DNA of 43,624 nt from a virus: positions 1-43,624 of IMG/VR virus record IMGVR_UViG_3300044814_000055, one strand, 5' to 3'. Below, one piece after another: positions 1 to 43,624 of this stretch. Each line of letters begins with the position of its first letter. Position 1 is the first letter of the stretch. The notes beneath the pieces are model-generated. The model did not search any database, had not been told where the DNA came from, and saw only the letters and a list, made by a program, of their open reading frames with translations. The position numbers and the translations under genes are program-made.

Positions 1-24
1 GCCGGGGACTTGTAGCGTCGGCTG

Positions 25-672
25 GTGACGAGCGCGGGCACGGAGGCGATCGCGGATCTCGTGAAGAGACACGGGGCGAGGGCGGTCGCGCGCAAGCTCG
101 GCGTCGACCACAAATCGATCGCGAAGCTGGCCAAGGGGTCGAAGCCGCGGGCGGCGATGCTCGCGAAGCTGAAGGCGCAGTATTCCGTGGACCCGGCGCT
201 GTTCGCGAGCGGCGAAAAGCCTACGATCGTGCCGGCCACTGCGAAAAGGCGCGCAAATTATTCCAAGAAATATTCCGCGAAGACTTCACCGGAGCCGAGC
301 TCGCCGGAGCGTAGGACGGCCATTGCAAGCGAGATGCAGGACACCCGGCCGGCGCCGGGCTCGCATTTGCTCGAGGGCCCCCTCGACTCGCGCTCGGCGC
401 TCGAGAGCATGGTGCGTGGGCTGAGCAAGCAGCTCGAGGCGCTCAATGCTGACCCGAAGGCGACGGCCCGGGAGCGTTCGCAGGTGGCGAGCGCGGTGAC
501 GGCCGCGATGCGCCTGGTCACGAAGCTCGACGGCTCGACGTCGCTGACGATGTCGGGGATCCTCCGGTCCGACCACTGGGTCAAGCTTCGGGACGGACTT
601 TGCGAGGTGCTCGCCCCGCACCCCGAGGCGCTCTCCGACGTCTCCGTGTTCCTCCGGAAGCTTTCCGAGTGA
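25..672 (+). CDS. putative terminase small subunit
   Basis: Probable DNA-recognition subunit of the packaging motor, 215 aa with a GTG start. The N-terminus (about residues 8-38) reads as a helix-turn-helix (ARAVARKLGVDHKSIAKL), as expected for pac-site binding. A low-complexity linker follows, then a helical C-terminal region (about 120-215) that could mediate oligomerisation. Its stop overlaps the start of the large terminase as GTGA, the usual order of small then large subunit. Identification rests on position and HTH rather than a family-specific motif; another DNA-binding protein is possible. Confidence 0.65.
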   Translation: MTSAGTEAIADLVKRHGARAVARKLGVDHKSIAKLAKGSKPRAAMLAKLKAQYSVDPALFASGEKPTIVPATAKRRANYSKKYSAKTSPEPSSPERRTAIASEMQDTRPAPGSHLLEGPLDSRSALESMVRGLSKQLEALNADPKATARERSQVASAVTAAMRLVTKLDGSTSLTMSGILRSDHWVKLRDGLCEVLAPHPEALSDVSVFLRKLSE

Positions 673-2270
673 AGCCGCGGCGCACCCGATCGCGGACGCT
701 CGCGGCGGACCTGTCATCGGCCGTCGATCGAACCCTCGCGGCTGTGCGGTCTGGGGAGTACCCGCTGACGCAATACCAGCGCGACCCGGTCAGGTACGTC
801 CGCGAGCGGCTTCGGGTCAAAGTCATCATGCCGCACCAAGCGGCCATCCTCGAAGCGCTCGCCGCGGGGATCGCCGGTTTGGCACACCCGCGCGTTGCGG
901 TGCGAAGCGGGCAAAAGAGCGGGAAAACAGCCACGGCCGTGTGGGCTGCCCTCTGGTTTTACGAGTGCTTCGCGGGCGCTCAGGTGCTCATGACGGCGGC
1001 CATCGAGGCGCAGACGCGCGGCGTTCTCTGGAAGGAGCTCGGCGACACGAAGCGGCGAGCGGAAACGGAAGGGGCCCACATCGACGGCGACCTGTCTCGA
1101 GCGCCCGGCACGGGCCTGGTGAGTTCGGACGGGTCGAGGACGATCCGAGGCGTCTCGGGGCGAGACATCGAAGCGCTGGCCGGCGTCTCTGGGCGGCAAC
1201 TGATGATCGTCGACGAGGCGAGTCACTTGCCCGAAGAAAAGGCGCAAGTCTTCGCCGGCAATCAGATGGGCGGGGGCGGAGCGATCTTGCTCATCAGCAA
1301 CCCCACGGCGAACGCGGGCCCCTTCTACGAGGCCTTCCACGCGATGGGGGCATGGTGGCAGAAGTTTCACGTCAATTGCCTCGAGGTTGCGAAATGGCAA
1401 GTCGCCAACGACGTACGGATCCCGTTCACGACGAGCGCCGAGAAGATCGAAGAGGCGCGCGAGATGTACGGCGAGGACTCGCCCTTTTGGTACTGGCGCG
1501 TGCTCGGGGAATTCCTGCGAAACGAGACGGGGCGAGTCAACCCGATGATCCGGATCGAGGCCGCGATCGCGAGGTGGGCGGACGCCTCCGATGCTGGCCC
1601 GCTTGCGATTGGATACGACCCGGCCGGCGACGGCATCGACGCCGACGAGCACGGGTTTGCCGCGGTGCGCGGCTCGAAGTGCATGGCCATGCATCGACGC
1701 CGAGGGCTCAGGGAGGAAGACGCCCTGCACGAGCTTTACGCGTTCATGAGCGACCATCGGCGGGGCGGAGAGCCCGTGTGGATCATCGTCGACGCGGAGG
1801 GCCCGATCGGCTCGATGTACTACGGGCGCCTTCGCGCGGAGTCCGAGCGGCGCAAGATTCACGACCCGGCCAATGCGTTCGACGTGCAGCCGGTTCGCGC
1901 CTCGAGTCGGTTCGTCCGCGATAAGCGCAAGTTTGACCGCGTGCGCGATGAGCTTGTGTGGGTGCTTTCCCAATGGCTCGTCGATGGGGCGATCCCGAAC
2001 GATCCGAAGCTTCAGGCAGAGCTTTACGCGCCTGTGTGGGAACCGAACGCAAACGGCAAGCTTCAATGCACGAGAAAAGCGGAGCTTCGCGACAAGCTTG
2101 GCCGCTCGCCGGACTCCTTCGACGCGCTCGCTCTCGCGGTCTGGCCGCGGCGCAATCACGCCGGCGAAGCCCCGGCGCCGGCGGCGCCCCCACAGGACGC
2201 GCAGGACGCAGCGTTCATGTACGACCAGCAAGCCGCGGGGGATGTGTGGTGGCCGGACGGCGGAGGCTAG
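669..2270 (+). CDS. terminase large subunit
   Basis: ATP-driven DNA packaging motor and headful nuclease, 533 aa. The GTG at 669 is chosen because it overlaps the upstream stop (GTGA); the longer frame from 600 lies inside the small-subunit gene. A Walker A-like motif (RSGQKSGKT) is followed by Walker B (LMIVDEASH) and the coupling segment LLISNPTANAGPFYEAF. The C-terminal nuclease half carries acidic motifs AIGYDPAGDG, WIIVDAEGP and PDSFDALALAVW. It is full length for the family. Its TAG stop overlaps the stop of the convergent portal gene by a few bases, leaving no room for an intergenic terminator. Confidence 0.93.
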   Translation: MKPRRTRSRTLAADLSSAVDRTLAAVRSGEYPLTQYQRDPVRYVRERLRVKVIMPHQAAILEALAAGIAGLAHPRVAVRSGQKSGKTATAVWAALWFYECFAGAQVLMTAAIEAQTRGVLWKELGDTKRRAETEGAHIDGDLSRAPGTGLVSSDGSRTIRGVSGRDIEALAGVSGRQLMIVDEASHLPEEKAQVFAGNQMGGGGAILLISNPTANAGPFYEAFHAMGAWWQKFHVNCLEVAKWQVANDVRIPFTTSAEKIEEAREMYGEDSPFWYWRVLGEFLRNETGRVNPMIRIEAAIARWADASDAGPLAIGYDPAGDGIDADEHGFAAVRGSKCMAMHRRRGLREEDALHELYAFMSDHRRGGEPVWIIVDAEGPIGSMYYGRLRAESERRKIHDPANAFDVQPVRASSRFVRDKRKFDRVRDELVWVLSQWLVDGAIPNDPKLQAELYAPVWEPNANGKLQCTRKAELRDKLGRSPDSFDALALAVWPRRNHAGEAPAPAAPPQDAQDAAFMYDQQAAGDVWWPDGGG

Positions 2271-3661
2271 GCCGCCTGGTCGTTCGCTGGCGGCGGTGCG
2301 CCCGTAGGCTCTTCCGTCTTCACTTCGGGCATCGGGGCCCCCTCGGACACGGGCACGCCGAAGCGCGCTAGTATCTCTGTGATGTTGAGAGACACCGGGT
2401 CCGTCGTTCCCGCCGCGACCTGCGCGGCCGCAATCGCCTCGACCAGTCCCTTGATGGCATTGGCGACCGTGACGAGGGTCGAAGCCTCCGTCGAGCGATC
2501 CTTCGGTGCGCTGACGTCGGTCTCGATGCGCGTCGCGTTCGCGAGGGCGTCGACGCCCCAACGGCGACCGATGAAGCCGGGCAGGATCTGCGTATTGACG
2601 GTGTGATCCCATCCGTCGGCGGTCGTTTTGATTATGTCGAGGGCGACGACGCGAAAGACGTCAAGATTCGTGAAGCCCGTCGTTCCTTGCAACATGACGG
2701 CCGAACCGCAAAGCGCGGTCGCGATCTCTTCGTTGTACGTCTTAATCGAATTTTCGTAGATCTCGATGCCGCGACCGTTGCTCTCGATGAGCTTCACTTC
2801 CCAGCCGGCGGGGATGGCAAATGCCGAATTCATCGCCCATCGAATGATGCCATTGAGAAGGCTTCGCTTGTCGTCCTCGCTCGCGCCGAGCGGCGACTGC
2901 GCGACGCGCGCCGGGTGCGAGTGCTTCATCTCGTAGGACTGTCGAGCGAAGAGCGTCTGCGTTTTGTTGATGTACGAGCGCCCGAGAGTGTTCCAGACTC
3001 CCGAATTCCACGGAGCGAGGCGCCCTCCCGGAATGTGAAGGATCCACGTATTGCCGTCCTCGTCGGGCACGCCGGGCGTGATGGGCATGAAGCCGACGAT
3101 CGAGCGGTAAAACCACCGATTCTTGGTCCACATGAAATAGAGATTTTGCGGATACCGGCGCACGAGCACCGGGAAGTCCCGGCCTTGCACGGGGACGAGC
3201 GTGCCGACCGACACGCCGGCGGTGATGCCGTCGCCGCACATCAGGCGCGCCTCGGTCGCGGGGATCATCTCGTCGTAGACGCTGCGGTCGCTCGCATTTC
3301 GCGACTGAAGGACGTCGATGATCTCGCGGTCGCCGTAGTAGCGCTTGGGGAAGTTGCAGACGCTTGTTCGCGCGTCGAGCATGCCGCGCACGACGCCATC
3401 GATCTTCATCGACTCGCACAGCTGCCCGACCATCGTCATGTCACCGTTCGAGACCTGGCGCTGCGCGCGCTCGATGTCCGGCGGGTACCATCGAAGCCGG
3501 ACTTGCGGGATCGGCTCGAGCTCGCCCCCGAGGGCTTGGCGCGCTGAACGCGTCCAGTCGTCGCCGAGCTCGGGGCCGTAGGTCGGTGTGGGCGGAGCAA
3601 ACGTCGAGATCCCGAGAAGCGCGGCAACGAGATCCTTGATCGAGTCTTTGACCGTGGGCAC
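2267..3661 (-). CDS. portal protein (DUF935 / Mu gp29-like), inverted
   Basis: Dodecameric portal through which DNA enters the capsid, 464 aa with a GTG start. The order is typical of Mu gp29/DUF935 portals: an N-terminal arm, a central region with VRRYPQNLYFMWT and WILHIPGGRLAPW, then FAIPAGWEVKLIES and the C-terminal stretch GSAVMLQGTTGFTNLDV. It is the only virion gene on the minus strand: the terminase before it and the protease after it both point right, so it cannot share their transcript and needs its own promoter, presumably near 3662-3744. No clear Shine-Dalgarno precedes the GTG. Family assignment is good; the inversion is seen directly. Confidence 0.85.
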   Translation of the reverse strand: MPTVKDSIKDLVAALLGISTFAPPTPTYGPELGDDWTRSARQALGGELEPIPQVRLRWYPPDIERAQRQVSNGDMTMVGQLCESMKIDGVVRGMLDARTSVCNFPKRYYGDREIIDVLQSRNASDRSVYDEMIPATEARLMCGDGITAGVSVGTLVPVQGRDFPVLVRRYPQNLYFMWTKNRWFYRSIVGFMPITPGVPDEDGNTWILHIPGGRLAPWNSGVWNTLGRSYINKTQTLFARQSYEMKHSHPARVAQSPLGASEDDKRSLLNGIIRWAMNSAFAIPAGWEVKLIESNGRGIEIYENSIKTYNEEIATALCGSAVMLQGTTGFTNLDVFRVVALDIIKTTADGWDHTVNTQILPGFIGRRWGVDALANATRIETDVSAPKDRSTEASTLVTVANAIKGLVEAIAAAQVAAGTTDPVSLNITEILARFGVPVSEGAPMPEVKTEEPTGAPPPANDQAA

Positions 3662-3676
3662 GACTCACACCATTAC

Positions 3677-3713
3677 GCGGGCCCACGTGCGCGTTCCGAA
3701 CGGGCGGGCCCGC
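3677..3713. repeat. GC-rich inverted repeat between divergent portal and protease genes
   Basis: Arms GCGGGCCC (3677-3684) and GGGCCCGC (3706-3713) are separated by 21 bases, in the 83-bp gap between the divergent portal and protease/scaffold genes. It could form a hairpin in either transcript or serve as an operator. There is no T-tract after it that would make it a convincing intrinsic terminator, and I could not place a convincing promoter here. Confidence 0.5.
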
Positions 3714-3744
3714 TTTGGGGAAACAGCGATCGGCCCGGTAGCTC

Positions 3745-5208
3745 TTGGCGCAGATGAAGCGCCGCGTGCGTTACGCCCCGCCGAAGGGCCCCGTCGCCAT
3801 TGCCCCGAAGGCATGGGGCGCGGATTTCTTTTTCTTCGAGAGCGCCGCTCAACCGATCTTCACGCTCGAGGGTCCCTACGCCGTGGTCGAGGTAGCGGGC
3901 CCGCTGTCGCAGCACGAAGGATTTTGCTTCGACTCCTATGACGAGATTCGAAGCCGGCTTGCGTCGGCTCTCGAGTCCGAGGCGCCGCAAGTGTGCCTTC
4001 GCATCGACTCGCCCGGGGGCGACTACACCGGAGCCATTGAGCTTTCGCGCGATCTTCGTGCGATGGCTGCGGCCGCGGGCAAGCGCCTCGTCGCGTTCAC
4101 CGATGGCCAAGCGCTTTCCGCCGGATACGCGATCGCCTGCGCGGCCGAAGAGATCGTGTCGACCGACAGCGCGGCCGTCGGGTCGATCGGCGTATGGGCT
4201 CCGCTCGTCGATCTCACCGCTCAGGACGCGATGTTCGGCGCGAAAGTGATGATCGCGGCGAGCGGCGTTGCGAAGTCAGACAGAAATCCGCATGTCGGAA
4301 TCACCGACGAGGCGTTCGCTCGACTTCAAGCCCAGATCGACGAGCAGGCGGCGCTCTTTTTCGATCTCGTGAGCGAATGCCGCGGCTTGCCAATCTCGAA
4401 GATCAAGGCGCTCGACGGCGCTGAGCTCTTTGGGCAACGGGGCATCGCTGCGGGACTCTCCGATCGACTGGTGAACTCCTGGTCCGCGTTTCTCACATCT
4501 CAAGGAACCCCCATGGCAACGAAGGCGAGCAAATACGACGAGGCAATGGGCGCCCTAAAGCGCGCTGCCGAGGGCGATGACGAGGACGCGAAAAAGGCGA
4601 AGAAAGCCTTGAAGGCCCTCGAAGAGCCGACCGAGGACGAGAAGAAAAAGGACGACGACGACAAAGCGGCCGCAGCTGCCGCGGCGGAAGCCAAGTCCAA
4701 GTCCGAAGCGGACGACAAGGAAAAGGACGAGAAGAAAAAGGACGAAGAGGCGAAGGCCATGGCCCACAACGCCGTGGCTCTCGCGAAGGAAGTCGCGACC
4801 CTGAAAGCTGCGGAGGCAACCCGCGTCGCAGCCGAGGCCAAAGCGGCCGAAGACACACAGCGCGCGGCCCTCTTCGCTCAGCGCCCCGACTTCAGCGAAG
4901 CGCAAAAGAAGACGCTCGCGAAGATGCCTCTCGCCGACGTCGATGACGCGGTGAAAAACTGGCCGAAGGCGACGGCCCTCCCAGGATCGGCCGCGGCCGC
5001 GATGACGCCGACGCTCGGGCGTGAGCGCCAGGCGTACGAGCCGACACTGTCGGCCGAAGAGCAAGCGCTGCTCGCCGGCTCGGACCCGAGCCGCAAAGCA
5101 GCAGCGACCGCCCCGACGCAGCTTCGAGGGACGGGATTTCACGTCAACTACACCGATCCGAAAGTCGCGCTCGCGCGGCTCGCTGAGCTCGAGAAGGAGA
5201 CCGTCTGA
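3745..5208 (+). CDS. S49-family head maturation protease fused to scaffold
   Basis: Prohead protease-scaffold polyprotein, 487 aa from TTG at 3745 (ATG 9 bases downstream is an alternative). Residues about 40-240 form a SppA/S49 (ClpP-like) fold: IDSPGGDYTGAIEL, nucleophile Ser125 in QALSAGYAIACAAEE, and DSAAVGSIGVW; Lys177 is a candidate general base. Residues about 257-487 are a highly charged Lys/Glu/Ala-rich coiled coil typical of scaffolds, ending in a capsid-binding tail. The coiled-coil part can also be translated alone from an internal start (see 4513-5208). It overlaps the decoration gene as ATGA. The enzyme is expected to act in assembling proheads and to self-destruct. Confidence 0.88.
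   Translation: MAQMKRRVRYAPPKGPVAIAPKAWGADFFFFESAAQPIFTLEGPYAVVEVAGPLSQHEGFCFDSYDEIRSRLASALESEAPQVCLRIDSPGGDYTGAIELSRDLRAMAAAAGKRLVAFTDGQALSAGYAIACAAEEIVSTDSAAVGSIGVWAPLVDLTAQDAMFGAKVMIAASGVAKSDRNPHVGITDEAFARLQAQIDEQAALFFDLVSECRGLPISKIKALDGAELFGQRGIAAGLSDRLVNSWSAFLTSQGTPMATKASKYDEAMGALKRAAEGDDEDAKKAKKALKALEEPTEDEKKKDDDDKAAAAAAAEAKSKSEADDKEKDEKKKDEEAKAMAHNAVALAKEVATLKAAEATRVAAEAKAAEDTQRAALFAQRPDFSEAQKKTLAKMPLADVDDAVKNWPKATALPGSAAAAMTPTLGRERQAYEPTLSAEEQALLAGSDPSRKAAATAPTQLRGTGFHVNYTDPKVALARLAELEKETV
4513..5208 (+). CDS. nested in-frame scaffold protein (internal start)
   Basis: An ATG at 4513 lies in frame inside the protease gene, preceded by an AAGGA Shine-Dalgarno six to seven bases upstream, exactly at the boundary between the peptidase domain and the Lys/Glu/Ala coiled coil. 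It would give a free 231-aa scaffold, the same arrangement as lambda C/Nu3. The position of the ribosome site is seen; actual separate production is inferred from that precedent. Confidence 0.6.
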   Translation: MATKASKYDEAMGALKRAAEGDDEDAKKAKKALKALEEPTEDEKKKDDDDKAAAAAAAEAKSKSEADDKEKDEKKKDEEAKAMAHNAVALAKEVATLKAAEATRVAAEAKAAEDTQRAALFAQRPDFSEAQKKTLAKMPLADVDDAVKNWPKATALPGSAAAAMTPTLGRERQAYEPTLSAEEQALLAGSDPSRKAAATAPTQLRGTGFHVNYTDPKVALARLAELEKETV

Positions 5209-5648
5209 TGGCCGCTCTCACCGGAACCCGCGTGCTGCTTGTGCAGCCGGGCAAGATCAAGAGCGGGACCTTCCCGCTGGCCGTCGCTGCCAAGGCCTTC
5301 GAAGGCGGAATGGCCTGCTTCGACACGGCCGCCTACGGGGCCCTCAAGCAGGGAGCCGTCTCGACGACGCTGCAAGCGATCGGGCGCTTCTCGCAGAACG
5401 TGGACAACACAGCAGGCGGCGCAAACGTGCCGGTCGGCGTCGTCCTCGATCGAGAGCATGACATCGAATACTGGGACAGCGTCGGAGGCGGCGGAGCGAT
5501 CACGATCGCGAACCTCTTTCAGCCCGTCTACATCGCGAGCGATCACGAGCTGACGACGGTAGCCACGGGCGCGTCGATCTACGGCCGCGTGTGGCTCGTC
5601 GGTCCGCAAGGCTACCCCGGAGGCATCGGCGTCGAGCCGCTCTTCTGA
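5208..5648 (+). CDS. capsid decoration / head-stabilising protein
   Basis: 146 aa, ATG overlapping the upstream stop (ATGA) with AGGAGA a few bases before. It is glycine- and beta-rich (PVGVVLDREHDIEYWDSVG, GASIYGRVWLVGPQGYPGG) and sits between scaffold and major capsid genes, the standard place for a decoration protein in Mu-like and lambda-like head operons. The resemblance is to DUF2190-type capsid cement proteins; I see no catalytic motif. Confidence 0.65.
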   Translation: MAALTGTRVLLVQPGKIKSGTFPLAVAAKAFEGGMACFDTAAYGALKQGAVSTTLQAIGRFSQNVDNTAGGANVPVGVVLDREHDIEYWDSVGGGGAITIANLFQPVYIASDHELTTVATGASIYGRVWLVGPQGYPGGIGVEPLF

Positions 5649-5692
5649 TCCTGCTCCCCGCACCAAAGACGACGAGAGAAAGGCCATAGACC

Positions 5693-6823
5693 ATGTCAGG
5701 CGGCGCCATCACTGCGGATTTCATCTTCTCGATCGAGAAGAGAATGCGCAACTTCAACGAACGCGGGTATGCGCGATTCACCGCGAGCGAAAACAACTGG
5801 GCATCCAAGCTGCTCCGGGACACGAACATCGACGGCAAATCGGAGCGCGTGACGTTCCTGCTCTCGACTGCTTCGATCGAGCAGACCACGCCCAACGATG
5901 GCGGAGAGAGCACGGGGCCGATCAACTTCGACGAGCTCGCGACCGTCACGACCGAGTACTTTCCGGCGTTTCACCGTCGCGGCTACAAGATCAACAAGCT
6001 GAAATACCTCAACATGCTCAAAGGCGGGATCGACCCGCTTGCGAAGTGGGCGGAGGACATCGGCACTTACGGCGCGTACTACCCGCAGCGCCTTCTCGTA
6101 CAGCGGATGCTCTACGGAGAGACGTCGATCGGCTACGACGGCGTGGCGTTTTTCAGCGCCTCGCACCCGAATCACCCCCTCATTCCGGCGCTCGGCACGT
6201 ACGCCAACCTTTTCACGGGCGCAGCTTCGGGAAGCTACCCGGGCGCGCTACCGATCGATGACACGATCTCGGCCGATCTTGCGCTGACCAACCTGACGAA
6301 GGCTCTCGCCTACATCATGGGCGTCCCTGCCCAGCCGAACGGTGCCGGCGACCCCCGCTTGCTCGAGCCGGCCTTCATTCTGCATCCCCCGCGCATGCTC
6401 GGGCGCGTTGCCCAGCTGACGGACGCCAACTTCCTCGCGCAAGCCGCGAGCGGTGGCGCTGGCTCGGCGGACGTGAGCCCGATCCTGAAAAAGTGGAGAC
6501 TGACCGAACCGATCCTCGCGAAAGAACTCGACGGTTCGCGCTCGTACACGTTCCCGAGTCCGCTGACGGGCCTCAATGTGACCGTGACCGGCGACGACAA
6601 GACGTACTACATCGTCGCTCGCGAAGCGTCCGAGACGCAGCTCGGCGCGTACCTCTTTCACCGACGACTGCCCTTCACGCTCCACACGTACTCGGGCGAG
6701 TCGGGAAGCGAAGGCGTCGACGCGATCCTCGGCCGCTCGCAAGAGCTCGAGTACCACTACGACGGCGCCATGGCCGTCAACGAGGGGCACCCCTACACGA
6801 TCTTCAAGTTCAAGGGAGCCTGA
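5693..6823 (+). CDS. major capsid protein (Mu gpT-like)
   Basis: 376 aa, near the usual length for Mu gpT-type major head subunits. Family hallmarks are the N-terminal FNERGYARFTASENNWASKL-like region, the long helix YKINKLKYLNMLKGGIDPLAKW, LVQRMLYGETSIGYDGVAFFSASHPN, and the C-terminal VDAILGRSQELEYHYDGAMAV. It follows the protease, scaffold and decoration genes in canonical order and would form the HK97-fold shell after scaffold digestion. Expected to be among the most highly expressed late genes. Confidence 0.9.
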   Translation: MSGGAITADFIFSIEKRMRNFNERGYARFTASENNWASKLLRDTNIDGKSERVTFLLSTASIEQTTPNDGGESTGPINFDELATVTTEYFPAFHRRGYKINKLKYLNMLKGGIDPLAKWAEDIGTYGAYYPQRLLVQRMLYGETSIGYDGVAFFSASHPNHPLIPALGTYANLFTGAASGSYPGALPIDDTISADLALTNLTKALAYIMGVPAQPNGAGDPRLLEPAFILHPPRMLGRVAQLTDANFLAQAASGGAGSADVSPILKKWRLTEPILAKELDGSRSYTFPSPLTGLNVTVTGDDKTYYIVAREASETQLGAYLFHRRLPFTLHTYSGESGSEGVDAILGRSQELEYHYDGAMAVNEGHPYTIFKFKGA

Positions 6824-6835
6824 TAGGCGGGGGGA

Positions 6836-7615
6836 ATGCTCCCGCCGATCCCATTCTTCGACGTCTCCGGCTACAAGCGACGCTCGTCGTCGCTCACGCC
6901 CGAAGACATCGATCTCGCGACGACGCGCTTCCCTGGCTTCGTCGAGCACCGGATCGCGGGCGGGTCATCGAGAATCGGCGCGCGCCTCGCCAAGCGGTAC
7001 GCGACGCCGCTCGGCAAGTCCCCACCGCAACTGCTCGCGTTTGGAACGCTCCCCCCCGTCGTCACGCTGACGGGTCGGCCGACGCTCGGAAGTCTCGAGA
7101 TGGCCGTCCAAGTGACGACGCCCGGCATCGTGGGCGCAGCGGTCTTTCGCTGGTCTCAGGACGGAGGCGAGACCTGGACTTCGACGTCCACTGCGGCGAC
7201 GGTGGCGCTTGGAACGACGGGCCTGACCGCAAACTTCCCCGCGGGCAGCTACGGCGCGGACAACGTCTACCGCGCCTCGACGCCCATCCCTGAGATCGTG
7301 CTCGGCTGGCTGGTCGCGATCGTCGACGTCGACGTCTGGCGTCGGCGCGGGGTCAATCCTCAGGACCCCATGATCGAATTGGCCGTGGCGGACCGAACGG
7401 CGGCCCTTGCGGAGATCGAGGAAGCCGCGAACGCAAAAGAAGGGCTCTACGACCTGCCCACAAACGACATGTCGGGCGACTCGACGATCACGAGAAGCGG
7501 GCCGCTTTGCTACACGGAAAGCTCGCCCTTCGTTGGCGCGGATCTCATCGATCGGGCTGGTGTCTGCGAGGACGAAAACGGTACGGGTACCTACGGAGGC
7601 AATTGGAATGGCTAA
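6836..7615 (+). CDS. head-tail connector (DUF1320 / Mu gp36-like) with inserted Asp-box-like domain
   Basis: 259 aa, ATG with GGGGGGA immediately upstream. The N- and C-terminal parts match DUF1320 connectors: ATTRFPGFVEHRIAGGSSRI, GARLAKRYATPLGKSPP, then WLVAIVDVDVWRRRGVNPQDP and the AxxxIEEAAN helix. Between them about 75 residues are inserted that look like a beta-sandwich with one Asp-box (SQDGGETW). The family is normally near 140 aa, so the insertion explains the extra length. A similar insertion occurs in the tail sheath. Overlaps the next gene by 8 bases. Confidence 0.75.
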   Translation: MLPPIPFFDVSGYKRRSSSLTPEDIDLATTRFPGFVEHRIAGGSSRIGARLAKRYATPLGKSPPQLLAFGTLPPVVTLTGRPTLGSLEMAVQVTTPGIVGAAVFRWSQDGGETWTSTSTAATVALGTTGLTANFPAGSYGADNVYRASTPIPEIVLGWLVAIVDVDVWRRRGVNPQDPMIELAVADRTAALAEIEEAANAKEGLYDLPTNDMSGDSTITRSGPLCYTESSPFVGADLIDRAGVCEDENGTGTYGGNWNG

Positions 7616-8312
7616 CAAGACCCCCAAATCCGCAAGCGCCGCACAGAAGTCGGACGAGCCGGCGGTCGAGAGTGACGTCGACGTCGCAAGCGCCGCACAG
7701 AAGTCGGACGAGCCGGCGGTCGAGCAGGCGGAAGCGAGGGTCTGGCGGCGCGTCGAGGCGATCATTTCCGATCTCTTGTCCGTGCGCGAAAACCTTCTCG
7801 AGATTCACGCCTTCATCGAAGGGTGCCGAGCGGACGGTCCCGTGGACGCCACGGCGCCGGCGGGCATGCTCGCAGGCGTGCTGCTCCAGGCGGGAGGTGG
7901 TCTACACGTTGGGGACGGGCACGAACTGCGATGGCTGCTCGAGGCGCCCACACCGGCGCAGAAAGCGGCGGACCCAGACGGCAACCTCGCGACCCGCGCC
8001 CTCGTCGACTACCTGCTTTGCTCGATCGAGCACGGACGGCACCACCCGGATCTCAGAAAAGAGCGGCTCCAGCGCATTGCCCAATTGTGGCCCGAGTGCC
8101 GCACGAAGGCAGACGCCGACGCGGATGAAGCCGAGGCGCATCGTGACGAGATTGCAGACAAGGACGCCCGCGAGCAGGAAGCCCATCAAAAGCGCATCGG
8201 CGAGAAGCATCGGGCCGACATTGCGGCGCGCTCTCTTGCGCGCCCGGCTCCTCCCGTGCAGTCGCGCCCCGACGGCGAATTCGAAGAAAACGAAGCCCCC
8301 CGCGTCTCGTGA
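7608..8312 (+). CDS. unknown head-tail region protein; locus matched by a CRISPR spacer
   Basis: 234 aa, ATG at 7608 with GGAGG nine bases before. I do not recognise the family. The N-terminus has two copies of ASAAQKSDEPAVE encoded by an exact 40-bp DNA duplication (7631-7670 and 7685-7724). The middle is helical (WRRVEAIISDLLSVRENLLE, LVDYLLCSIEHGRHH) and the C-terminus is a charged coiled coil. It lies between two connector-type genes, so a tail-completion or chaperone role is possible. Positions 7928-7966 match spacer 26760-26798 (reverse complement) at 36 of 39 bases, making this the only gene here clearly hit by the phage's own array. Confidence 0.75.
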   Translation: MANKTPKSASAAQKSDEPAVESDVDVASAAQKSDEPAVEQAEARVWRRVEAIISDLLSVRENLLEIHAFIEGCRADGPVDATAPAGMLAGVLLQAGGGLHVGDGHELRWLLEAPTPAQKAADPDGNLATRALVDYLLCSIEHGRHHPDLRKERLQRIAQLWPECRTKADADADEAEAHRDEIADKDAREQEAHQKRIGEKHRADIAARSLARPAPPVQSRPDGEFEENEAPRVS

Positions 8313-8686
8313 CCGACCTCGCGGACATCATCGCGAGCATTGAACGTCTCGGCACCCTGGCCGAGGACGTGGCCAAGCGCGCCGCGCCGCTCGTCGAGGA
8401 TGCCCTGCGAGCGACCGCGAAGGCCGGCACGGCTCCCGACGGTACGCCCTGGAAGCCGAAGAAGGACCGCGGCGCCCCGCTCGTTCACGCCGGCGACGCG
8501 ATCACGGTCAAGGCGGTCGGCACCGTCGTGCGCGCGACGTTGACGGGGCCCACCGTTTTTCATCATTTCGGGAGCGCCCGCAATCCACGGCGCCCTGTGC
8601 TCCCTGACCCTGGGAGCCTCCCTCCGCCGGTCGCCAAGGCCATCGAGAAGGCGGCCGATCAGGCATTCGCGAAGGCCACGCAATGA
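8309..8686 (+). CDS. virion morphogenesis / tail completion protein (Mu gpG-like)
   Basis: 125 aa, GTG overlapping the upstream stop (GTGA). It resembles phage virion-morphogenesis (gpG/HK97 gp10-like) proteins: a helical N-terminus (LAEDVAKRAAPLVEDALR), then GTAPDGTPWKPKKDRGAPLVHAG, VFHHFGSARNPRRPVLP, and a closing helix. The W-x-P-L and H..G...PRRP.LP pattern is characteristic. It fits between connectors as a head-tail completion factor. It overlaps the next gene as ATGA. Confidence 0.75.
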   Translation: MTDLADIIASIERLGTLAEDVAKRAAPLVEDALRATAKAGTAPDGTPWKPKKDRGAPLVHAGDAITVKAVGTVVRATLTGPTVFHHFGSARNPRRPVLPDPGSLPPPVAKAIEKAADQAFAKATQ

Positions 8687-9270
8687 ACCGCTCGGGCCTC
8701 CTTGCCCTTAAGCGCGGGGTTGCGGAGTACTTCGAGGCGCAGAGCGTCTCGGCGTCCGTGCGCGTTGGCTGGACCGCGCGCAACCGGCAAGACAACGCCG
8801 GCCCGGGGGGCGCCAATCGGGTCGTCTTCATCCCCGGCGAGTTCGATCCGACGTCGGGCGCCCCGAAGGTCCTCCGCGCCGGCAAGATCGACCGCGACGG
8901 AGAGCAAAACTTCGTGGATCTCGATCCGCGCCTTCGTGTGCTCGCCTGGTGGCATGAGGCGGTCACGTGTTCGGTGTGGGCGGTCGACAGCGATCACCCG
9001 CAGGACGAAGAATTGCAGATCGAAGCGACCGAAACGCTTCTCGAGCAGACGATCCAGGGGATTCACAACGCGGTCGACCCCGACACCGGAACAAACGTCG
9101 GATTTGCGAACATCGAGGATTTCGGCGAGCCGTTTTGGGTCCTGCCCCCAGGGGAGATGGCCTTCGGCCGCGAACTGGTGTTCGGCTTTGTGCTCTACGT
9201 CCCCCTCTTCGACGCGCCGACGGGCATTGCGTATCCGTCCCCCGCGGTTGGGAGAGATCCGAGCGCGTAG
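8683..9270 (+). CDS. tail terminator-like protein (DUF1834/gp37 position)
   Basis: 195 aa starting at the ATGA overlap with the previous gene. Features are an N-terminal SGLLALKRGVAEYFEAQS helix and a beta-rich core (GGANRVVFIPGEFD, WWHEAVTCSVWAVDSDHPQ) followed by a helix (TLLEQTIQGIHNA) and FVLYVPLFDAP. This alpha/beta arrangement and its place immediately before the sheath gene fit a tail terminator or neck protein (Mu gp37/DUF1834 class). Assignment is by position and pattern. Confidence 0.6.
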   Translation: MNRSGLLALKRGVAEYFEAQSVSASVRVGWTARNRQDNAGPGGANRVVFIPGEFDPTSGAPKVLRAGKIDRDGEQNFVDLDPRLRVLAWWHEAVTCSVWAVDSDHPQDEELQIEATETLLEQTIQGIHNAVDPDTGTNVGFANIEDFGEPFWVLPPGEMAFGRELVFGFVLYVPLFDAPTGIAYPSPAVGRDPSA

Positions 9271-9284
9271 ATATCGTCTGGTCA

Positions 9285-10784
9285 ATGCCGACGCCCACGG
9301 TCCAGATCGGAAAGCAGGACTACCAGACAGGGGTCGTCGGCCCGTCGCCGACGGGGGTGCTCGCGATCCTCGCCTTCGCGGCCGCGGGCCCGGTCAACGT
9401 CCCGCAGAGCTTTACGCGAGACGACCTCGTTCAGCAGGCGATGGGCCCAGGCCGACTCACCGAGGATTCGTCCTACGTCATGGCGACGGGCGGAAATGCC
9501 GTGGTCGCGCAGCGCCCGACGGCGAGCACCGCGGGCGGCTACAGCGCCATCGACCTTACCGGCTCGCCCACGGGCACGAGCATCGTCGTCGCCGGCGCTG
9601 CAACGCCCGTCGATAACTACGATGTCATCGTCACGTGGGTGACGGGCGGCGTGATCGGCGCGGCGGGGCTGCAATACAACTTTTCGCTCGACGGCGGACT
9701 GACCAAGAGCGCGACGCAGGCGCTACCGACAGGCGCGGCGCCGATCGTTCTCGCCATCCCCAACTTCACCGCGGGCGGGAGCCCCGGTGTATCCTTCTCG
9801 TGTCCCGCGGGATCGGTTGTCACGGGCGAGTTTTTACGGTGTCTTGTCAAGGCGCCGCAGATGAACGACGCGGATATCACGACCGCGCTGACGGCGCTCG
9901 GCCTGACCAACCTCCCATGGGAGGGCGTGCTCATCGACTCGGATATTGCGTCGACGACGCCGGGTGTCGTGGACACGTTTCTCCTAGCGCAAGAAAAGCT
10001 CGGCAAGTTCCGGTTCGCGATCACCAACACCCGCATGAAGAATCAACTTCACGTCGGGTCGGGCGTCGCCGAAACCGAGGCTGCGTACGCGACCGCGATG
10101 ACGACTCTCGCCAACGCCGCGGCGCCGACGATTCGCGCGATCGTCGGCACGGACGGCGCTGCGGTTCCTTCGACGCTGACGGGCGCGACGCTTCCGCGGC
10201 CGACGTCGCTACTCGTCGCGGCGCGCGCGATGCAAATACCGCTCGGCGAGGATCCGTCGTTCGTCGGACGCGGACCGCTCAACGGCGCGACCATCGTCGA
10301 CAGTAACGCGAGTCCCCTCTTTCACAACGAAGAGCTCTTCGCGAATCTCGACGCGCTTCGATTGACCGCTCTCCGAAGCGTTCAGGGGCAAAAGGGCGTT
10401 TACATCAACAATGCCAATGTCTTTGGAACGTCGACGAGCGACTACCAGTTTTTGCAGCACATCCGCACGATGAACCGTGCTTGTGAGATCGCGTTTCAAC
10501 TTCTGACGACGCAGCTTTCGCGCGGCGTTGGCAAAAAGCCGAAGGATCAGACGACGGGCCTGGTCTACATCCTCGAGAGCGACGCTCAGGTCATCGAGGA
10601 TCTGGTCAATTCCCAGGTCAACGCGCAGCTCTTCGGGCAGGTCGCCGGCGCGAAGTTCACGCTCTCGCGGACCGATGATCTATCGAGCAATGCGGGAGCG
10701 ACGGTGACGGGCTTCATGAAGCTCGTGGCGCTCGCGTACATCAAGAAATTCTCGGTCACCGCGTCCTTCGCGAAATCGCTCTAA
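9285..10784 (+). CDS. contractile tail sheath protein (DUF2586/gpL-like)
   Basis: 499 aa from ATG 9285. The N-terminus (PSPTGVLAILAFAAAGP, FTRDDLVQQAMGPGRL) and the C-terminal half (EGVLIDSDIAST, LDALRLTALRSVQGQKGVYINN, FQLLTTQLSRGVG) follow the pattern of DUF2586-type sheath proteins in Mu-like phages. Residues about 90-185 contain an inserted beta-rich domain with FSLDGGLT and FTAGGSPGVSF, similar in flavour to the Asp-box insertion in the connector gene. The sheath is what defines the phage as a myovirus. The tube protein follows directly. Confidence 0.85.
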   Translation: MPTPTVQIGKQDYQTGVVGPSPTGVLAILAFAAAGPVNVPQSFTRDDLVQQAMGPGRLTEDSSYVMATGGNAVVAQRPTASTAGGYSAIDLTGSPTGTSIVVAGAATPVDNYDVIVTWVTGGVIGAAGLQYNFSLDGGLTKSATQALPTGAAPIVLAIPNFTAGGSPGVSFSCPAGSVVTGEFLRCLVKAPQMNDADITTALTALGLTNLPWEGVLIDSDIASTTPGVVDTFLLAQEKLGKFRFAITNTRMKNQLHVGSGVAETEAAYATAMTTLANAAAPTIRAIVGTDGAAVPSTLTGATLPRPTSLLVAARAMQIPLGEDPSFVGRGPLNGATIVDSNASPLFHNEELFANLDALRLTALRSVQGQKGVYINNANVFGTSTSDYQFLQHIRTMNRACEIAFQLLTTQLSRGVGKKPKDQTTGLVYILESDAQVIEDLVNSQVNAQLFGQVAGAKFTLSRTDDLSSNAGATVTGFMKLVALAYIKKFSVTASFAKSL

Positions 10785-10800
10785 GAGGGAGTCTCGAGCC

Positions 10801-11313
10801 ATGGGCGATACCGTTCGCATCGGCGGCAAGCAGTATTCTTGGAACAGCACGCTGACGCGGTTTGACGGCCAGGCGTGGAGGGGACTTCAAAAACTCGACT
10901 GGTCCGAGAAGCTCGAAGTGGAGACCGTCTACGCGCAGACGCAGAATGGCGTACCCATCGGCGACACGGCGGGCGAATACAGTGTCGACTCGTTCACCTT
11001 CACGATGATTTCGGAGTACGCCGCGCAGCTCCTCGCGTACCTCGCGGGCCCGGCGCCCGGCTTTCCACCCGGGTCGCGCGGACTTCCAGGCTCGTACGGA
11101 CAGACCAAGTTTCAATTTCAGTTTTCCGCATCCGAGCCGCTCGAGATCGGCGCACTACCGATCCTGATCAGCGCGAGTCCTTGCCGCATCACGAGCAAAA
11201 AGGAGTCGCGAGAGAAGGGAAGCGGCACGCTCGTGACCGAGTTCGGTTGCTGGGTGCGGCAGATGCAGATCAACGGCGTCACGATGTACTCGCCGCAGCC
11301 GTTCTCGCCGTAA
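10801..11313 (+). CDS. tail tube protein
   Basis: 170 aa, ATG with GAGGGAG upstream. Beta-rich sequence beginning DTVRIGGKQYSWNSTLTRFDG and continuing WSEKLEVETVYAQTQNGVPIG matches the core of contractile tail tube proteins, and a sheath-then-tube gene order is universal in Mu-like phages. The C-terminal half (ASPCRITSKKESREKGSG) carries the expected strand-loop-strand. It should polymerise inside the sheath around the tape measure. Confidence 0.8.
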   Translation: MGDTVRIGGKQYSWNSTLTRFDGQAWRGLQKLDWSEKLEVETVYAQTQNGVPIGDTAGEYSVDSFTFTMISEYAAQLLAYLAGPAPGFPPGSRGLPGSYGQTKFQFQFSASEPLEIGALPILISASPCRITSKKESREKGSGTLVTEFGCWVRQMQINGVTMYSPQPFSP

Positions 11314-11323
11314 GGAGGCAAAG

Positions 11324-11566
11324 ATGCATTACAGGAATGGCCGCGAGGCGAAGAACGGAGATCGGATCGTGCAGCTCGGCGAGAGAGGCAAGGTGCTCGG
11401 CACCGGCATCCTCTATGACGCGGTGGCTGGTAACGATTACTGCAACGGAAGCCTAGCGCCGATTCCGGCCGGGACCGGGGCCTTGCTGATCGATGCCCTG
11501 CACATAGACGACTTGGCAGCGATTCTTGCCGAGAAGGGCCTCGACAAGCGACCGGCCGGTAAATAG
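11324..11566 (+). CDS. small conserved phage protein of unknown function
   Basis: 80 aa, preceded by a perfect AAGGAGG seven bases before ATG. It starts MHYRNGREAKNGDRIVQL, a beta-hairpin type seen in small phage accessory proteins, followed by a helix (DALHIDDLAAILAEKG). It is placed between tube and tail-chaperone genes. The strong ribosome site and conserved look argue that it is expressed, but I cannot name a function. Confidence 0.7.
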   Translation: MHYRNGREAKNGDRIVQLGERGKVLGTGILYDAVAGNDYCNGSLAPIPAGTGALLIDALHIDDLAAILAEKGLDKRPAGK

Positions 11567-11575
11567 GGAGGCACC

Positions 11576-11992
11576 TTGGACGAGTCATCGAACGATCGCC
11601 GGGCGAAGCTTCTCGAGGCGCGCGCGCTGCGCGAAACGGCTGCCATCGCAAAGCAGCAAGAGCATGAGCTTGTGTGTCTCGAGCTCGAGGCGAAATTCTG
11701 CGAAGAACTCGGCCCGCGCGGCCAAGCGTGGGACATGTGCAACGAAGACAACACATGCGGCGAGGGCCCGATCTGTATCCGGCTCGCCGACGCGGTCGCG
11801 CACAAAGCGTGGCAAGCGTCCGGGAGCGCGCCCGAAGACAAAGAGCGCTACGTCACGCCGTGGATCATCTTTCCTGACAGGTTCACGGCGACCGCGATCC
11901 TCGGGCGTCGCCCCGAGCTTCTCAGCCGCGCCGTGATGACCCTCAATCGCCTCTTCGGCTACTCGCAAGGGGTGCTTCAGGGAAAATACTGA
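11576..11992 (+). CDS. tail assembly chaperone (G-like, unshifted product)
   Basis: 138 aa with a TTG start preceded by GGGAGG. Helical N-terminus (LLEARALRETAAIAKQQEHELVCLELEAKF) and a C-terminal IIFPDRFTATAILGRRPE segment. It sits directly before the tape measure and ends at a GGGAAAA slippery heptamer followed by TAC-TGA, the classic arrangement for lambda G/GT-type chaperones that coat the tape measure during tail assembly. The function is inferred from position and frameshift signal. Confidence 0.75.
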   Translation: MDESSNDRRAKLLEARALRETAAIAKQQEHELVCLELEAKFCEELGPRGQAWDMCNEDNTCGEGPICIRLADAVAHKAWQASGSAPEDKERYVTPWIIFPDRFTATAILGRRPELLSRAVMTLNRLFGYSQGVLQGKY

Positions 11993-12153
11993 AGGGGACG
12001 GAGGCGGCCTTGCACGACGATTGGGCTGCCGCGGTGGGCCTCTCCGCGCTCTTCCGACCCGATGGCGAGCCGATGAGGCAAGACGTCATGACCGGCGCCA
12101 TGGTGCTCGCGATCTCGCTCCGTATGGTCCGCGATTTTCTGGATGGGGACTGA
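11576..12153 (+). CDS. tail assembly chaperone, -1 frameshift product (GT-like)
   Basis: A -1 slip at G-GGA-AAA (11980-11986) moves ribosomes out of the 138-aa frame two codons before its TGA. Reading continues open to TGA at 12151-12153, giving a product of about 192 aa whose extra C-terminal 55 residues include LHDDWAAAVGLSALFRPDG and LAISLRMVRDFLDGD. The downstream frame also has a possible independent TTG start at 12010 with GGAGG before it (47 aa). The tape measure gene starts 4 bases after the stop. Confidence 0.75.
11980..11986 (+). promoter_or_regulatory. -1 ribosomal frameshift slippery site GGGAAAA
   Basis: The heptamer is phased exactly as X-XXY-YYZ relative to the upstream gene, with the zero-frame TGA six bases further on. 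This is a near-copy of the lambda G/GT site (GGGAAAG). Confidence 0.8.
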
Positions 12154-12156
12154 GCG

Positions 12157-14196
12157 ATGGCGGACAAAGTTGCGACGTACGCCGTCAATCTGGAGAGCAA
12201 CGCGGGGAAGGTCGCGTCCGGGGCGATCGCGGAGCTCGAGCAGTTCCGGGCGAAGATCGAGCAGTCGCAAGCCGAGCTGAAAGGCATGCAAGGGGCCCTT
12301 CGCTCGCTCAAAGGCTCGAGCGACGAGGTAGCCAAGGCGAAAGAGCAACTGAAGGCGAAGATCGACGCCGAGAAGGGAGCGATTAGCCAGGCGAACCTTG
12401 CCCTTCTGAAGGCCGGCACGAACTACAGCAAGCTGACGACCGAGGTCAAAAAGCAGACGACGGCGCAAGAGAAGCTGAAAGAGGGCATCAAAGCGGCCGG
12501 CGGCCCCGTCGCAGACCTCTCGAGCAAGTTCGAAAACCTGAAGGGCGTTCTCTCGGGCGCGCACGGGGGAACGGCGCTACTCGCGCTCGGCGTCGGCACA
12601 CTGGTCATCGGCGTCGTTGCCCTTACCGCGGCGACGATCGAGGCGGGGATCAAGCTCGGCAAGTTCGTCATCGAGGGGGCGAACGCGCTTCGGAGCATGA
12701 ACCTGATGCGCGAGGCGGCGGCCGGGAGCGCCGAGAACGCGAAGAACCTCGGAACGCAGGTCGACCGCTTGGCGCGCATGGTGCCGACGGCGAAAGACAA
12801 GATCAACGAGCTCGCCGTCGCGATGACGCGCGACATGAGCGGGGGACTCTCGAGGGCGACGGGCCCCGCGATCGTTGCCGGTCTCGAGGCGGTCACGGTT
12901 GCGAGCGCGGCGGCGGGAGACAGCGTCGGGCGGTCGTTTCAAGAGATCATCGAGCGCGGTAAGAACTTCAACCGCTTCTGGCTCAGCCAGACCGACGTCG
13001 ACAAGACGGGCCTCCACTTCGCCGACGTCGCCGCGTCGCTCGCGAAAAACATGCACGTCTCTCTCGATAAGGCGAAGGAGGCGCTTCTCACGGGCGGCGT
13101 CGGCCTTACGGCCGGCGCGGAGGCCATGCGCGACGCGGTCAACAAACGCTTCGGGGGGATCAACGCGGAGAAGCTGCTCGACGTCGACGTGCAGATCGAC
13201 AAGTTCAAAGAGAACCTCACGGGGCTGACGAAAGGCGTCGTGCTCGAGCCGCTTCTCAAAGGCATGAGCATCGTGCTTTCGGAATTCGGCGAGGGCACGG
13301 TCAAGGGCCAGCAGCTCCAAGCGGCCATGACGAAGATCGGCACAGCGATCGTGAATTTCTCGGTTGATCATGTTGAAGACGTGGTCGCGGGCGTGGAAGA
13401 CCTCATTGGCGTTGTGACCGACGGCATTGATCTCTTTGAAAAGTGGGAACCGAAGATCAAAGGCGTGGTGGACGCGTTTCTGGACAGCAAGGTTGCGATG
13501 GCGGGCGTGAAGATCGTCGGCGTCGGAATAGTGACAGTGCTCGGCGCTCTGGGCCTGGCGTTTGGAGCGCTCGCCGTCGCGGTCGCGATCCCCGTCGCGC
13601 TCATAGGTGCCCCCATCTATGCCCTCTACGAGGGCTATCAGCTATTGAAGGGGCTCGACTGGGGCAAGATCGGCACGACCATCACGGCCCCGTTCAAAGC
13701 CGCGTGGGAGTGGCTGAAGGGCCTTGATCTCGCCGACGTCGGGCGGAGCATCATCGACGGGATCGTTTCGGGCATCACGGGCGCCGCGGGCAGGGCCGTC
13801 GACGCGGTCAAGGGACTCGCGACGAAGATCAAAAACGCGTTTACCGGCAAGGACGGAATTGACGCGCACTCCCCCAGTCGCTTCTTCGAAAAGGGCGGTC
13901 GAGACAGTAGCGAGGGATACGCCCAGGGCGTCGAGAGGGCGGCTCCACGCGCGCAAGACGCGGTGCAAGCCATGGTACCGAGCACGCCACGGGGCGGCGC
14001 GTCGGCCTCGATGGGCGGCGGTGGCGGCTTCGGTCCGGTCAGCGTGCACATCCACCTTGAAGGCAACGTCTCGAACGAGAAGGCGAGCGAGATCGCAAAG
14101 CAGGTCTCGGCGCCGAGCGTGCTGCGCGAACTCACGCGAGCGATTCGCGAGGGCATGGTCACCCAAGGCTTTCCCACGCAATCGCCGGTGCCGTGA
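12157..14196 (+). CDS. tail tape measure protein
   Basis: 679 aa, short for the family, implying a short tail. The N-terminal 130 residues form a long coiled coil (LEQFRAKIEQSQAELKGMQG). Hydrophobic segments occur near residues 140-170 (LLALGVGTLVIGVVALTAAT) and 450-490 (VGIVTVLGALGLAFGALAVAV). The C-terminus contains DAHSPSRFFEKGGRDSSEGY and AVDAVKGLATKIKNAF, both standard tape-measure signatures. It would set tail length and be ejected on infection. It follows the frameshifted chaperone as expected. Confidence 0.9.
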   Translation: MADKVATYAVNLESNAGKVASGAIAELEQFRAKIEQSQAELKGMQGALRSLKGSSDEVAKAKEQLKAKIDAEKGAISQANLALLKAGTNYSKLTTEVKKQTTAQEKLKEGIKAAGGPVADLSSKFENLKGVLSGAHGGTALLALGVGTLVIGVVALTAATIEAGIKLGKFVIEGANALRSMNLMREAAAGSAENAKNLGTQVDRLARMVPTAKDKINELAVAMTRDMSGGLSRATGPAIVAGLEAVTVASAAAGDSVGRSFQEIIERGKNFNRFWLSQTDVDKTGLHFADVAASLAKNMHVSLDKAKEALLTGGVGLTAGAEAMRDAVNKRFGGINAEKLLDVDVQIDKFKENLTGLTKGVVLEPLLKGMSIVLSEFGEGTVKGQQLQAAMTKIGTAIVNFSVDHVEDVVAGVEDLIGVVTDGIDLFEKWEPKIKGVVDAFLDSKVAMAGVKIVGVGIVTVLGALGLAFGALAVAVAIPVALIGAPIYALYEGYQLLKGLDWGKIGTTITAPFKAAWEWLKGLDLADVGRSIIDGIVSGITGAAGRAVDAVKGLATKIKNAFTGKDGIDAHSPSRFFEKGGRDSSEGYAQGVERAAPRAQDAVQAMVPSTPRGGASASMGGGGGFGPVSVHIHLEGNVSNEKASEIAKQVSAPSVLRELTRAIREGMVTQGFPTQSPVP

Positions 14197-14738
14197 TGGG
14201 TTGGCCCGTCCTCTCAGGGGAAGCGAGCGAGTCGATCTGGCTCGGACAAGACTTAATGCCGGGTCAGTGGATCCTCCAGGCAGGGGCCAAGATCTTCGGA
14301 TGGCAAGAGCAGAAGGGCTGGTTTTTGACCGGCGCCTCGCTTCGACCGACGGGCGATCCGCTCGTGTCGTTTTCGTTTCTCGTCAAGTTCTGGGACGTCC
14401 GCGACTGGAACTCTTTCCAGCAGTTTCGAACGAAGTACCTGACGCGCCCCGTCTTCACGGGCGCGAGCGTCAATTACGCGATCGGTATCATTCACCCGGA
14501 ACTCAACTTTCACGGCGTGACGCAAGTCGTCCCGGCGGAAACACCGTTTTTCACAAACAACGGCAAAGGGCTTTGGACGGGCACGGTGAAGTTTCTTCAG
14601 TACCGAAAGCCCGTGGCCGCGCTCGAGTCGCCGGCGGCCGCGATCCCCGGCGCCGCTCCGCCGACGCCGTCGGCCAACGACGCGCGAAACGCGGCCAAGG
14701 CCTTGCGCGCTTCGCAGATCGCTCGACGCGGAGGCTAG
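14193..14738 (+). CDS. tail/baseplate hub-associated protein
   Basis: 181 aa; GTG at 14193 overlaps the tape-measure stop (GTGA), with ATG at 14196 as the alternative start. It reads beta-rich (ILQAGAKIFGWQEQKGW, LVSFSFLVKFWDVRDWNSFQQF) with an Ala/Pro-rich C-terminal tail. Position between tape measure and spike fits a baseplate hub or tail-initiator component. No lysozyme or LysM motif is visible. Confidence 0.6.
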   Translation: MMGWPVLSGEASESIWLGQDLMPGQWILQAGAKIFGWQEQKGWFLTGASLRPTGDPLVSFSFLVKFWDVRDWNSFQQFRTKYLTRPVFTGASVNYAIGIIHPELNFHGVTQVVPAETPFFTNNGKGLWTGTVKFLQYRKPVAALESPAAAIPGAAPPTPSANDARNAAKALRASQIARRGG

Positions 14739-14747
14739 TCGGGGCCC

Positions 14748-15977
14748 ATGGCGACGATCGTTTTGCAGCCGGGAAACGTCCGGGTCTCATCGCTTCGGAT
14801 CCTTCACCCGTGGCGTGGAGTGTGGCTGGCCGACCTCGATATCGACCCAGAGACCGTTGACGGTGCGCCGACGTCGGGGCGAGTGACGATCAGCATGGGC
14901 ACAGCGACGCTCAGCGGGACGATTGACCCACGCGGCTCGGGCAGCTTCGGCTCGATCAACCGCCGACGCGTGCTCGGTGGCGGCGCTGGCTGGGATCAGC
15001 CGACCCCGCGCCAGCACTACCACTCGGACGGGGTCTTGCGGGACGTGGACATCTACGCCACAACGGCGCAATCCGTCGGCGAGACGGTCAATGTTCCGAA
15101 GCCGTCGCCCCTCGCCGTGGACTTCTACCGGGTCGTCGGGCCCGCGCGTCAGGTGTTCGACGGTCCGCCGGCGGTCGACTGGTACGTGGACATTACCGGG
15201 ATAACGCAGGTGGGACAGCGCCCCGCGGCCGCGGCCGATCCGACGCTGACGCTCATCCGCTGGGACCCGGCGACCGAAGTCGCCGAGCTCACGTGCTCCG
15301 CGATCGTGGTGCCCGGAACGCCCATCGCCGACGCTCGGATCGTGGGCGGTCCGGTTGTCGCGCGCGACGTCGAGCAAGTGTTCGACGAGGGCGGCTCGCG
15401 CGTGACGGCCTGGTGCGGAGTGTCGCCCGTCGGGCAATTGATGAACGACCTCCGGTCGCTGGTGACCGAACTTTCCGGCAAGCGCTTTCTCGCGACGTAC
15501 CTCTACCGGATCGTGCAGCAGAATTCGGACGGTCGCCTGCAGCTGCAGGCGGTGCACGGCGAGGACGGCGCTCCCGATTCGCTGCCCCTGTCGCCCTGGA
15601 CCGGCCTCGCAGGCGCGAGCGCAAAGTACACGCCGGGCACCTACGTGCGCGTGGCGTTCCTACACGGCGACCCGAAGCAACCCGTGGTGGACCTCTACGC
15701 CCCGGGGAGTGACCTGCCGCTTGAGAGCACCGTCGACGCCTCGCTCGCCGTCCACGTTGGCCCGAGCGCGGCGAGCGTCGACATTGCGGGCGGAGGGAGC
15801 GCGCTCGTCCCGACGCCGTGGGCGTCCGGCCTGGCGGCGGCGCTCGCGACGTTGGCGGGTAGCCTCGCGGGCTTCACGACCGGCCCCCTGGCCCCCCTCG
15901 GCGCGGTCGGCGGGGCGCTCGGTACGGCGCTCGGCGCCCTTCCCTCGTCCGCCACAACGAAAACGAAGGCCACATGA
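14748..15977 (+). CDS. baseplate spike/hub protein (gpV-like)
   Basis: 409 aa. The N-terminal half is beta-rich. At about residues 290-325 the segment TPGTYVRVAFLHGDPKQPVV matches the OB-fold pattern of gpV/Mu gp45-type spike proteins (VxVxFLxGDPxxPVV), and a Gly/Ala-rich stretch closes the C-terminus. No conserved HxH iron-binding apex repeat is apparent, so a separate tip protein may exist. Its stop overlaps the gp25-like wedge gene as ATGA, the usual order in Mu/P2-like baseplate operons. Confidence 0.75.
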   Translation: MATIVLQPGNVRVSSLRILHPWRGVWLADLDIDPETVDGAPTSGRVTISMGTATLSGTIDPRGSGSFGSINRRRVLGGGAGWDQPTPRQHYHSDGVLRDVDIYATTAQSVGETVNVPKPSPLAVDFYRVVGPARQVFDGPPAVDWYVDITGITQVGQRPAAAADPTLTLIRWDPATEVAELTCSAIVVPGTPIADARIVGGPVVARDVEQVFDEGGSRVTAWCGVSPVGQLMNDLRSLVTELSGKRFLATYLYRIVQQNSDGRLQLQAVHGEDGAPDSLPLSPWTGLAGASAKYTPGTYVRVAFLHGDPKQPVVDLYAPGSDLPLESTVDASLAVHVGPSAASVDIAGGGSALVPTPWASGLAAALATLAGSLAGFTTGPLAPLGAVGGALGTALGALPSSATTKTKAT

Positions 15978-16354
15978 GCAACCTGCCCCGCACGTACGCC
16001 GAACCGAAGTGGCTCGAGGATCTCGACCCGACGGGAGCCGAGACCGCGAGTGATCTCGAGAGCCTCGAGCAGGACGTCATGCACATCATCGCCCAAACGC
16101 TCGGATCGAACGTCGCGGACCCCGACAAGGGGATCGGTGCGGTCAACTACCTCAGCGGCACGAGCGCCGCGCTCGCGCAGATGCCGCAAGTACTCGACGC
16201 GCAGCTCTCGAACGTCCTTCGCTTGTCCGGGAGCAAGACGACCCTGACCCAGGCGGCCGACGGCACGTGGCAAGTCCAGGTGAGGTGCGCCGTGGGGGGC
16301 CAGGTCGTCAATTTCAACTACGCGCTGGGGCCGGGCGGGGTCGTTCGCGGATAG
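15974..16354 (+). CDS. baseplate wedge protein, gp25/GpW-like
   Basis: 126 aa starting at an ATGA overlap. The sequence (PRTYAEPKWLEDLDPTG, LEQDVMHIIAQTLGSNVADP) fits the compact gp25-like/Mu gp46 baseplate fold, located between spike and J-like genes exactly as in Mu and P2. It would connect the tube/sheath to the wedges. Confidence 0.7.
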   Translation: MSNLPRTYAEPKWLEDLDPTGAETASDLESLEQDVMHIIAQTLGSNVADPDKGIGAVNYLSGTSAALAQMPQVLDAQLSNVLRLSGSKTTLTQAADGTWQVQVRCAVGGQVVNFNYALGPGGVVRG

Positions 16355-16360
16355 TGGGCC

Positions 16361-17572
16361 GTGGCGAGCAGCCTTCCGAATCCGCCGGCCGACGCGGCCA
16401 CGCTCATGCAGCCCATCTCGGGCGCTGTGGTGCTCTCGGCCGTCGTCAGCGCGCTCGTCTCGGTCGGCGTGAGAGCGGACCTATGGCCGAAAGAGGGCGT
16501 GCTTCTCGCGTGCATGACCCAGCTCTGCGACGCGGTCTCGGACTTTATCGACGATCGGATCGCGGCGACGAAAGCCGGATGGCTGCCGACGTCGTTCGGC
16601 GCGTGGCTCACCTGGCTCGCTCTCTACATGTACGGCGCCGTTCGCACGAGCGCGACCTTCGCCAGCGGACAATTGACGCTCACCAACGGCGGAGGAGGTC
16701 TCTTCAACTTCGCGCCATTCACAGTGACGCTTCAGAATCCGACGACGAAAAAGACGTACACGAACGTCGACCCGATCGCGCTCGCCCCAGGGCCCGGCAC
16801 CTCGCAGAGCATTGCGATTCAGGCCAACGAACTCGGCAGCGCGAGCAATTCCGCTCCGGGGCAGATCAGCGGGATCGTCTCGACGATGCTCAACGTCACG
16901 TGCAGCAACGCGGCGCCCGTGCTCGGGATCGACCAGCAAAGCGACCCGTCGCTACAGCTTCTTTGCTGGAACGCGATCGCGGCCAATAGCGCATACGGTC
17001 CTCGGCAGTCGTTTGCTTATGCGATTCAGACCGCGATCAATCCGCTTTCCAGCTCGCCCGTGAACATCAATCGCTGGCTGGTCAGCCAGAGCTCTCACAC
17101 GGGGTACGTCACGGTGCTGGTCGCAAGTCCGCAAGGCGCGGCCGACCCGAACGACGTCGCGGGCGTGGGCCTGAACGTCGAGGCGATCGCGCGGCCCATG
17201 TGCGTTGGCCACGCCGAACAGAGCGCCGTCCCGGTGCCGTACACGCAAGCGATCAACGTGTACGTGACGGCGACTCCGGGTCTTTCGCAGGCCGCGGTCA
17301 CGGCGGCCATGAATACGGCGCTCAACGGGTTTTTTCAGTCGTATCCCATCCAAGGAAAGACCGGCGCGAGCGGGTTTCAGGGAGTCTTCGCCTCTGCGAT
17401 CGAGGGCGCGATCGCGTCCGCGTGGCCCCCTCGCCCCCTCGATCCGACGATCCCTTGGCAGTCGGCCGTCTTCGATATCGAGCTCGCCGCCGGCGGGGAC
17501 CTGCCCGATCTGGCGCTCGGCCTGGGCCAGGTCGCAACGAACGGGATCACCATCAACGTGATCCTGGTCTAA
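16361..17572 (+). CDS. baseplate J-like protein (Mu gp47-like)
   Basis: 403 aa with a GTG start. It has the gpJ/gp47 layout: a helical N-terminal domain (WLTWLALYMYGAVRTSATFA), a beta-rich domain with ANELGSASNSAPGQISGI, then LNVTCSNAAPVLGIDQQSD and the C-terminal helix-strand pairs (VNVYVTATPGL-like, LSQAAVTAAMNTALNGFF). The SxSNxAPGxI motif is highly characteristic. It forms the baseplate wedge periphery. Confidence 0.85.
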   Translation: MASSLPNPPADAATLMQPISGAVVLSAVVSALVSVGVRADLWPKEGVLLACMTQLCDAVSDFIDDRIAATKAGWLPTSFGAWLTWLALYMYGAVRTSATFASGQLTLTNGGGGLFNFAPFTVTLQNPTTKKTYTNVDPIALAPGPGTSQSIAIQANELGSASNSAPGQISGIVSTMLNVTCSNAAPVLGIDQQSDPSLQLLCWNAIAANSAYGPRQSFAYAIQTAINPLSSSPVNINRWLVSQSSHTGYVTVLVASPQGAADPNDVAGVGLNVEAIARPMCVGHAEQSAVPVPYTQAINVYVTATPGLSQAAVTAAMNTALNGFFQSYPIQGKTGASGFQGVFASAIEGAIASAWPPRPLDPTIPWQSAVFDIELAAGGDLPDLALGLGQVATNGITINVILV

Positions 17573-17579
17573 GCGGACG

Positions 17580-18959
17580 ATGCCCATCATCTCGCCCCTC
17601 ACCGGCTGGAGGACGCTCCTTCAGACGATGGTCACGATCTGGCAGCAACGCCGCCCCGGCCTCGAAGTCGGCTGGAAGTGGCTCTGGTGCCAAGTCCTGA
17701 TGCTCGACGTCGAGATCGAGAACATGTTTCAAAGCGTCAACGCATGGGGGCCGGGCTCGCCGAACGCGACGCCGACGGCGCTGCCGCTTATCGCGCAGTC
17801 CCGCGGGCTCATTCGCGGGATCGCCGAGACGGACGCGCACCATGCGTCGCGGCTCGTGCAGTGGCGAGCCATCACAAAGCAAACAGGAAAAAGCGCACGG
17901 CTCGCGCTCGAGATTCAAAACTATCTCGGTAACAGCCCCGTCGTGCGCGTCATCGAACGCATCGCGGCCGATGGCACCGAGTTCTTTCCGGGCGCATCGG
18001 GCAAGCAGTGGCTGCTCCCGTCGACCGGCACGATCAGCACGACGACGCGAAGCTGCGCGCTCTTGGCCAGTACCGCCGTCACCGTCTTCGGTGACCCGGC
18101 CGTGCTCTATCAGGTGCAAATCAGGTTCCGCGGCGTCGTCGAAGAGAAGAGCTACACGGGAGGAACGCCCGTCGGGGGCACGCGCTTTCTCATCGGCGGC
18201 GCCCCCGTCCTCGACACGTACAACGTGTATTCGCTGCAAGTCTCGAATCCGCCAGCGACGTACTACCTGAACAACGGCGCCTCGGGGCAGACCCGGTGCT
18301 ACGGCATCGACTACACGGTCACCGTGCCGATGTACGGCGGCTCGACGCTGACCCTGAACGTCGACTCGCGCGATTCAATCGAGATCTCCAACAATCAGGA
18401 CGGTAGCGGAGGAAGCCCGTACAGCGTGCCGGGCCTGACGATCCCGCAGCAGCCCATCGACGGGCAATTCGTGCAAATGGACGTGCTCTCGGCGACGGCC
18501 AACCCGCAGGCGCGCTACGTCACCGCGAATGCCGACGGGTCGATCGCGATCAAGGTCGCCGCGTGGGACTGGGACTCCGTCTCCGGCTGGACCGACGACG
18601 GCACGATCGGCACCTCGACCGGAGCGACGACGGTGGGTTGGTGGAGCGACTTTTGGATCGTCGTCTACACGCCCGCGTGGTCGATTCAGGGATCTATCGC
18701 GCCGCTTATCGGTCAACGCGTGCCCGGCGTGCACCATGACGCGATCTTGCGGCTCTGCGGGCAGTGGAAGGGCGCGCATTGCTTCTGCCGCGCCATCATC
18801 TGGAGCTACAACGCGGCGCTCTTCGACCCCGCAAATCCGGGCCTCGCTGGCAACCCGGACGGGAAATGGGGAAACTGGTCGAAGGACGACGGGAGTGGGA
18901 ATCAGATCCCCAGTCGCAACATAGTGGACGCGCGCTACTGGATCCCCCCCCAAGGTTGA
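17580..18959 (+). CDS. tail protein I-like with large C-terminal extension
   Basis: 459 aa. It follows the J-like gene, the place of tail protein I/Mu gp48. The N-terminal 130 residues are helical (LQTMVTIWQQRRPGLEVGW; RLVQWRAITKQTGKSARLAL), consistent with an adaptor that joins fibres to the baseplate. The remaining about 300 residues are beta-rich (WDWDSVSGWTDDGTIG; SDFWIVVYTPAW) and end ARYWIPPQG, probably a host-contact or fibre-binding domain. Functional naming is by position. Confidence 0.65.
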   Translation: MPIISPLTGWRTLLQTMVTIWQQRRPGLEVGWKWLWCQVLMLDVEIENMFQSVNAWGPGSPNATPTALPLIAQSRGLIRGIAETDAHHASRLVQWRAITKQTGKSARLALEIQNYLGNSPVVRVIERIAADGTEFFPGASGKQWLLPSTGTISTTTRSCALLASTAVTVFGDPAVLYQVQIRFRGVVEEKSYTGGTPVGGTRFLIGGAPVLDTYNVYSLQVSNPPATYYLNNGASGQTRCYGIDYTVTVPMYGGSTLTLNVDSRDSIEISNNQDGSGGSPYSVPGLTIPQQPIDGQFVQMDVLSATANPQARYVTANADGSIAIKVAAWDWDSVSGWTDDGTIGTSTGATTVGWWSDFWIVVYTPAWSIQGSIAPLIGQRVPGVHHDAILRLCGQWKGAHCFCRAIIWSYNAALFDPANPGLAGNPDGKWGNWSKDDGSGNQIPSRNIVDARYWIPPQG

Positions 18960-18971
18960 GCCCACGCCCTT

Positions 18972-19982
18972 ATGCACCAATACGCTGGATCATCGGCCGC
19001 ATGGATCGCGAACGTCGGGCTCGTTGACGATTCGGACCTCAACCCCGCCGTTGCTTCAGTCCTAAACGTCGCGTGTACGAATCTCGCCGATCGAACGAGC
19101 TACCTCAACGCGAAGGCTCTGCTGAAGACGGGCGGGGTCATGACCGGCGGGCTCGAGCTCGGCGCGGGCGGCTTCATCACGGTTGACGTCGGATCCACGA
19201 TCAACCTCGGCTCGATCGTCTTCAGCGTGCTTGCCGGCAACTTCGGCAAGATCGATATGCAGAGCGGCTCCGATCTAACGGTCGACGCCGGCGCCCTCAT
19301 CGACGTGCTCAGCGGGGGACTGATCCAGCTCGACACGGGAGCGATTCTCGCGGCCAACGGCGTCAGCACGATCCGCCTCAACACAGCAGCCGCCCTGCGC
19401 TCGATTGTGCCTGGAGGTATTCAGCTCGCCGGCGGCTCGGGCGACTGGCCAACATGCAATCCGGCCAGAAATCGATCGTGGATGGTCAACGCCGCTCTCG
19501 GAAACGAATCTTTTGCCGCCGGCTGGGCGGTCGGCACTCCTACCCTGATCCTCGGGGCGACCGCCCCTTCCTCGAGCACGCAAATCCTCATCATCCCCGC
19601 AACGCACAACGGGGCCACGCTTAGTTCTGTATCGTTTCGCTTCATCGTGGCCGGCACGCACGCCAACCCGCCCGCGACGATGCCTGCGTTCAATGTGCTC
19701 CGGCAGATCTTGACGCCCGGTGGTCTTTCGGTGGCACCAGACAGCCTCGGCGGCGGTACGCAGTCCCCGGCGACGCCAGCGACCGGCGCCCTTTGGGACG
19801 CAAGCCACTTCATTCAAGATTTCGACTACCTGTGCAGCGCCAACAACGTTATCGATAATAGCCAGTATTTTTACTATGTGACGATCAACGAAGAAACGGG
19901 CGCCAACGCGCTTGGCGGAAACAAGTATTTCAACGCCATCATTTGCAACTACACCGGCATCAATGACATGCGGTTCCCATGA
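18972..19982 (+). CDS. putative tail fibre protein
   Basis: 336 aa. Residues about 60-150 have regularly spaced hydrophobic repeats with GSxLxVDAGAxIDVLSGGxIQLDTGA, a right-handed beta-helix-like fibre shaft. The C-terminal half is Ser/Thr/Gly-rich beta structure ending in TGINDMRFP. It follows the I-like protein, the standard fibre position, and overlaps the next gene as ATGA. Confidence 0.7.
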   Translation: MHQYAGSSAAWIANVGLVDDSDLNPAVASVLNVACTNLADRTSYLNAKALLKTGGVMTGGLELGAGGFITVDVGSTINLGSIVFSVLAGNFGKIDMQSGSDLTVDAGALIDVLSGGLIQLDTGAILAANGVSTIRLNTAAALRSIVPGGIQLAGGSGDWPTCNPARNRSWMVNAALGNESFAAGWAVGTPTLILGATAPSSSTQILIIPATHNGATLSSVSFRFIVAGTHANPPATMPAFNVLRQILTPGGLSVAPDSLGGGTQSPATPATGALWDASHFIQDFDYLCSANNVIDNSQYFYYVTINEETGANALGGNKYFNAIICNYTGINDMRFP

Positions 19983-20866
19983 GCAGCCAGATCCCCACGG
20001 GTCTCGAGGCGTTCTTTCAGATGCAGCTGAAAGACGATCTCGGCAACGTCGTGCCTAAGCACGCAACGACGCAGATTCGACGCGCCACCATCACCGAGGA
20101 CGTCACCAACAATCAGAACATCGTCGACGTCGGACCGTGGACGGCGCTTTGCGACATCGACTTCACGGCGCTCGCGGCGCAGAGCTTCAGCGCGGACGGC
20201 CCCTACACGATCGGCCCCTACGTCTGGACGAAGGGAAACAGCGCCAACGAAGCGACGCACGCTAGCCTTTCGACGGGCTCGGGGATCCAGTTTCAGCCAG
20301 CGAGCGGCACGGACTACAACGGCGCGACCCGGACCCTTCCCTATCTCTGGCTGCCCCTCCCGTCGCTCTTCGGCACGCGCCCTTACGACTGGTCGACACG
20401 TGTTCGGATCTTCTCGTCGTTCGGAACGGACAACCCGACCACCAATTACGACAACGAAGTGCTAGGGATTGATTCGAACAGCCCCGCCTACGGGCTACTT
20501 TATAAGCGCGGGTTCGGAACCGGGGGCCAGGGCACGTCGTACTTTTGGCAGGTCGCGAACGCCAACGCGTCGGGCTTCCAGAATGACGGCTTCACGCTGG
20601 GCGCGGCAAATCGCACCGTATGCGTCGAATTCGAGTCGCTCTACGCCGATCGCATTCGCGGCTTCACCGGCGCGGGCGTTGCGGCGGGCGCTGCCATGCC
20701 CGGACAAGGCTCGATGGTGCCGCGCTTGCAGGCTCGATACCTGCAAAACGCGGAGACGGCGGGCGTTTTGCCCGCTCAGCTCGGGATCTTCATTGGCGCG
20801 CAGCGGGCGGGCAGCGGCACGGCGTTCTCCACGTTCTTTCAACGTTTGCGCGTGGAGTACGGATGA
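19979..20866 (+). CDS. tail fibre-associated protein, lectin-like beta sandwich
   Basis: 295 aa. The sequence is aromatic- and beta-rich (DWSTRVRIFSSFGT, YGLLYKRGFGTGGQGTSYFW, TVCVEFESLYADRIRGF), resembling concanavalin-type jelly-roll domains used for glycan binding, though I see no catalytic pair. Coupled to the fibre gene by ATGA and to the next gene by ATGA. A host-recognition role is inferred. Confidence 0.55.
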   Translation: MSSQIPTGLEAFFQMQLKDDLGNVVPKHATTQIRRATITEDVTNNQNIVDVGPWTALCDIDFTALAAQSFSADGPYTIGPYVWTKGNSANEATHASLSTGSGIQFQPASGTDYNGATRTLPYLWLPLPSLFGTRPYDWSTRVRIFSSFGTDNPTTNYDNEVLGIDSNSPAYGLLYKRGFGTGGQGTSYFWQVANANASGFQNDGFTLGAANRTVCVEFESLYADRIRGFTGAGVAAGAAMPGQGSMVPRLQARYLQNAETAGVLPAQLGIFIGAQRAGSGTAFSTFFQRLRVEYG

Positions 20867-21384
20867 GCCCTTCGCACGACACAGACCCGTCGCCAGCCCA
20901 TAACGGTGACGACGCCGACGACGAGGCCCGCGTCCGAAGCGCGAGGGAACTTCTCGTGCGCGTCGACGAGCGCTCACTTGCCACGCATCAGGCGGTGATT
21001 CACTTTCGGGCCGAGGTCGGGCGAGAGCTTCGATTCATCCGGGATCGCTTCGTGTCGATCGAGCGCAGCATCGACGATCTGGATCGCACGACTCGTGAGG
21101 CGGTCGGAAGCGTGCCCGAGATGGCCAGGCGTAGCGCCGACGAAAGCGGCGAGCACGTGCAGCAAGAGCTTCGAAACCTGCAAGAGAAGCTCGCCCAGAA
21201 GGAACGCGAAGAGCTCGAGGTGAAGCTCGCGGCCGCGCAAAAGCAGATCGAAGCGGAGCGCCAGGCGGCCGAGGACGAGCGCAAGGAAACGCGCAAACGG
21301 TGGCGAAATCTCGGCTGGAAGGTGTTCGAGTGGGCGCTGATTGGAGCGCTCGCCTTCACCGCCAGTCACATGGTGTGGCACTGA
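20863..21384 (+). CDS. coiled-coil protein with C-terminal membrane anchor
   Basis: 173 aa from ATG 20863, chosen because it overlaps the upstream stop. An acidic N-terminus is followed by a long coiled coil (about residues 30-145, rich in Glu/Lys/Arg/Gln) and one C-terminal hydrophobic segment (VFEWALIGALAFTASHMVW). The shape recalls XhlA/haemolysin-like or spanin-type lysis helpers, and it precedes the lysin gene. Exact role unknown. Confidence 0.65.
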   Translation: MSPSHDTDPSPAHNGDDADDEARVRSARELLVRVDERSLATHQAVIHFRAEVGRELRFIRDRFVSIERSIDDLDRTTREAVGSVPEMARRSADESGEHVQQELRNLQEKLAQKEREELEVKLAAAQKQIEAERQAAEDERKETRKRWRNLGWKVFEWALIGALAFTASHMVWH

Positions 21385-21423
21385 CTTTGGGGCCGCGCTC
21401 CGGGCGGAGCATCTTGCCTGCCC

Positions 21424-22095
21424 ATGAGCGCAGCGATTGACCTTCCCGACTGTTGGGGCGTGGATACTTCCTGCAAGATCACCCCCGAGATCGCGAAGAA
21501 GCTCGCCGCGTCGAAGATCCCCCACGACGGCGTCGAGCACGCGATTGAATTCGTGTGGCGCTATGTGCACTTTGGGCCGGCCCTCGGCGGGGACGTCGAC
21601 GCCGACGAGGTGAAGCGGCTCGAGGACGAGGGACTTGCTCTTCTCGTCGTGCAGCACTGCCGATACTTTCCGTGGGCGGCGTCGGCCAAGCGCGGCGCGG
21701 AGGACGGCAAGCACGCCGTCGAGAATGCGATGGCGGCCGGCTACCTCGAGGGATGCAGTCTCGCGATTGACCTCGAGGGCGTTTCGAATCCCGGGCAGGC
21801 GGCGATCGACCACGCGAACGCATGGGCCGAAGTCGTCGAAGCCGGCGGGTACTCCCCGACCGACTACATCGGCTTTGACTCGGGCATGACCGCCGACGAG
21901 CACTTCGCCCTCCCGAAGATGCATCGCTACTTCGGGGCGGCCGGCGCGTGGAACGTGAGCAAGCGCGGGCTGTGTTGCCGCCAGTACCCGACGACGACGA
22001 TCGCGGGCATCCCCTGCGACCCGGACCACGCCTATCCCGACGCCTTCGGGGGGACGCTTCGGGCCATGGTCGGGCTTTGCACGGCAAATGACTAA
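21424..22095 (+). CDS. DUF1906 glycoside-hydrolase-like endolysin
   Basis: 223 aa. Rv2525c/DUF1906-type TIM-barrel pattern: GVDTSCKITPEIAKKLAASK, FVWRYVHFGP, an LALLVVQHCRYFPW strand, LAIDLEGVSNPGQAAIDHAN with conserved acidic residues (D, E), and YIGFDSG. These proteins act on cell-wall carbohydrate and are used as phage lysins. No signal peptide is visible, so export would depend on a holin encoded nearby. It ends CCRQYPTTTIAGIPCDPDHA, suggesting the catalytic barrel closes with a Cys-stabilised segment. Confidence 0.75.
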   Translation: MSAAIDLPDCWGVDTSCKITPEIAKKLAASKIPHDGVEHAIEFVWRYVHFGPALGGDVDADEVKRLEDEGLALLVVQHCRYFPWAASAKRGAEDGKHAVENAMAAGYLEGCSLAIDLEGVSNPGQAAIDHANAWAEVVEAGGYSPTDYIGFDSGMTADEHFALPKMHRYFGAAGAWNVSKRGLCCRQYPTTTIAGIPCDPDHAYPDAFGGTLRAMVGLCTAND

Positions 22096-22155
22096 ATTGC
22101 CCTATTATTCGTGCGGCTTCGGCTTTATCCGTGCAGCCGCGTCATTGGGTGGCCA

Positions 22156-22512
22156 ATGAAGGCCAAGCCCAGGCGCCACGGCTGGATCCCGACACAGGAA
22201 ATGGTCCACGTCGAGCCTCCGTCATCGGCGCGCGTTGGCATGCAACTGGATCGCGGCATCCGAAACACGGTCGAGCGGTTGCGCAAGGCCGGCGTCGAGA
22301 CGTACGAATCATGTGAGGGCGGCTCTGGGCACGCTTACCCAGAGCCGACGATCGCCTTCCATGGCGGTCCAGGTGCCGGGTGGCAAGCGTTGTCGCTGTG
22401 TCTCGACTGGAAGCTACCTGTCTCAGAACTGCGCCGCGTCTGGGACGTGCTCGACAGAAACGACCCCACCGGCCCGCACTGGCATCTCGTCTTCAAGCGT
22501 CGCCCCGGCTAG
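22156..22512 (+). CDS. small conserved protein of unknown function
   Basis: 118 aa from ATG 22156. The core (VETYESCEGGSGHAYPEPTI, FHGGPGAG, LPVSELRRVWDVLD, PHWHLVFKRR) resembles a small conserved family of unknown role seen in phages and bacteria. Mixed alpha/beta, no membrane segment. It interrupts the lysis block; function cannot be given. Confidence 0.65.
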   Translation: MKAKPRRHGWIPTQEMVHVEPPSSARVGMQLDRGIRNTVERLRKAGVETYESCEGGSGHAYPEPTIAFHGGPGAGWQALSLCLDWKLPVSELRRVWDVLDRNDPTGPHWHLVFKRRPG

Positions 22513-22669
22513 CCGAGCTTGATGCACTCTTTGCACTTTACCTTGCCGCCCGGCCACGCGTTGCTAGCGTCCCATCGGCACGGTGTACCCCGGCCCCGTC
22601 GTCGGGGAAGCCGACCACGACCGCGCCTGACCTTGGGGCGGGGCAAGCCCCCGGGGCAGTCTCGGGCGC

Positions 22670-23188
22670 ATGAAGCTCCCCCACTGGCTCCAACTTGTTC
22701 TTGCCCTCGCCGTCGTAATCCTCGCCTGGGTCATGCAACAGGCGTCGAGCGGGGCGCTCGTGCTGCCCGCGGCAGTCATGTCTGCGTTGACGGTACTGAG
22801 CACCGTGCTTGGGCTCTTCACTCGGCCTGTGGGGCAGGTGGCGGTGCAGGACGGCAAGGTTTCGCTGTCTCGGCCGCCTCCCGGTCAACGTGGATGCGCC
22901 CCCGTGAGACTGGTCGCAGCTCTCGCCGTGGTGGGTCTTTTTGCGCTCGTCGTCGGCTGCCCCGCGCTCGTGCCCGTCGTCGGTCCCTCGATCGATACGG
23001 GCGTGTGTGCCGTCGAGGAAGCCCTGAAGGGCAAGACGCTTCTCGAGATCTGGAACGACTGCAAGGGAGACCTTGCGAAGATCATCGAGGCCCTTTTGAA
23101 CTCGACCGATCCCCAGGTGCGCGCATCGGCGGCCTTCCGTGACGCCGTCCGCGCGCGCGCGGCGCTTCAGGCCGACAAGTGTCAGTGA
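22670..23188 (+). CDS. membrane protein, holin candidate
   Basis: 172 aa. Two hydrophobic segments open the protein (residues about 6-25, LQLVLALAVVILAWVM; about 29-50, LVLPAAVMSALTVLSTVLGLF), followed by a third around 80-100 ending in a lipobox-like LVVGC. An in-frame GTG at 22904 could start a separate lipoprotein from the second half. Position after the lysin makes it a holin and/or spanin candidate. Its stop overlaps the protease start as GTGA. Confidence 0.6.
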   Translation: MKLPHWLQLVLALAVVILAWVMQQASSGALVLPAAVMSALTVLSTVLGLFTRPVGQVAVQDGKVSLSRPPPGQRGCAPVRLVAALAVVGLFALVVGCPALVPVVGPSIDTGVCAVEEALKGKTLLEIWNDCKGDLAKIIEALLNSTDPQVRASAAFRDAVRARAALQADKCQ

Positions 23189-24021
23189 CCCACGCGCGAG
23201 GGCTGTCGCGTCGCGACCCGTCGCACCGTCGCGTGCAGCGGGACGCGCGGACCCATCCACGCCTCGCGGCCTTCCTCGCCGCGTCGCTCCCCGAGAGCGC
23301 CAGTCTCGCGCTCTTCGAGCCTGAGCGCCTCGACCAGGGCCCTACGAGCTCGTGCACGGCGCACTCGCTCTCGGCGGCCATCTCGACGGCTTGCTCGTTC
23401 GCCGGGCGCCCCATCGGCGTGCCGAGTCAGCGCGAGCTCTACGCCGTGACGCGAGCGATCGAACGGGCTACCGAAGCGCGCAGCGACACGACGATTCTCC
23501 CAACGCTGTCGGACAACGGCGGCATGCTCGCCGATGCTGTCCAGGCGGCCACCCTGTGGGGCGTCTGCCCGATGCAGGGCCCGACGAGCGACGGGCGCAA
23601 TTCCGACGTCGAACCGTCTAACGTGAATCTCGAGCCGGACCTTCTCGCACTCGAGAAGGCCTCGACGACGATCGTCACTGGAACCCATCGCATCGACGAG
23701 ACCGCGAGCGACGTGGTCGATCAGGCGTGTGCGGCGATCGCGGCCGGCTTTCCGGTCTATGACGGCTTTTTCGTGGATTCCGCGTTCGAGCAGTGGACCC
23801 GCGGAAGCGCCCCGATCGCGGCCCCGAACCTGAACGACTCGAGCGGCGGCGGACACGCGGTCTACCTCTCGGGATACACGACGGTCGCAGGCTCGCGCGT
23901 CTTCACGCTGAGCAACAGTTGGGGCCGAGGGTGGGGCGACGACGGACGTTGCCTCGTCTCCGAAGCGTGGCTCCGGGCCTGTTGGGATCTCTATGTCATC
24001 GACGTGAAGGTGCTCCGATGA
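23185..24021 (+). CDS. papain-like (C1-type) cysteine protease
   Basis: About 278 aa from the GTG overlapping the upstream stop. The full C1 triad pattern is visible: Cys in DQGPTSSCTAHS (about residue 57, with the preceding Gln as oxyanion residue), His in GGGHAVYLSGY and Asn in LSNSWGRGWGDDGR. It lacks an obvious signal peptide and prodomain. Phage C1 proteases are unusual; it could act in host takeover, lysis or on a phage protein. Family assignment is strong, substrate unknown. Confidence 0.85.
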   Translation: MTHARGLSRRDPSHRRVQRDARTHPRLAAFLAASLPESASLALFEPERLDQGPTSSCTAHSLSAAISTACSFAGRPIGVPSQRELYAVTRAIERATEARSDTTILPTLSDNGGMLADAVQAATLWGVCPMQGPTSDGRNSDVEPSNVNLEPDLLALEKASTTIVTGTHRIDETASDVVDQACAAIAAGFPVYDGFFVDSAFEQWTRGSAPIAAPNLNDSSGGGHAVYLSGYTTVAGSRVFTLSNSWGRGWGDDGRCLVSEAWLRACWDLYVIDVKVLR

Positions 24022-24353
24022 AAGCCCTCGCGTTGTCCCTCTTGGCTCTCGTCGCCTGCCCGCCGATGCCCCCGAGCCCTCCGCCGGGCCCAGACGCCGA
24101 CGCCGCGCCCTCTCCCCTTCCGCCGGCCCCTCCCCCGGCGTCGGACGCGGCGCCGGCGACTTGTTCCGACGCATGCTCACGTATGGCCACGCTCGGGTGC
24201 CCTGGCGTCAATGCCCAGTGCCCGGCCACGGTCGCGAAGGTCGAGCGAGACCGCTTGATCCGCGCCTCCAGCGGAGCGCCCGTCACCTGCAAATGCCTTG
24301 CGGACGCCGTCGACCGCGCGGCCGTCGAGGCGTGCGGCATCGGTTGCCGATGA
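24018..24353 (+). CDS. small lipoprotein, Cys-rich
   Basis: 111 aa, ATGA overlap with the protease gene. A signal sequence ends in a lipobox (LLALVAC), then a Pro/Ala-rich linker, then a domain with seven cysteines (CSDACSRMATLGCPG..CPA..CKCL..CGIGC) that probably forms disulphides. It would be anchored in the outer or inner membrane. It might be a spanin partner or superinfection-exclusion lipoprotein; this is inference. Confidence 0.7.
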   Translation: MKALALSLLALVACPPMPPSPPPGPDADAAPSPLPPAPPPASDAAPATCSDACSRMATLGCPGVNAQCPATVAKVERDRLIRASSGAPVTCKCLADAVDRAAVEACGIGCR

Positions 24354-24360
24354 TCCCCGC

Positions 24361-24540
24361 ATGCCCAGAAAATCCGATCGGCCTGCGGAGGAGGCGCCGA
24401 CGTCTCCAGATCTGCCGACGGTGCGCTGCCCGCTCTGCCGCGGCGGCTCGACGCTCGCGCGCTGCCCGCTCTGCCGCGGCACGGGGATTGTGACGAAACG
24501 CACGCACGCCGCGTGGACTCGAAAGAAGGGGAGCCGATGA
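24361..24540 (+). CDS. small zinc-finger-like protein
   Basis: 59 aa. Two CPLCRG-type knuckles (CPLCRGGSTLARCPLCRGTG) resemble half of a DnaJ-type zinc domain, preceded by a charged Pro-rich N-terminus and followed by a basic tail. It is coupled to the next gene by ATGA. Likely nucleic-acid or protein binding; no specific role can be assigned. Confidence 0.65.
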   Translation: MPRKSDRPAEEAPTSPDLPTVRCPLCRGGSTLARCPLCRGTGIVTKRTHAAWTRKKGSR

Positions 24541-24686
24541 TCATCGTCCTGATTCTGGTCCTTATCCTCTGCTTCGGCGGCGGCTTCTGGGGTCAAGCGC
24601 AGTACGGCGCGGCCGGCTGGTCCCCCCTCGGGCTCGTGCTTCTCGTGCTCGTGGTCCTCTACCTCACGGGACACCTGCCCCGATGA
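24537..24686 (+). CDS. 49-aa DUF3309-like membrane protein
   Basis: The sequence is two hydrophobic helices (MIIVLILVLILCFGGGFW and LGLVLLVLVVLYLTG) joined by a short GAAGWSPLG loop, the layout of small DUF3309-type proteins. It is start/stop coupled on both sides (ATGA at 24537 and at 24683), next to a muralytic enzyme, so it is a reasonable pinholin or holin candidate. Confidence 0.65.
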   Translation: MIIVLILVLILCFGGGFWGQAQYGAAGWSPLGLVLLVLVVLYLTGHLPR

Positions 24687-25090
24687 CGTTTGCCTTCGTC
24701 CTCGCGCTCGTGATGGCCGTACAGACCGAGCCGCTCGACCAGCGCATGGCGCCGAGGGCGATCGCGCTCGAGATTAGCAAGGTCGCTCGCACGCCCATCG
24801 AGGCGGCCGTGCTCGTCGTCATGGCGTGGGAGGAGTCGCGCTTGATTCCGAATGCCATCGGCGACCACGGCCGGGCCCGATGCGCGTTCCAGCTCCAGCA
24901 CGCATCCGTCGACGTCCTCACCGACCTTCGCAAGTGCGTCGAGGTGGCGCACGATAGACTCGTCGCGAGCGCCGAAGCATGCCCCGATGCTCCTCTTGCC
25001 GTCTACGCGTCGGGGTCGTGCGGACTGGCGAGGAAGCTCAGCGCTCGGCGGATGGCTCTGGCCGAGAGGCTACTTCTTCTGGTCGAGTAA
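24683..25090 (+). CDS. lytic transglycosylase-like exported protein
   Basis: 135 aa with a short N-terminal signal (FAFVLALVMAV). The segment AWEESRLIPNAIGDHGRARCAFQL follows the SLT goose-lysozyme pattern (catalytic Glu in ES, then G..G..Q), though the rest of the domain is short. It would cleave peptidoglycan during entry or lysis. Its last 88 bases overlap the end of the convergent gene at 25003-25233. Confidence 0.65.
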   Translation: MTFAFVLALVMAVQTEPLDQRMAPRAIALEISKVARTPIEAAVLVVMAWEESRLIPNAIGDHGRARCAFQLQHASVDVLTDLRKCVEVAHDRLVASAEACPDAPLAVYASGSCGLARKLSARRMALAERLLLLVE

Positions 25091-25233
25091 GCGGCAATCA
25101 GTATCAGCCGGTCGACCACGGCGCTAAGGCTACCGCCAGGCCCCGCGAGAGCATCGAGGGCCTCGCGGGCCTCGTCGGATAGCACGAGCGAGATACGCTG
25201 GCGGATGCGGCGCGGCTCACGGCGGGTATCCAT
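25003..25233 (-). CDS. ribbon-helix-helix-like small DNA-binding protein
   Basis: 76 aa, ATG directly abutting the stop of the upstream gene. RQRISLVLSDEAREALDALA followed by GSLSAVVDRLILIAAYS looks like an RHH/Arc-type repressor (a beta strand then two helices), with an Arg-rich tail. It is the last gene of the leftward operon from the promoter at 26131-26159 and could be the factor that binds the palindrome there. It overlaps the convergent lytic transglycosylase gene. Confidence 0.55.
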   Translation of the reverse strand: MDTRREPRRIRQRISLVLSDEAREALDALAGPGGSLSAVVDRLILIAAYSTRRSSLSARAIRRALSFLASPHDPDA

Positions 25234-25752
25234 TCAGCCCGCCTTGATCGCTGCAACTATCTCGGCCTGGAGATCGGCTGGACAATGGGGCCGCGCCTGG
25301 ACGAGCAGGGCGAGCAGGAGTGCAAGCTTGTCCGTCGAGGCGCCCTGCATCGCAGGCTGGGCGTCCTCATCGAGCGACTCGGCCGGCATATCCGCAATGC
25401 ACTCGTCCGCGAGCTTGTCGTCATCGACGATGCCGCCCATGCGACGGATCGCTCGTATGGTACCGTCGTCGTCGGGCACATGCCCCAGAGGTGGCACGAG
25501 GAATCCTCCCTCGCTCCCTCGCCAGCCAGCGTGCACGCCGCCTGGACCGCTACGCAGCCAACCGTAGACGAGGCGTCGGCCGTCCGCGTGCTCGCGGACA
25601 CGGATCGCCCATTTGTGGTTCGCCTCGCACTCGACTTGACCGTCATGCTCTTCGGCGCTCGCGATGAGCGGCCAGTCCGTTTCGCTGATGTTCAGCGGAC
25701 GTCGCTCGGACATCGGGATCTTGATTTTCTTCGGGGCTTCGGTGGTGGTCAT
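25234..25752 (-). CDS. conserved phage protein of unknown function
   Basis: 172 aa, ATG with AGAAGGA nine bases upstream. The N-terminal half (PMSERRPLNISETDWPLIAS, WAIRVREHADGRRLVYGW) resembles a phage protein family of unknown function. A hinge with FLVPPLGHVPDDDGTIRAIR follows, then an acidic segment and a hydrophobic helix (TDKLALLLALLVQARPHC). No catalytic motif is evident. Confidence 0.65.
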   Translation of the reverse strand: MTTTEAPKKIKIPMSERRPLNISETDWPLIASAEEHDGQVECEANHKWAIRVREHADGRRLVYGWLRSGPGGVHAGWRGSEGGFLVPPLGHVPDDDGTIRAIRRMGGIVDDDKLADECIADMPAESLDEDAQPAMQGASTDKLALLLALLVQARPHCPADLQAEIVAAIKAG

Positions 25753-25829
25753 GGTGGTGGTCCTTCTGCGGCTCGATTGCCGCGCCCCGGATCCGCGTGT
25801 GGCAGGTCCGGGCCGCGACGGGCGAACGC

Positions 25830-26069
25830 TCAGGACTCCTCGTCGTATAGGCCCGATCCGTAGTAGTCGCCTGTCTGCGCATAATTGCGTCGCGCGATTG
25901 CGAGGTCGCGATTGTAGGGGCGTCGACCGCCGGTCGTGCTAGCGACGCTCGCACCCGAGCAGGTCACATGCTTGGCCTTGCTGCCCTTGCTCCACTCGAC
26001 CTTGCTGCCGACACTGATCGGTTTCAGGCAGCAGTGGCACGTCGATGCGAACTTTGCGGTGATGATCAT
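25830..26069 (-). CDS. small zinc-binding protein
   Basis: 79 aa from ATG 26069, preceded by a CGGAG ribosome site. The motif CHCCLKPISVGSKVEWSKG followed by KHVTC gives a C-x2-C...H-x2-C zinc site like the PARP-type fingers found in small phage proteins. It ends in Tyr/Gly-rich YAQTGDYYGSGLYDEES. First gene after the promoter at 26131-26159. Confidence 0.65.
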   Translation of the reverse strand: MIITAKFASTCHCCLKPISVGSKVEWSKGSKAKHVTCSGASVASTTGGRRPYNRDLAIARRNYAQTGDYYGSGLYDEES

Positions 26070-26130
26070 GGCTGACTCCGGTGGTGGTGGTGGTGGTCTT
26101 GCGGGAGACCTTGCGTCCCTCACATCAACT

Positions 26131-26159
26131 AATCTAGCTAGTGTACGTACACAAGTCAA
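26131..26159 (-). promoter_or_regulatory. sigma70-type promoter with palindromic operator, leftward
   Basis: Read on the minus strand: TTGACT (26154-26159), a 17-base spacer, TAGATT (26131-26136). The spacer contains the perfect palindrome GTGTACGTACAC (26141-26152), next to a second short palindrome CTAGCTAG (26134-26141), so the promoter is probably repressible. It drives the three leftward genes 26069 to 25003. Confidence 0.65.
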
Positions 26160-26189
26160 ATAGCGCTCGTGCGATTCTCGGACGGATGT

Positions 26190-26282
26190 TCAGTGCCGTC
26201 TAACCGTGGGGGCTGATAGGCGCGCCGGCTGTCCCAGGTCGATGCGCCAGCGGCGGCGCTCGGTGCCGGTGCAGAGGATCAC
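26190..26282 (-). CDS. possible 30-aa ORF at the distal end of the CRISPR array
   Basis: GTG at 26282 is preceded by AAGGAGA seven bases upstream. That ribosome site lies in the degenerate half of the last repeat. The peptide begins MILCTGTERRRWRIDLGQPA and is basic at its end. The ribosome site is strong but the product is too short to judge. Confidence 0.3.
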   Translation of the reverse strand: MILCTGTERRRWRIDLGQPARLSAPTVRRH

Positions 26283-27052
26283 GGCGTGGTCTCCTTGTCG
26301 CGCGCTGCCATTGATCCTCCGCGTGGAGATGCCAGCGGCCATGGCCGGCGTCACGCGGTCGCGACGTCCAAGGCCTCGCGCTGCCATTGATCCTCCGCAA
26401 GATCGCTTCGCAGCGCTCCAGCAGCGGCGTGTCGCGACGTCCAAGGCCTCGCGCTGCCATTGATCCCAGAGCCTGGTCCTTGGGTAAGGGGACCCACACT
26501 TGCGTGTCGCGACGTCCAAGGCCTCGCGCTGCCATTGATCCCGACGAGCTCACGAAGCAGCCGAACTGCGAAGACCCAGAGTCGCGACGTCCAAGGCCTC
26601 GCGCTGCCATTGATCCTGCCCGCACGTGCGTGCGCCTCGGCAGCCCCATCGGGTCGCGACGTCCAAGGCCTCGCGCTGCCATTGATCCCGGCCGGTCAGG
26701 CGCCACCCGCGCCAGCCGCTGGAGTCGCGACGTCCAAGGCCTCGCGCTGCCATTGATCCTCCTTCTGCGCCGGTGTGGGCGCCTCGAGCAGCCATCGGGT
26801 CGCGACGTCCAAGGCCTCGCGCTGCCATTGATCCAAACCCGAGAAACCTGCGGCCCTCGGCCGCAGCAGCAAGTCGCGACGTCCAAGGCCTCGCGCTGCC
26901 ATTGATCCTACCGATGCCGCCGGCGAGCGAGCGCAAGTTTCTCGGTCGCGACGTCCAAGGCCTCGCGCTGCCATTGATCCCGCTCGCGTTCTCGGCGACA
27001 AACGCAAGTACGTGTAGTCGCGACGTCCAAGGCCTCGCGCTGCCATTGATCC
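26282..27052 (-). CRISPR. CRISPR array, 10 perfect 36-bp repeats plus 1 degenerate, 10 spacers
   Basis: Read on the plus strand each repeat begins GTCGCGACGTCC and ends GCGCTGCCATTGATCC. Perfect copies start at 26358, 26431, 26506, 26581, 26653, 26724, 26799, 26873, 26945 and 27017. At 26282-26317 only the last 16 bases are kept, marking the distal end, so the array is transcribed leftward with the effector gene. In that sense repeats end GTCGCGAC and can fold a CGCGA/TCGCG hairpin. Spacers in transcription order: 26981-27016, 26909-26944, 26835-26872, 26760-26798, 26689-26723, 26617-26652, 26542-26580, 26467-26505, 26394-26430, 26318-26357 (35-40 nt). Only 20 bp separate it from the effector stop, so there is no leader. 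Confidence 0.97.
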
Positions 27053-27072
27053 GGGCCCACCAGGCACCCCAA

Positions 27073-28743
27073 TCATTCCGCAGCCTTACCGGCTGCATTT
27101 CGAGCACCCTCATTTTTCGTCCCCCGTTCGAGCTTCGCCTGTTTGCGCCGCGCCCACGCGCCGCCCTTTTCTCCGCTGATTGCCTTGGTTTTTTTGCTCT
27201 TGCGAGCACCTACCGCCAATTTCCCGTCGCGCCACTGCTCGATCGCAAAGTCGAGCCACTCGGGAGGATCGCTATCCTCGTCGCCATCGTCGATCACGCC
27301 ATGCGGTCCCCGCCAGGCCACTTCGTGCGTGTCGGGTCCGAACGCGTGCCGCATACAATCGCGCAACTCCTGCGGAGCCGCCGTAAATCTGCGATCGGAG
27401 TCCTCACCCCATCGCGCCTCGCGGGACAGGTCCCGATCGGGCACCAGCGCCGACTCATATTTTCGCGACCATTCGGCAGCCAACACGCGGTACCTCTCGC
27501 GTCGTCGCCGCAGCGCCTGGCGTCGGCCGCACGCCTCGTACTCCCACAGGTGTCGGTCACGTAGCCACCACGCGTCGAGCAATTCGTACGCGTCGCGGGC
27601 CGCGTCGCATTTCTCCCACCTCCACCGATCCACCAGGCCGTGAAACCGTTCCTGTGATTTCCAGTACTGCATGTTCGCGCCCGCCTCGCGAAGCCACGGC
27701 GGAACATCGTCGCGGCTTTCGGCGATCATGCGCGCGAGCTTCGGCCGCAGATCGTTCAGCAGTTGGTCACGCACCGAACGAATCCCATCCGATTTGCGGA
27801 CGCCGGCGACGTCGCGCGCGGATAGAATGATCTCGCCGCGATCGCCCGACGAATCGCGCCACACGCCCACGCGCATCGAGCCGTCGTCGAGCGTCGACCA
27901 GAGAAGCTCCAGGGCGATCGCTCCACCGGGCGTGATCCGCGTCGGCTTCGCTGGACAGTCGACCGTAAATTCGCACGTCCACCGCTGGTAGGGTCCTTCG
28001 TTTCGCCGCGACACGCGCGCCCATTTGATCGTGCCGGCGTCGGGCAATTCGCGGTGCTTTGTGACCTGAAACTTCGCCCAGATCGGCGCGTGGCCCTCGG
28101 AGCCAACGCGCATCCAGAGAACACCCTCGGTCCAGCGGAGCCGCGTATCGTCGCCGGCCAAGAGCCGCGAGACCGCAAGACCTCCCTGCAACTGCACACC
28201 GATCTGCCCCTCACCTCGCCAGCGCACGAATCGTGGGTCGGCCGGAGTCGCCCCATCGTCGTCGTAGAGTGGAGCCTTGCGGGACTGATCCGCGGAGGCT
28301 TCGATCGTGAGGTAGGAGCCCCAGTAGCAGGTGGTCAGCGCTCGCGCGTCGCGGCGGATCGAACCGTCGAGCGCGCGGATTCGCGCCATCTCGCTCCCCG
28401 CCGGGTCGAGCGCGGATAGATCGTACTGCTCGACGTCGGGCGAGATCGACACGTCCGCGATGAGCGAGCGCATGTCGTCACTATCAGCTTGCGCTTCGGC
28501 GCGTCGACGGGCGCGGTCCAGTGCGCGTAGTGCGTCGATGCGCGACGAACGCGTGGCCGCCCGCAGCTCGTCGATCCGCTCGCGAACTTCGGTCGTGTCG
28601 TGCGTTGCGCGCACGGCGCTGCGGCGTCCGCGCTCGACGGACACGAGATCGTTGCGGTAGTTGTGCGCGGCGCGCAGTTGAGATTCTACGAGCTCGGCGG
28701 CCTCAATCGGGGGGCGGACGCCGTATTGGTAGACTCGGATCAC
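27073..28743 (-). CDS. compact Cas12-like (type V) effector with degenerate RuvC
   Basis: 556 aa from the GTG at 28743, which overlaps the previous stop (GTGA) with GGAGAGG 11 bases upstream; the frame extends further upstream only through another gene. N-terminal IRVYQYGVRPP and QLRAAHNYRNDLVSVERGRR match the opening of small phage/V-U/Cas12m-type effectors. The RuvC-like C-half is recognisable: ALELLWSTLDDGSMRVGVW (275-294), WLREAGANMQYWKSQERFHG, RDRHLWEYEACGRRQALRR, YRVLAAEWSRKYE. The expected RuvC-I Asp is Glu279, the RuvC-II Glu of the IEDFDL-like motif is Pro435 (VPDRDL), and the C-terminal segment has no CxxC zinc finger and no RuvC-III Asp. The tail is Lys/Arg-rich. Most likely an RNA-guided DNA binder that does not cut. 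The family is inferred by pattern, not search. Confidence 0.8.
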   Translation of the reverse strand: MIRVYQYGVRPPIEAAELVESQLRAAHNYRNDLVSVERGRRSAVRATHDTTEVRERIDELRAATRSSRIDALRALDRARRRAEAQADSDDMRSLIADVSISPDVEQYDLSALDPAGSEMARIRALDGSIRRDARALTTCYWGSYLTIEASADQSRKAPLYDDDGATPADPRFVRWRGEGQIGVQLQGGLAVSRLLAGDDTRLRWTEGVLWMRVGSEGHAPIWAKFQVTKHRELPDAGTIKWARVSRRNEGPYQRWTCEFTVDCPAKPTRITPGGAIALELLWSTLDDGSMRVGVWRDSSGDRGEIILSARDVAGVRKSDGIRSVRDQLLNDLRPKLARMIAESRDDVPPWLREAGANMQYWKSQERFHGLVDRWRWEKCDAARDAYELLDAWWLRDRHLWEYEACGRRQALRRRRERYRVLAAEWSRKYESALVPDRDLSREARWGEDSDRRFTAAPQELRDCMRHAFGPDTHEVAWRGPHGVIDDGDEDSDPPEWLDFAIEQWRDGKLAVGARKSKKTKAISGEKGGAWARRKQAKLERGTKNEGARNAAGKAAE

Positions 28744-28934
28744 GAGCCGCTCGACCTCTCCGCCGCAGCCACGCGGGCCAGCGTCAGCGTGAATGTTGTC
28801 CGAGGCGTATCGGGCAAGACCATGTCGAAGCTGACGACGTCGTGGCGCTCGGTGACGTCGACGGATTCGTTCACGCTCGCCGACTCGAGGTGAGTGAGCA
28901 TGCGCGTCAAGTAGTTGCGAAGCCGCAGGTTCAC
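28740..28934 (-). CDS. 64-aa protein coupled to the Cas12-like gene
   Basis: GTG at 28934, preceded by GGAGAG, overlaps the annealing-protein stop, and its TGA overlaps the effector start: GTGA on both sides. The sequence (LRNYLTRMLTHLESASVNES, DMVLPDTPRTTFTLTLARV) predicts a helix followed by beta strands. I do not recognise it. Tight coupling suggests equimolar or related function with either neighbour, for example an ssDNA-annealing accessory or a CRISPR helper. Confidence 0.7.
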   Translation of the reverse strand: MNLRLRNYLTRMLTHLESASVNESVDVTERHDVVSFDMVLPDTPRTTFTLTLARVAAAERSSGS

Positions 28935-30052
28935 GACTCTCCTTCCCAAGCATCTCCCGCGTTCGCCGGGGGCTTCACCTCGGGCCTGTCCTCCTTCTTT
29001 TCCGCCTCGCCCTTCTTCGGTGCCGCGCCCGCCTTCTTCGCCTCTTCGGCCTTCTTGGCTTCGGCGGCGGCTGCCTTCTGCTTCTCGACGCGCGCGGCAA
29101 TGCTGCTCGCCACGCTTCCGGCGCGCGACGCCGCCTTGGCGCCCTTGCCCGTCTCGGTCTCGTCGACGACGCCGATCTTCTCTTGCATCGCTTGCGCCCA
29201 CGAAAACTCGCCCTCTCGGATGGCGGCGTAGATCGCCCGAAGGTCGGTCAACTGCGCAGGGGAGCACATGTCGAGTTCGTGCCCGAGGTACGCCTTCAGG
29301 TCGCTCGGGAGGATGTTCAGCGACGCAAACGCATCGGCGATTTCCTTCCGTGCTCCGTCGGGGTCGGCCGCGTCGGCGGCTCGAATCGTTGCGATGATCT
29401 GCTGTTCGCTCTCTTCGAGGATATCCGCCCCGATGAGGCGTAGCGCTTCGGTGCGCAGCGTCCTCGAAACGAGGTTGCTCTCTTTCTGCAAAAGCTCCTC
29501 CTCGGTCGCTTGCAAAATGTACACGGTGTCCCCCGCCGAATTCGTGCGCTTGCCGAGGATGACGGCGCCGTCCTTCGGCTTCCTCCGTTCAATCGTCTTT
29601 TCGATGACGACGTCTCGGGAATAGATGGCATTCGTCTCAAGGTCGATCGCGGCCACGTTGAGCATGCGCTTGAAGTCGTCGTCGTAGACGGTGCGCGTCG
29701 GCTGCCAAATGTTGCCCGCGATGCGGATCGCAGCTTCGGCGAAGCGAATCGAGAGCCCTTCGAGGCGGTTCGAAATGCCCGAGATGCGCCCCGGCTTGTC
29801 GCCGCGCGGCACGGAGTAGAACGCCTTCTTGGCAAAAGCCGGTCTTTGACACTCTCGAAGGAGCCGCACGCGGACGTTGTCATTGTCGCGTGGGCGCTGC
29901 ATCGCCATGACGTATCGCGCTTCAATCTCGGCGCGCGCCTGGGCGACCATCATGCTCGAGGCGGTCTCGCCGCGCTTCTCGATCGAGGACTCGCCGAAGC
30001 CTTGCCTCACGATCGCGCCAGACTCGGAATGTGTAACGGGAAGATTGCTCAC
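28931..30052 (-). CDS. RecT-like single-strand annealing protein
   Basis: 373 aa from the GTG at 30052 that overlaps the YqaJ stop (GTGA). RYVMAMQRPRDNDNVRVRLL, GKxxGxSIRFAEAAIR-like and VAAIDLETNAIYSRDVVIEK are typical of a phage annealing-protein family usually found next to a YqaJ exonuclease; the C-terminal 80 residues are an Ala/Lys/Glu-rich tail. Together they would form a synaptase-exonuclease recombination pair (like Bet/Exo). Exact family (RecT versus a Sak-type) needs a profile search. Confidence 0.7.
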   Translation of the reverse strand: MSNLPVTHSESGAIVRQGFGESSIEKRGETASSMMVAQARAEIEARYVMAMQRPRDNDNVRVRLLRECQRPAFAKKAFYSVPRGDKPGRISGISNRLEGLSIRFAEAAIRIAGNIWQPTRTVYDDDFKRMLNVAAIDLETNAIYSRDVVIEKTIERRKPKDGAVILGKRTNSAGDTVYILQATEEELLQKESNLVSRTLRTEALRLIGADILEESEQQIIATIRAADAADPDGARKEIADAFASLNILPSDLKAYLGHELDMCSPAQLTDLRAIYAAIREGEFSWAQAMQEKIGVVDETETGKGAKAASRAGSVASSIAARVEKQKAAAAEAKKAEEAKKAGAAPKKGEAEKKEDRPEVKPPANAGDAWEGES

Positions 30053-30981
30053 GCGGTTTGTCCTTTCCTGGATGCCTTCGTTGCTCTCAAATCGAACGTT
30101 CTGCCTTCGGGCACGATCCGCGCCTCGAGAGCGGGCAGCGTGTATGCCTTTCGGACGCCTCGCCGCAGTCTCCAGCCGTCCCCGGTCAACCCCTCGAACT
30201 CGGCGCACGCCGTCATCAGAAGCTGCTTTTGCTCCTCGAGTCGCACCTCGGCGTCGTCGCGCGCGCGCTTCGCCTCGAAGTACTCCTTCGCGACGGCTTC
30301 GATTTCGTCCGTGGCCCTCACCATGGGGCCCGTCGCTCGAGGGAAGAGCGCCCGGAGCATGCGGCCCGAGCCGGCGCTACCGTCGACGGTCGGCGGACGC
30401 TTCGGCGTGATGTGGTCGACGATGAACCGATCGGCCGCCTCGACGAGGACGCCGGTAAGCTCGTCGTCTCTCTCGATGCGGTACGTGCGGCACTCGGTAC
30501 CGATGAGCGCCCCGACGATGACGACCGGGATCTCAGTCACGTAGGACTGCCAAGTCACTTGGACGAGGCACCAGTCCGGGATCTCGTCGTCGGCGTGGCC
30601 CCAGTCGTGGGCGTTGTAGAAGCCGACGATCTTCGCTTCGCAGAGCGCTACCGGGTCATGTAGCGCCGTCTCCGCCAGAAAGGCATCCGGGGTCGCGACG
30701 TGTGCAGATCGCTCGCGATGCCGCACGGTGAGGCTTTGCGGGTCACGGCGAAGGACGTGAAGCTTTCTCTTTGCCGCGGTCAGGCGGATCGCGAGCGGCT
30801 CGAGCTCGCTGCCGATGTTCTGGTATTCGGTCTCCGCGTCGTCGTTCGCCGGGCCGATCACCTTGTCGGTCCACACGTCGTGCGGACCGCGCCCGTACGG
30901 GTCGACCCCCACAATCGCGCGAATGTCTGACGCCGTGATGCCGCTTCGGCGAATCTCGAGCTGGCGCTTGGTGAGGCTCAC
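30049..30981 (-). CDS. YqaJ-like recombination exonuclease
   Basis: 310 aa, GTG overlapping the previous stop (GTGA). The YqaJ core is visible: RRSGITASDIRAIVGVDPYG, ETEYQNIGSELEPLAIRL, catalytic ATPDAFLAETA...VALCEAKIVGF (D and E-x-K of the PD-(D/E)xK site), then IPDWCLVQVTWQSYVTEIPV and VVIVGALIGTECRTY. The C-terminal 120 residues are helical and probably contact the annealing partner. It would resect 5' ends during recombination or replication. Confidence 0.88.
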   Translation of the reverse strand: MSLTKRQLEIRRSGITASDIRAIVGVDPYGRGPHDVWTDKVIGPANDDAETEYQNIGSELEPLAIRLTAAKRKLHVLRRDPQSLTVRHRERSAHVATPDAFLAETALHDPVALCEAKIVGFYNAHDWGHADDEIPDWCLVQVTWQSYVTEIPVVIVGALIGTECRTYRIERDDELTGVLVEAADRFIVDHITPKRPPTVDGSAGSGRMLRALFPRATGPMVRATDEIEAVAKEYFEAKRARDDAEVRLEEQKQLLMTACAEFEGLTGDGWRLRRGVRKAYTLPALEARIVPEGRTFDLRATKASRKGQTA

Positions 30982-31169
30982 CGCTTTTCCCCGTCGGCCG
31001 CAAGGATGCGCTTCGCCGTGCTCTCGATTGCGTCGGACTCCCGGTCACGCTCGGCCGCTTCGCTCTTGCACTGACCGGAGCAAAAGCGTTTCGACGGGTC
31101 ACGCTTGGCGCCGAAGCGCCGAAAGCAACCGATGTTCGCGCAAACGCGCTCGGTAGCGGGCGCAATCAT
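30978..31169 (-). CDS. small zinc-finger-like protein
   Basis: 63 aa, ATG overlapping the upstream stop (ATGA), stop overlapping the YqaJ start (GTGA). Two cysteine pairs (CANIGC, CSGQC) separated by a basic RRFGAKRDPSKRF segment suggest a single zinc finger of the kind common in phage early operons. Charged tail; role unknown. Confidence 0.65.
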   Translation of the reverse strand: MIAPATERVCANIGCFRRFGAKRDPSKRFCSGQCKSEAAERDRESDAIESTAKRILAADGEKR

Positions 31170-31402
31170 CGCTCACGCTCCCTCGAGACAAGCGGCATCT
31201 GCGACGCGATGGGCCCCGGAAGCTGGGCAATGACGGCGCGCACGGCCTTCATGGCTGCGATCTCGTCGAGGGCCTTCTTCTCCCGCATCTTCCCCGCCTC
31301 GATTTGTTTGGGGTATACAAATTCTCTGAATCGGATCTCACGGTCGAGACACTGAAGAAGCGACTCGCGCGTGTGTCCGTACGGGATCTCGATGGCGCTC
31401 AC
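31166..31402 (-). CDS. small conserved phage protein
   Basis: 78 aa from the GTG at 31402 (GTGA overlap). The stretch REFVYPKQIEAGKMREKKAL followed by a helix (DEIAAMKAVRAVIAQL) resembles a small conserved phage early protein seen near recombination genes. Helical, no catalytic motif visible. Confidence 0.65.
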   Translation of the reverse strand: MSAIEIPYGHTRESLLQCLDREIRFREFVYPKQIEAGKMREKKALDEIAAMKAVRAVIAQLPGPIASQMPLVSRERER

Positions 31403-31530
31403 GGGGCACCGTGGTAGTGCAGCCAAAGAGCGAAGACGCCGGCTCCCACTGCCATCACGGAGAGCCCGAACCCTGCTAAAAGCGAAATGCGCAGCCAAAA
31501 CATCGCGTACTTGAATTCCTCGGGAGTCAC
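31399..31530 (-). CDS. 43-aa single-pass membrane protein
   Basis: GTG at 31530 overlapping the previous stop, TGA overlapping the next start (GTGA on both sides). One long hydrophobic helix (FWLRISLLAGFGLSVMAVGA and on through VFALWLHYH) flanked by charged ends. It is in the early operon rather than the lysis block, so superinfection exclusion is one possibility. Confidence 0.6.
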   Translation of the reverse strand: MTPEEFKYAMFWLRISLLAGFGLSVMAVGAGVFALWLHYHGAP

Positions 31531-31673
31531 GAGCACCCCGCCCGCACGCGCCGCAAGTCACCAGTCGTGACCGTCCCCGGCCTTCTGCCGAGTCCGAGCA
31601 AGACCCATCGCGCCAGCTCGGGGAGATCCATCCACACCGCCCGCACTACGGTCGTTTTCTTCGTGAGTCTCAT
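31527..31673 (-). CDS. 48-aa basic small protein
   Basis: ATG at 31673 overlaps the upstream stop (ATGA) and has AAGGA about seven bases before. It reads RLTKKTTVVRAVWMDLPELA then a helix (WVLLGLGRRPGTVTTGDL), basic overall. Too short for family assignment; the coupling on both sides supports expression. Confidence 0.55.
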   Translation of the reverse strand: MRLTKKTTVVRAVWMDLPELARWVLLGLGRRPGTVTTGDLRRVRAGCS

Positions 31674-31858
31674 TGGGTGTCCTTTCCTGAATCGTTGACA
31701 TGCCCGCCCCACCACACTTCGTGCCCGCGCTCTGGGTCGCTCGGGGGCGCAAGAAGATCGACTGAGTCGAGTTGGCGCTCGTACCGAAGAAGGAGCGCGC
31801 CGGCGGCGACGAAAACGAAGAGCCCCACGGTCAGTGACGCCTTCTGCCAAGCGCTCAT
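31670..31858 (-). CDS. 62-aa membrane protein
   Basis: ATG 31858 overlaps the upstream stop by one base (TGATG). One hydrophobic segment (LTVGLFVFVAAGALLL) near the N-terminus followed by an acidic soluble tail (SVDLLAPPSDPERGHEVW). Second small membrane protein of this operon. Function unknown. Confidence 0.55.
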   Translation of the reverse strand: MSAWQKASLTVGLFVFVAAGALLLRYERQLDSVDLLAPPSDPERGHEVWWGGHVNDSGKDTQ

Positions 31859-32064
31859 CAGACTCCGGCCTTTCTCGCCGCGTCCTCGTCGATCGGCGGC
31901 AAACATGGGGACGTGTCGGGCGCCGCGAACAGGCGCACCTGACGAAGTCGGTAAAGAGCGGACTCGAGATCAGCGAGCGCATCGAGCGTCGGCTGCTCGT
32001 CGACGACGATCGCGGCCTGCTCGAGAGCGCGATACGCATCGAGTTCGATATCGTCGATCGTCAT
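31858..32064 (-). CDS. 68-aa acidic helical protein
   Basis: ATG 32064 overlaps the upstream stop (ATGA). Mostly helical (DDIELDAYRALEQAAIVVDE, LADLESALYRLRQVRLF) with a short acidic C-terminus. No recognisable motif; strongly acidic small proteins of phage early operons sometimes inhibit host enzymes, but nothing here shows that. Confidence 0.55.
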   Translation of the reverse strand: MTIDDIELDAYRALEQAAIVVDEQPTLDALADLESALYRLRQVRLFAAPDTSPCLPPIDEDAARKAGV

Positions 32065-32237
32065 TGCGCGGCCTCGGCGGCGGACTCGGGGAACGTGACG
32101 CGGTACCAATCCTCATCGCAGAGGGGCCGACCGTCCGCAGTGGGCGCTCTCTCTTCGTCGGTAGTGAGAGGGCAATGGCACTCATGGCAATGCACAGCGC
32201 CCGTCGGCTCAGGGTCGAGGCGAAGAGTGAAGGTCAC
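32061..32237 (-). CDS. 58-aa zinc-ribbon-like protein
   Basis: GTG at 32237 overlaps the upstream stop (GTGA). HCHECHCPLTTDEERAPT...GRPLCDEDWY places cysteine and histidine ligands at the spacing of a small treble-clef or LIM-like zinc site. Probably a structural zinc protein; its target is unknown. Confidence 0.6.
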   Translation of the reverse strand: MTFTLRLDPEPTGAVHCHECHCPLTTDEERAPTADGRPLCDEDWYRVTFPESAAEAAQ

Positions 32238-32494
32238 GACCGCGCCCGAAGCATCGCGTCGAACGCGCGCCCGTGGTCCGTGGCGACCGCCCACGTCTCG
32301 CCGGTCCCGAGCGTCAGCCGGTCACGCTTCGTCGGCGGAACGACGCGCACGAGGCGAAGGTCAGCAAGCCGCGTGGCATGCACCCGATGCACCGGCACCA
32401 GATCGCCGCGGGCGGCTGCGACCCGGCGAAGGGCCTGACGCTCGACGGGCGTCAGGGGCGAGGGGGAGGCGGCTTTCGGCTGCGCTTGGCTCAT
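32234..32494 (-). CDS. first gene of the leftward early operon, 86-aa helical protein
   Basis: ATG at 32494 begins six bases after the -10 of the promoter at 32501-32529, so the transcript is probably leaderless or nearly so. Sequence: SPSPLTPVERQALRRVAAAR, then LVPVHRVHATRLADLRLVRV and a helical tail (DHGRAFDAMLRARS). A winged-helix-like pattern (helix, then a strand hairpin) would fit a small DNA-binding regulator. Unknown family. Confidence 0.6.
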   Translation of the reverse strand: MSQAQPKAASPSPLTPVERQALRRVAAARGDLVPVHRVHATRLADLRLVRVVPPTKRDRLTLGTGETWAVATDHGRAFDAMLRARS

Positions 32495-32500
32495 TCCGCC

Positions 32501-32529
32501 AAGCTACTTCCACACGGAAGCGATGTCAA
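32501..32529 (-). promoter_or_regulatory. leftward early promoter with operator (drives the CRISPR operon)
   Basis: On the minus strand: TTGACA (32524-32529), 17-base spacer, TAGCTT (32501-32506), then ATG six bases on. The spacer holds CTTCCGTGTGGAAG, nearly the same as CTTCTGTACGGAAG in the rightward promoter at 32851. This promoter begins the coupled operon that ends with the Cas12-like gene and the array. Confidence 0.7.
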
Positions 32530-32552
32530 CTGGAAGCGAGCGCCTCGGACCT

Positions 32553-32888
32553 TCATTCGTCGCTTTCAGTGTGCGGAGGTGACGGACGCAGGAAAAGCAG
32601 AGGATCGAGCGTCTGCTTCCCGCGATCGCCGCTCATATACCGTGAAACGCGACCGCTGCCTTGATTCGGATCGTCCGGCCAGAGGGCGCGCTCGAGGGCG
32701 TTCTGGCCCATCCCCGAGTAATGAAGGGCGGACAGGATCCTTTCGCCGAGGGGACTGAGCAGACGAGATCTTCCCGGTGTTTTCCGGGACTTAGCGGCTC
32801 CCACAGCTACAGCGGAAGGCACGTCGAGGGCGGGGTCTAGTCCCTTCCGGTTGACAGCGCTTCTGTACGGAAGTATTTCATCGGACAT
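32553..32888 (-). CDS. XRE-like helix-turn-helix protein, C-terminally short
   Basis: Up to 111 aa from ATG 32888, whose codon overlaps the opposite-strand ATG of the rightward XRE gene (CATG); a GTG at 32822 gives 89 aa. Around residues 46-90, LGERILSALHYSGMGQNALE and GSGRVSRYMSGDRGKQT fit an XRE helix-turn-helix, but the usual C-terminal helix after it is replaced by FLRPSPPHTESDE, so it looks shortened. It reads leftward toward the early promoter and is antisense to the rightward promoter. It may be a second repressor or a remnant. Confidence 0.5.
   Translation of the reverse strand: MSDEILPYRSAVNRKGLDPALDVPSAVAVGAAKSRKTPGRSRLLSPLGERILSALHYSGMGQNALERALWPDDPNQGSGRVSRYMSGDRGKQTLDPLLFLRPSPPHTESDE
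32851..32879 (+). promoter_or_regulatory. rightward promoter with shared operator
   Basis: TTGACA (32851-32856), 17-base spacer, TATTTC (32874-32879), then ATG of the XRE gene at 32887 seven bases later, so the mRNA is probably leaderless. The spacer contains CTTCTGTACGGAAG, a near copy of the operator in the leftward promoter. The lambda cI message from PRM is a known precedent for a leaderless repressor. Confidence 0.7.
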
Positions 32889-33123
32889 GGCGAGACCCGC
32901 TGCCAAACGCGCTTCGCGCGTTCAGTCTCCGGCGATCGATCATGTGCTCGACGAGTGTTGGCGTCGCGGCTGGAGTCGGAACGAGCTTGCGCGACAGCTC
33001 GAACTGGGTAGCGGCACGATTAGCCGTCTGCTCAATGGCAAGTTTCTCCCGAGTCTCGAACTCGCTTTGCGTATCGAGGACGTTCTCGGCGTCTCTCCAC
33101 GGTTGTGGCTGCACGCTGCGTAA
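32887..33123 (+). CDS. XRE-family repressor-like regulator
   Basis: 78 aa, basic N-terminus (ARPAAKRASRVQSP) followed by a clear HTH_XRE domain: WSRNELARQLELGSGTISRL then LNGKFLPSLELALRIEDVLG and VSPRLW. It is transcribed leaderless from the promoter at 32851. Because the same operator lies in the leftward early promoter, this protein is the best candidate for controlling both, and so for controlling expression of the CRISPR effector and array. It has no C-terminal peptidase domain, so induction would not be by RecA-type self-cleavage. Confidence 0.75.
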   Translation: MARPAAKRASRVQSPAIDHVLDECWRRGWSRNELARQLELGSGTISRLLNGKFLPSLELALRIEDVLGVSPRLWLHAA

Positions 33124-33159
33124 GCTGATCTGCCGAGGTCGGCGGCGCAAGGAGCACAG

Positions 33160-33380
33160 GTGTCCCCATCGACGTTCACCGCTGCACGGACGAGCCCGAC
33201 GCAAGGCAAACCCATGCACGCGCGCTCTACTTCGCTATACGGGCGTGGCGCCTTCAGGCCGACGAGGTGAGCACGATGCGTGGCCTATGGCCGAGAGACT
33301 TCGACCTCCGCTACGTCGGCGCCGTGCTGGAATTGCGCGAACGAGTTTCTGGCGTGTGGGGCCCATGGGGGGGACCGTGA
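33160..33380 (+). pseudogene. small gene with apparent frameshift near its start
   Basis: GTG at 33160 has an excellent AAGGAG site but its frame soon becomes unprotein-like and stops after 36 codons. The +2 frame from 33162 to TGA 33378-33380 is clearly protein-like (IDVHRCTDEPDAR, ALYFAIRAWRLQADEV, DLRYVGAVLELRERVSGVWG) but has no start codon. One extra C in the CCCC run at 33163-33166 would join them into about 73 aa. Either a real frameshift mutation, a sequencing error, or programmed slippage. Family unknown. Confidence 0.55.
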
Positions 33381-33386
33381 ACCGGC

Positions 33387-34403
33387 ATGGCTGTCTCGAC
33401 GCGTCCCCGGCCTCTCTTCGAGCGGCTGACGCGCGCCCGACGTGGTCGCAAGCCGAGGCAGTTGCCTCTCTATCCGCGCCCCGTGACGCGGGGGGACTGC
33501 GCCGAAGTGCCGCGCCCGTGTCTCTTCGTTGCGTGCGTCCACAACCTGTTCTTGGACTACTTGCCGCCGAGCGATCCGCCGAATCCTCTTTCGCCGTGCG
33601 GCACGCTCAAACTGAACTTCGCCAACCCGGCGGACATGCCTCCCGAGTCGTCGTGCGCGCTCGACGTGGCGGAGCGCGGCGAACAGACGCTCGAGGAGAT
33701 CGCGGCCGTCATGAATATGAGCGACGAGCGCGTGCGGCAGATCGACTTGGAAGCTCGGGAGCGAGTGATCGAAGAAATCACGCGCCTTCGTGAATCTGGA
33801 GCGTGGGACGAAACGGAGGAGGACGAGACCATGGCAGCGAAAAAGAAGCAGGCAGACAAGTGGAATGGCGCGGTCGCGGCGAGCGCCGCGGGCGTGGCGG
33901 GAGCCGTCAAAAAGGGGGCGCACGTCGAGAAGCTTCCGGTGCGCATCGAGCGCGACAAGGTCGAGGCGAAGGCGAAGAAAATGGCGATCGTCATTCGCGA
34001 GCGCGAAGAGGTGCTCGAAGAGAAGCGCGAGGCAAATGCCGAGTATCGGAGCAAGCTCAATCACTTCGATGAGCAGTTGACCGAGCTTGCGGCGTCGGTC
34101 GAGTCGGCCACGGAGGCGAAAAACGTGGAGTGCATCGACTACCTACTACCGACCAATGAGATTCAGACGGTCCGCACGGATACCGGAGAGGTCGTCGAGA
34201 CGCGCGCGGCGACGAGCGACGAGCTGCAAGCGAAGCTCCCCCTCGACGCTGACGACGAAGTGAGCCGAGAGTTCCCGGACGAAGTCACCTTCGAGGAAGG
34301 AACGTTCCCCGCCATCAAGCCGCCGCGCGGATCGAAAGTGGTGATTCCGAAAGTGGCGAAGCATCACAAGGCGAAGGCCGTTCAGCCGAGCGATGCGGGA
34401 TGA
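33387..34403 (+). CDS. sigma-region-4-like regulator fused to a second phage protein
   Basis: 338 aa. The N-terminal part has RPCLFVACVHNLFLDY, SCALDVAERGEQTLEEIAAVMN and SDERVRQIDLEARERV: a sigma70 region-4-like HTH with a Cys-containing N-terminal segment, the type seen in small sigma-like phage and bacterial DNA-binding proteins. From about residue 149 (MAAKKKQADKWN) an unrelated coiled-coil protein follows (KAKKMAIVIREREEVLEEKR, ECIDYLLPTNEIQTVRTDTG). The break coincides with ATG 33831 preceded by GGAGGAGG, so the second half is probably also made separately (33831-34403, 190 aa). It overlaps the next gene as ATGA. Confidence 0.7.
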   Translation: MAVSTRPRPLFERLTRARRGRKPRQLPLYPRPVTRGDCAEVPRPCLFVACVHNLFLDYLPPSDPPNPLSPCGTLKLNFANPADMPPESSCALDVAERGEQTLEEIAAVMNMSDERVRQIDLEARERVIEEITRLRESGAWDETEEDETMAAKKKQADKWNGAVAASAAGVAGAVKKGAHVEKLPVRIERDKVEAKAKKMAIVIREREEVLEEKREANAEYRSKLNHFDEQLTELAASVESATEAKNVECIDYLLPTNEIQTVRTDTGEVVETRAATSDELQAKLPLDADDEVSREFPDEVTFEEGTFPAIKPPRGSKVVIPKVAKHHKAKAVQPSDAG

Positions 34404-34729
34404 GCGCCATCGAGTTCACCGAGGATCAGATCCGGCGGGCTCACGAACTGTCCGCCCCTCCCATCCTGATCCCATCGCTGGGCGCCCAGCAGATCGCCTG
34501 CCAGGTGGCGCGGCAGCACGGCATCGACGTCGAGCGGATGCTCTCTCCAAGGCGGAGTGCCATTTACGTACGGGCGCGCACTGATCTCTATCGCGCGCTT
34601 CGTCGCCTCGGCTGGAGCTACCCGAAGATCGGGCGCTTCGCCGGGGGGCGTGACCATACGACGATCATGTGGGCGCTCGGGGCCCTCGACGACTCGCGGG
34701 CCAAGCGGCTCGCTCGCGTGGCGGCATGA
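34400..34729 (+). CDS. DnaA domain IV-like protein
   Basis: 109 aa. The C-terminal two thirds follow the DnaA DNA-binding domain: helix AIYVRARTDLYRALRR, SYPKIGRFAGGRDHTTIMWA, matching the signature IGxxFGGRDHTTV. There is no AAA+ ATPase part, so it is not an initiator by itself but could bind DnaA boxes of the phage or host origin, either to start phage replication or to compete with host DnaA. It overlaps the neighbouring ORFs by ATGA. Confidence 0.85.
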   Translation: MSAIEFTEDQIRRAHELSAPPILIPSLGAQQIACQVARQHGIDVERMLSPRRSAIYVRARTDLYRALRRLGWSYPKIGRFAGGRDHTTIMWALGALDDSRAKRLARVAA

Positions 34730-34782
34730 CCATCGCGATCCTCACCGCGGCGTGCGAGCGATGCCCAGGGGCAGACTCGTGA
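34726..34782 (+). CDS. 18-codon coupled mini-ORF
   Basis: ATG overlaps the stop of the DnaA-like gene (ATGA) and its own TGA overlaps the next start (GTGA). It reads TIAILTAACERCPGADS, with a CxxC. It may serve mainly to hand ribosomes over the gap rather than to make a functional peptide. Confidence 0.45.
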   Translation: MTIAILTAACERCPGADS

Positions 34783-34970
34783 ATATCAAGCAGGCCCGCA
34801 CCCTCGCCACGAGTTACCTGGCGACCGCGACGGCGCAGCGCTTTGGCGTGCCGTGCACGGTCCAGACCACCGAATGGCTGGCCAGCTTGATCGTCGACAT
34901 TCAGGCCGGGGCCCTGCAGCAGGCCGCCGCGCCCCTCTCGTGGCTCTGGCTTCGGGGGGCTGCAGCGTGA
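34779..34970 (+). CDS. 63-aa helical protein of unknown function
   Basis: GTG overlapping the mini-ORF stop and TGA overlapping the methyltransferase start, so it lies in the middle of a fully coupled operon. Mostly helical (IKQARTLATSYLATATAQRF, WLASLIVDIQAGALQQAA), ending WLWLRGAAA. No motif recognised. Confidence 0.6.
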   Translation: MNIKQARTLATSYLATATAQRFGVPCTVQTTEWLASLIVDIQAGALQQAAAPLSWLWLRGAAA

Positions 34971-36271
34971 CCATCCTCGAGGTCTTTGCTTGCTCGGGCG
35001 GCATGGCCGAAGGCTTGCGTCGCGCGGGGCTCGCGCCGACGATGGCGTTCGACGCCGACCCCGACGCTTGCGACTCGTACGAAGCGAACCTCGGGCACCG
35101 TCCGGTTCAGGTCGACGCGCGCGATCTCTTGCGCCTTGTGCGCGCCGGCTGGTCGCCCGGTCCCGTTGATCTCTTCGTCGCCGATCCCCCGTGCACACCG
35201 TGGAGCCGGGCCGGCAAGCGGCTAGGGGTCGAGGACGAGCGCGACATGCTCGGCGTGACCGTGGAACTCATCACGCTCCTTCATCCGCGCGCGTGGCTCA
35301 TCGCGAACGTGCCGGGGCTCGATGACGGCCCGAACTGGCCGACGGTACAGCGCACGATCGGGTCGCTCGCGCCGGTCTACTGCATCGATTTTGCGCGCCT
35401 CGACGCGGCCGACTACGGCGTGCCGCAACATCGCGTCCGGCCCTTCTGGTACGGACACGGCATCGCACACCGTTGCCTAGAATGGCCGTTGAGGACTCAT
35501 GCCGCGCCCGATGCGTGCGGAGCCACGCTCCCGGGCATCACGGAGCGACGTAAGCCATACGTGACATGCCGCGAGGCGCTCGGGCACCTATCGCCCGAGG
35601 ATCTCGGCAGCCCCGTGCGGCTTCGCTGGCGGGCTGGCGAGAAAGCTGGAAACAAGGCGCGCGCGTCGCATCTCGACGAACCGGCGGGAGTGGTCTGCTC
35701 AAAGGCCGATCGGGGTGACGGAACGATCGTGTTCGACGGTCCCAATCATCGCCCGTCACGTGCCGATGGCCCCGCGCGCACGCTCACCCGAAACACGCAC
35801 GGCGACGGCTCGCTACTCGTCAGCGCCGACATGTTTTCGCCGTCCAAAGAGGACGAGCCATCGCGGACGATTCGATCTGCGGCACGCGGGGGGCAACTGC
35901 TCATCACCCCTCACCATCCCCCATCGAACGCCCACGAGGTGTCACGGACGATCCGCGCGAGTTCGGCTGGAACGCCGGACAAACAGATTCACGGCTGGCC
36001 GTGGGATCGACCGTCGACGACGGTCACGAGCACCGATCGGCTCGGCCCTCCCGAGCATCACGAGGGCTCGTTTCTGAGCGGGCCGAACGCCATCAAGATC
36101 AGCGAAAAGGCAGCGGCGATCTTGCAGGGATTTCCTGATGGCTGGACCTTCTGCGGCAGGACGAAGGCCTCGCGCTGGTCGCAGCTCGGGCAGGCCATGC
36201 CGCCCCCTCTCGCCGAAGCCGTCGCGCGGAGCATTGCGCGGTCGCTCGGGCGCACCACGAGGGCAGCATGA
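34967..36271 (+). CDS. C5-cytosine DNA methyltransferase, motif VI altered
   Basis: 434 aa from the GTG overlapping the upstream stop. Motif I EVFACSGGMAEGL, motif IV ADPPCTPWSRAG with the catalytic Cys, motif VIII DYGVPQHRVRPFW, and motif IX/X KISEKAAAILQGFPDGWTF with SQLGQAMPPPLAEAVA are all present. Motif VI, normally ENV, reads WLIANVPGL: the cytosine-protonating Glu is Ala (codon GCG). The target recognition region carries four repeated blocks (EPAGVVCSK, GPARTLTRN, EPSRTIRSA, EVSRTIRAS). Expected to modify phage DNA against host restriction, but the Glu loss makes activity uncertain. Confidence 0.88.
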   Translation: MTILEVFACSGGMAEGLRRAGLAPTMAFDADPDACDSYEANLGHRPVQVDARDLLRLVRAGWSPGPVDLFVADPPCTPWSRAGKRLGVEDERDMLGVTVELITLLHPRAWLIANVPGLDDGPNWPTVQRTIGSLAPVYCIDFARLDAADYGVPQHRVRPFWYGHGIAHRCLEWPLRTHAAPDACGATLPGITERRKPYVTCREALGHLSPEDLGSPVRLRWRAGEKAGNKARASHLDEPAGVVCSKADRGDGTIVFDGPNHRPSRADGPARTLTRNTHGDGSLLVSADMFSPSKEDEPSRTIRSAARGGQLLITPHHPPSNAHEVSRTIRASSAGTPDKQIHGWPWDRPSTTVTSTDRLGPPEHHEGSFLSGPNAIKISEKAAAILQGFPDGWTFCGRTKASRWSQLGQAMPPPLAEAVARSIARSLGRTTRAA

Positions 36272-36471
36272 GCAAGCCGACCGACCCGCTTCTCTCGAAC
36301 GCGGACGCGCAATTGCCCCCCGACGAGCCGCGTAGCTCGCCGGCGGTCCCCGCGCTCAGGCACGGCCAGGACTACTGGTACGGCCCGGCACGCAACGACG
36401 CCGAATGGGTCGAACGCGAGGAAGCACGCGCGGCCAGCCTTCGGCGGTTCTTCGACGGGAGCAAACCGTGA
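36268..36471 (+). CDS. 67-aa small acidic protein
   Basis: ATGA overlap with the methyltransferase, GTGA overlap with the next gene. It reads LLSNADAQLPPDEPRSSPAV, then GQDYWYGPARNDAEWVEREE and a short basic end. Unknown family; the coupling argues for expression. Confidence 0.6.
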   Translation: MSKPTDPLLSNADAQLPPDEPRSSPAVPALRHGQDYWYGPARNDAEWVEREEARAASLRRFFDGSKP

Positions 36472-37073
36472 GGCGCCTTCTCACGCCAGAACAAAAGAAG
36501 CGCGCGGCGGAGCGTGCCAGGGACTACCGGGCTCAACGCGTCGATCCGAAGTCGTCCACACGACTGAAGCCAAGTGTGGATTTGATGGCCGTCGTGGAGC
36601 TCCAGCTGGCGGCAATCGAGACCCTCTGCGCGACGCTCCAAAGCGTCGTCCGCTGCACGACGCTGCACGACGCGAAACACGACGTTTGCACGACGCTGCA
36701 CGACGTCGTGCAGCCTTCTGACGCGTCGCACAATCGCGCGCGCGCCGGTCTTGGATCTCTTGGGTCTCTTTCTCAGAAAGACCAAGAAAATAAGACGTTT
36801 GAAAGCTTAGAAGCCAAGACCTTCAGGTCAGAAGACGCGCGCGAACCCGAGAAAATCGGAACGAAACTGCACGACGTATGCAGCGTCACGCACGACGTCG
36901 TGCAGAGCGTCGTGCAGCACGTCTATCCGAAGGAGATCCTGAAGAGCCCAAGGGGGACTCCGCTGGTGTGCAGCCACGTGGAGCCGGAGACGGGATCCCG
37001 CTCTCAAGACCCACCGGGATCAACGCAATTTTTTGATCCTCCAGAGGCGAGAGCCGAGAGGGAAGCGAGGTAG
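36468..37073 (+). CDS. protein whose gene carries an iteron-like cluster; possible replication protein
   Basis: 201 aa from the GTG overlapping the upstream stop. The N-terminus is basic (RRLLTPEQKKRAAERARDYR), followed by a helix and a repetitive middle (CTTLHDAKHDVCTTLHDVVQ) that is repeated later as KLHDVCSVTHDVVQ, then a polar C-terminus. The repeats reflect DNA repeats of TGCACGAC inside the gene. Placement between a methyltransferase and RusA-like region, with internal direct and inverted repeats, recalls lambda O where the origin iterons lie within the initiator gene. Function is inferred; no ATPase or primase motif is visible. Confidence 0.55.
   Translation: MRRLLTPEQKKRAAERARDYRAQRVDPKSSTRLKPSVDLMAVVELQLAAIETLCATLQSVVRCTTLHDAKHDVCTTLHDVVQPSDASHNRARAGLGSLGSLSQKDQENKTFESLEAKTFRSEDAREPEKIGTKLHDVCSVTHDVVQSVVQHVYPKEILKSPRGTPLVCSHVEPETGSRSQDPPGSTQFFDPPEARAEREAR
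36654..36916. repeat. iteron-like cluster of TGCACGAC elements
   Basis: Direct copies of TGCACGAC start at 36654, 36664, 36687, 36697 and 36868; CGCACGAC starts at 36889. Inverted copies (GTCGTGCA) are at 36705, 36897 and 36909. The pair at 36696-36713 is a perfect 18-bp palindrome (CTGCACGACGTCGTGCAG), and a second palindrome is at 36890-36903. Such clusters bind initiators or partition proteins; none can be named here. Confidence 0.7.
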
Positions 37074-37075
37074 CC

Positions 37076-37513
37076 ATGGGAGTCAATGCCATCCCGGTGC
37101 CCCTGCTCGAGAGAGCCAGGGTCGAGCGTCTCATGGAAGAGACCATTGCCAAGCACTGGGCGCTCTTCGTCGACTGGCACATCCGCACGCACGGCGCGGG
37201 GGCGGACTTCCGCGTGCGCGACTGGGAGCGGCAAATCGCGTTCGCCAGGCGCGACGAGGAAGAGAGCGTGCCGACGACGTCGGAAGCGCTCGCGGCGGCC
37301 AAGAGCGCGGACGACAGGCGGCGCAAGGCGCGAGAGGACGAGGCGTACATGCTCGCGGCGATGCCGTTTGCGGCCTGGTGCCGAGACACGCTCGAGCAGC
37401 ACCGAATCGGAGAGCCGGTCACGGAGCACGACTTACAGATCGCCGAGTGGGCGGAGTCGCGCGGATTTCCTTCCTTCGGCGCGTGGCTGACCAGCACGGG
37501 GTTCACGGTCTGA
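37076..37513 (+). CDS. protein of unknown function, 145 aa
   Basis: ATG at 37076, three bases after the previous stop. Helical sequence with PLLERARVERLMEETIAKHW at the N-terminus, a charged RKAREDEAYMLAAMPFAAW middle and a C-terminal WAESRGFPSFGAWLTSTGF. It sits between putative replication and recombination genes, but no helicase-loader or nuclease motif is visible. Confidence 0.6.
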   Translation: MGVNAIPVPLLERARVERLMEETIAKHWALFVDWHIRTHGAGADFRVRDWERQIAFARRDEEESVPTTSEALAAAKSADDRRRKAREDEAYMLAAMPFAAWCRDTLEQHRIGEPVTEHDLQIAEWAESRGFPSFGAWLTSTGFTV

Positions 37514-37536
37514 AGGCAAACGAAAGGGAGATGCGA

Positions 37537-37770
37537 ATGGGCACTATCGAAATCAAGAGTATTTGGGGCGCAGTCCTTTGGGCTGGCGAAGCCACGACGG
37601 TGCGCGATGCGGTCGTGAAGGCCGTGGCGGCTCGCTCGAACCTGCGCGGCTCGGACCTAAGCGACTCGGACCTGCGCGGCGTCCGTGACGACTTCTACAA
37701 GGTTTTGTCAGCGGCGCCGGGCGCGGCCGGTGTTGACTTAGCCGCCATTCAAGCGACGGCCCAAAAGTGA
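37537..37770 (+). CDS. short pentapeptide-repeat protein
   Basis: 77 aa. ATG 37537 is preferred to 37531 because GGGAG then lies at the right distance. The segment ARSNLRGSDLSDSDLRGV gives three to four A(D/N)LxX-type pentapeptide units, too few for a full beta-helix. It ends with a helix and overlaps the next gene as GTGA. Function unknown. Confidence 0.6.
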   Translation: MGTIEIKSIWGAVLWAGEATTVRDAVVKAVAARSNLRGSDLSDSDLRGVRDDFYKVLSAAPGAAGVDLAAIQATAQK

Positions 37771-38285
37771 CTGCGACGGCGCCAAGGTGGGTCGCCCTTG
37801 AGTGTTCGAGGTGCGGCGGCCCGTGGAACGTTCGCGAGGACATCGCCGGCGCCAAGCCGATCCCCGTTGTCTGCATCGGTTGCCGCACGGTCTGCGTCGT
37901 TCTGCCGATACGGCTTCGTAATCCCATGAATGGGGCAACGGGAAATAGCCGCGTCGCCGCGATCATCAAATCCCGGCAGAGGAGCGAGGCGCGCGGCATC
38001 ACGAGAATCCGCGTTCAGGCCGAGATGCGAAAGCAGGGGCTTACGCAGGCCGACCTGGTGCCGAGCCTCGTTCACCTGACGCGCGTGTCGGCCGGAAAGC
38101 TCGATGGGGATTCGCTACAGGCCAGTTTTAAGGGCGTCCGAGATGGGGTTGCCGACGTCCTCGGCATCGACGACGGGGGTCAGTTCGTGAAGTGGGTGTA
38201 CGCCCAGAAGAAGGGGCCCGTGAAGGTCTACGCCGTCGAGGTGGAGATCATTCCGCGCGACCGCAATTCCGAGAAGAAGCCGTGA
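37767..38285 (+). CDS. RusA-like resolvase with N-terminal zinc ribbon
   Basis: 172 aa from the GTG overlapping the upstream stop. The N-terminus has CSRCGGPWNV and CIGCRTVC (a zinc ribbon). The C-terminal half (KLDGDSLQASFKGVRDGVAD, VLGIDDGGQFVKWVYAQKKG, YAVEVEI) follows the RusA pattern: D-x-D followed by a helix with D and a final DD before a strand. RusA-type enzymes resolve Holliday junctions and branched replication intermediates, complementing the YqaJ/RecT pair on the other strand. Confidence 0.7.
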   Translation: MTATAPRWVALECSRCGGPWNVREDIAGAKPIPVVCIGCRTVCVVLPIRLRNPMNGATGNSRVAAIIKSRQRSEARGITRIRVQAEMRKQGLTQADLVPSLVHLTRVSAGKLDGDSLQASFKGVRDGVADVLGIDDGGQFVKWVYAQKKGPVKVYAVEVEIIPRDRNSEKKP

Positions 38286-38386
38286 TCTCCTGGGTCAACG
38301 CCTTTGGGGCGACAGTCGAGATAACGCGGCGTCAACTGAAACCCATCGCCGATGCGCTCCGAGACATCGCTCGGACGATGCCGTGA
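38282..38386 (+). CDS. 34-aa peptide
   Basis: GTG overlapping the previous stop (GTGA) and stop overlapping the next start. ISWVNAFGATVEITRRQLKP then a short helix. It is coupled on both sides, so probably translated; role unknown. Confidence 0.45.
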   Translation: MISWVNAFGATVEITRRQLKPIADALRDIARTMP

Positions 38387-38514
38387 AATGCCTCGATCAT
38401 CGGCGGTACATCTGCGCCGGCTGCATCGTCGAGAGGTGGTTTGCCGGCGTCGCGTGGCGGCTCGATTGGCGATTCTGCGCCGAGATGTTCCTACCGAGGG
38501 AGAGCCCGAAATGA
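38383..38514 (+). CDS. 43-aa Cys/Trp-rich peptide
   Basis: GTGA overlap upstream, ATGA overlap downstream. It reads KCLDHRRYICAGC then WFAGVAWRLDWRFCAEMFLP; four Cys/His ligands near the N-terminus suggest a small zinc-bound fold. Too short to assign. Confidence 0.45.
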   Translation: MKCLDHRRYICAGCIVERWFAGVAWRLDWRFCAEMFLPRESPK

Positions 38515-38675
38515 CCGAGATGCACGAAGCTCCAACGATCCCCGCGCCCCCGAAGCGCAAGCAGTACGCGCGCAAGGCTGTCCTCTGGCTCGTCTGGTGG
38601 GCGCTTGCCCTGGCCGGCGCGGCTGCGGCGCTCGGCGTCCTCCGTCGGGCCATCATCTGGTCGCTCGCGCCGTAG
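38511..38675 (+). CDS. 54-aa membrane protein
   Basis: ATGA overlap with the previous gene. A basic N-terminus (PPKRKQYARK) precedes one hydrophobic helix (AVLWLVWWALALAGAAAALGV). Last gene of this coupled block; a 57-base G-rich gap follows before the next gene. Function unknown. Confidence 0.55.
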   Translation: MTEMHEAPTIPAPPKRKQYARKAVLWLVWWALALAGAAAALGVLRRAIIWSLAP

Positions 38676-38732
38676 GGGGGGGAGGCCCACCGGGTTTGGG
38701 GACGCCCCCGAGCCCCCAGTAGCGTTCCCTCA

Positions 38733-39068
38733 ATGGCTGCCCCCTCTGCCGCGGAGTCGCTCAACTTCGCGCTGGTCTTTGACCCGCGGGCGAACCGCCT
38801 GACGATTGGGCAGCTCGATGAGCGATCGGAGCGCTGGTACCGGGAGCACCTTCCGGAGATCGGCGCGCTGCTCGACGGCCTTTGCGGCGAGACGCCGGTC
38901 ATGACGCCCGCGCTGCTCGACGAGATCCGCCTGAAGTTTATGCAGCTCGCGGCCGAATCCGGGCCGGTTCGCTGCCAATTGCGGACGGGGACCATCACGA
39001 CGCGCGACCCAAAGCGGGTTGCCGAAATCGCACGACGCGGCCTCGAAACCGCGATGAGAGGAAACTGA
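38733..39068 (+). CDS. unknown protein, 111 aa
   Basis: ATG after a 57-base gap. Helical sequence (LTIGQLDERSERWYREHLPE, ALLDEIRLKFMQLAAESGPV) with a terminal strand-helix (VRCQLRTGTITTRDP). No motif recognised. It is followed one base later by the next ATG, so they form a pair leading into virion genes. Confidence 0.6.
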   Translation: MAAPSAAESLNFALVFDPRANRLTIGQLDERSERWYREHLPEIGALLDGLCGETPVMTPALLDEIRLKFMQLAAESGPVRCQLRTGTITTRDPKRVAEIARRGLETAMRGN

Positions 39069-39069
39069 C

Positions 39070-39366
39070 ATGGCGCGAGCATCTTGGTCGTTCAACTTCA
39101 CCGCCAAGGACGCCGCAGCCGCGCGTTCCGAGGTCGCCGCGTGGGTCAAGGACAAGCTGCCGACGCTCGGTCTCACGACCGAAGACGCGGCCGAAGTGAC
39201 GTCCGCCGTGAGTCACGCCGTCGATCAGGCGATCGATACCGCGACGGTCCTCAGGCTCGAGGGCGGGTTCTTCGTCGAGCTGACCGGGCGCGTTCGTCCG
39301 GACGGCGCCTCGCGCAACGGCGCGGGCCTCGGCGTCTTCGTCTCCGCACCCATCCCGGACGCCTGA
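39070..39366 (+). CDS. unknown protein, 98 aa
   Basis: ATG two bases after the previous stop. It reads WSFNFTAKDAAAARSEVAAW, then two helices and a beta segment (GFFVELTGRVRPDGASRNG). Its place before virion proteins suggests a structural role, but nothing specific is visible. Confidence 0.55.
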   Translation: MARASWSFNFTAKDAAAARSEVAAWVKDKLPTLGLTTEDAAEVTSAVSHAVDQAIDTATVLRLEGGFFVELTGRVRPDGASRNGAGLGVFVSAPIPDA

Positions 39367-39376
39367 TCGGGCCACC

Positions 39377-40246
39377 ATGAGCAACATCCTCTTCAAGCAG
39401 GGCAAACAAAACATCGGCAACAAGGCCGTCGCGTTCAACGCGGACACGTTCAAGGCCTCACTGCTGACGATGGCAACGGCCGCGGGAAAGATCGCGCTCA
39501 TCGCTTCGAGCACGAACGCGACCCCGATCGTTGCCACAACGTCCGGCGCGCACGGCTACTCGGTCGGCGACATTGTCGTCATCGGTGGCCATGTGACGAA
39601 TACGGCCCTCAACGGCACGTGGTACGTCAGCGCGGTCACGTCGACGACGCTCACGTTGCAGACGGTGCTCGACCAAGTCAACTCGACCGGCAACGGCGTC
39701 GGCGGGGCGACGGGCTGGATCATCGACATCACGACGGCCGCGGTCCTCAGCGATGTGTCGGCAAACTCCAACGGCACTGACGTGTCGCTCTCTGGCGTCA
39801 CCAACACGGGCGGCGTCATCAACGCGTCCGCCTGGACGTGGACCGGCCTGTCCGCGACGAAGTCGTGGGCCATCGGGGTCTACGATTCCACCGCGAGCAA
39901 CGACCTCATCGCGTGGATCGACGGCACCTTTCAGGTGTACGTCGTCACGCAAGCGGTCGCGACGAACACGGCAATCGCCGTGCAGCGACTCCCCGTGGTG
40001 CTGCCGAGCGCGCAAACGCTCGTCTTCTCCAACGGGCAAAGCGCAACGCTGAGCGCGCAGGCCAACGTGGGCGACACGTCGCTCGCGGTGACCTCGCTCG
40101 GCGGCACCGTGGCGCGTCAAGCGACTGCCGACGCGGGCCCCACGGGAACGGGCGCAACTGCGGCCGGCATCCCCATGACCCCTGGTGCGGGCGGCTCTCT
40201 CCAGTTCACGCCGGATTCGGGCGTCAATAAGCTCTTCGTCCTCTAA
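39377..40246 (+). CDS. virion (head fibre or tail) structural protein
   Basis: 289 aa. NILFKQGKQNIGNKAVAFNA at the start resembles the opening of many phage structural proteins (IGNK/KGKQ motif), followed by two Ig-like beta regions (HGYSVGDIVVIGG, WYVSAVTSTTLTLQTV). It ends GGSLQFTPDSGVNKLFVL. No enzymatic motif. Probably a fibre or decoration component expressed late. Confidence 0.65.
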   Translation: MSNILFKQGKQNIGNKAVAFNADTFKASLLTMATAAGKIALIASSTNATPIVATTSGAHGYSVGDIVVIGGHVTNTALNGTWYVSAVTSTTLTLQTVLDQVNSTGNGVGGATGWIIDITTAAVLSDVSANSNGTDVSLSGVTNTGGVINASAWTWTGLSATKSWAIGVYDSTASNDLIAWIDGTFQVYVVTQAVATNTAIAVQRLPVVLPSAQTLVFSNGQSATLSAQANVGDTSLAVTSLGGTVARQATADAGPTGTGATAAGIPMTPGAGGSLQFTPDSGVNKLFVL

Positions 40247-40252
40247 TCCCCG

Positions 40253-40642
40253 GTGACGGTAGCTCGCTCTTCCGGATTTCTCATCGGCACGTCCACGACT
40301 GCCGGCGATACAATTGCCAACAACGCGACCGACACGGGAACAGAGGTCGATGTCCTCGGAAACGACACGTCCGAGGGATGGGCGCATTTCTTTCTGTACT
40401 ACACGGGGACGGTGGCGGCGGGGACGATTGACGTATCGATCTTCTATTCGCAAGTGACGGGGAAGACCGCGCAAGATCAATCGGCCCTTATTGCCCAGGT
40501 GGTGCCCATCAACGGAAGCCAGAAGATCTACCTGGGAATGTTTCCGGTGAGCCGATACATGATTGGCCAGATCAAGAATAACGCCATCACCGCAAGTCTC
40601 ACAAACGCGGTCCTTGGGTACGAACTTTACAAAGAATCGTGA
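40253..40642 (+). CDS. beta-rich virion protein, 129 aa
   Basis: GTG start soon after the previous stop. Repetitive beta structure (FLIGTSTTAGDTIANN, GWAHFFLYYTGTVAAGTIDV, RYMIGQIKNNAITASLTNAV). It lies between two virion genes and resembles small head-fibre or tail-decoration proteins. Naming is by context. Confidence 0.6.
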   Translation: MTVARSSGFLIGTSTTAGDTIANNATDTGTEVDVLGNDTSEGWAHFFLYYTGTVAAGTIDVSIFYSQVTGKTAQDQSALIAQVVPINGSQKIYLGMFPVSRYMIGQIKNNAITASLTNAVLGYELYKES

Positions 40643-40656
40643 GATAGGAGGATCCC

Positions 40657-42975
40657 GTGATCCTCACACCCAGACGAAGACTCTGGTCGGCGGGCGGCTC
40701 GGTCGACACGACGAGCGGCAACCTCACGCTCGCCACATCTCCAGTCGACTATAGGTCCTTCACTTGGTGCGCGTGGATTCGCCGGACGGCGGCGCCCGCG
40801 GACTGGACCTTGATGTCGAACGACGACGGGGGCGGGAGGTTTACTCAGATCTCGCTCAATGGCGTGTCCGGTATAGCGCTCTATTCGACACTCGACAGCG
40901 GCGCGGCGCACACGATGACGACGCTCAATGCGGGTATCTGGTATTTCGCCGCGGTCACCTCGACGACGACGAAGGCGGTCGGGTACGCGGACTCGCGCCA
41001 GACGAGCGGCCTGTCGACGGCCACGGTGACGGGAGCTGCACTATCGAGCGGGGCCACCAAGCTCTGGATCTCCAACGACGGGTACGCGTCCGGAAACTTC
41101 CCCGGACAAATGGCTGGAGTGAAGATCTGGAACTACGCGCTGACCGCTCAGCAGGTGTACGCCGAATCGCTTCAGCTCTCGCCCGTCAGCAGTCGCGGTC
41201 TGGTCACGTATCTGCCGCTCAAGCAAGCCTCGGACGCAGCGCGGGACCTCATGCTCTTTGGTCGGACCTACACGACCGGGGGCACCCTTTCGACGGCGCT
41301 CTTCCACCCTCCGGTCCCGGAAGTCTTAGTCAAGAAGAGATACTCGTACCTGACTCAAAGTTCCGGCGCCGTCGCGACAGCCTACGGCATCGAGTCGGGC
41401 GAGTACTTCGGCGGGTTCGCATCGATCCCGCCGATCGTGGGCTCCGGGGCACCGAACCCAGAGACCGTGCCCTCTGGCGTCACGGTGCCATTCGCGGCCG
41501 CCGTCGGCGCGGGGATCCCGACCGCCGAGGTCGTGCCCTCGGGGGCCGCGGCCGGGGTCGCGACGGCATATGGGATTCTGACTGCCGAGGCATTGGGCGG
41601 TCCGTCGGACCTGGCTGCATCGTCTGTCGCCGGCGTACCGAGCTCGGAGCAGTTGGGCGCAGCAACTGCGGTTGCGCAGGTCGCGTCGTCCGGCGCCGCG
41701 ACGCTTGAGCAATCGGGCACGCCCAGCGTGATTGCGCAGGCCTCCTCGAGCGCGGCGAGCGCCGAGCAGAGCGGCGCTCCCGCAACGACTTTGCAAGGAA
41801 GCGCTCAGGGCGCGCCAAGCTCGGAAGTGGTGCCGTCGGGCGCGTCGCTTGGGGTCTCGGTGGCCTCCGCAGCGGGAATCCCGAACCCGGAGGTCGTGCC
41901 GTCCGGAACGGCGCAAGCGTCGGTTGCGGCCGCGGGAGTGCCCACGGGCGAGACCGTCGGCGCCGCGCTGGTCACGCCGCTCACCGTCGCCACCATTCCG
42001 ACGACGGAGCTCGTTACGTCAGGCGTCCTCCTTGCCCTTCTGACGGGCCAGGGCGCGGAGTCCAGGGAGAGCGGCGCGCCGACGGCCCTCGCTCTGGGGG
42101 CCGGCCAGGGCTCGCCGTCGGGCGAGGCTGTCTCCTCTGGCGCTGCGGTGCCCGTGACCGCAACGGCGGTCGGCGCGGGAATACCGTCGCTGGAGGCCTT
42201 CGGAACGTTCGTGGCGCTCGCCCTTGCCTCGAGCTCAGTGGCATCCGGCGAGCAGAGCGGCGCTCCGTCGCTCGCTCCTCGAGGAAGCGGCCATGGGATT
42301 CAGAGCGGCGAAGCCGCTGGTGCGGGAGCGGCCGTGGCCGTCGCGGCTACGGCGGTTGGTGGTGGCATCCCAAGCGCCGAGGTTGTGCCCTCAGGCTCCG
42401 TGCTATCGCTCGCGTCGTCCGCCGGAACACCATCCGTCGCCGACGCCGGCGGCCCAGCGCTCATGCTGGTAACCGCGGGGGCTGGACTTACCAGTGCGGA
42501 AGCGACTGGATCGCCATTCCTCGTGCCCATCATCGCCGGGGCGAGCTCGCCGACGCCGGAGGCTCCGGGCGCACCGTCGACGCGCCTCATCGCAACGGGA
42601 ACCGGCGCGCCATCGGGCGAGGTTCTCGGCTCCGCCATCGCGATCCCCGTCACGCTCGCTTCAGGCGCCGGCATCCCATCGCTCGAGCAGGTGGGCGCCG
42701 GTGTTGCCCAGGCGCTCGCGTCGGCCGCTGGGCTGCCATCGGGTGAAGCGCTCACCACGGGCCAGCTCGTCGCCCTCCTCCGCACCGCCGGTGTCGAGTC
42801 GTCCGAGCGTCTTGGCGCGGGCGCCGCTTCTCCCGTCGTTTCCTTCGTTGCCTTCGGTTCAGGGATCCCGAGCGGCGAGGTGGTCACGGGGGGCTACGTG
42901 TTTGTGTTCTTGGCGCCGCTACGCTTCGATCTCGACGAAGAGCTCGTCACCACCTTCGACCTCGACGACGAATGA
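40657..42975 (+). CDS. large fibre protein: LamG-like domain plus long degenerate repeat array
   Basis: 772 aa. Residues about 10-220 resemble a LamG/concanavalin jelly roll (SFTWCAWIRRT, GIWYFAAVTSTTTKAVGY, MAGVKIWNYALTAQQVYAES), a glycan-binding fold. From about 240 to 745 more than twenty imperfect units of 20-25 residues follow, with consensus A-G-I-P-S-x-E-x-x-G (GIPTAEVVPSG, GIPNPEVVPSG, GIPSLEAFG, GTPSVADAGG, GIPSGEVVTGG), a Gly/Ala/Ser/Val-rich fibre shaft. The end YVFVFLAPLRFDLDEEL is probably a tail-attachment peptide. Host recognition is likely. Confidence 0.75.
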   Translation: MILTPRRRLWSAGGSVDTTSGNLTLATSPVDYRSFTWCAWIRRTAAPADWTLMSNDDGGGRFTQISLNGVSGIALYSTLDSGAAHTMTTLNAGIWYFAAVTSTTTKAVGYADSRQTSGLSTATVTGAALSSGATKLWISNDGYASGNFPGQMAGVKIWNYALTAQQVYAESLQLSPVSSRGLVTYLPLKQASDAARDLMLFGRTYTTGGTLSTALFHPPVPEVLVKKRYSYLTQSSGAVATAYGIESGEYFGGFASIPPIVGSGAPNPETVPSGVTVPFAAAVGAGIPTAEVVPSGAAAGVATAYGILTAEALGGPSDLAASSVAGVPSSEQLGAATAVAQVASSGAATLEQSGTPSVIAQASSSAASAEQSGAPATTLQGSAQGAPSSEVVPSGASLGVSVASAAGIPNPEVVPSGTAQASVAAAGVPTGETVGAALVTPLTVATIPTTELVTSGVLLALLTGQGAESRESGAPTALALGAGQGSPSGEAVSSGAAVPVTATAVGAGIPSLEAFGTFVALALASSSVASGEQSGAPSLAPRGSGHGIQSGEAAGAGAAVAVAATAVGGGIPSAEVVPSGSVLSLASSAGTPSVADAGGPALMLVTAGAGLTSAEATGSPFLVPIIAGASSPTPEAPGAPSTRLIATGTGAPSGEVLGSAIAIPVTLASGAGIPSLEQVGAGVAQALASAAGLPSGEALTTGQLVALLRTAGVESSERLGAGAASPVVSFVAFGSGIPSGEVVTGGYVFVFLAPLRFDLDEELVTTFDLDDE
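41370..42890 (+). repeat. degenerate 60-75-bp coding repeats in the fibre gene
   Basis: More than twenty diverged copies encoding the AGIPSxExxG unit. Codon differences between units are extensive, so this is a protein-level repeat that has drifted at the DNA level. Confidence 0.7.
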
Positions 42976-43262
42976 ACCGAATCAAGCCAGGCAACGCCGT
43001 CGTTCTGCGCGCCAGAAGCATCAAGATGCTTGGCGTGCTGATTGATCCCCCGCCCATCACGGTCGTTTTGCATCTGCCCGACGGCACAACGCAGAGTGGA
43101 CCAGCGGTGCGCGACTCGCAGGGGGTCTATCACTGCGATCTCCCCGTGCCTCTTGGTACGCCCTCAGGCGTCGCCGTGCACCGATGGCAACTCACAGGGG
43201 CTGCAGTCGACGCCAACGCGCTCGCCGAGCGTAAGTTTATCGTGGACCCGCTAGCCTTTTAG
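42972..43262 (+). CDS. fibre-associated small protein, beta-rich
   Basis: 96 aa with an ATGA overlap to the fibre gene. NRIKPGNAVVLRARSIKMLG and PPPITVVLHLPDGTTQSGPA predict an Ig-like or OB-like strand domain. Coupled translation suggests it assembles with the large fibre protein, perhaps as an attachment or capping subunit. Confidence 0.65.
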   Translation: MNRIKPGNAVVLRARSIKMLGVLIDPPPITVVLHLPDGTTQSGPAVRDSQGVYHCDLPVPLGTPSGVAVHRWQLTGAAVDANALAERKFIVDPLAF

Positions 43263-43412
43263 GGCGCGGCCGAAGGTTGCTGAAGACGTCTTCGCCATCC
43301 TCCACAGGCACAACTTCCTGGCCGTCCACGTACACCTTTACGGGTGCATCCAGGCATGACGGGAGATCAGGGGCTATACCAAGGGTGTGTCAAGTCATAT
43401 CGCGCTCACTGA

Positions 43413-43610
43413 ATGTGCGCGAACCTGAGTTGCCCCACGTGCGGGTTCTCCTGGCGCATCGAATACACGACCGACTTGCCTGAAAAACACCAGGTCAGGG
43501 AATGGGGTCGCATGACGATGCTCTCGAAGAAGCAGCACGAGCAGCACTGCGGCCAGGCTCCCAAAGGTGGGCTCGTGCTTCGCGTCTCACCGCCCCACCT
43601 TCAACAGTAG
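43413..43610 (+). CDS. small zinc-binding protein upstream of the terminase
   Basis: 65 aa. CANLSCPTCGFSWRIEY gives a CPxC knuckle and KKQHEQHC supplies a further His/Cys pair, so a zinc site is likely. It is the last gene before the window end; if the genome is circular the small-terminase gene follows about 40 bases later, which would fit a role with packaging or DNA ends. Confidence 0.6.
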   Translation: MCANLSCPTCGFSWRIEYTTDLPEKHQVREWGRMTMLSKKQHEQHCGQAPKGGLVLRVSPPHLQQ

Positions 43611-43624
43611 GGGGAGCTTCTAGG

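What the first reader, a model, noticed from the sequence alone, without database searches (positions are those of the whole stretch)
7928..7966. Array spacer matches the phage's own virion gene with third-codon differences
The reverse complement of spacer 26760-26798 is identical to the phage's own sequence over 7929-7963 (35 consecutive bases), 36 of 39 in total. Differences are CTG to a codon ending C (synonymous if CTC), AAA to AAG (synonymous), and Ala GCG to a GA- codon. Such drift points to a homologous gene in a related phage as the true target, with self-matching tolerated because the effector lacks nuclease residues; alternatively it regulates this gene. The 5' flank here (..AACT) has no T-rich PAM and the first spacer base mismatches.
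Basis: partly seen in the sequence, partly recalled or inferred. Interest (0 to 1): 0.95.

Follow-up and report, generated by a model that had tools for sequence, protein, structure and literature searches.

The report
Phage CRISPR guide matching its carrier
A bacterial virus carries its own small, apparently non-cutting CRISPR system, and one of its ten guides matches one of the virus's own genes almost perfectly; it most likely silences very close viral relatives, but no outside target could be found, so the guide may equally have come from the virus itself.

Summary
The match is real. Spacer 26760-26798 (reverse complement) equals 7928-7966 at 36 of 39 bases, 35 consecutive (7929-7963); about 2e-11 such matches are expected by chance. 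No other spacer matches the phage. The array lies 20 nt behind a Cas12m-like gene on the same strand and has type V-M crRNA architecture (covarying 5-bp stem, 11-nt loop, AC tail). The effector and a 50%-identical one in a second, circular phage lack the C-terminal zinc ribbon, and RuvC-I Asp is Glu, so cutting is unlikely. The self-site lacks a TTN/CCN flank and mismatches guide base 1. The drift argument is weak: all mismatches sit at the spacer's ends (p=0.002), and the 3' GGA copies the repeat's first three bases, as in two other spacers (p=4e-4). Best reading: exclusion or silencing of near-identical phages, with own copy shielded, as in archaeal virus mini-arrays. Origin from the phage itself is not excluded; near-identical records may have been withheld. 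New variant of a known kind.

The parts
7928..7966 (+). self-protospacer (non-target strand, identical in sense to the crRNA guide); 35-base identical core 7929-7963
7608..8312 (+). gene holding the protospacer (P0003, 234 aa, unknown family; between a gene following the capsid gene and the neck gene)
7925..7927 (+). flank where a type V PAM would lie; reads ACT, neither TTN nor CCN
   Evidence: sequence; PAM types from PMC11013384
26318..27052 (-). CRISPR array, ten identical 36-nt repeats and ten spacers of 35-40 nt, read on the minus strand
26301..26317 (-). degenerate terminal repeat (17-nt remnant) at the end far from the effector gene
26760..26798 (-). spacer S7/W7 matching 7928-7966
27053..27072 (-). 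20-nt gap between effector stop and first repeat: little room for a separate leader or promoter
   Evidence: a gap of similar length in L010
27073..28743 (-). Cas12m-like effector gene, 556 aa from GTG at 28743 (the open frame runs on to 28953)

Best explanation
A myovirus-type phage carries a two-part type V-M-like CRISPR system: a small Cas12m-like effector that binds DNA without cutting (inferred), and a ten-spacer array immediately behind it, probably on the same transcript. The guides most likely block genes of competing mobile elements in the host cell. Guide S7 aims at an allele of the fast-evolving gene 7608-8312 in a very close relative, so an infected or lysogenised cell is closed to near-identical phages. 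The carrier's own copy is spared because its flank lacks a recognised PAM and guide base 1 mismatches; even if bound, it would be silenced rather than cut. Shown: the match, the architecture, the loss of effector motifs. Inferred: DNA binding, the target allele, exclusion.
For: 36/39 match far beyond chance. Cas12m identity: PADLOC Cas12u1 E=1e-61, solved Cas12m E=8e-36 and 2e-45 for the two-member profile. Zinc-ribbon cysteines and the RuvC-III DEN motif absent, RuvC-I D to E, in both phage proteins. crRNA hairpin with 100% of pair cells formed and 4 of 5 pairs covarying across six Cas12m arrays. No TTN/CCN flank and guide base 1 mismatch. Characterised Cas12m binds without cutting, PAM-dependently, and provides plasmid and phage interference (PMC11013384). 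Precedent: archaeal virus mini-arrays target close relatives while the carrier's own loci hold point mutations or deletions (PMC6858448); huge-phage arrays target structural genes of other phages (PMC7162821).
Against: No outside protospacer found for any spacer. Mismatches concentrated at the ends fit an edge artefact on a self-derived spacer as well as or better than drift. The PAM of this effector is unknown, so 'shielded' is an inference. Only one of ten spacers is informative. None of the readable spacers of the three other viral Cas12m arrays matches its own record (L011 is only a 9.3-kb fragment).
Confidence: 0.5

Rival explanations
1. The spacer was captured from the phage's own genome (or its direct ancestor) as an accident. 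The 35-base core is an exact copy, and the odd base at the 5' end and GGA at the 3' end come from the repeat edges or from one later mutation. It has no present function, tolerated because the effector cannot cut.
For: 35 consecutive identities with every mismatch in the outer four bases (p=0.002 if random); 3 of 10 spacers end in GGA just before a repeat that begins GGA (p=4e-4); the extra 5' C equals the repeat's last base. No outside protospacer in any collection. A virus with 100% self-matching spacers is published (Chiyouvirus, PMC10848311).
Against: The window encodes no detectable Cas1, so capture would need host machinery. The GGA test was noticed after the fact, and the other arrays examined show no such edge copies. 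The self-site lacks a TTN/CCN flank.
Confidence: 0.28
2. Guide S7 regulates the phage's own gene 7608-8312: the non-cutting effector sits on the gene and lowers or delays its transcription.
For: Cas12m blocks transcription without cleavage (reviewed in PMC11656645). The guide has the sense of the mRNA, so it would pair with the template strand.
Against: No TTN/CCN flank, mismatch at guide base 1; one spacer only; no comparable self-match in the second phage with the same effector type; the gene is not conserved among relatives.
Confidence: 0.1
3. The array is a relic: an old array against past competitors, now not expressed or not used, with S7 left over from an ancestral allele.
For: No spacer has an outside match; no adaptation genes found; degenerate last repeat.
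Against: Ten identical repeats and a full-length open effector frame of which half the residues are conserved in a second phage argue for selection.
Confidence: 0.12

Closest known systems
Type V-M (formerly V-U1) CRISPR-Cas12m: MmCas12m2, GoCas12m and solved Cas12m 23VW
   Same: Sequence homology over nearly the whole effector, 36-nt repeat with 5-bp stem and AC tail, array behind the effector, no adaptation genes found
   Different: No zinc ribbon, no DEN motif, RuvC-I D to E, replaced basic C-terminal tail, carried by a myophage; DNA binding not demonstrated
Virus-borne mini-CRISPR arrays of SPV1/SPV2 (PMC6858448)
   Same: A virus carries a spacer close to its own sequence, while its own locus carries changes at the site
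   Different: Those arrays lack cas genes and have 1-2 spacers, and the target virus is known; here an effector is carried, there are ten spacers, and no target is known
Chiyouvirus self-targeting mini-array (PMC10848311)
   Same: Spacers in a viral array that match the virus itself
   Different: There the match is 100% and the authors predict use of host Cas proteins
Virus Rctr197k Cas12m locus (KX853510)
   Same: Cas12m homologue followed closely by an array in a phage genome
   Different: Keeps the zinc ribbon; 19 spacers read, none self-matching

Membership tests
Type V-M CRISPR-Cas (Cas12m) | effector homologous to Cas12m across the protein | tested here: met
Type V-M CRISPR-Cas (Cas12m) | C-terminal zinc finger and full RuvC domain with a third acidic residue (GoCas12m triad H-D-D) | tested here: not met
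   no CxxC pairs, no DEN motif in window or G001 proteins; one Asp in the window protein can be aligned near that place but G001 lacks it. The AlphaFold model was too poor to use (pLDDT 44.5)
Type V-M CRISPR-Cas (Cas12m) | repeat with a short stem-loop and AC 3' end, array read with the effector gene | tested here: met
   positions
Type V-M CRISPR-Cas (Cas12m) | locus without Cas1/Cas2 adaptation genes | tested here: met
   Cas1 sought in the whole record, none; PADLOC hits no adaptation gene in the genes scanned, mostly 20-43 kb. Cas2 was not sought on its own
Type V-M CRISPR-Cas (Cas12m) | PAM-dependent DNA binding without cleavage | not testable with these tools
   needs biochemistry
Inter-viral CRISPR array (SPV type) | exact protospacer in a related virus | tested here: inconclusive
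Inter-viral CRISPR array (SPV type) | carrier's own orthologous site altered in PAM or seed | tested here: inconclusive
   guide base 1 mismatch and no TTN/CCN flank, but the PAM is unknown

The most novel reading that the evidence does not exclude
A phage uses a naturally nuclease-dead, zinc-ribbon-less Cas12m with a spacer copied from its own genome to time or dampen expression of its own head-tail module gene, a built-in CRISPR interference circuit.
Probability: 0.07. Interest if true: 0.85.

Novelty: new variant of a known kind. Interest (0 to 1): 0.45.

Why it matters
It adds a phage-borne Cas12m variant, now seen in two related myophages, that has lost the zinc ribbon and the end of the RuvC domain, so it asks what minimal Cas12 still binds DNA. 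The near-self spacer gives a clean case for testing how a phage avoids or tolerates its own non-cutting CRISPR guides, which bears on superinfection exclusion between close relatives.

Tried and rejected
No result from: effector, target-gene, repeat and protospacer scans of IMG/VR; protospacer and Cas12m-alignment scans of GTDB genomes; ten spacers against phages and plasmids (E values no better than chance); spacers against 27 related loci and G001: short 21/22 hits of W9 and W4 vanish over full length against shuffles. W5 and W7 resemble each other (p=0.001 for one pair, about 0.05 over 45 pairs) but the alignment breaks frame, so I do not claim a shared target. AlphaFold on three effector sequences failed (pLDDT 44.5). 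Relatives of a virus record, or a plasmid locus as centre, cannot be drawn. Rfam: none. Considered and rejected: chance match; ordinary TnpB (array directly behind, V-M repeat).

Full report
Observation. The array at 26301-27052 has ten identical 36-nt repeats, a 17-nt remnant of an eleventh, and ten spacers of 35-40 nt. The spacer at 26760-26798, reverse complemented, matches 7928-7966 at 36/39 with 35 consecutive identities. About 2e-11 such matches are expected by chance. No other spacer matches the phage above shuffled controls.

What carries it. The window is a 43.6-kb virus record with terminase, portal, protease, tail sheath, tape measure and RecE-like genes, hence a myovirus-type phage. 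The gene next to the intact end of the array, 27073-28743 minus, encodes a 556-aa Cas12m relative (PADLOC Cas12u1 E=1e-61; solved Cas12m 8e-36). The array starts 20 nt behind its stop codon, on the same strand. The repeat, read on the minus strand, has a 5-bp stem, 11-nt loop and AC end; across six Cas12m arrays all pair cells are standard pairs and four of five pairs covary. This fixes the orientation: the guide has the sense of the 7608-8312 mRNA. No Cas1 was detected.

Effector variant. An IMG/VR scan found a second phage, 59,962 bp with a 127-base terminal repeat (so probably complete and circular), with a 50%-identical effector, a similar repeat and syntenic structural genes. Both effectors lack the zinc-ribbon cysteines and the DEN motif, have Glu for the RuvC-I Asp, and share a replaced basic tail. 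Two other viral homologues (Rctr197k, L011) keep the ribbon. Characterised Cas12m proteins, even with ribbon and triad, bind but do not cut (PMC11013384), so a binder is the natural inference; it is not shown.

Target search. A codon-degenerate form of the protospacer has no match in IMG/VR or 84,980 GTDB genomes. Spacers have no significant match in phage or plasmid records. Relatives found through terminase and capsid genes include contigs with terminase 72% and capsid 38-55% identical, but among the 27 capsid-selected loci only L098 has a candidate homologue of the target gene, in the same place and barely alignable (29% over 169 aa, E=0.39). So the gene is accessory and fast-evolving, and a 36/39 match must come from a very close allele or from the phage itself. 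The tools may leave out near-identical records, so absence is not proof.

Drift or self. But all three mismatches are in the outer four bases; with three random mismatches this happens in 0.2% of cases, and the two wobble changes are the two extreme wobble sites of thirteen (1.3%). The 3' GGA repeats the first bases of the adjoining repeat (GGATC), and three of ten spacers end so (p=4e-4, noticed after the fact). If GGA is repeat-derived, the match is 35/36, with only guide base 1 different. Both origins stay open.

How it works. The best reading is exclusion or silencing of close phages by a non-cutting guide complex, with the own site shielded by its flank (ACT, not TTN or CCN) and base-1 mismatch, as for archaeal virus mini-arrays whose own loci carry mutations (PMC6858448). 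Accidental self-capture is the main rival (Chiyouvirus carries perfect self-matches, PMC10848311). Self-regulation is possible but has no positive evidence. Phage-borne V-M systems are already noted in prophages (PMC11656645), so this is a new variant of a known kind.

Noticed in passing
window 2267-3661: The portal gene is on the minus strand between plus-strand terminase and protease genes. It is inverted likewise in relatives L098 and L110, but not in L018, L103 and most others, so this looks like a real, perhaps recurrent inversion rather than an assembly error.
   Followed up: partly
L011 2903-5414: A second kind of phage carries a zinc-ribbon Cas12m and ten-repeat array inside its head-gene module, between a head morphogenesis gene and a protease-like gene (gene names are my reading of the sequences).
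   Followed up: partly
window 7632-7724: A 39-base sequence is repeated exactly, 54 bases apart, in the 5' end of the target gene, duplicating the peptide ASAAQKSDEPAVE.
   Followed up: no
window 25234-26159: Two small minus-strand genes next to the array are 52% and 67% identical to neighbours in the second Cas12m phage, where they lie far from its array; no Pfam family.
   Followed up: no
window 34853-36271: DNA cytosine methyltransferase gene, with a sigma-70 region 4-like gene nearby at 33387-34403.
   Followed up: no
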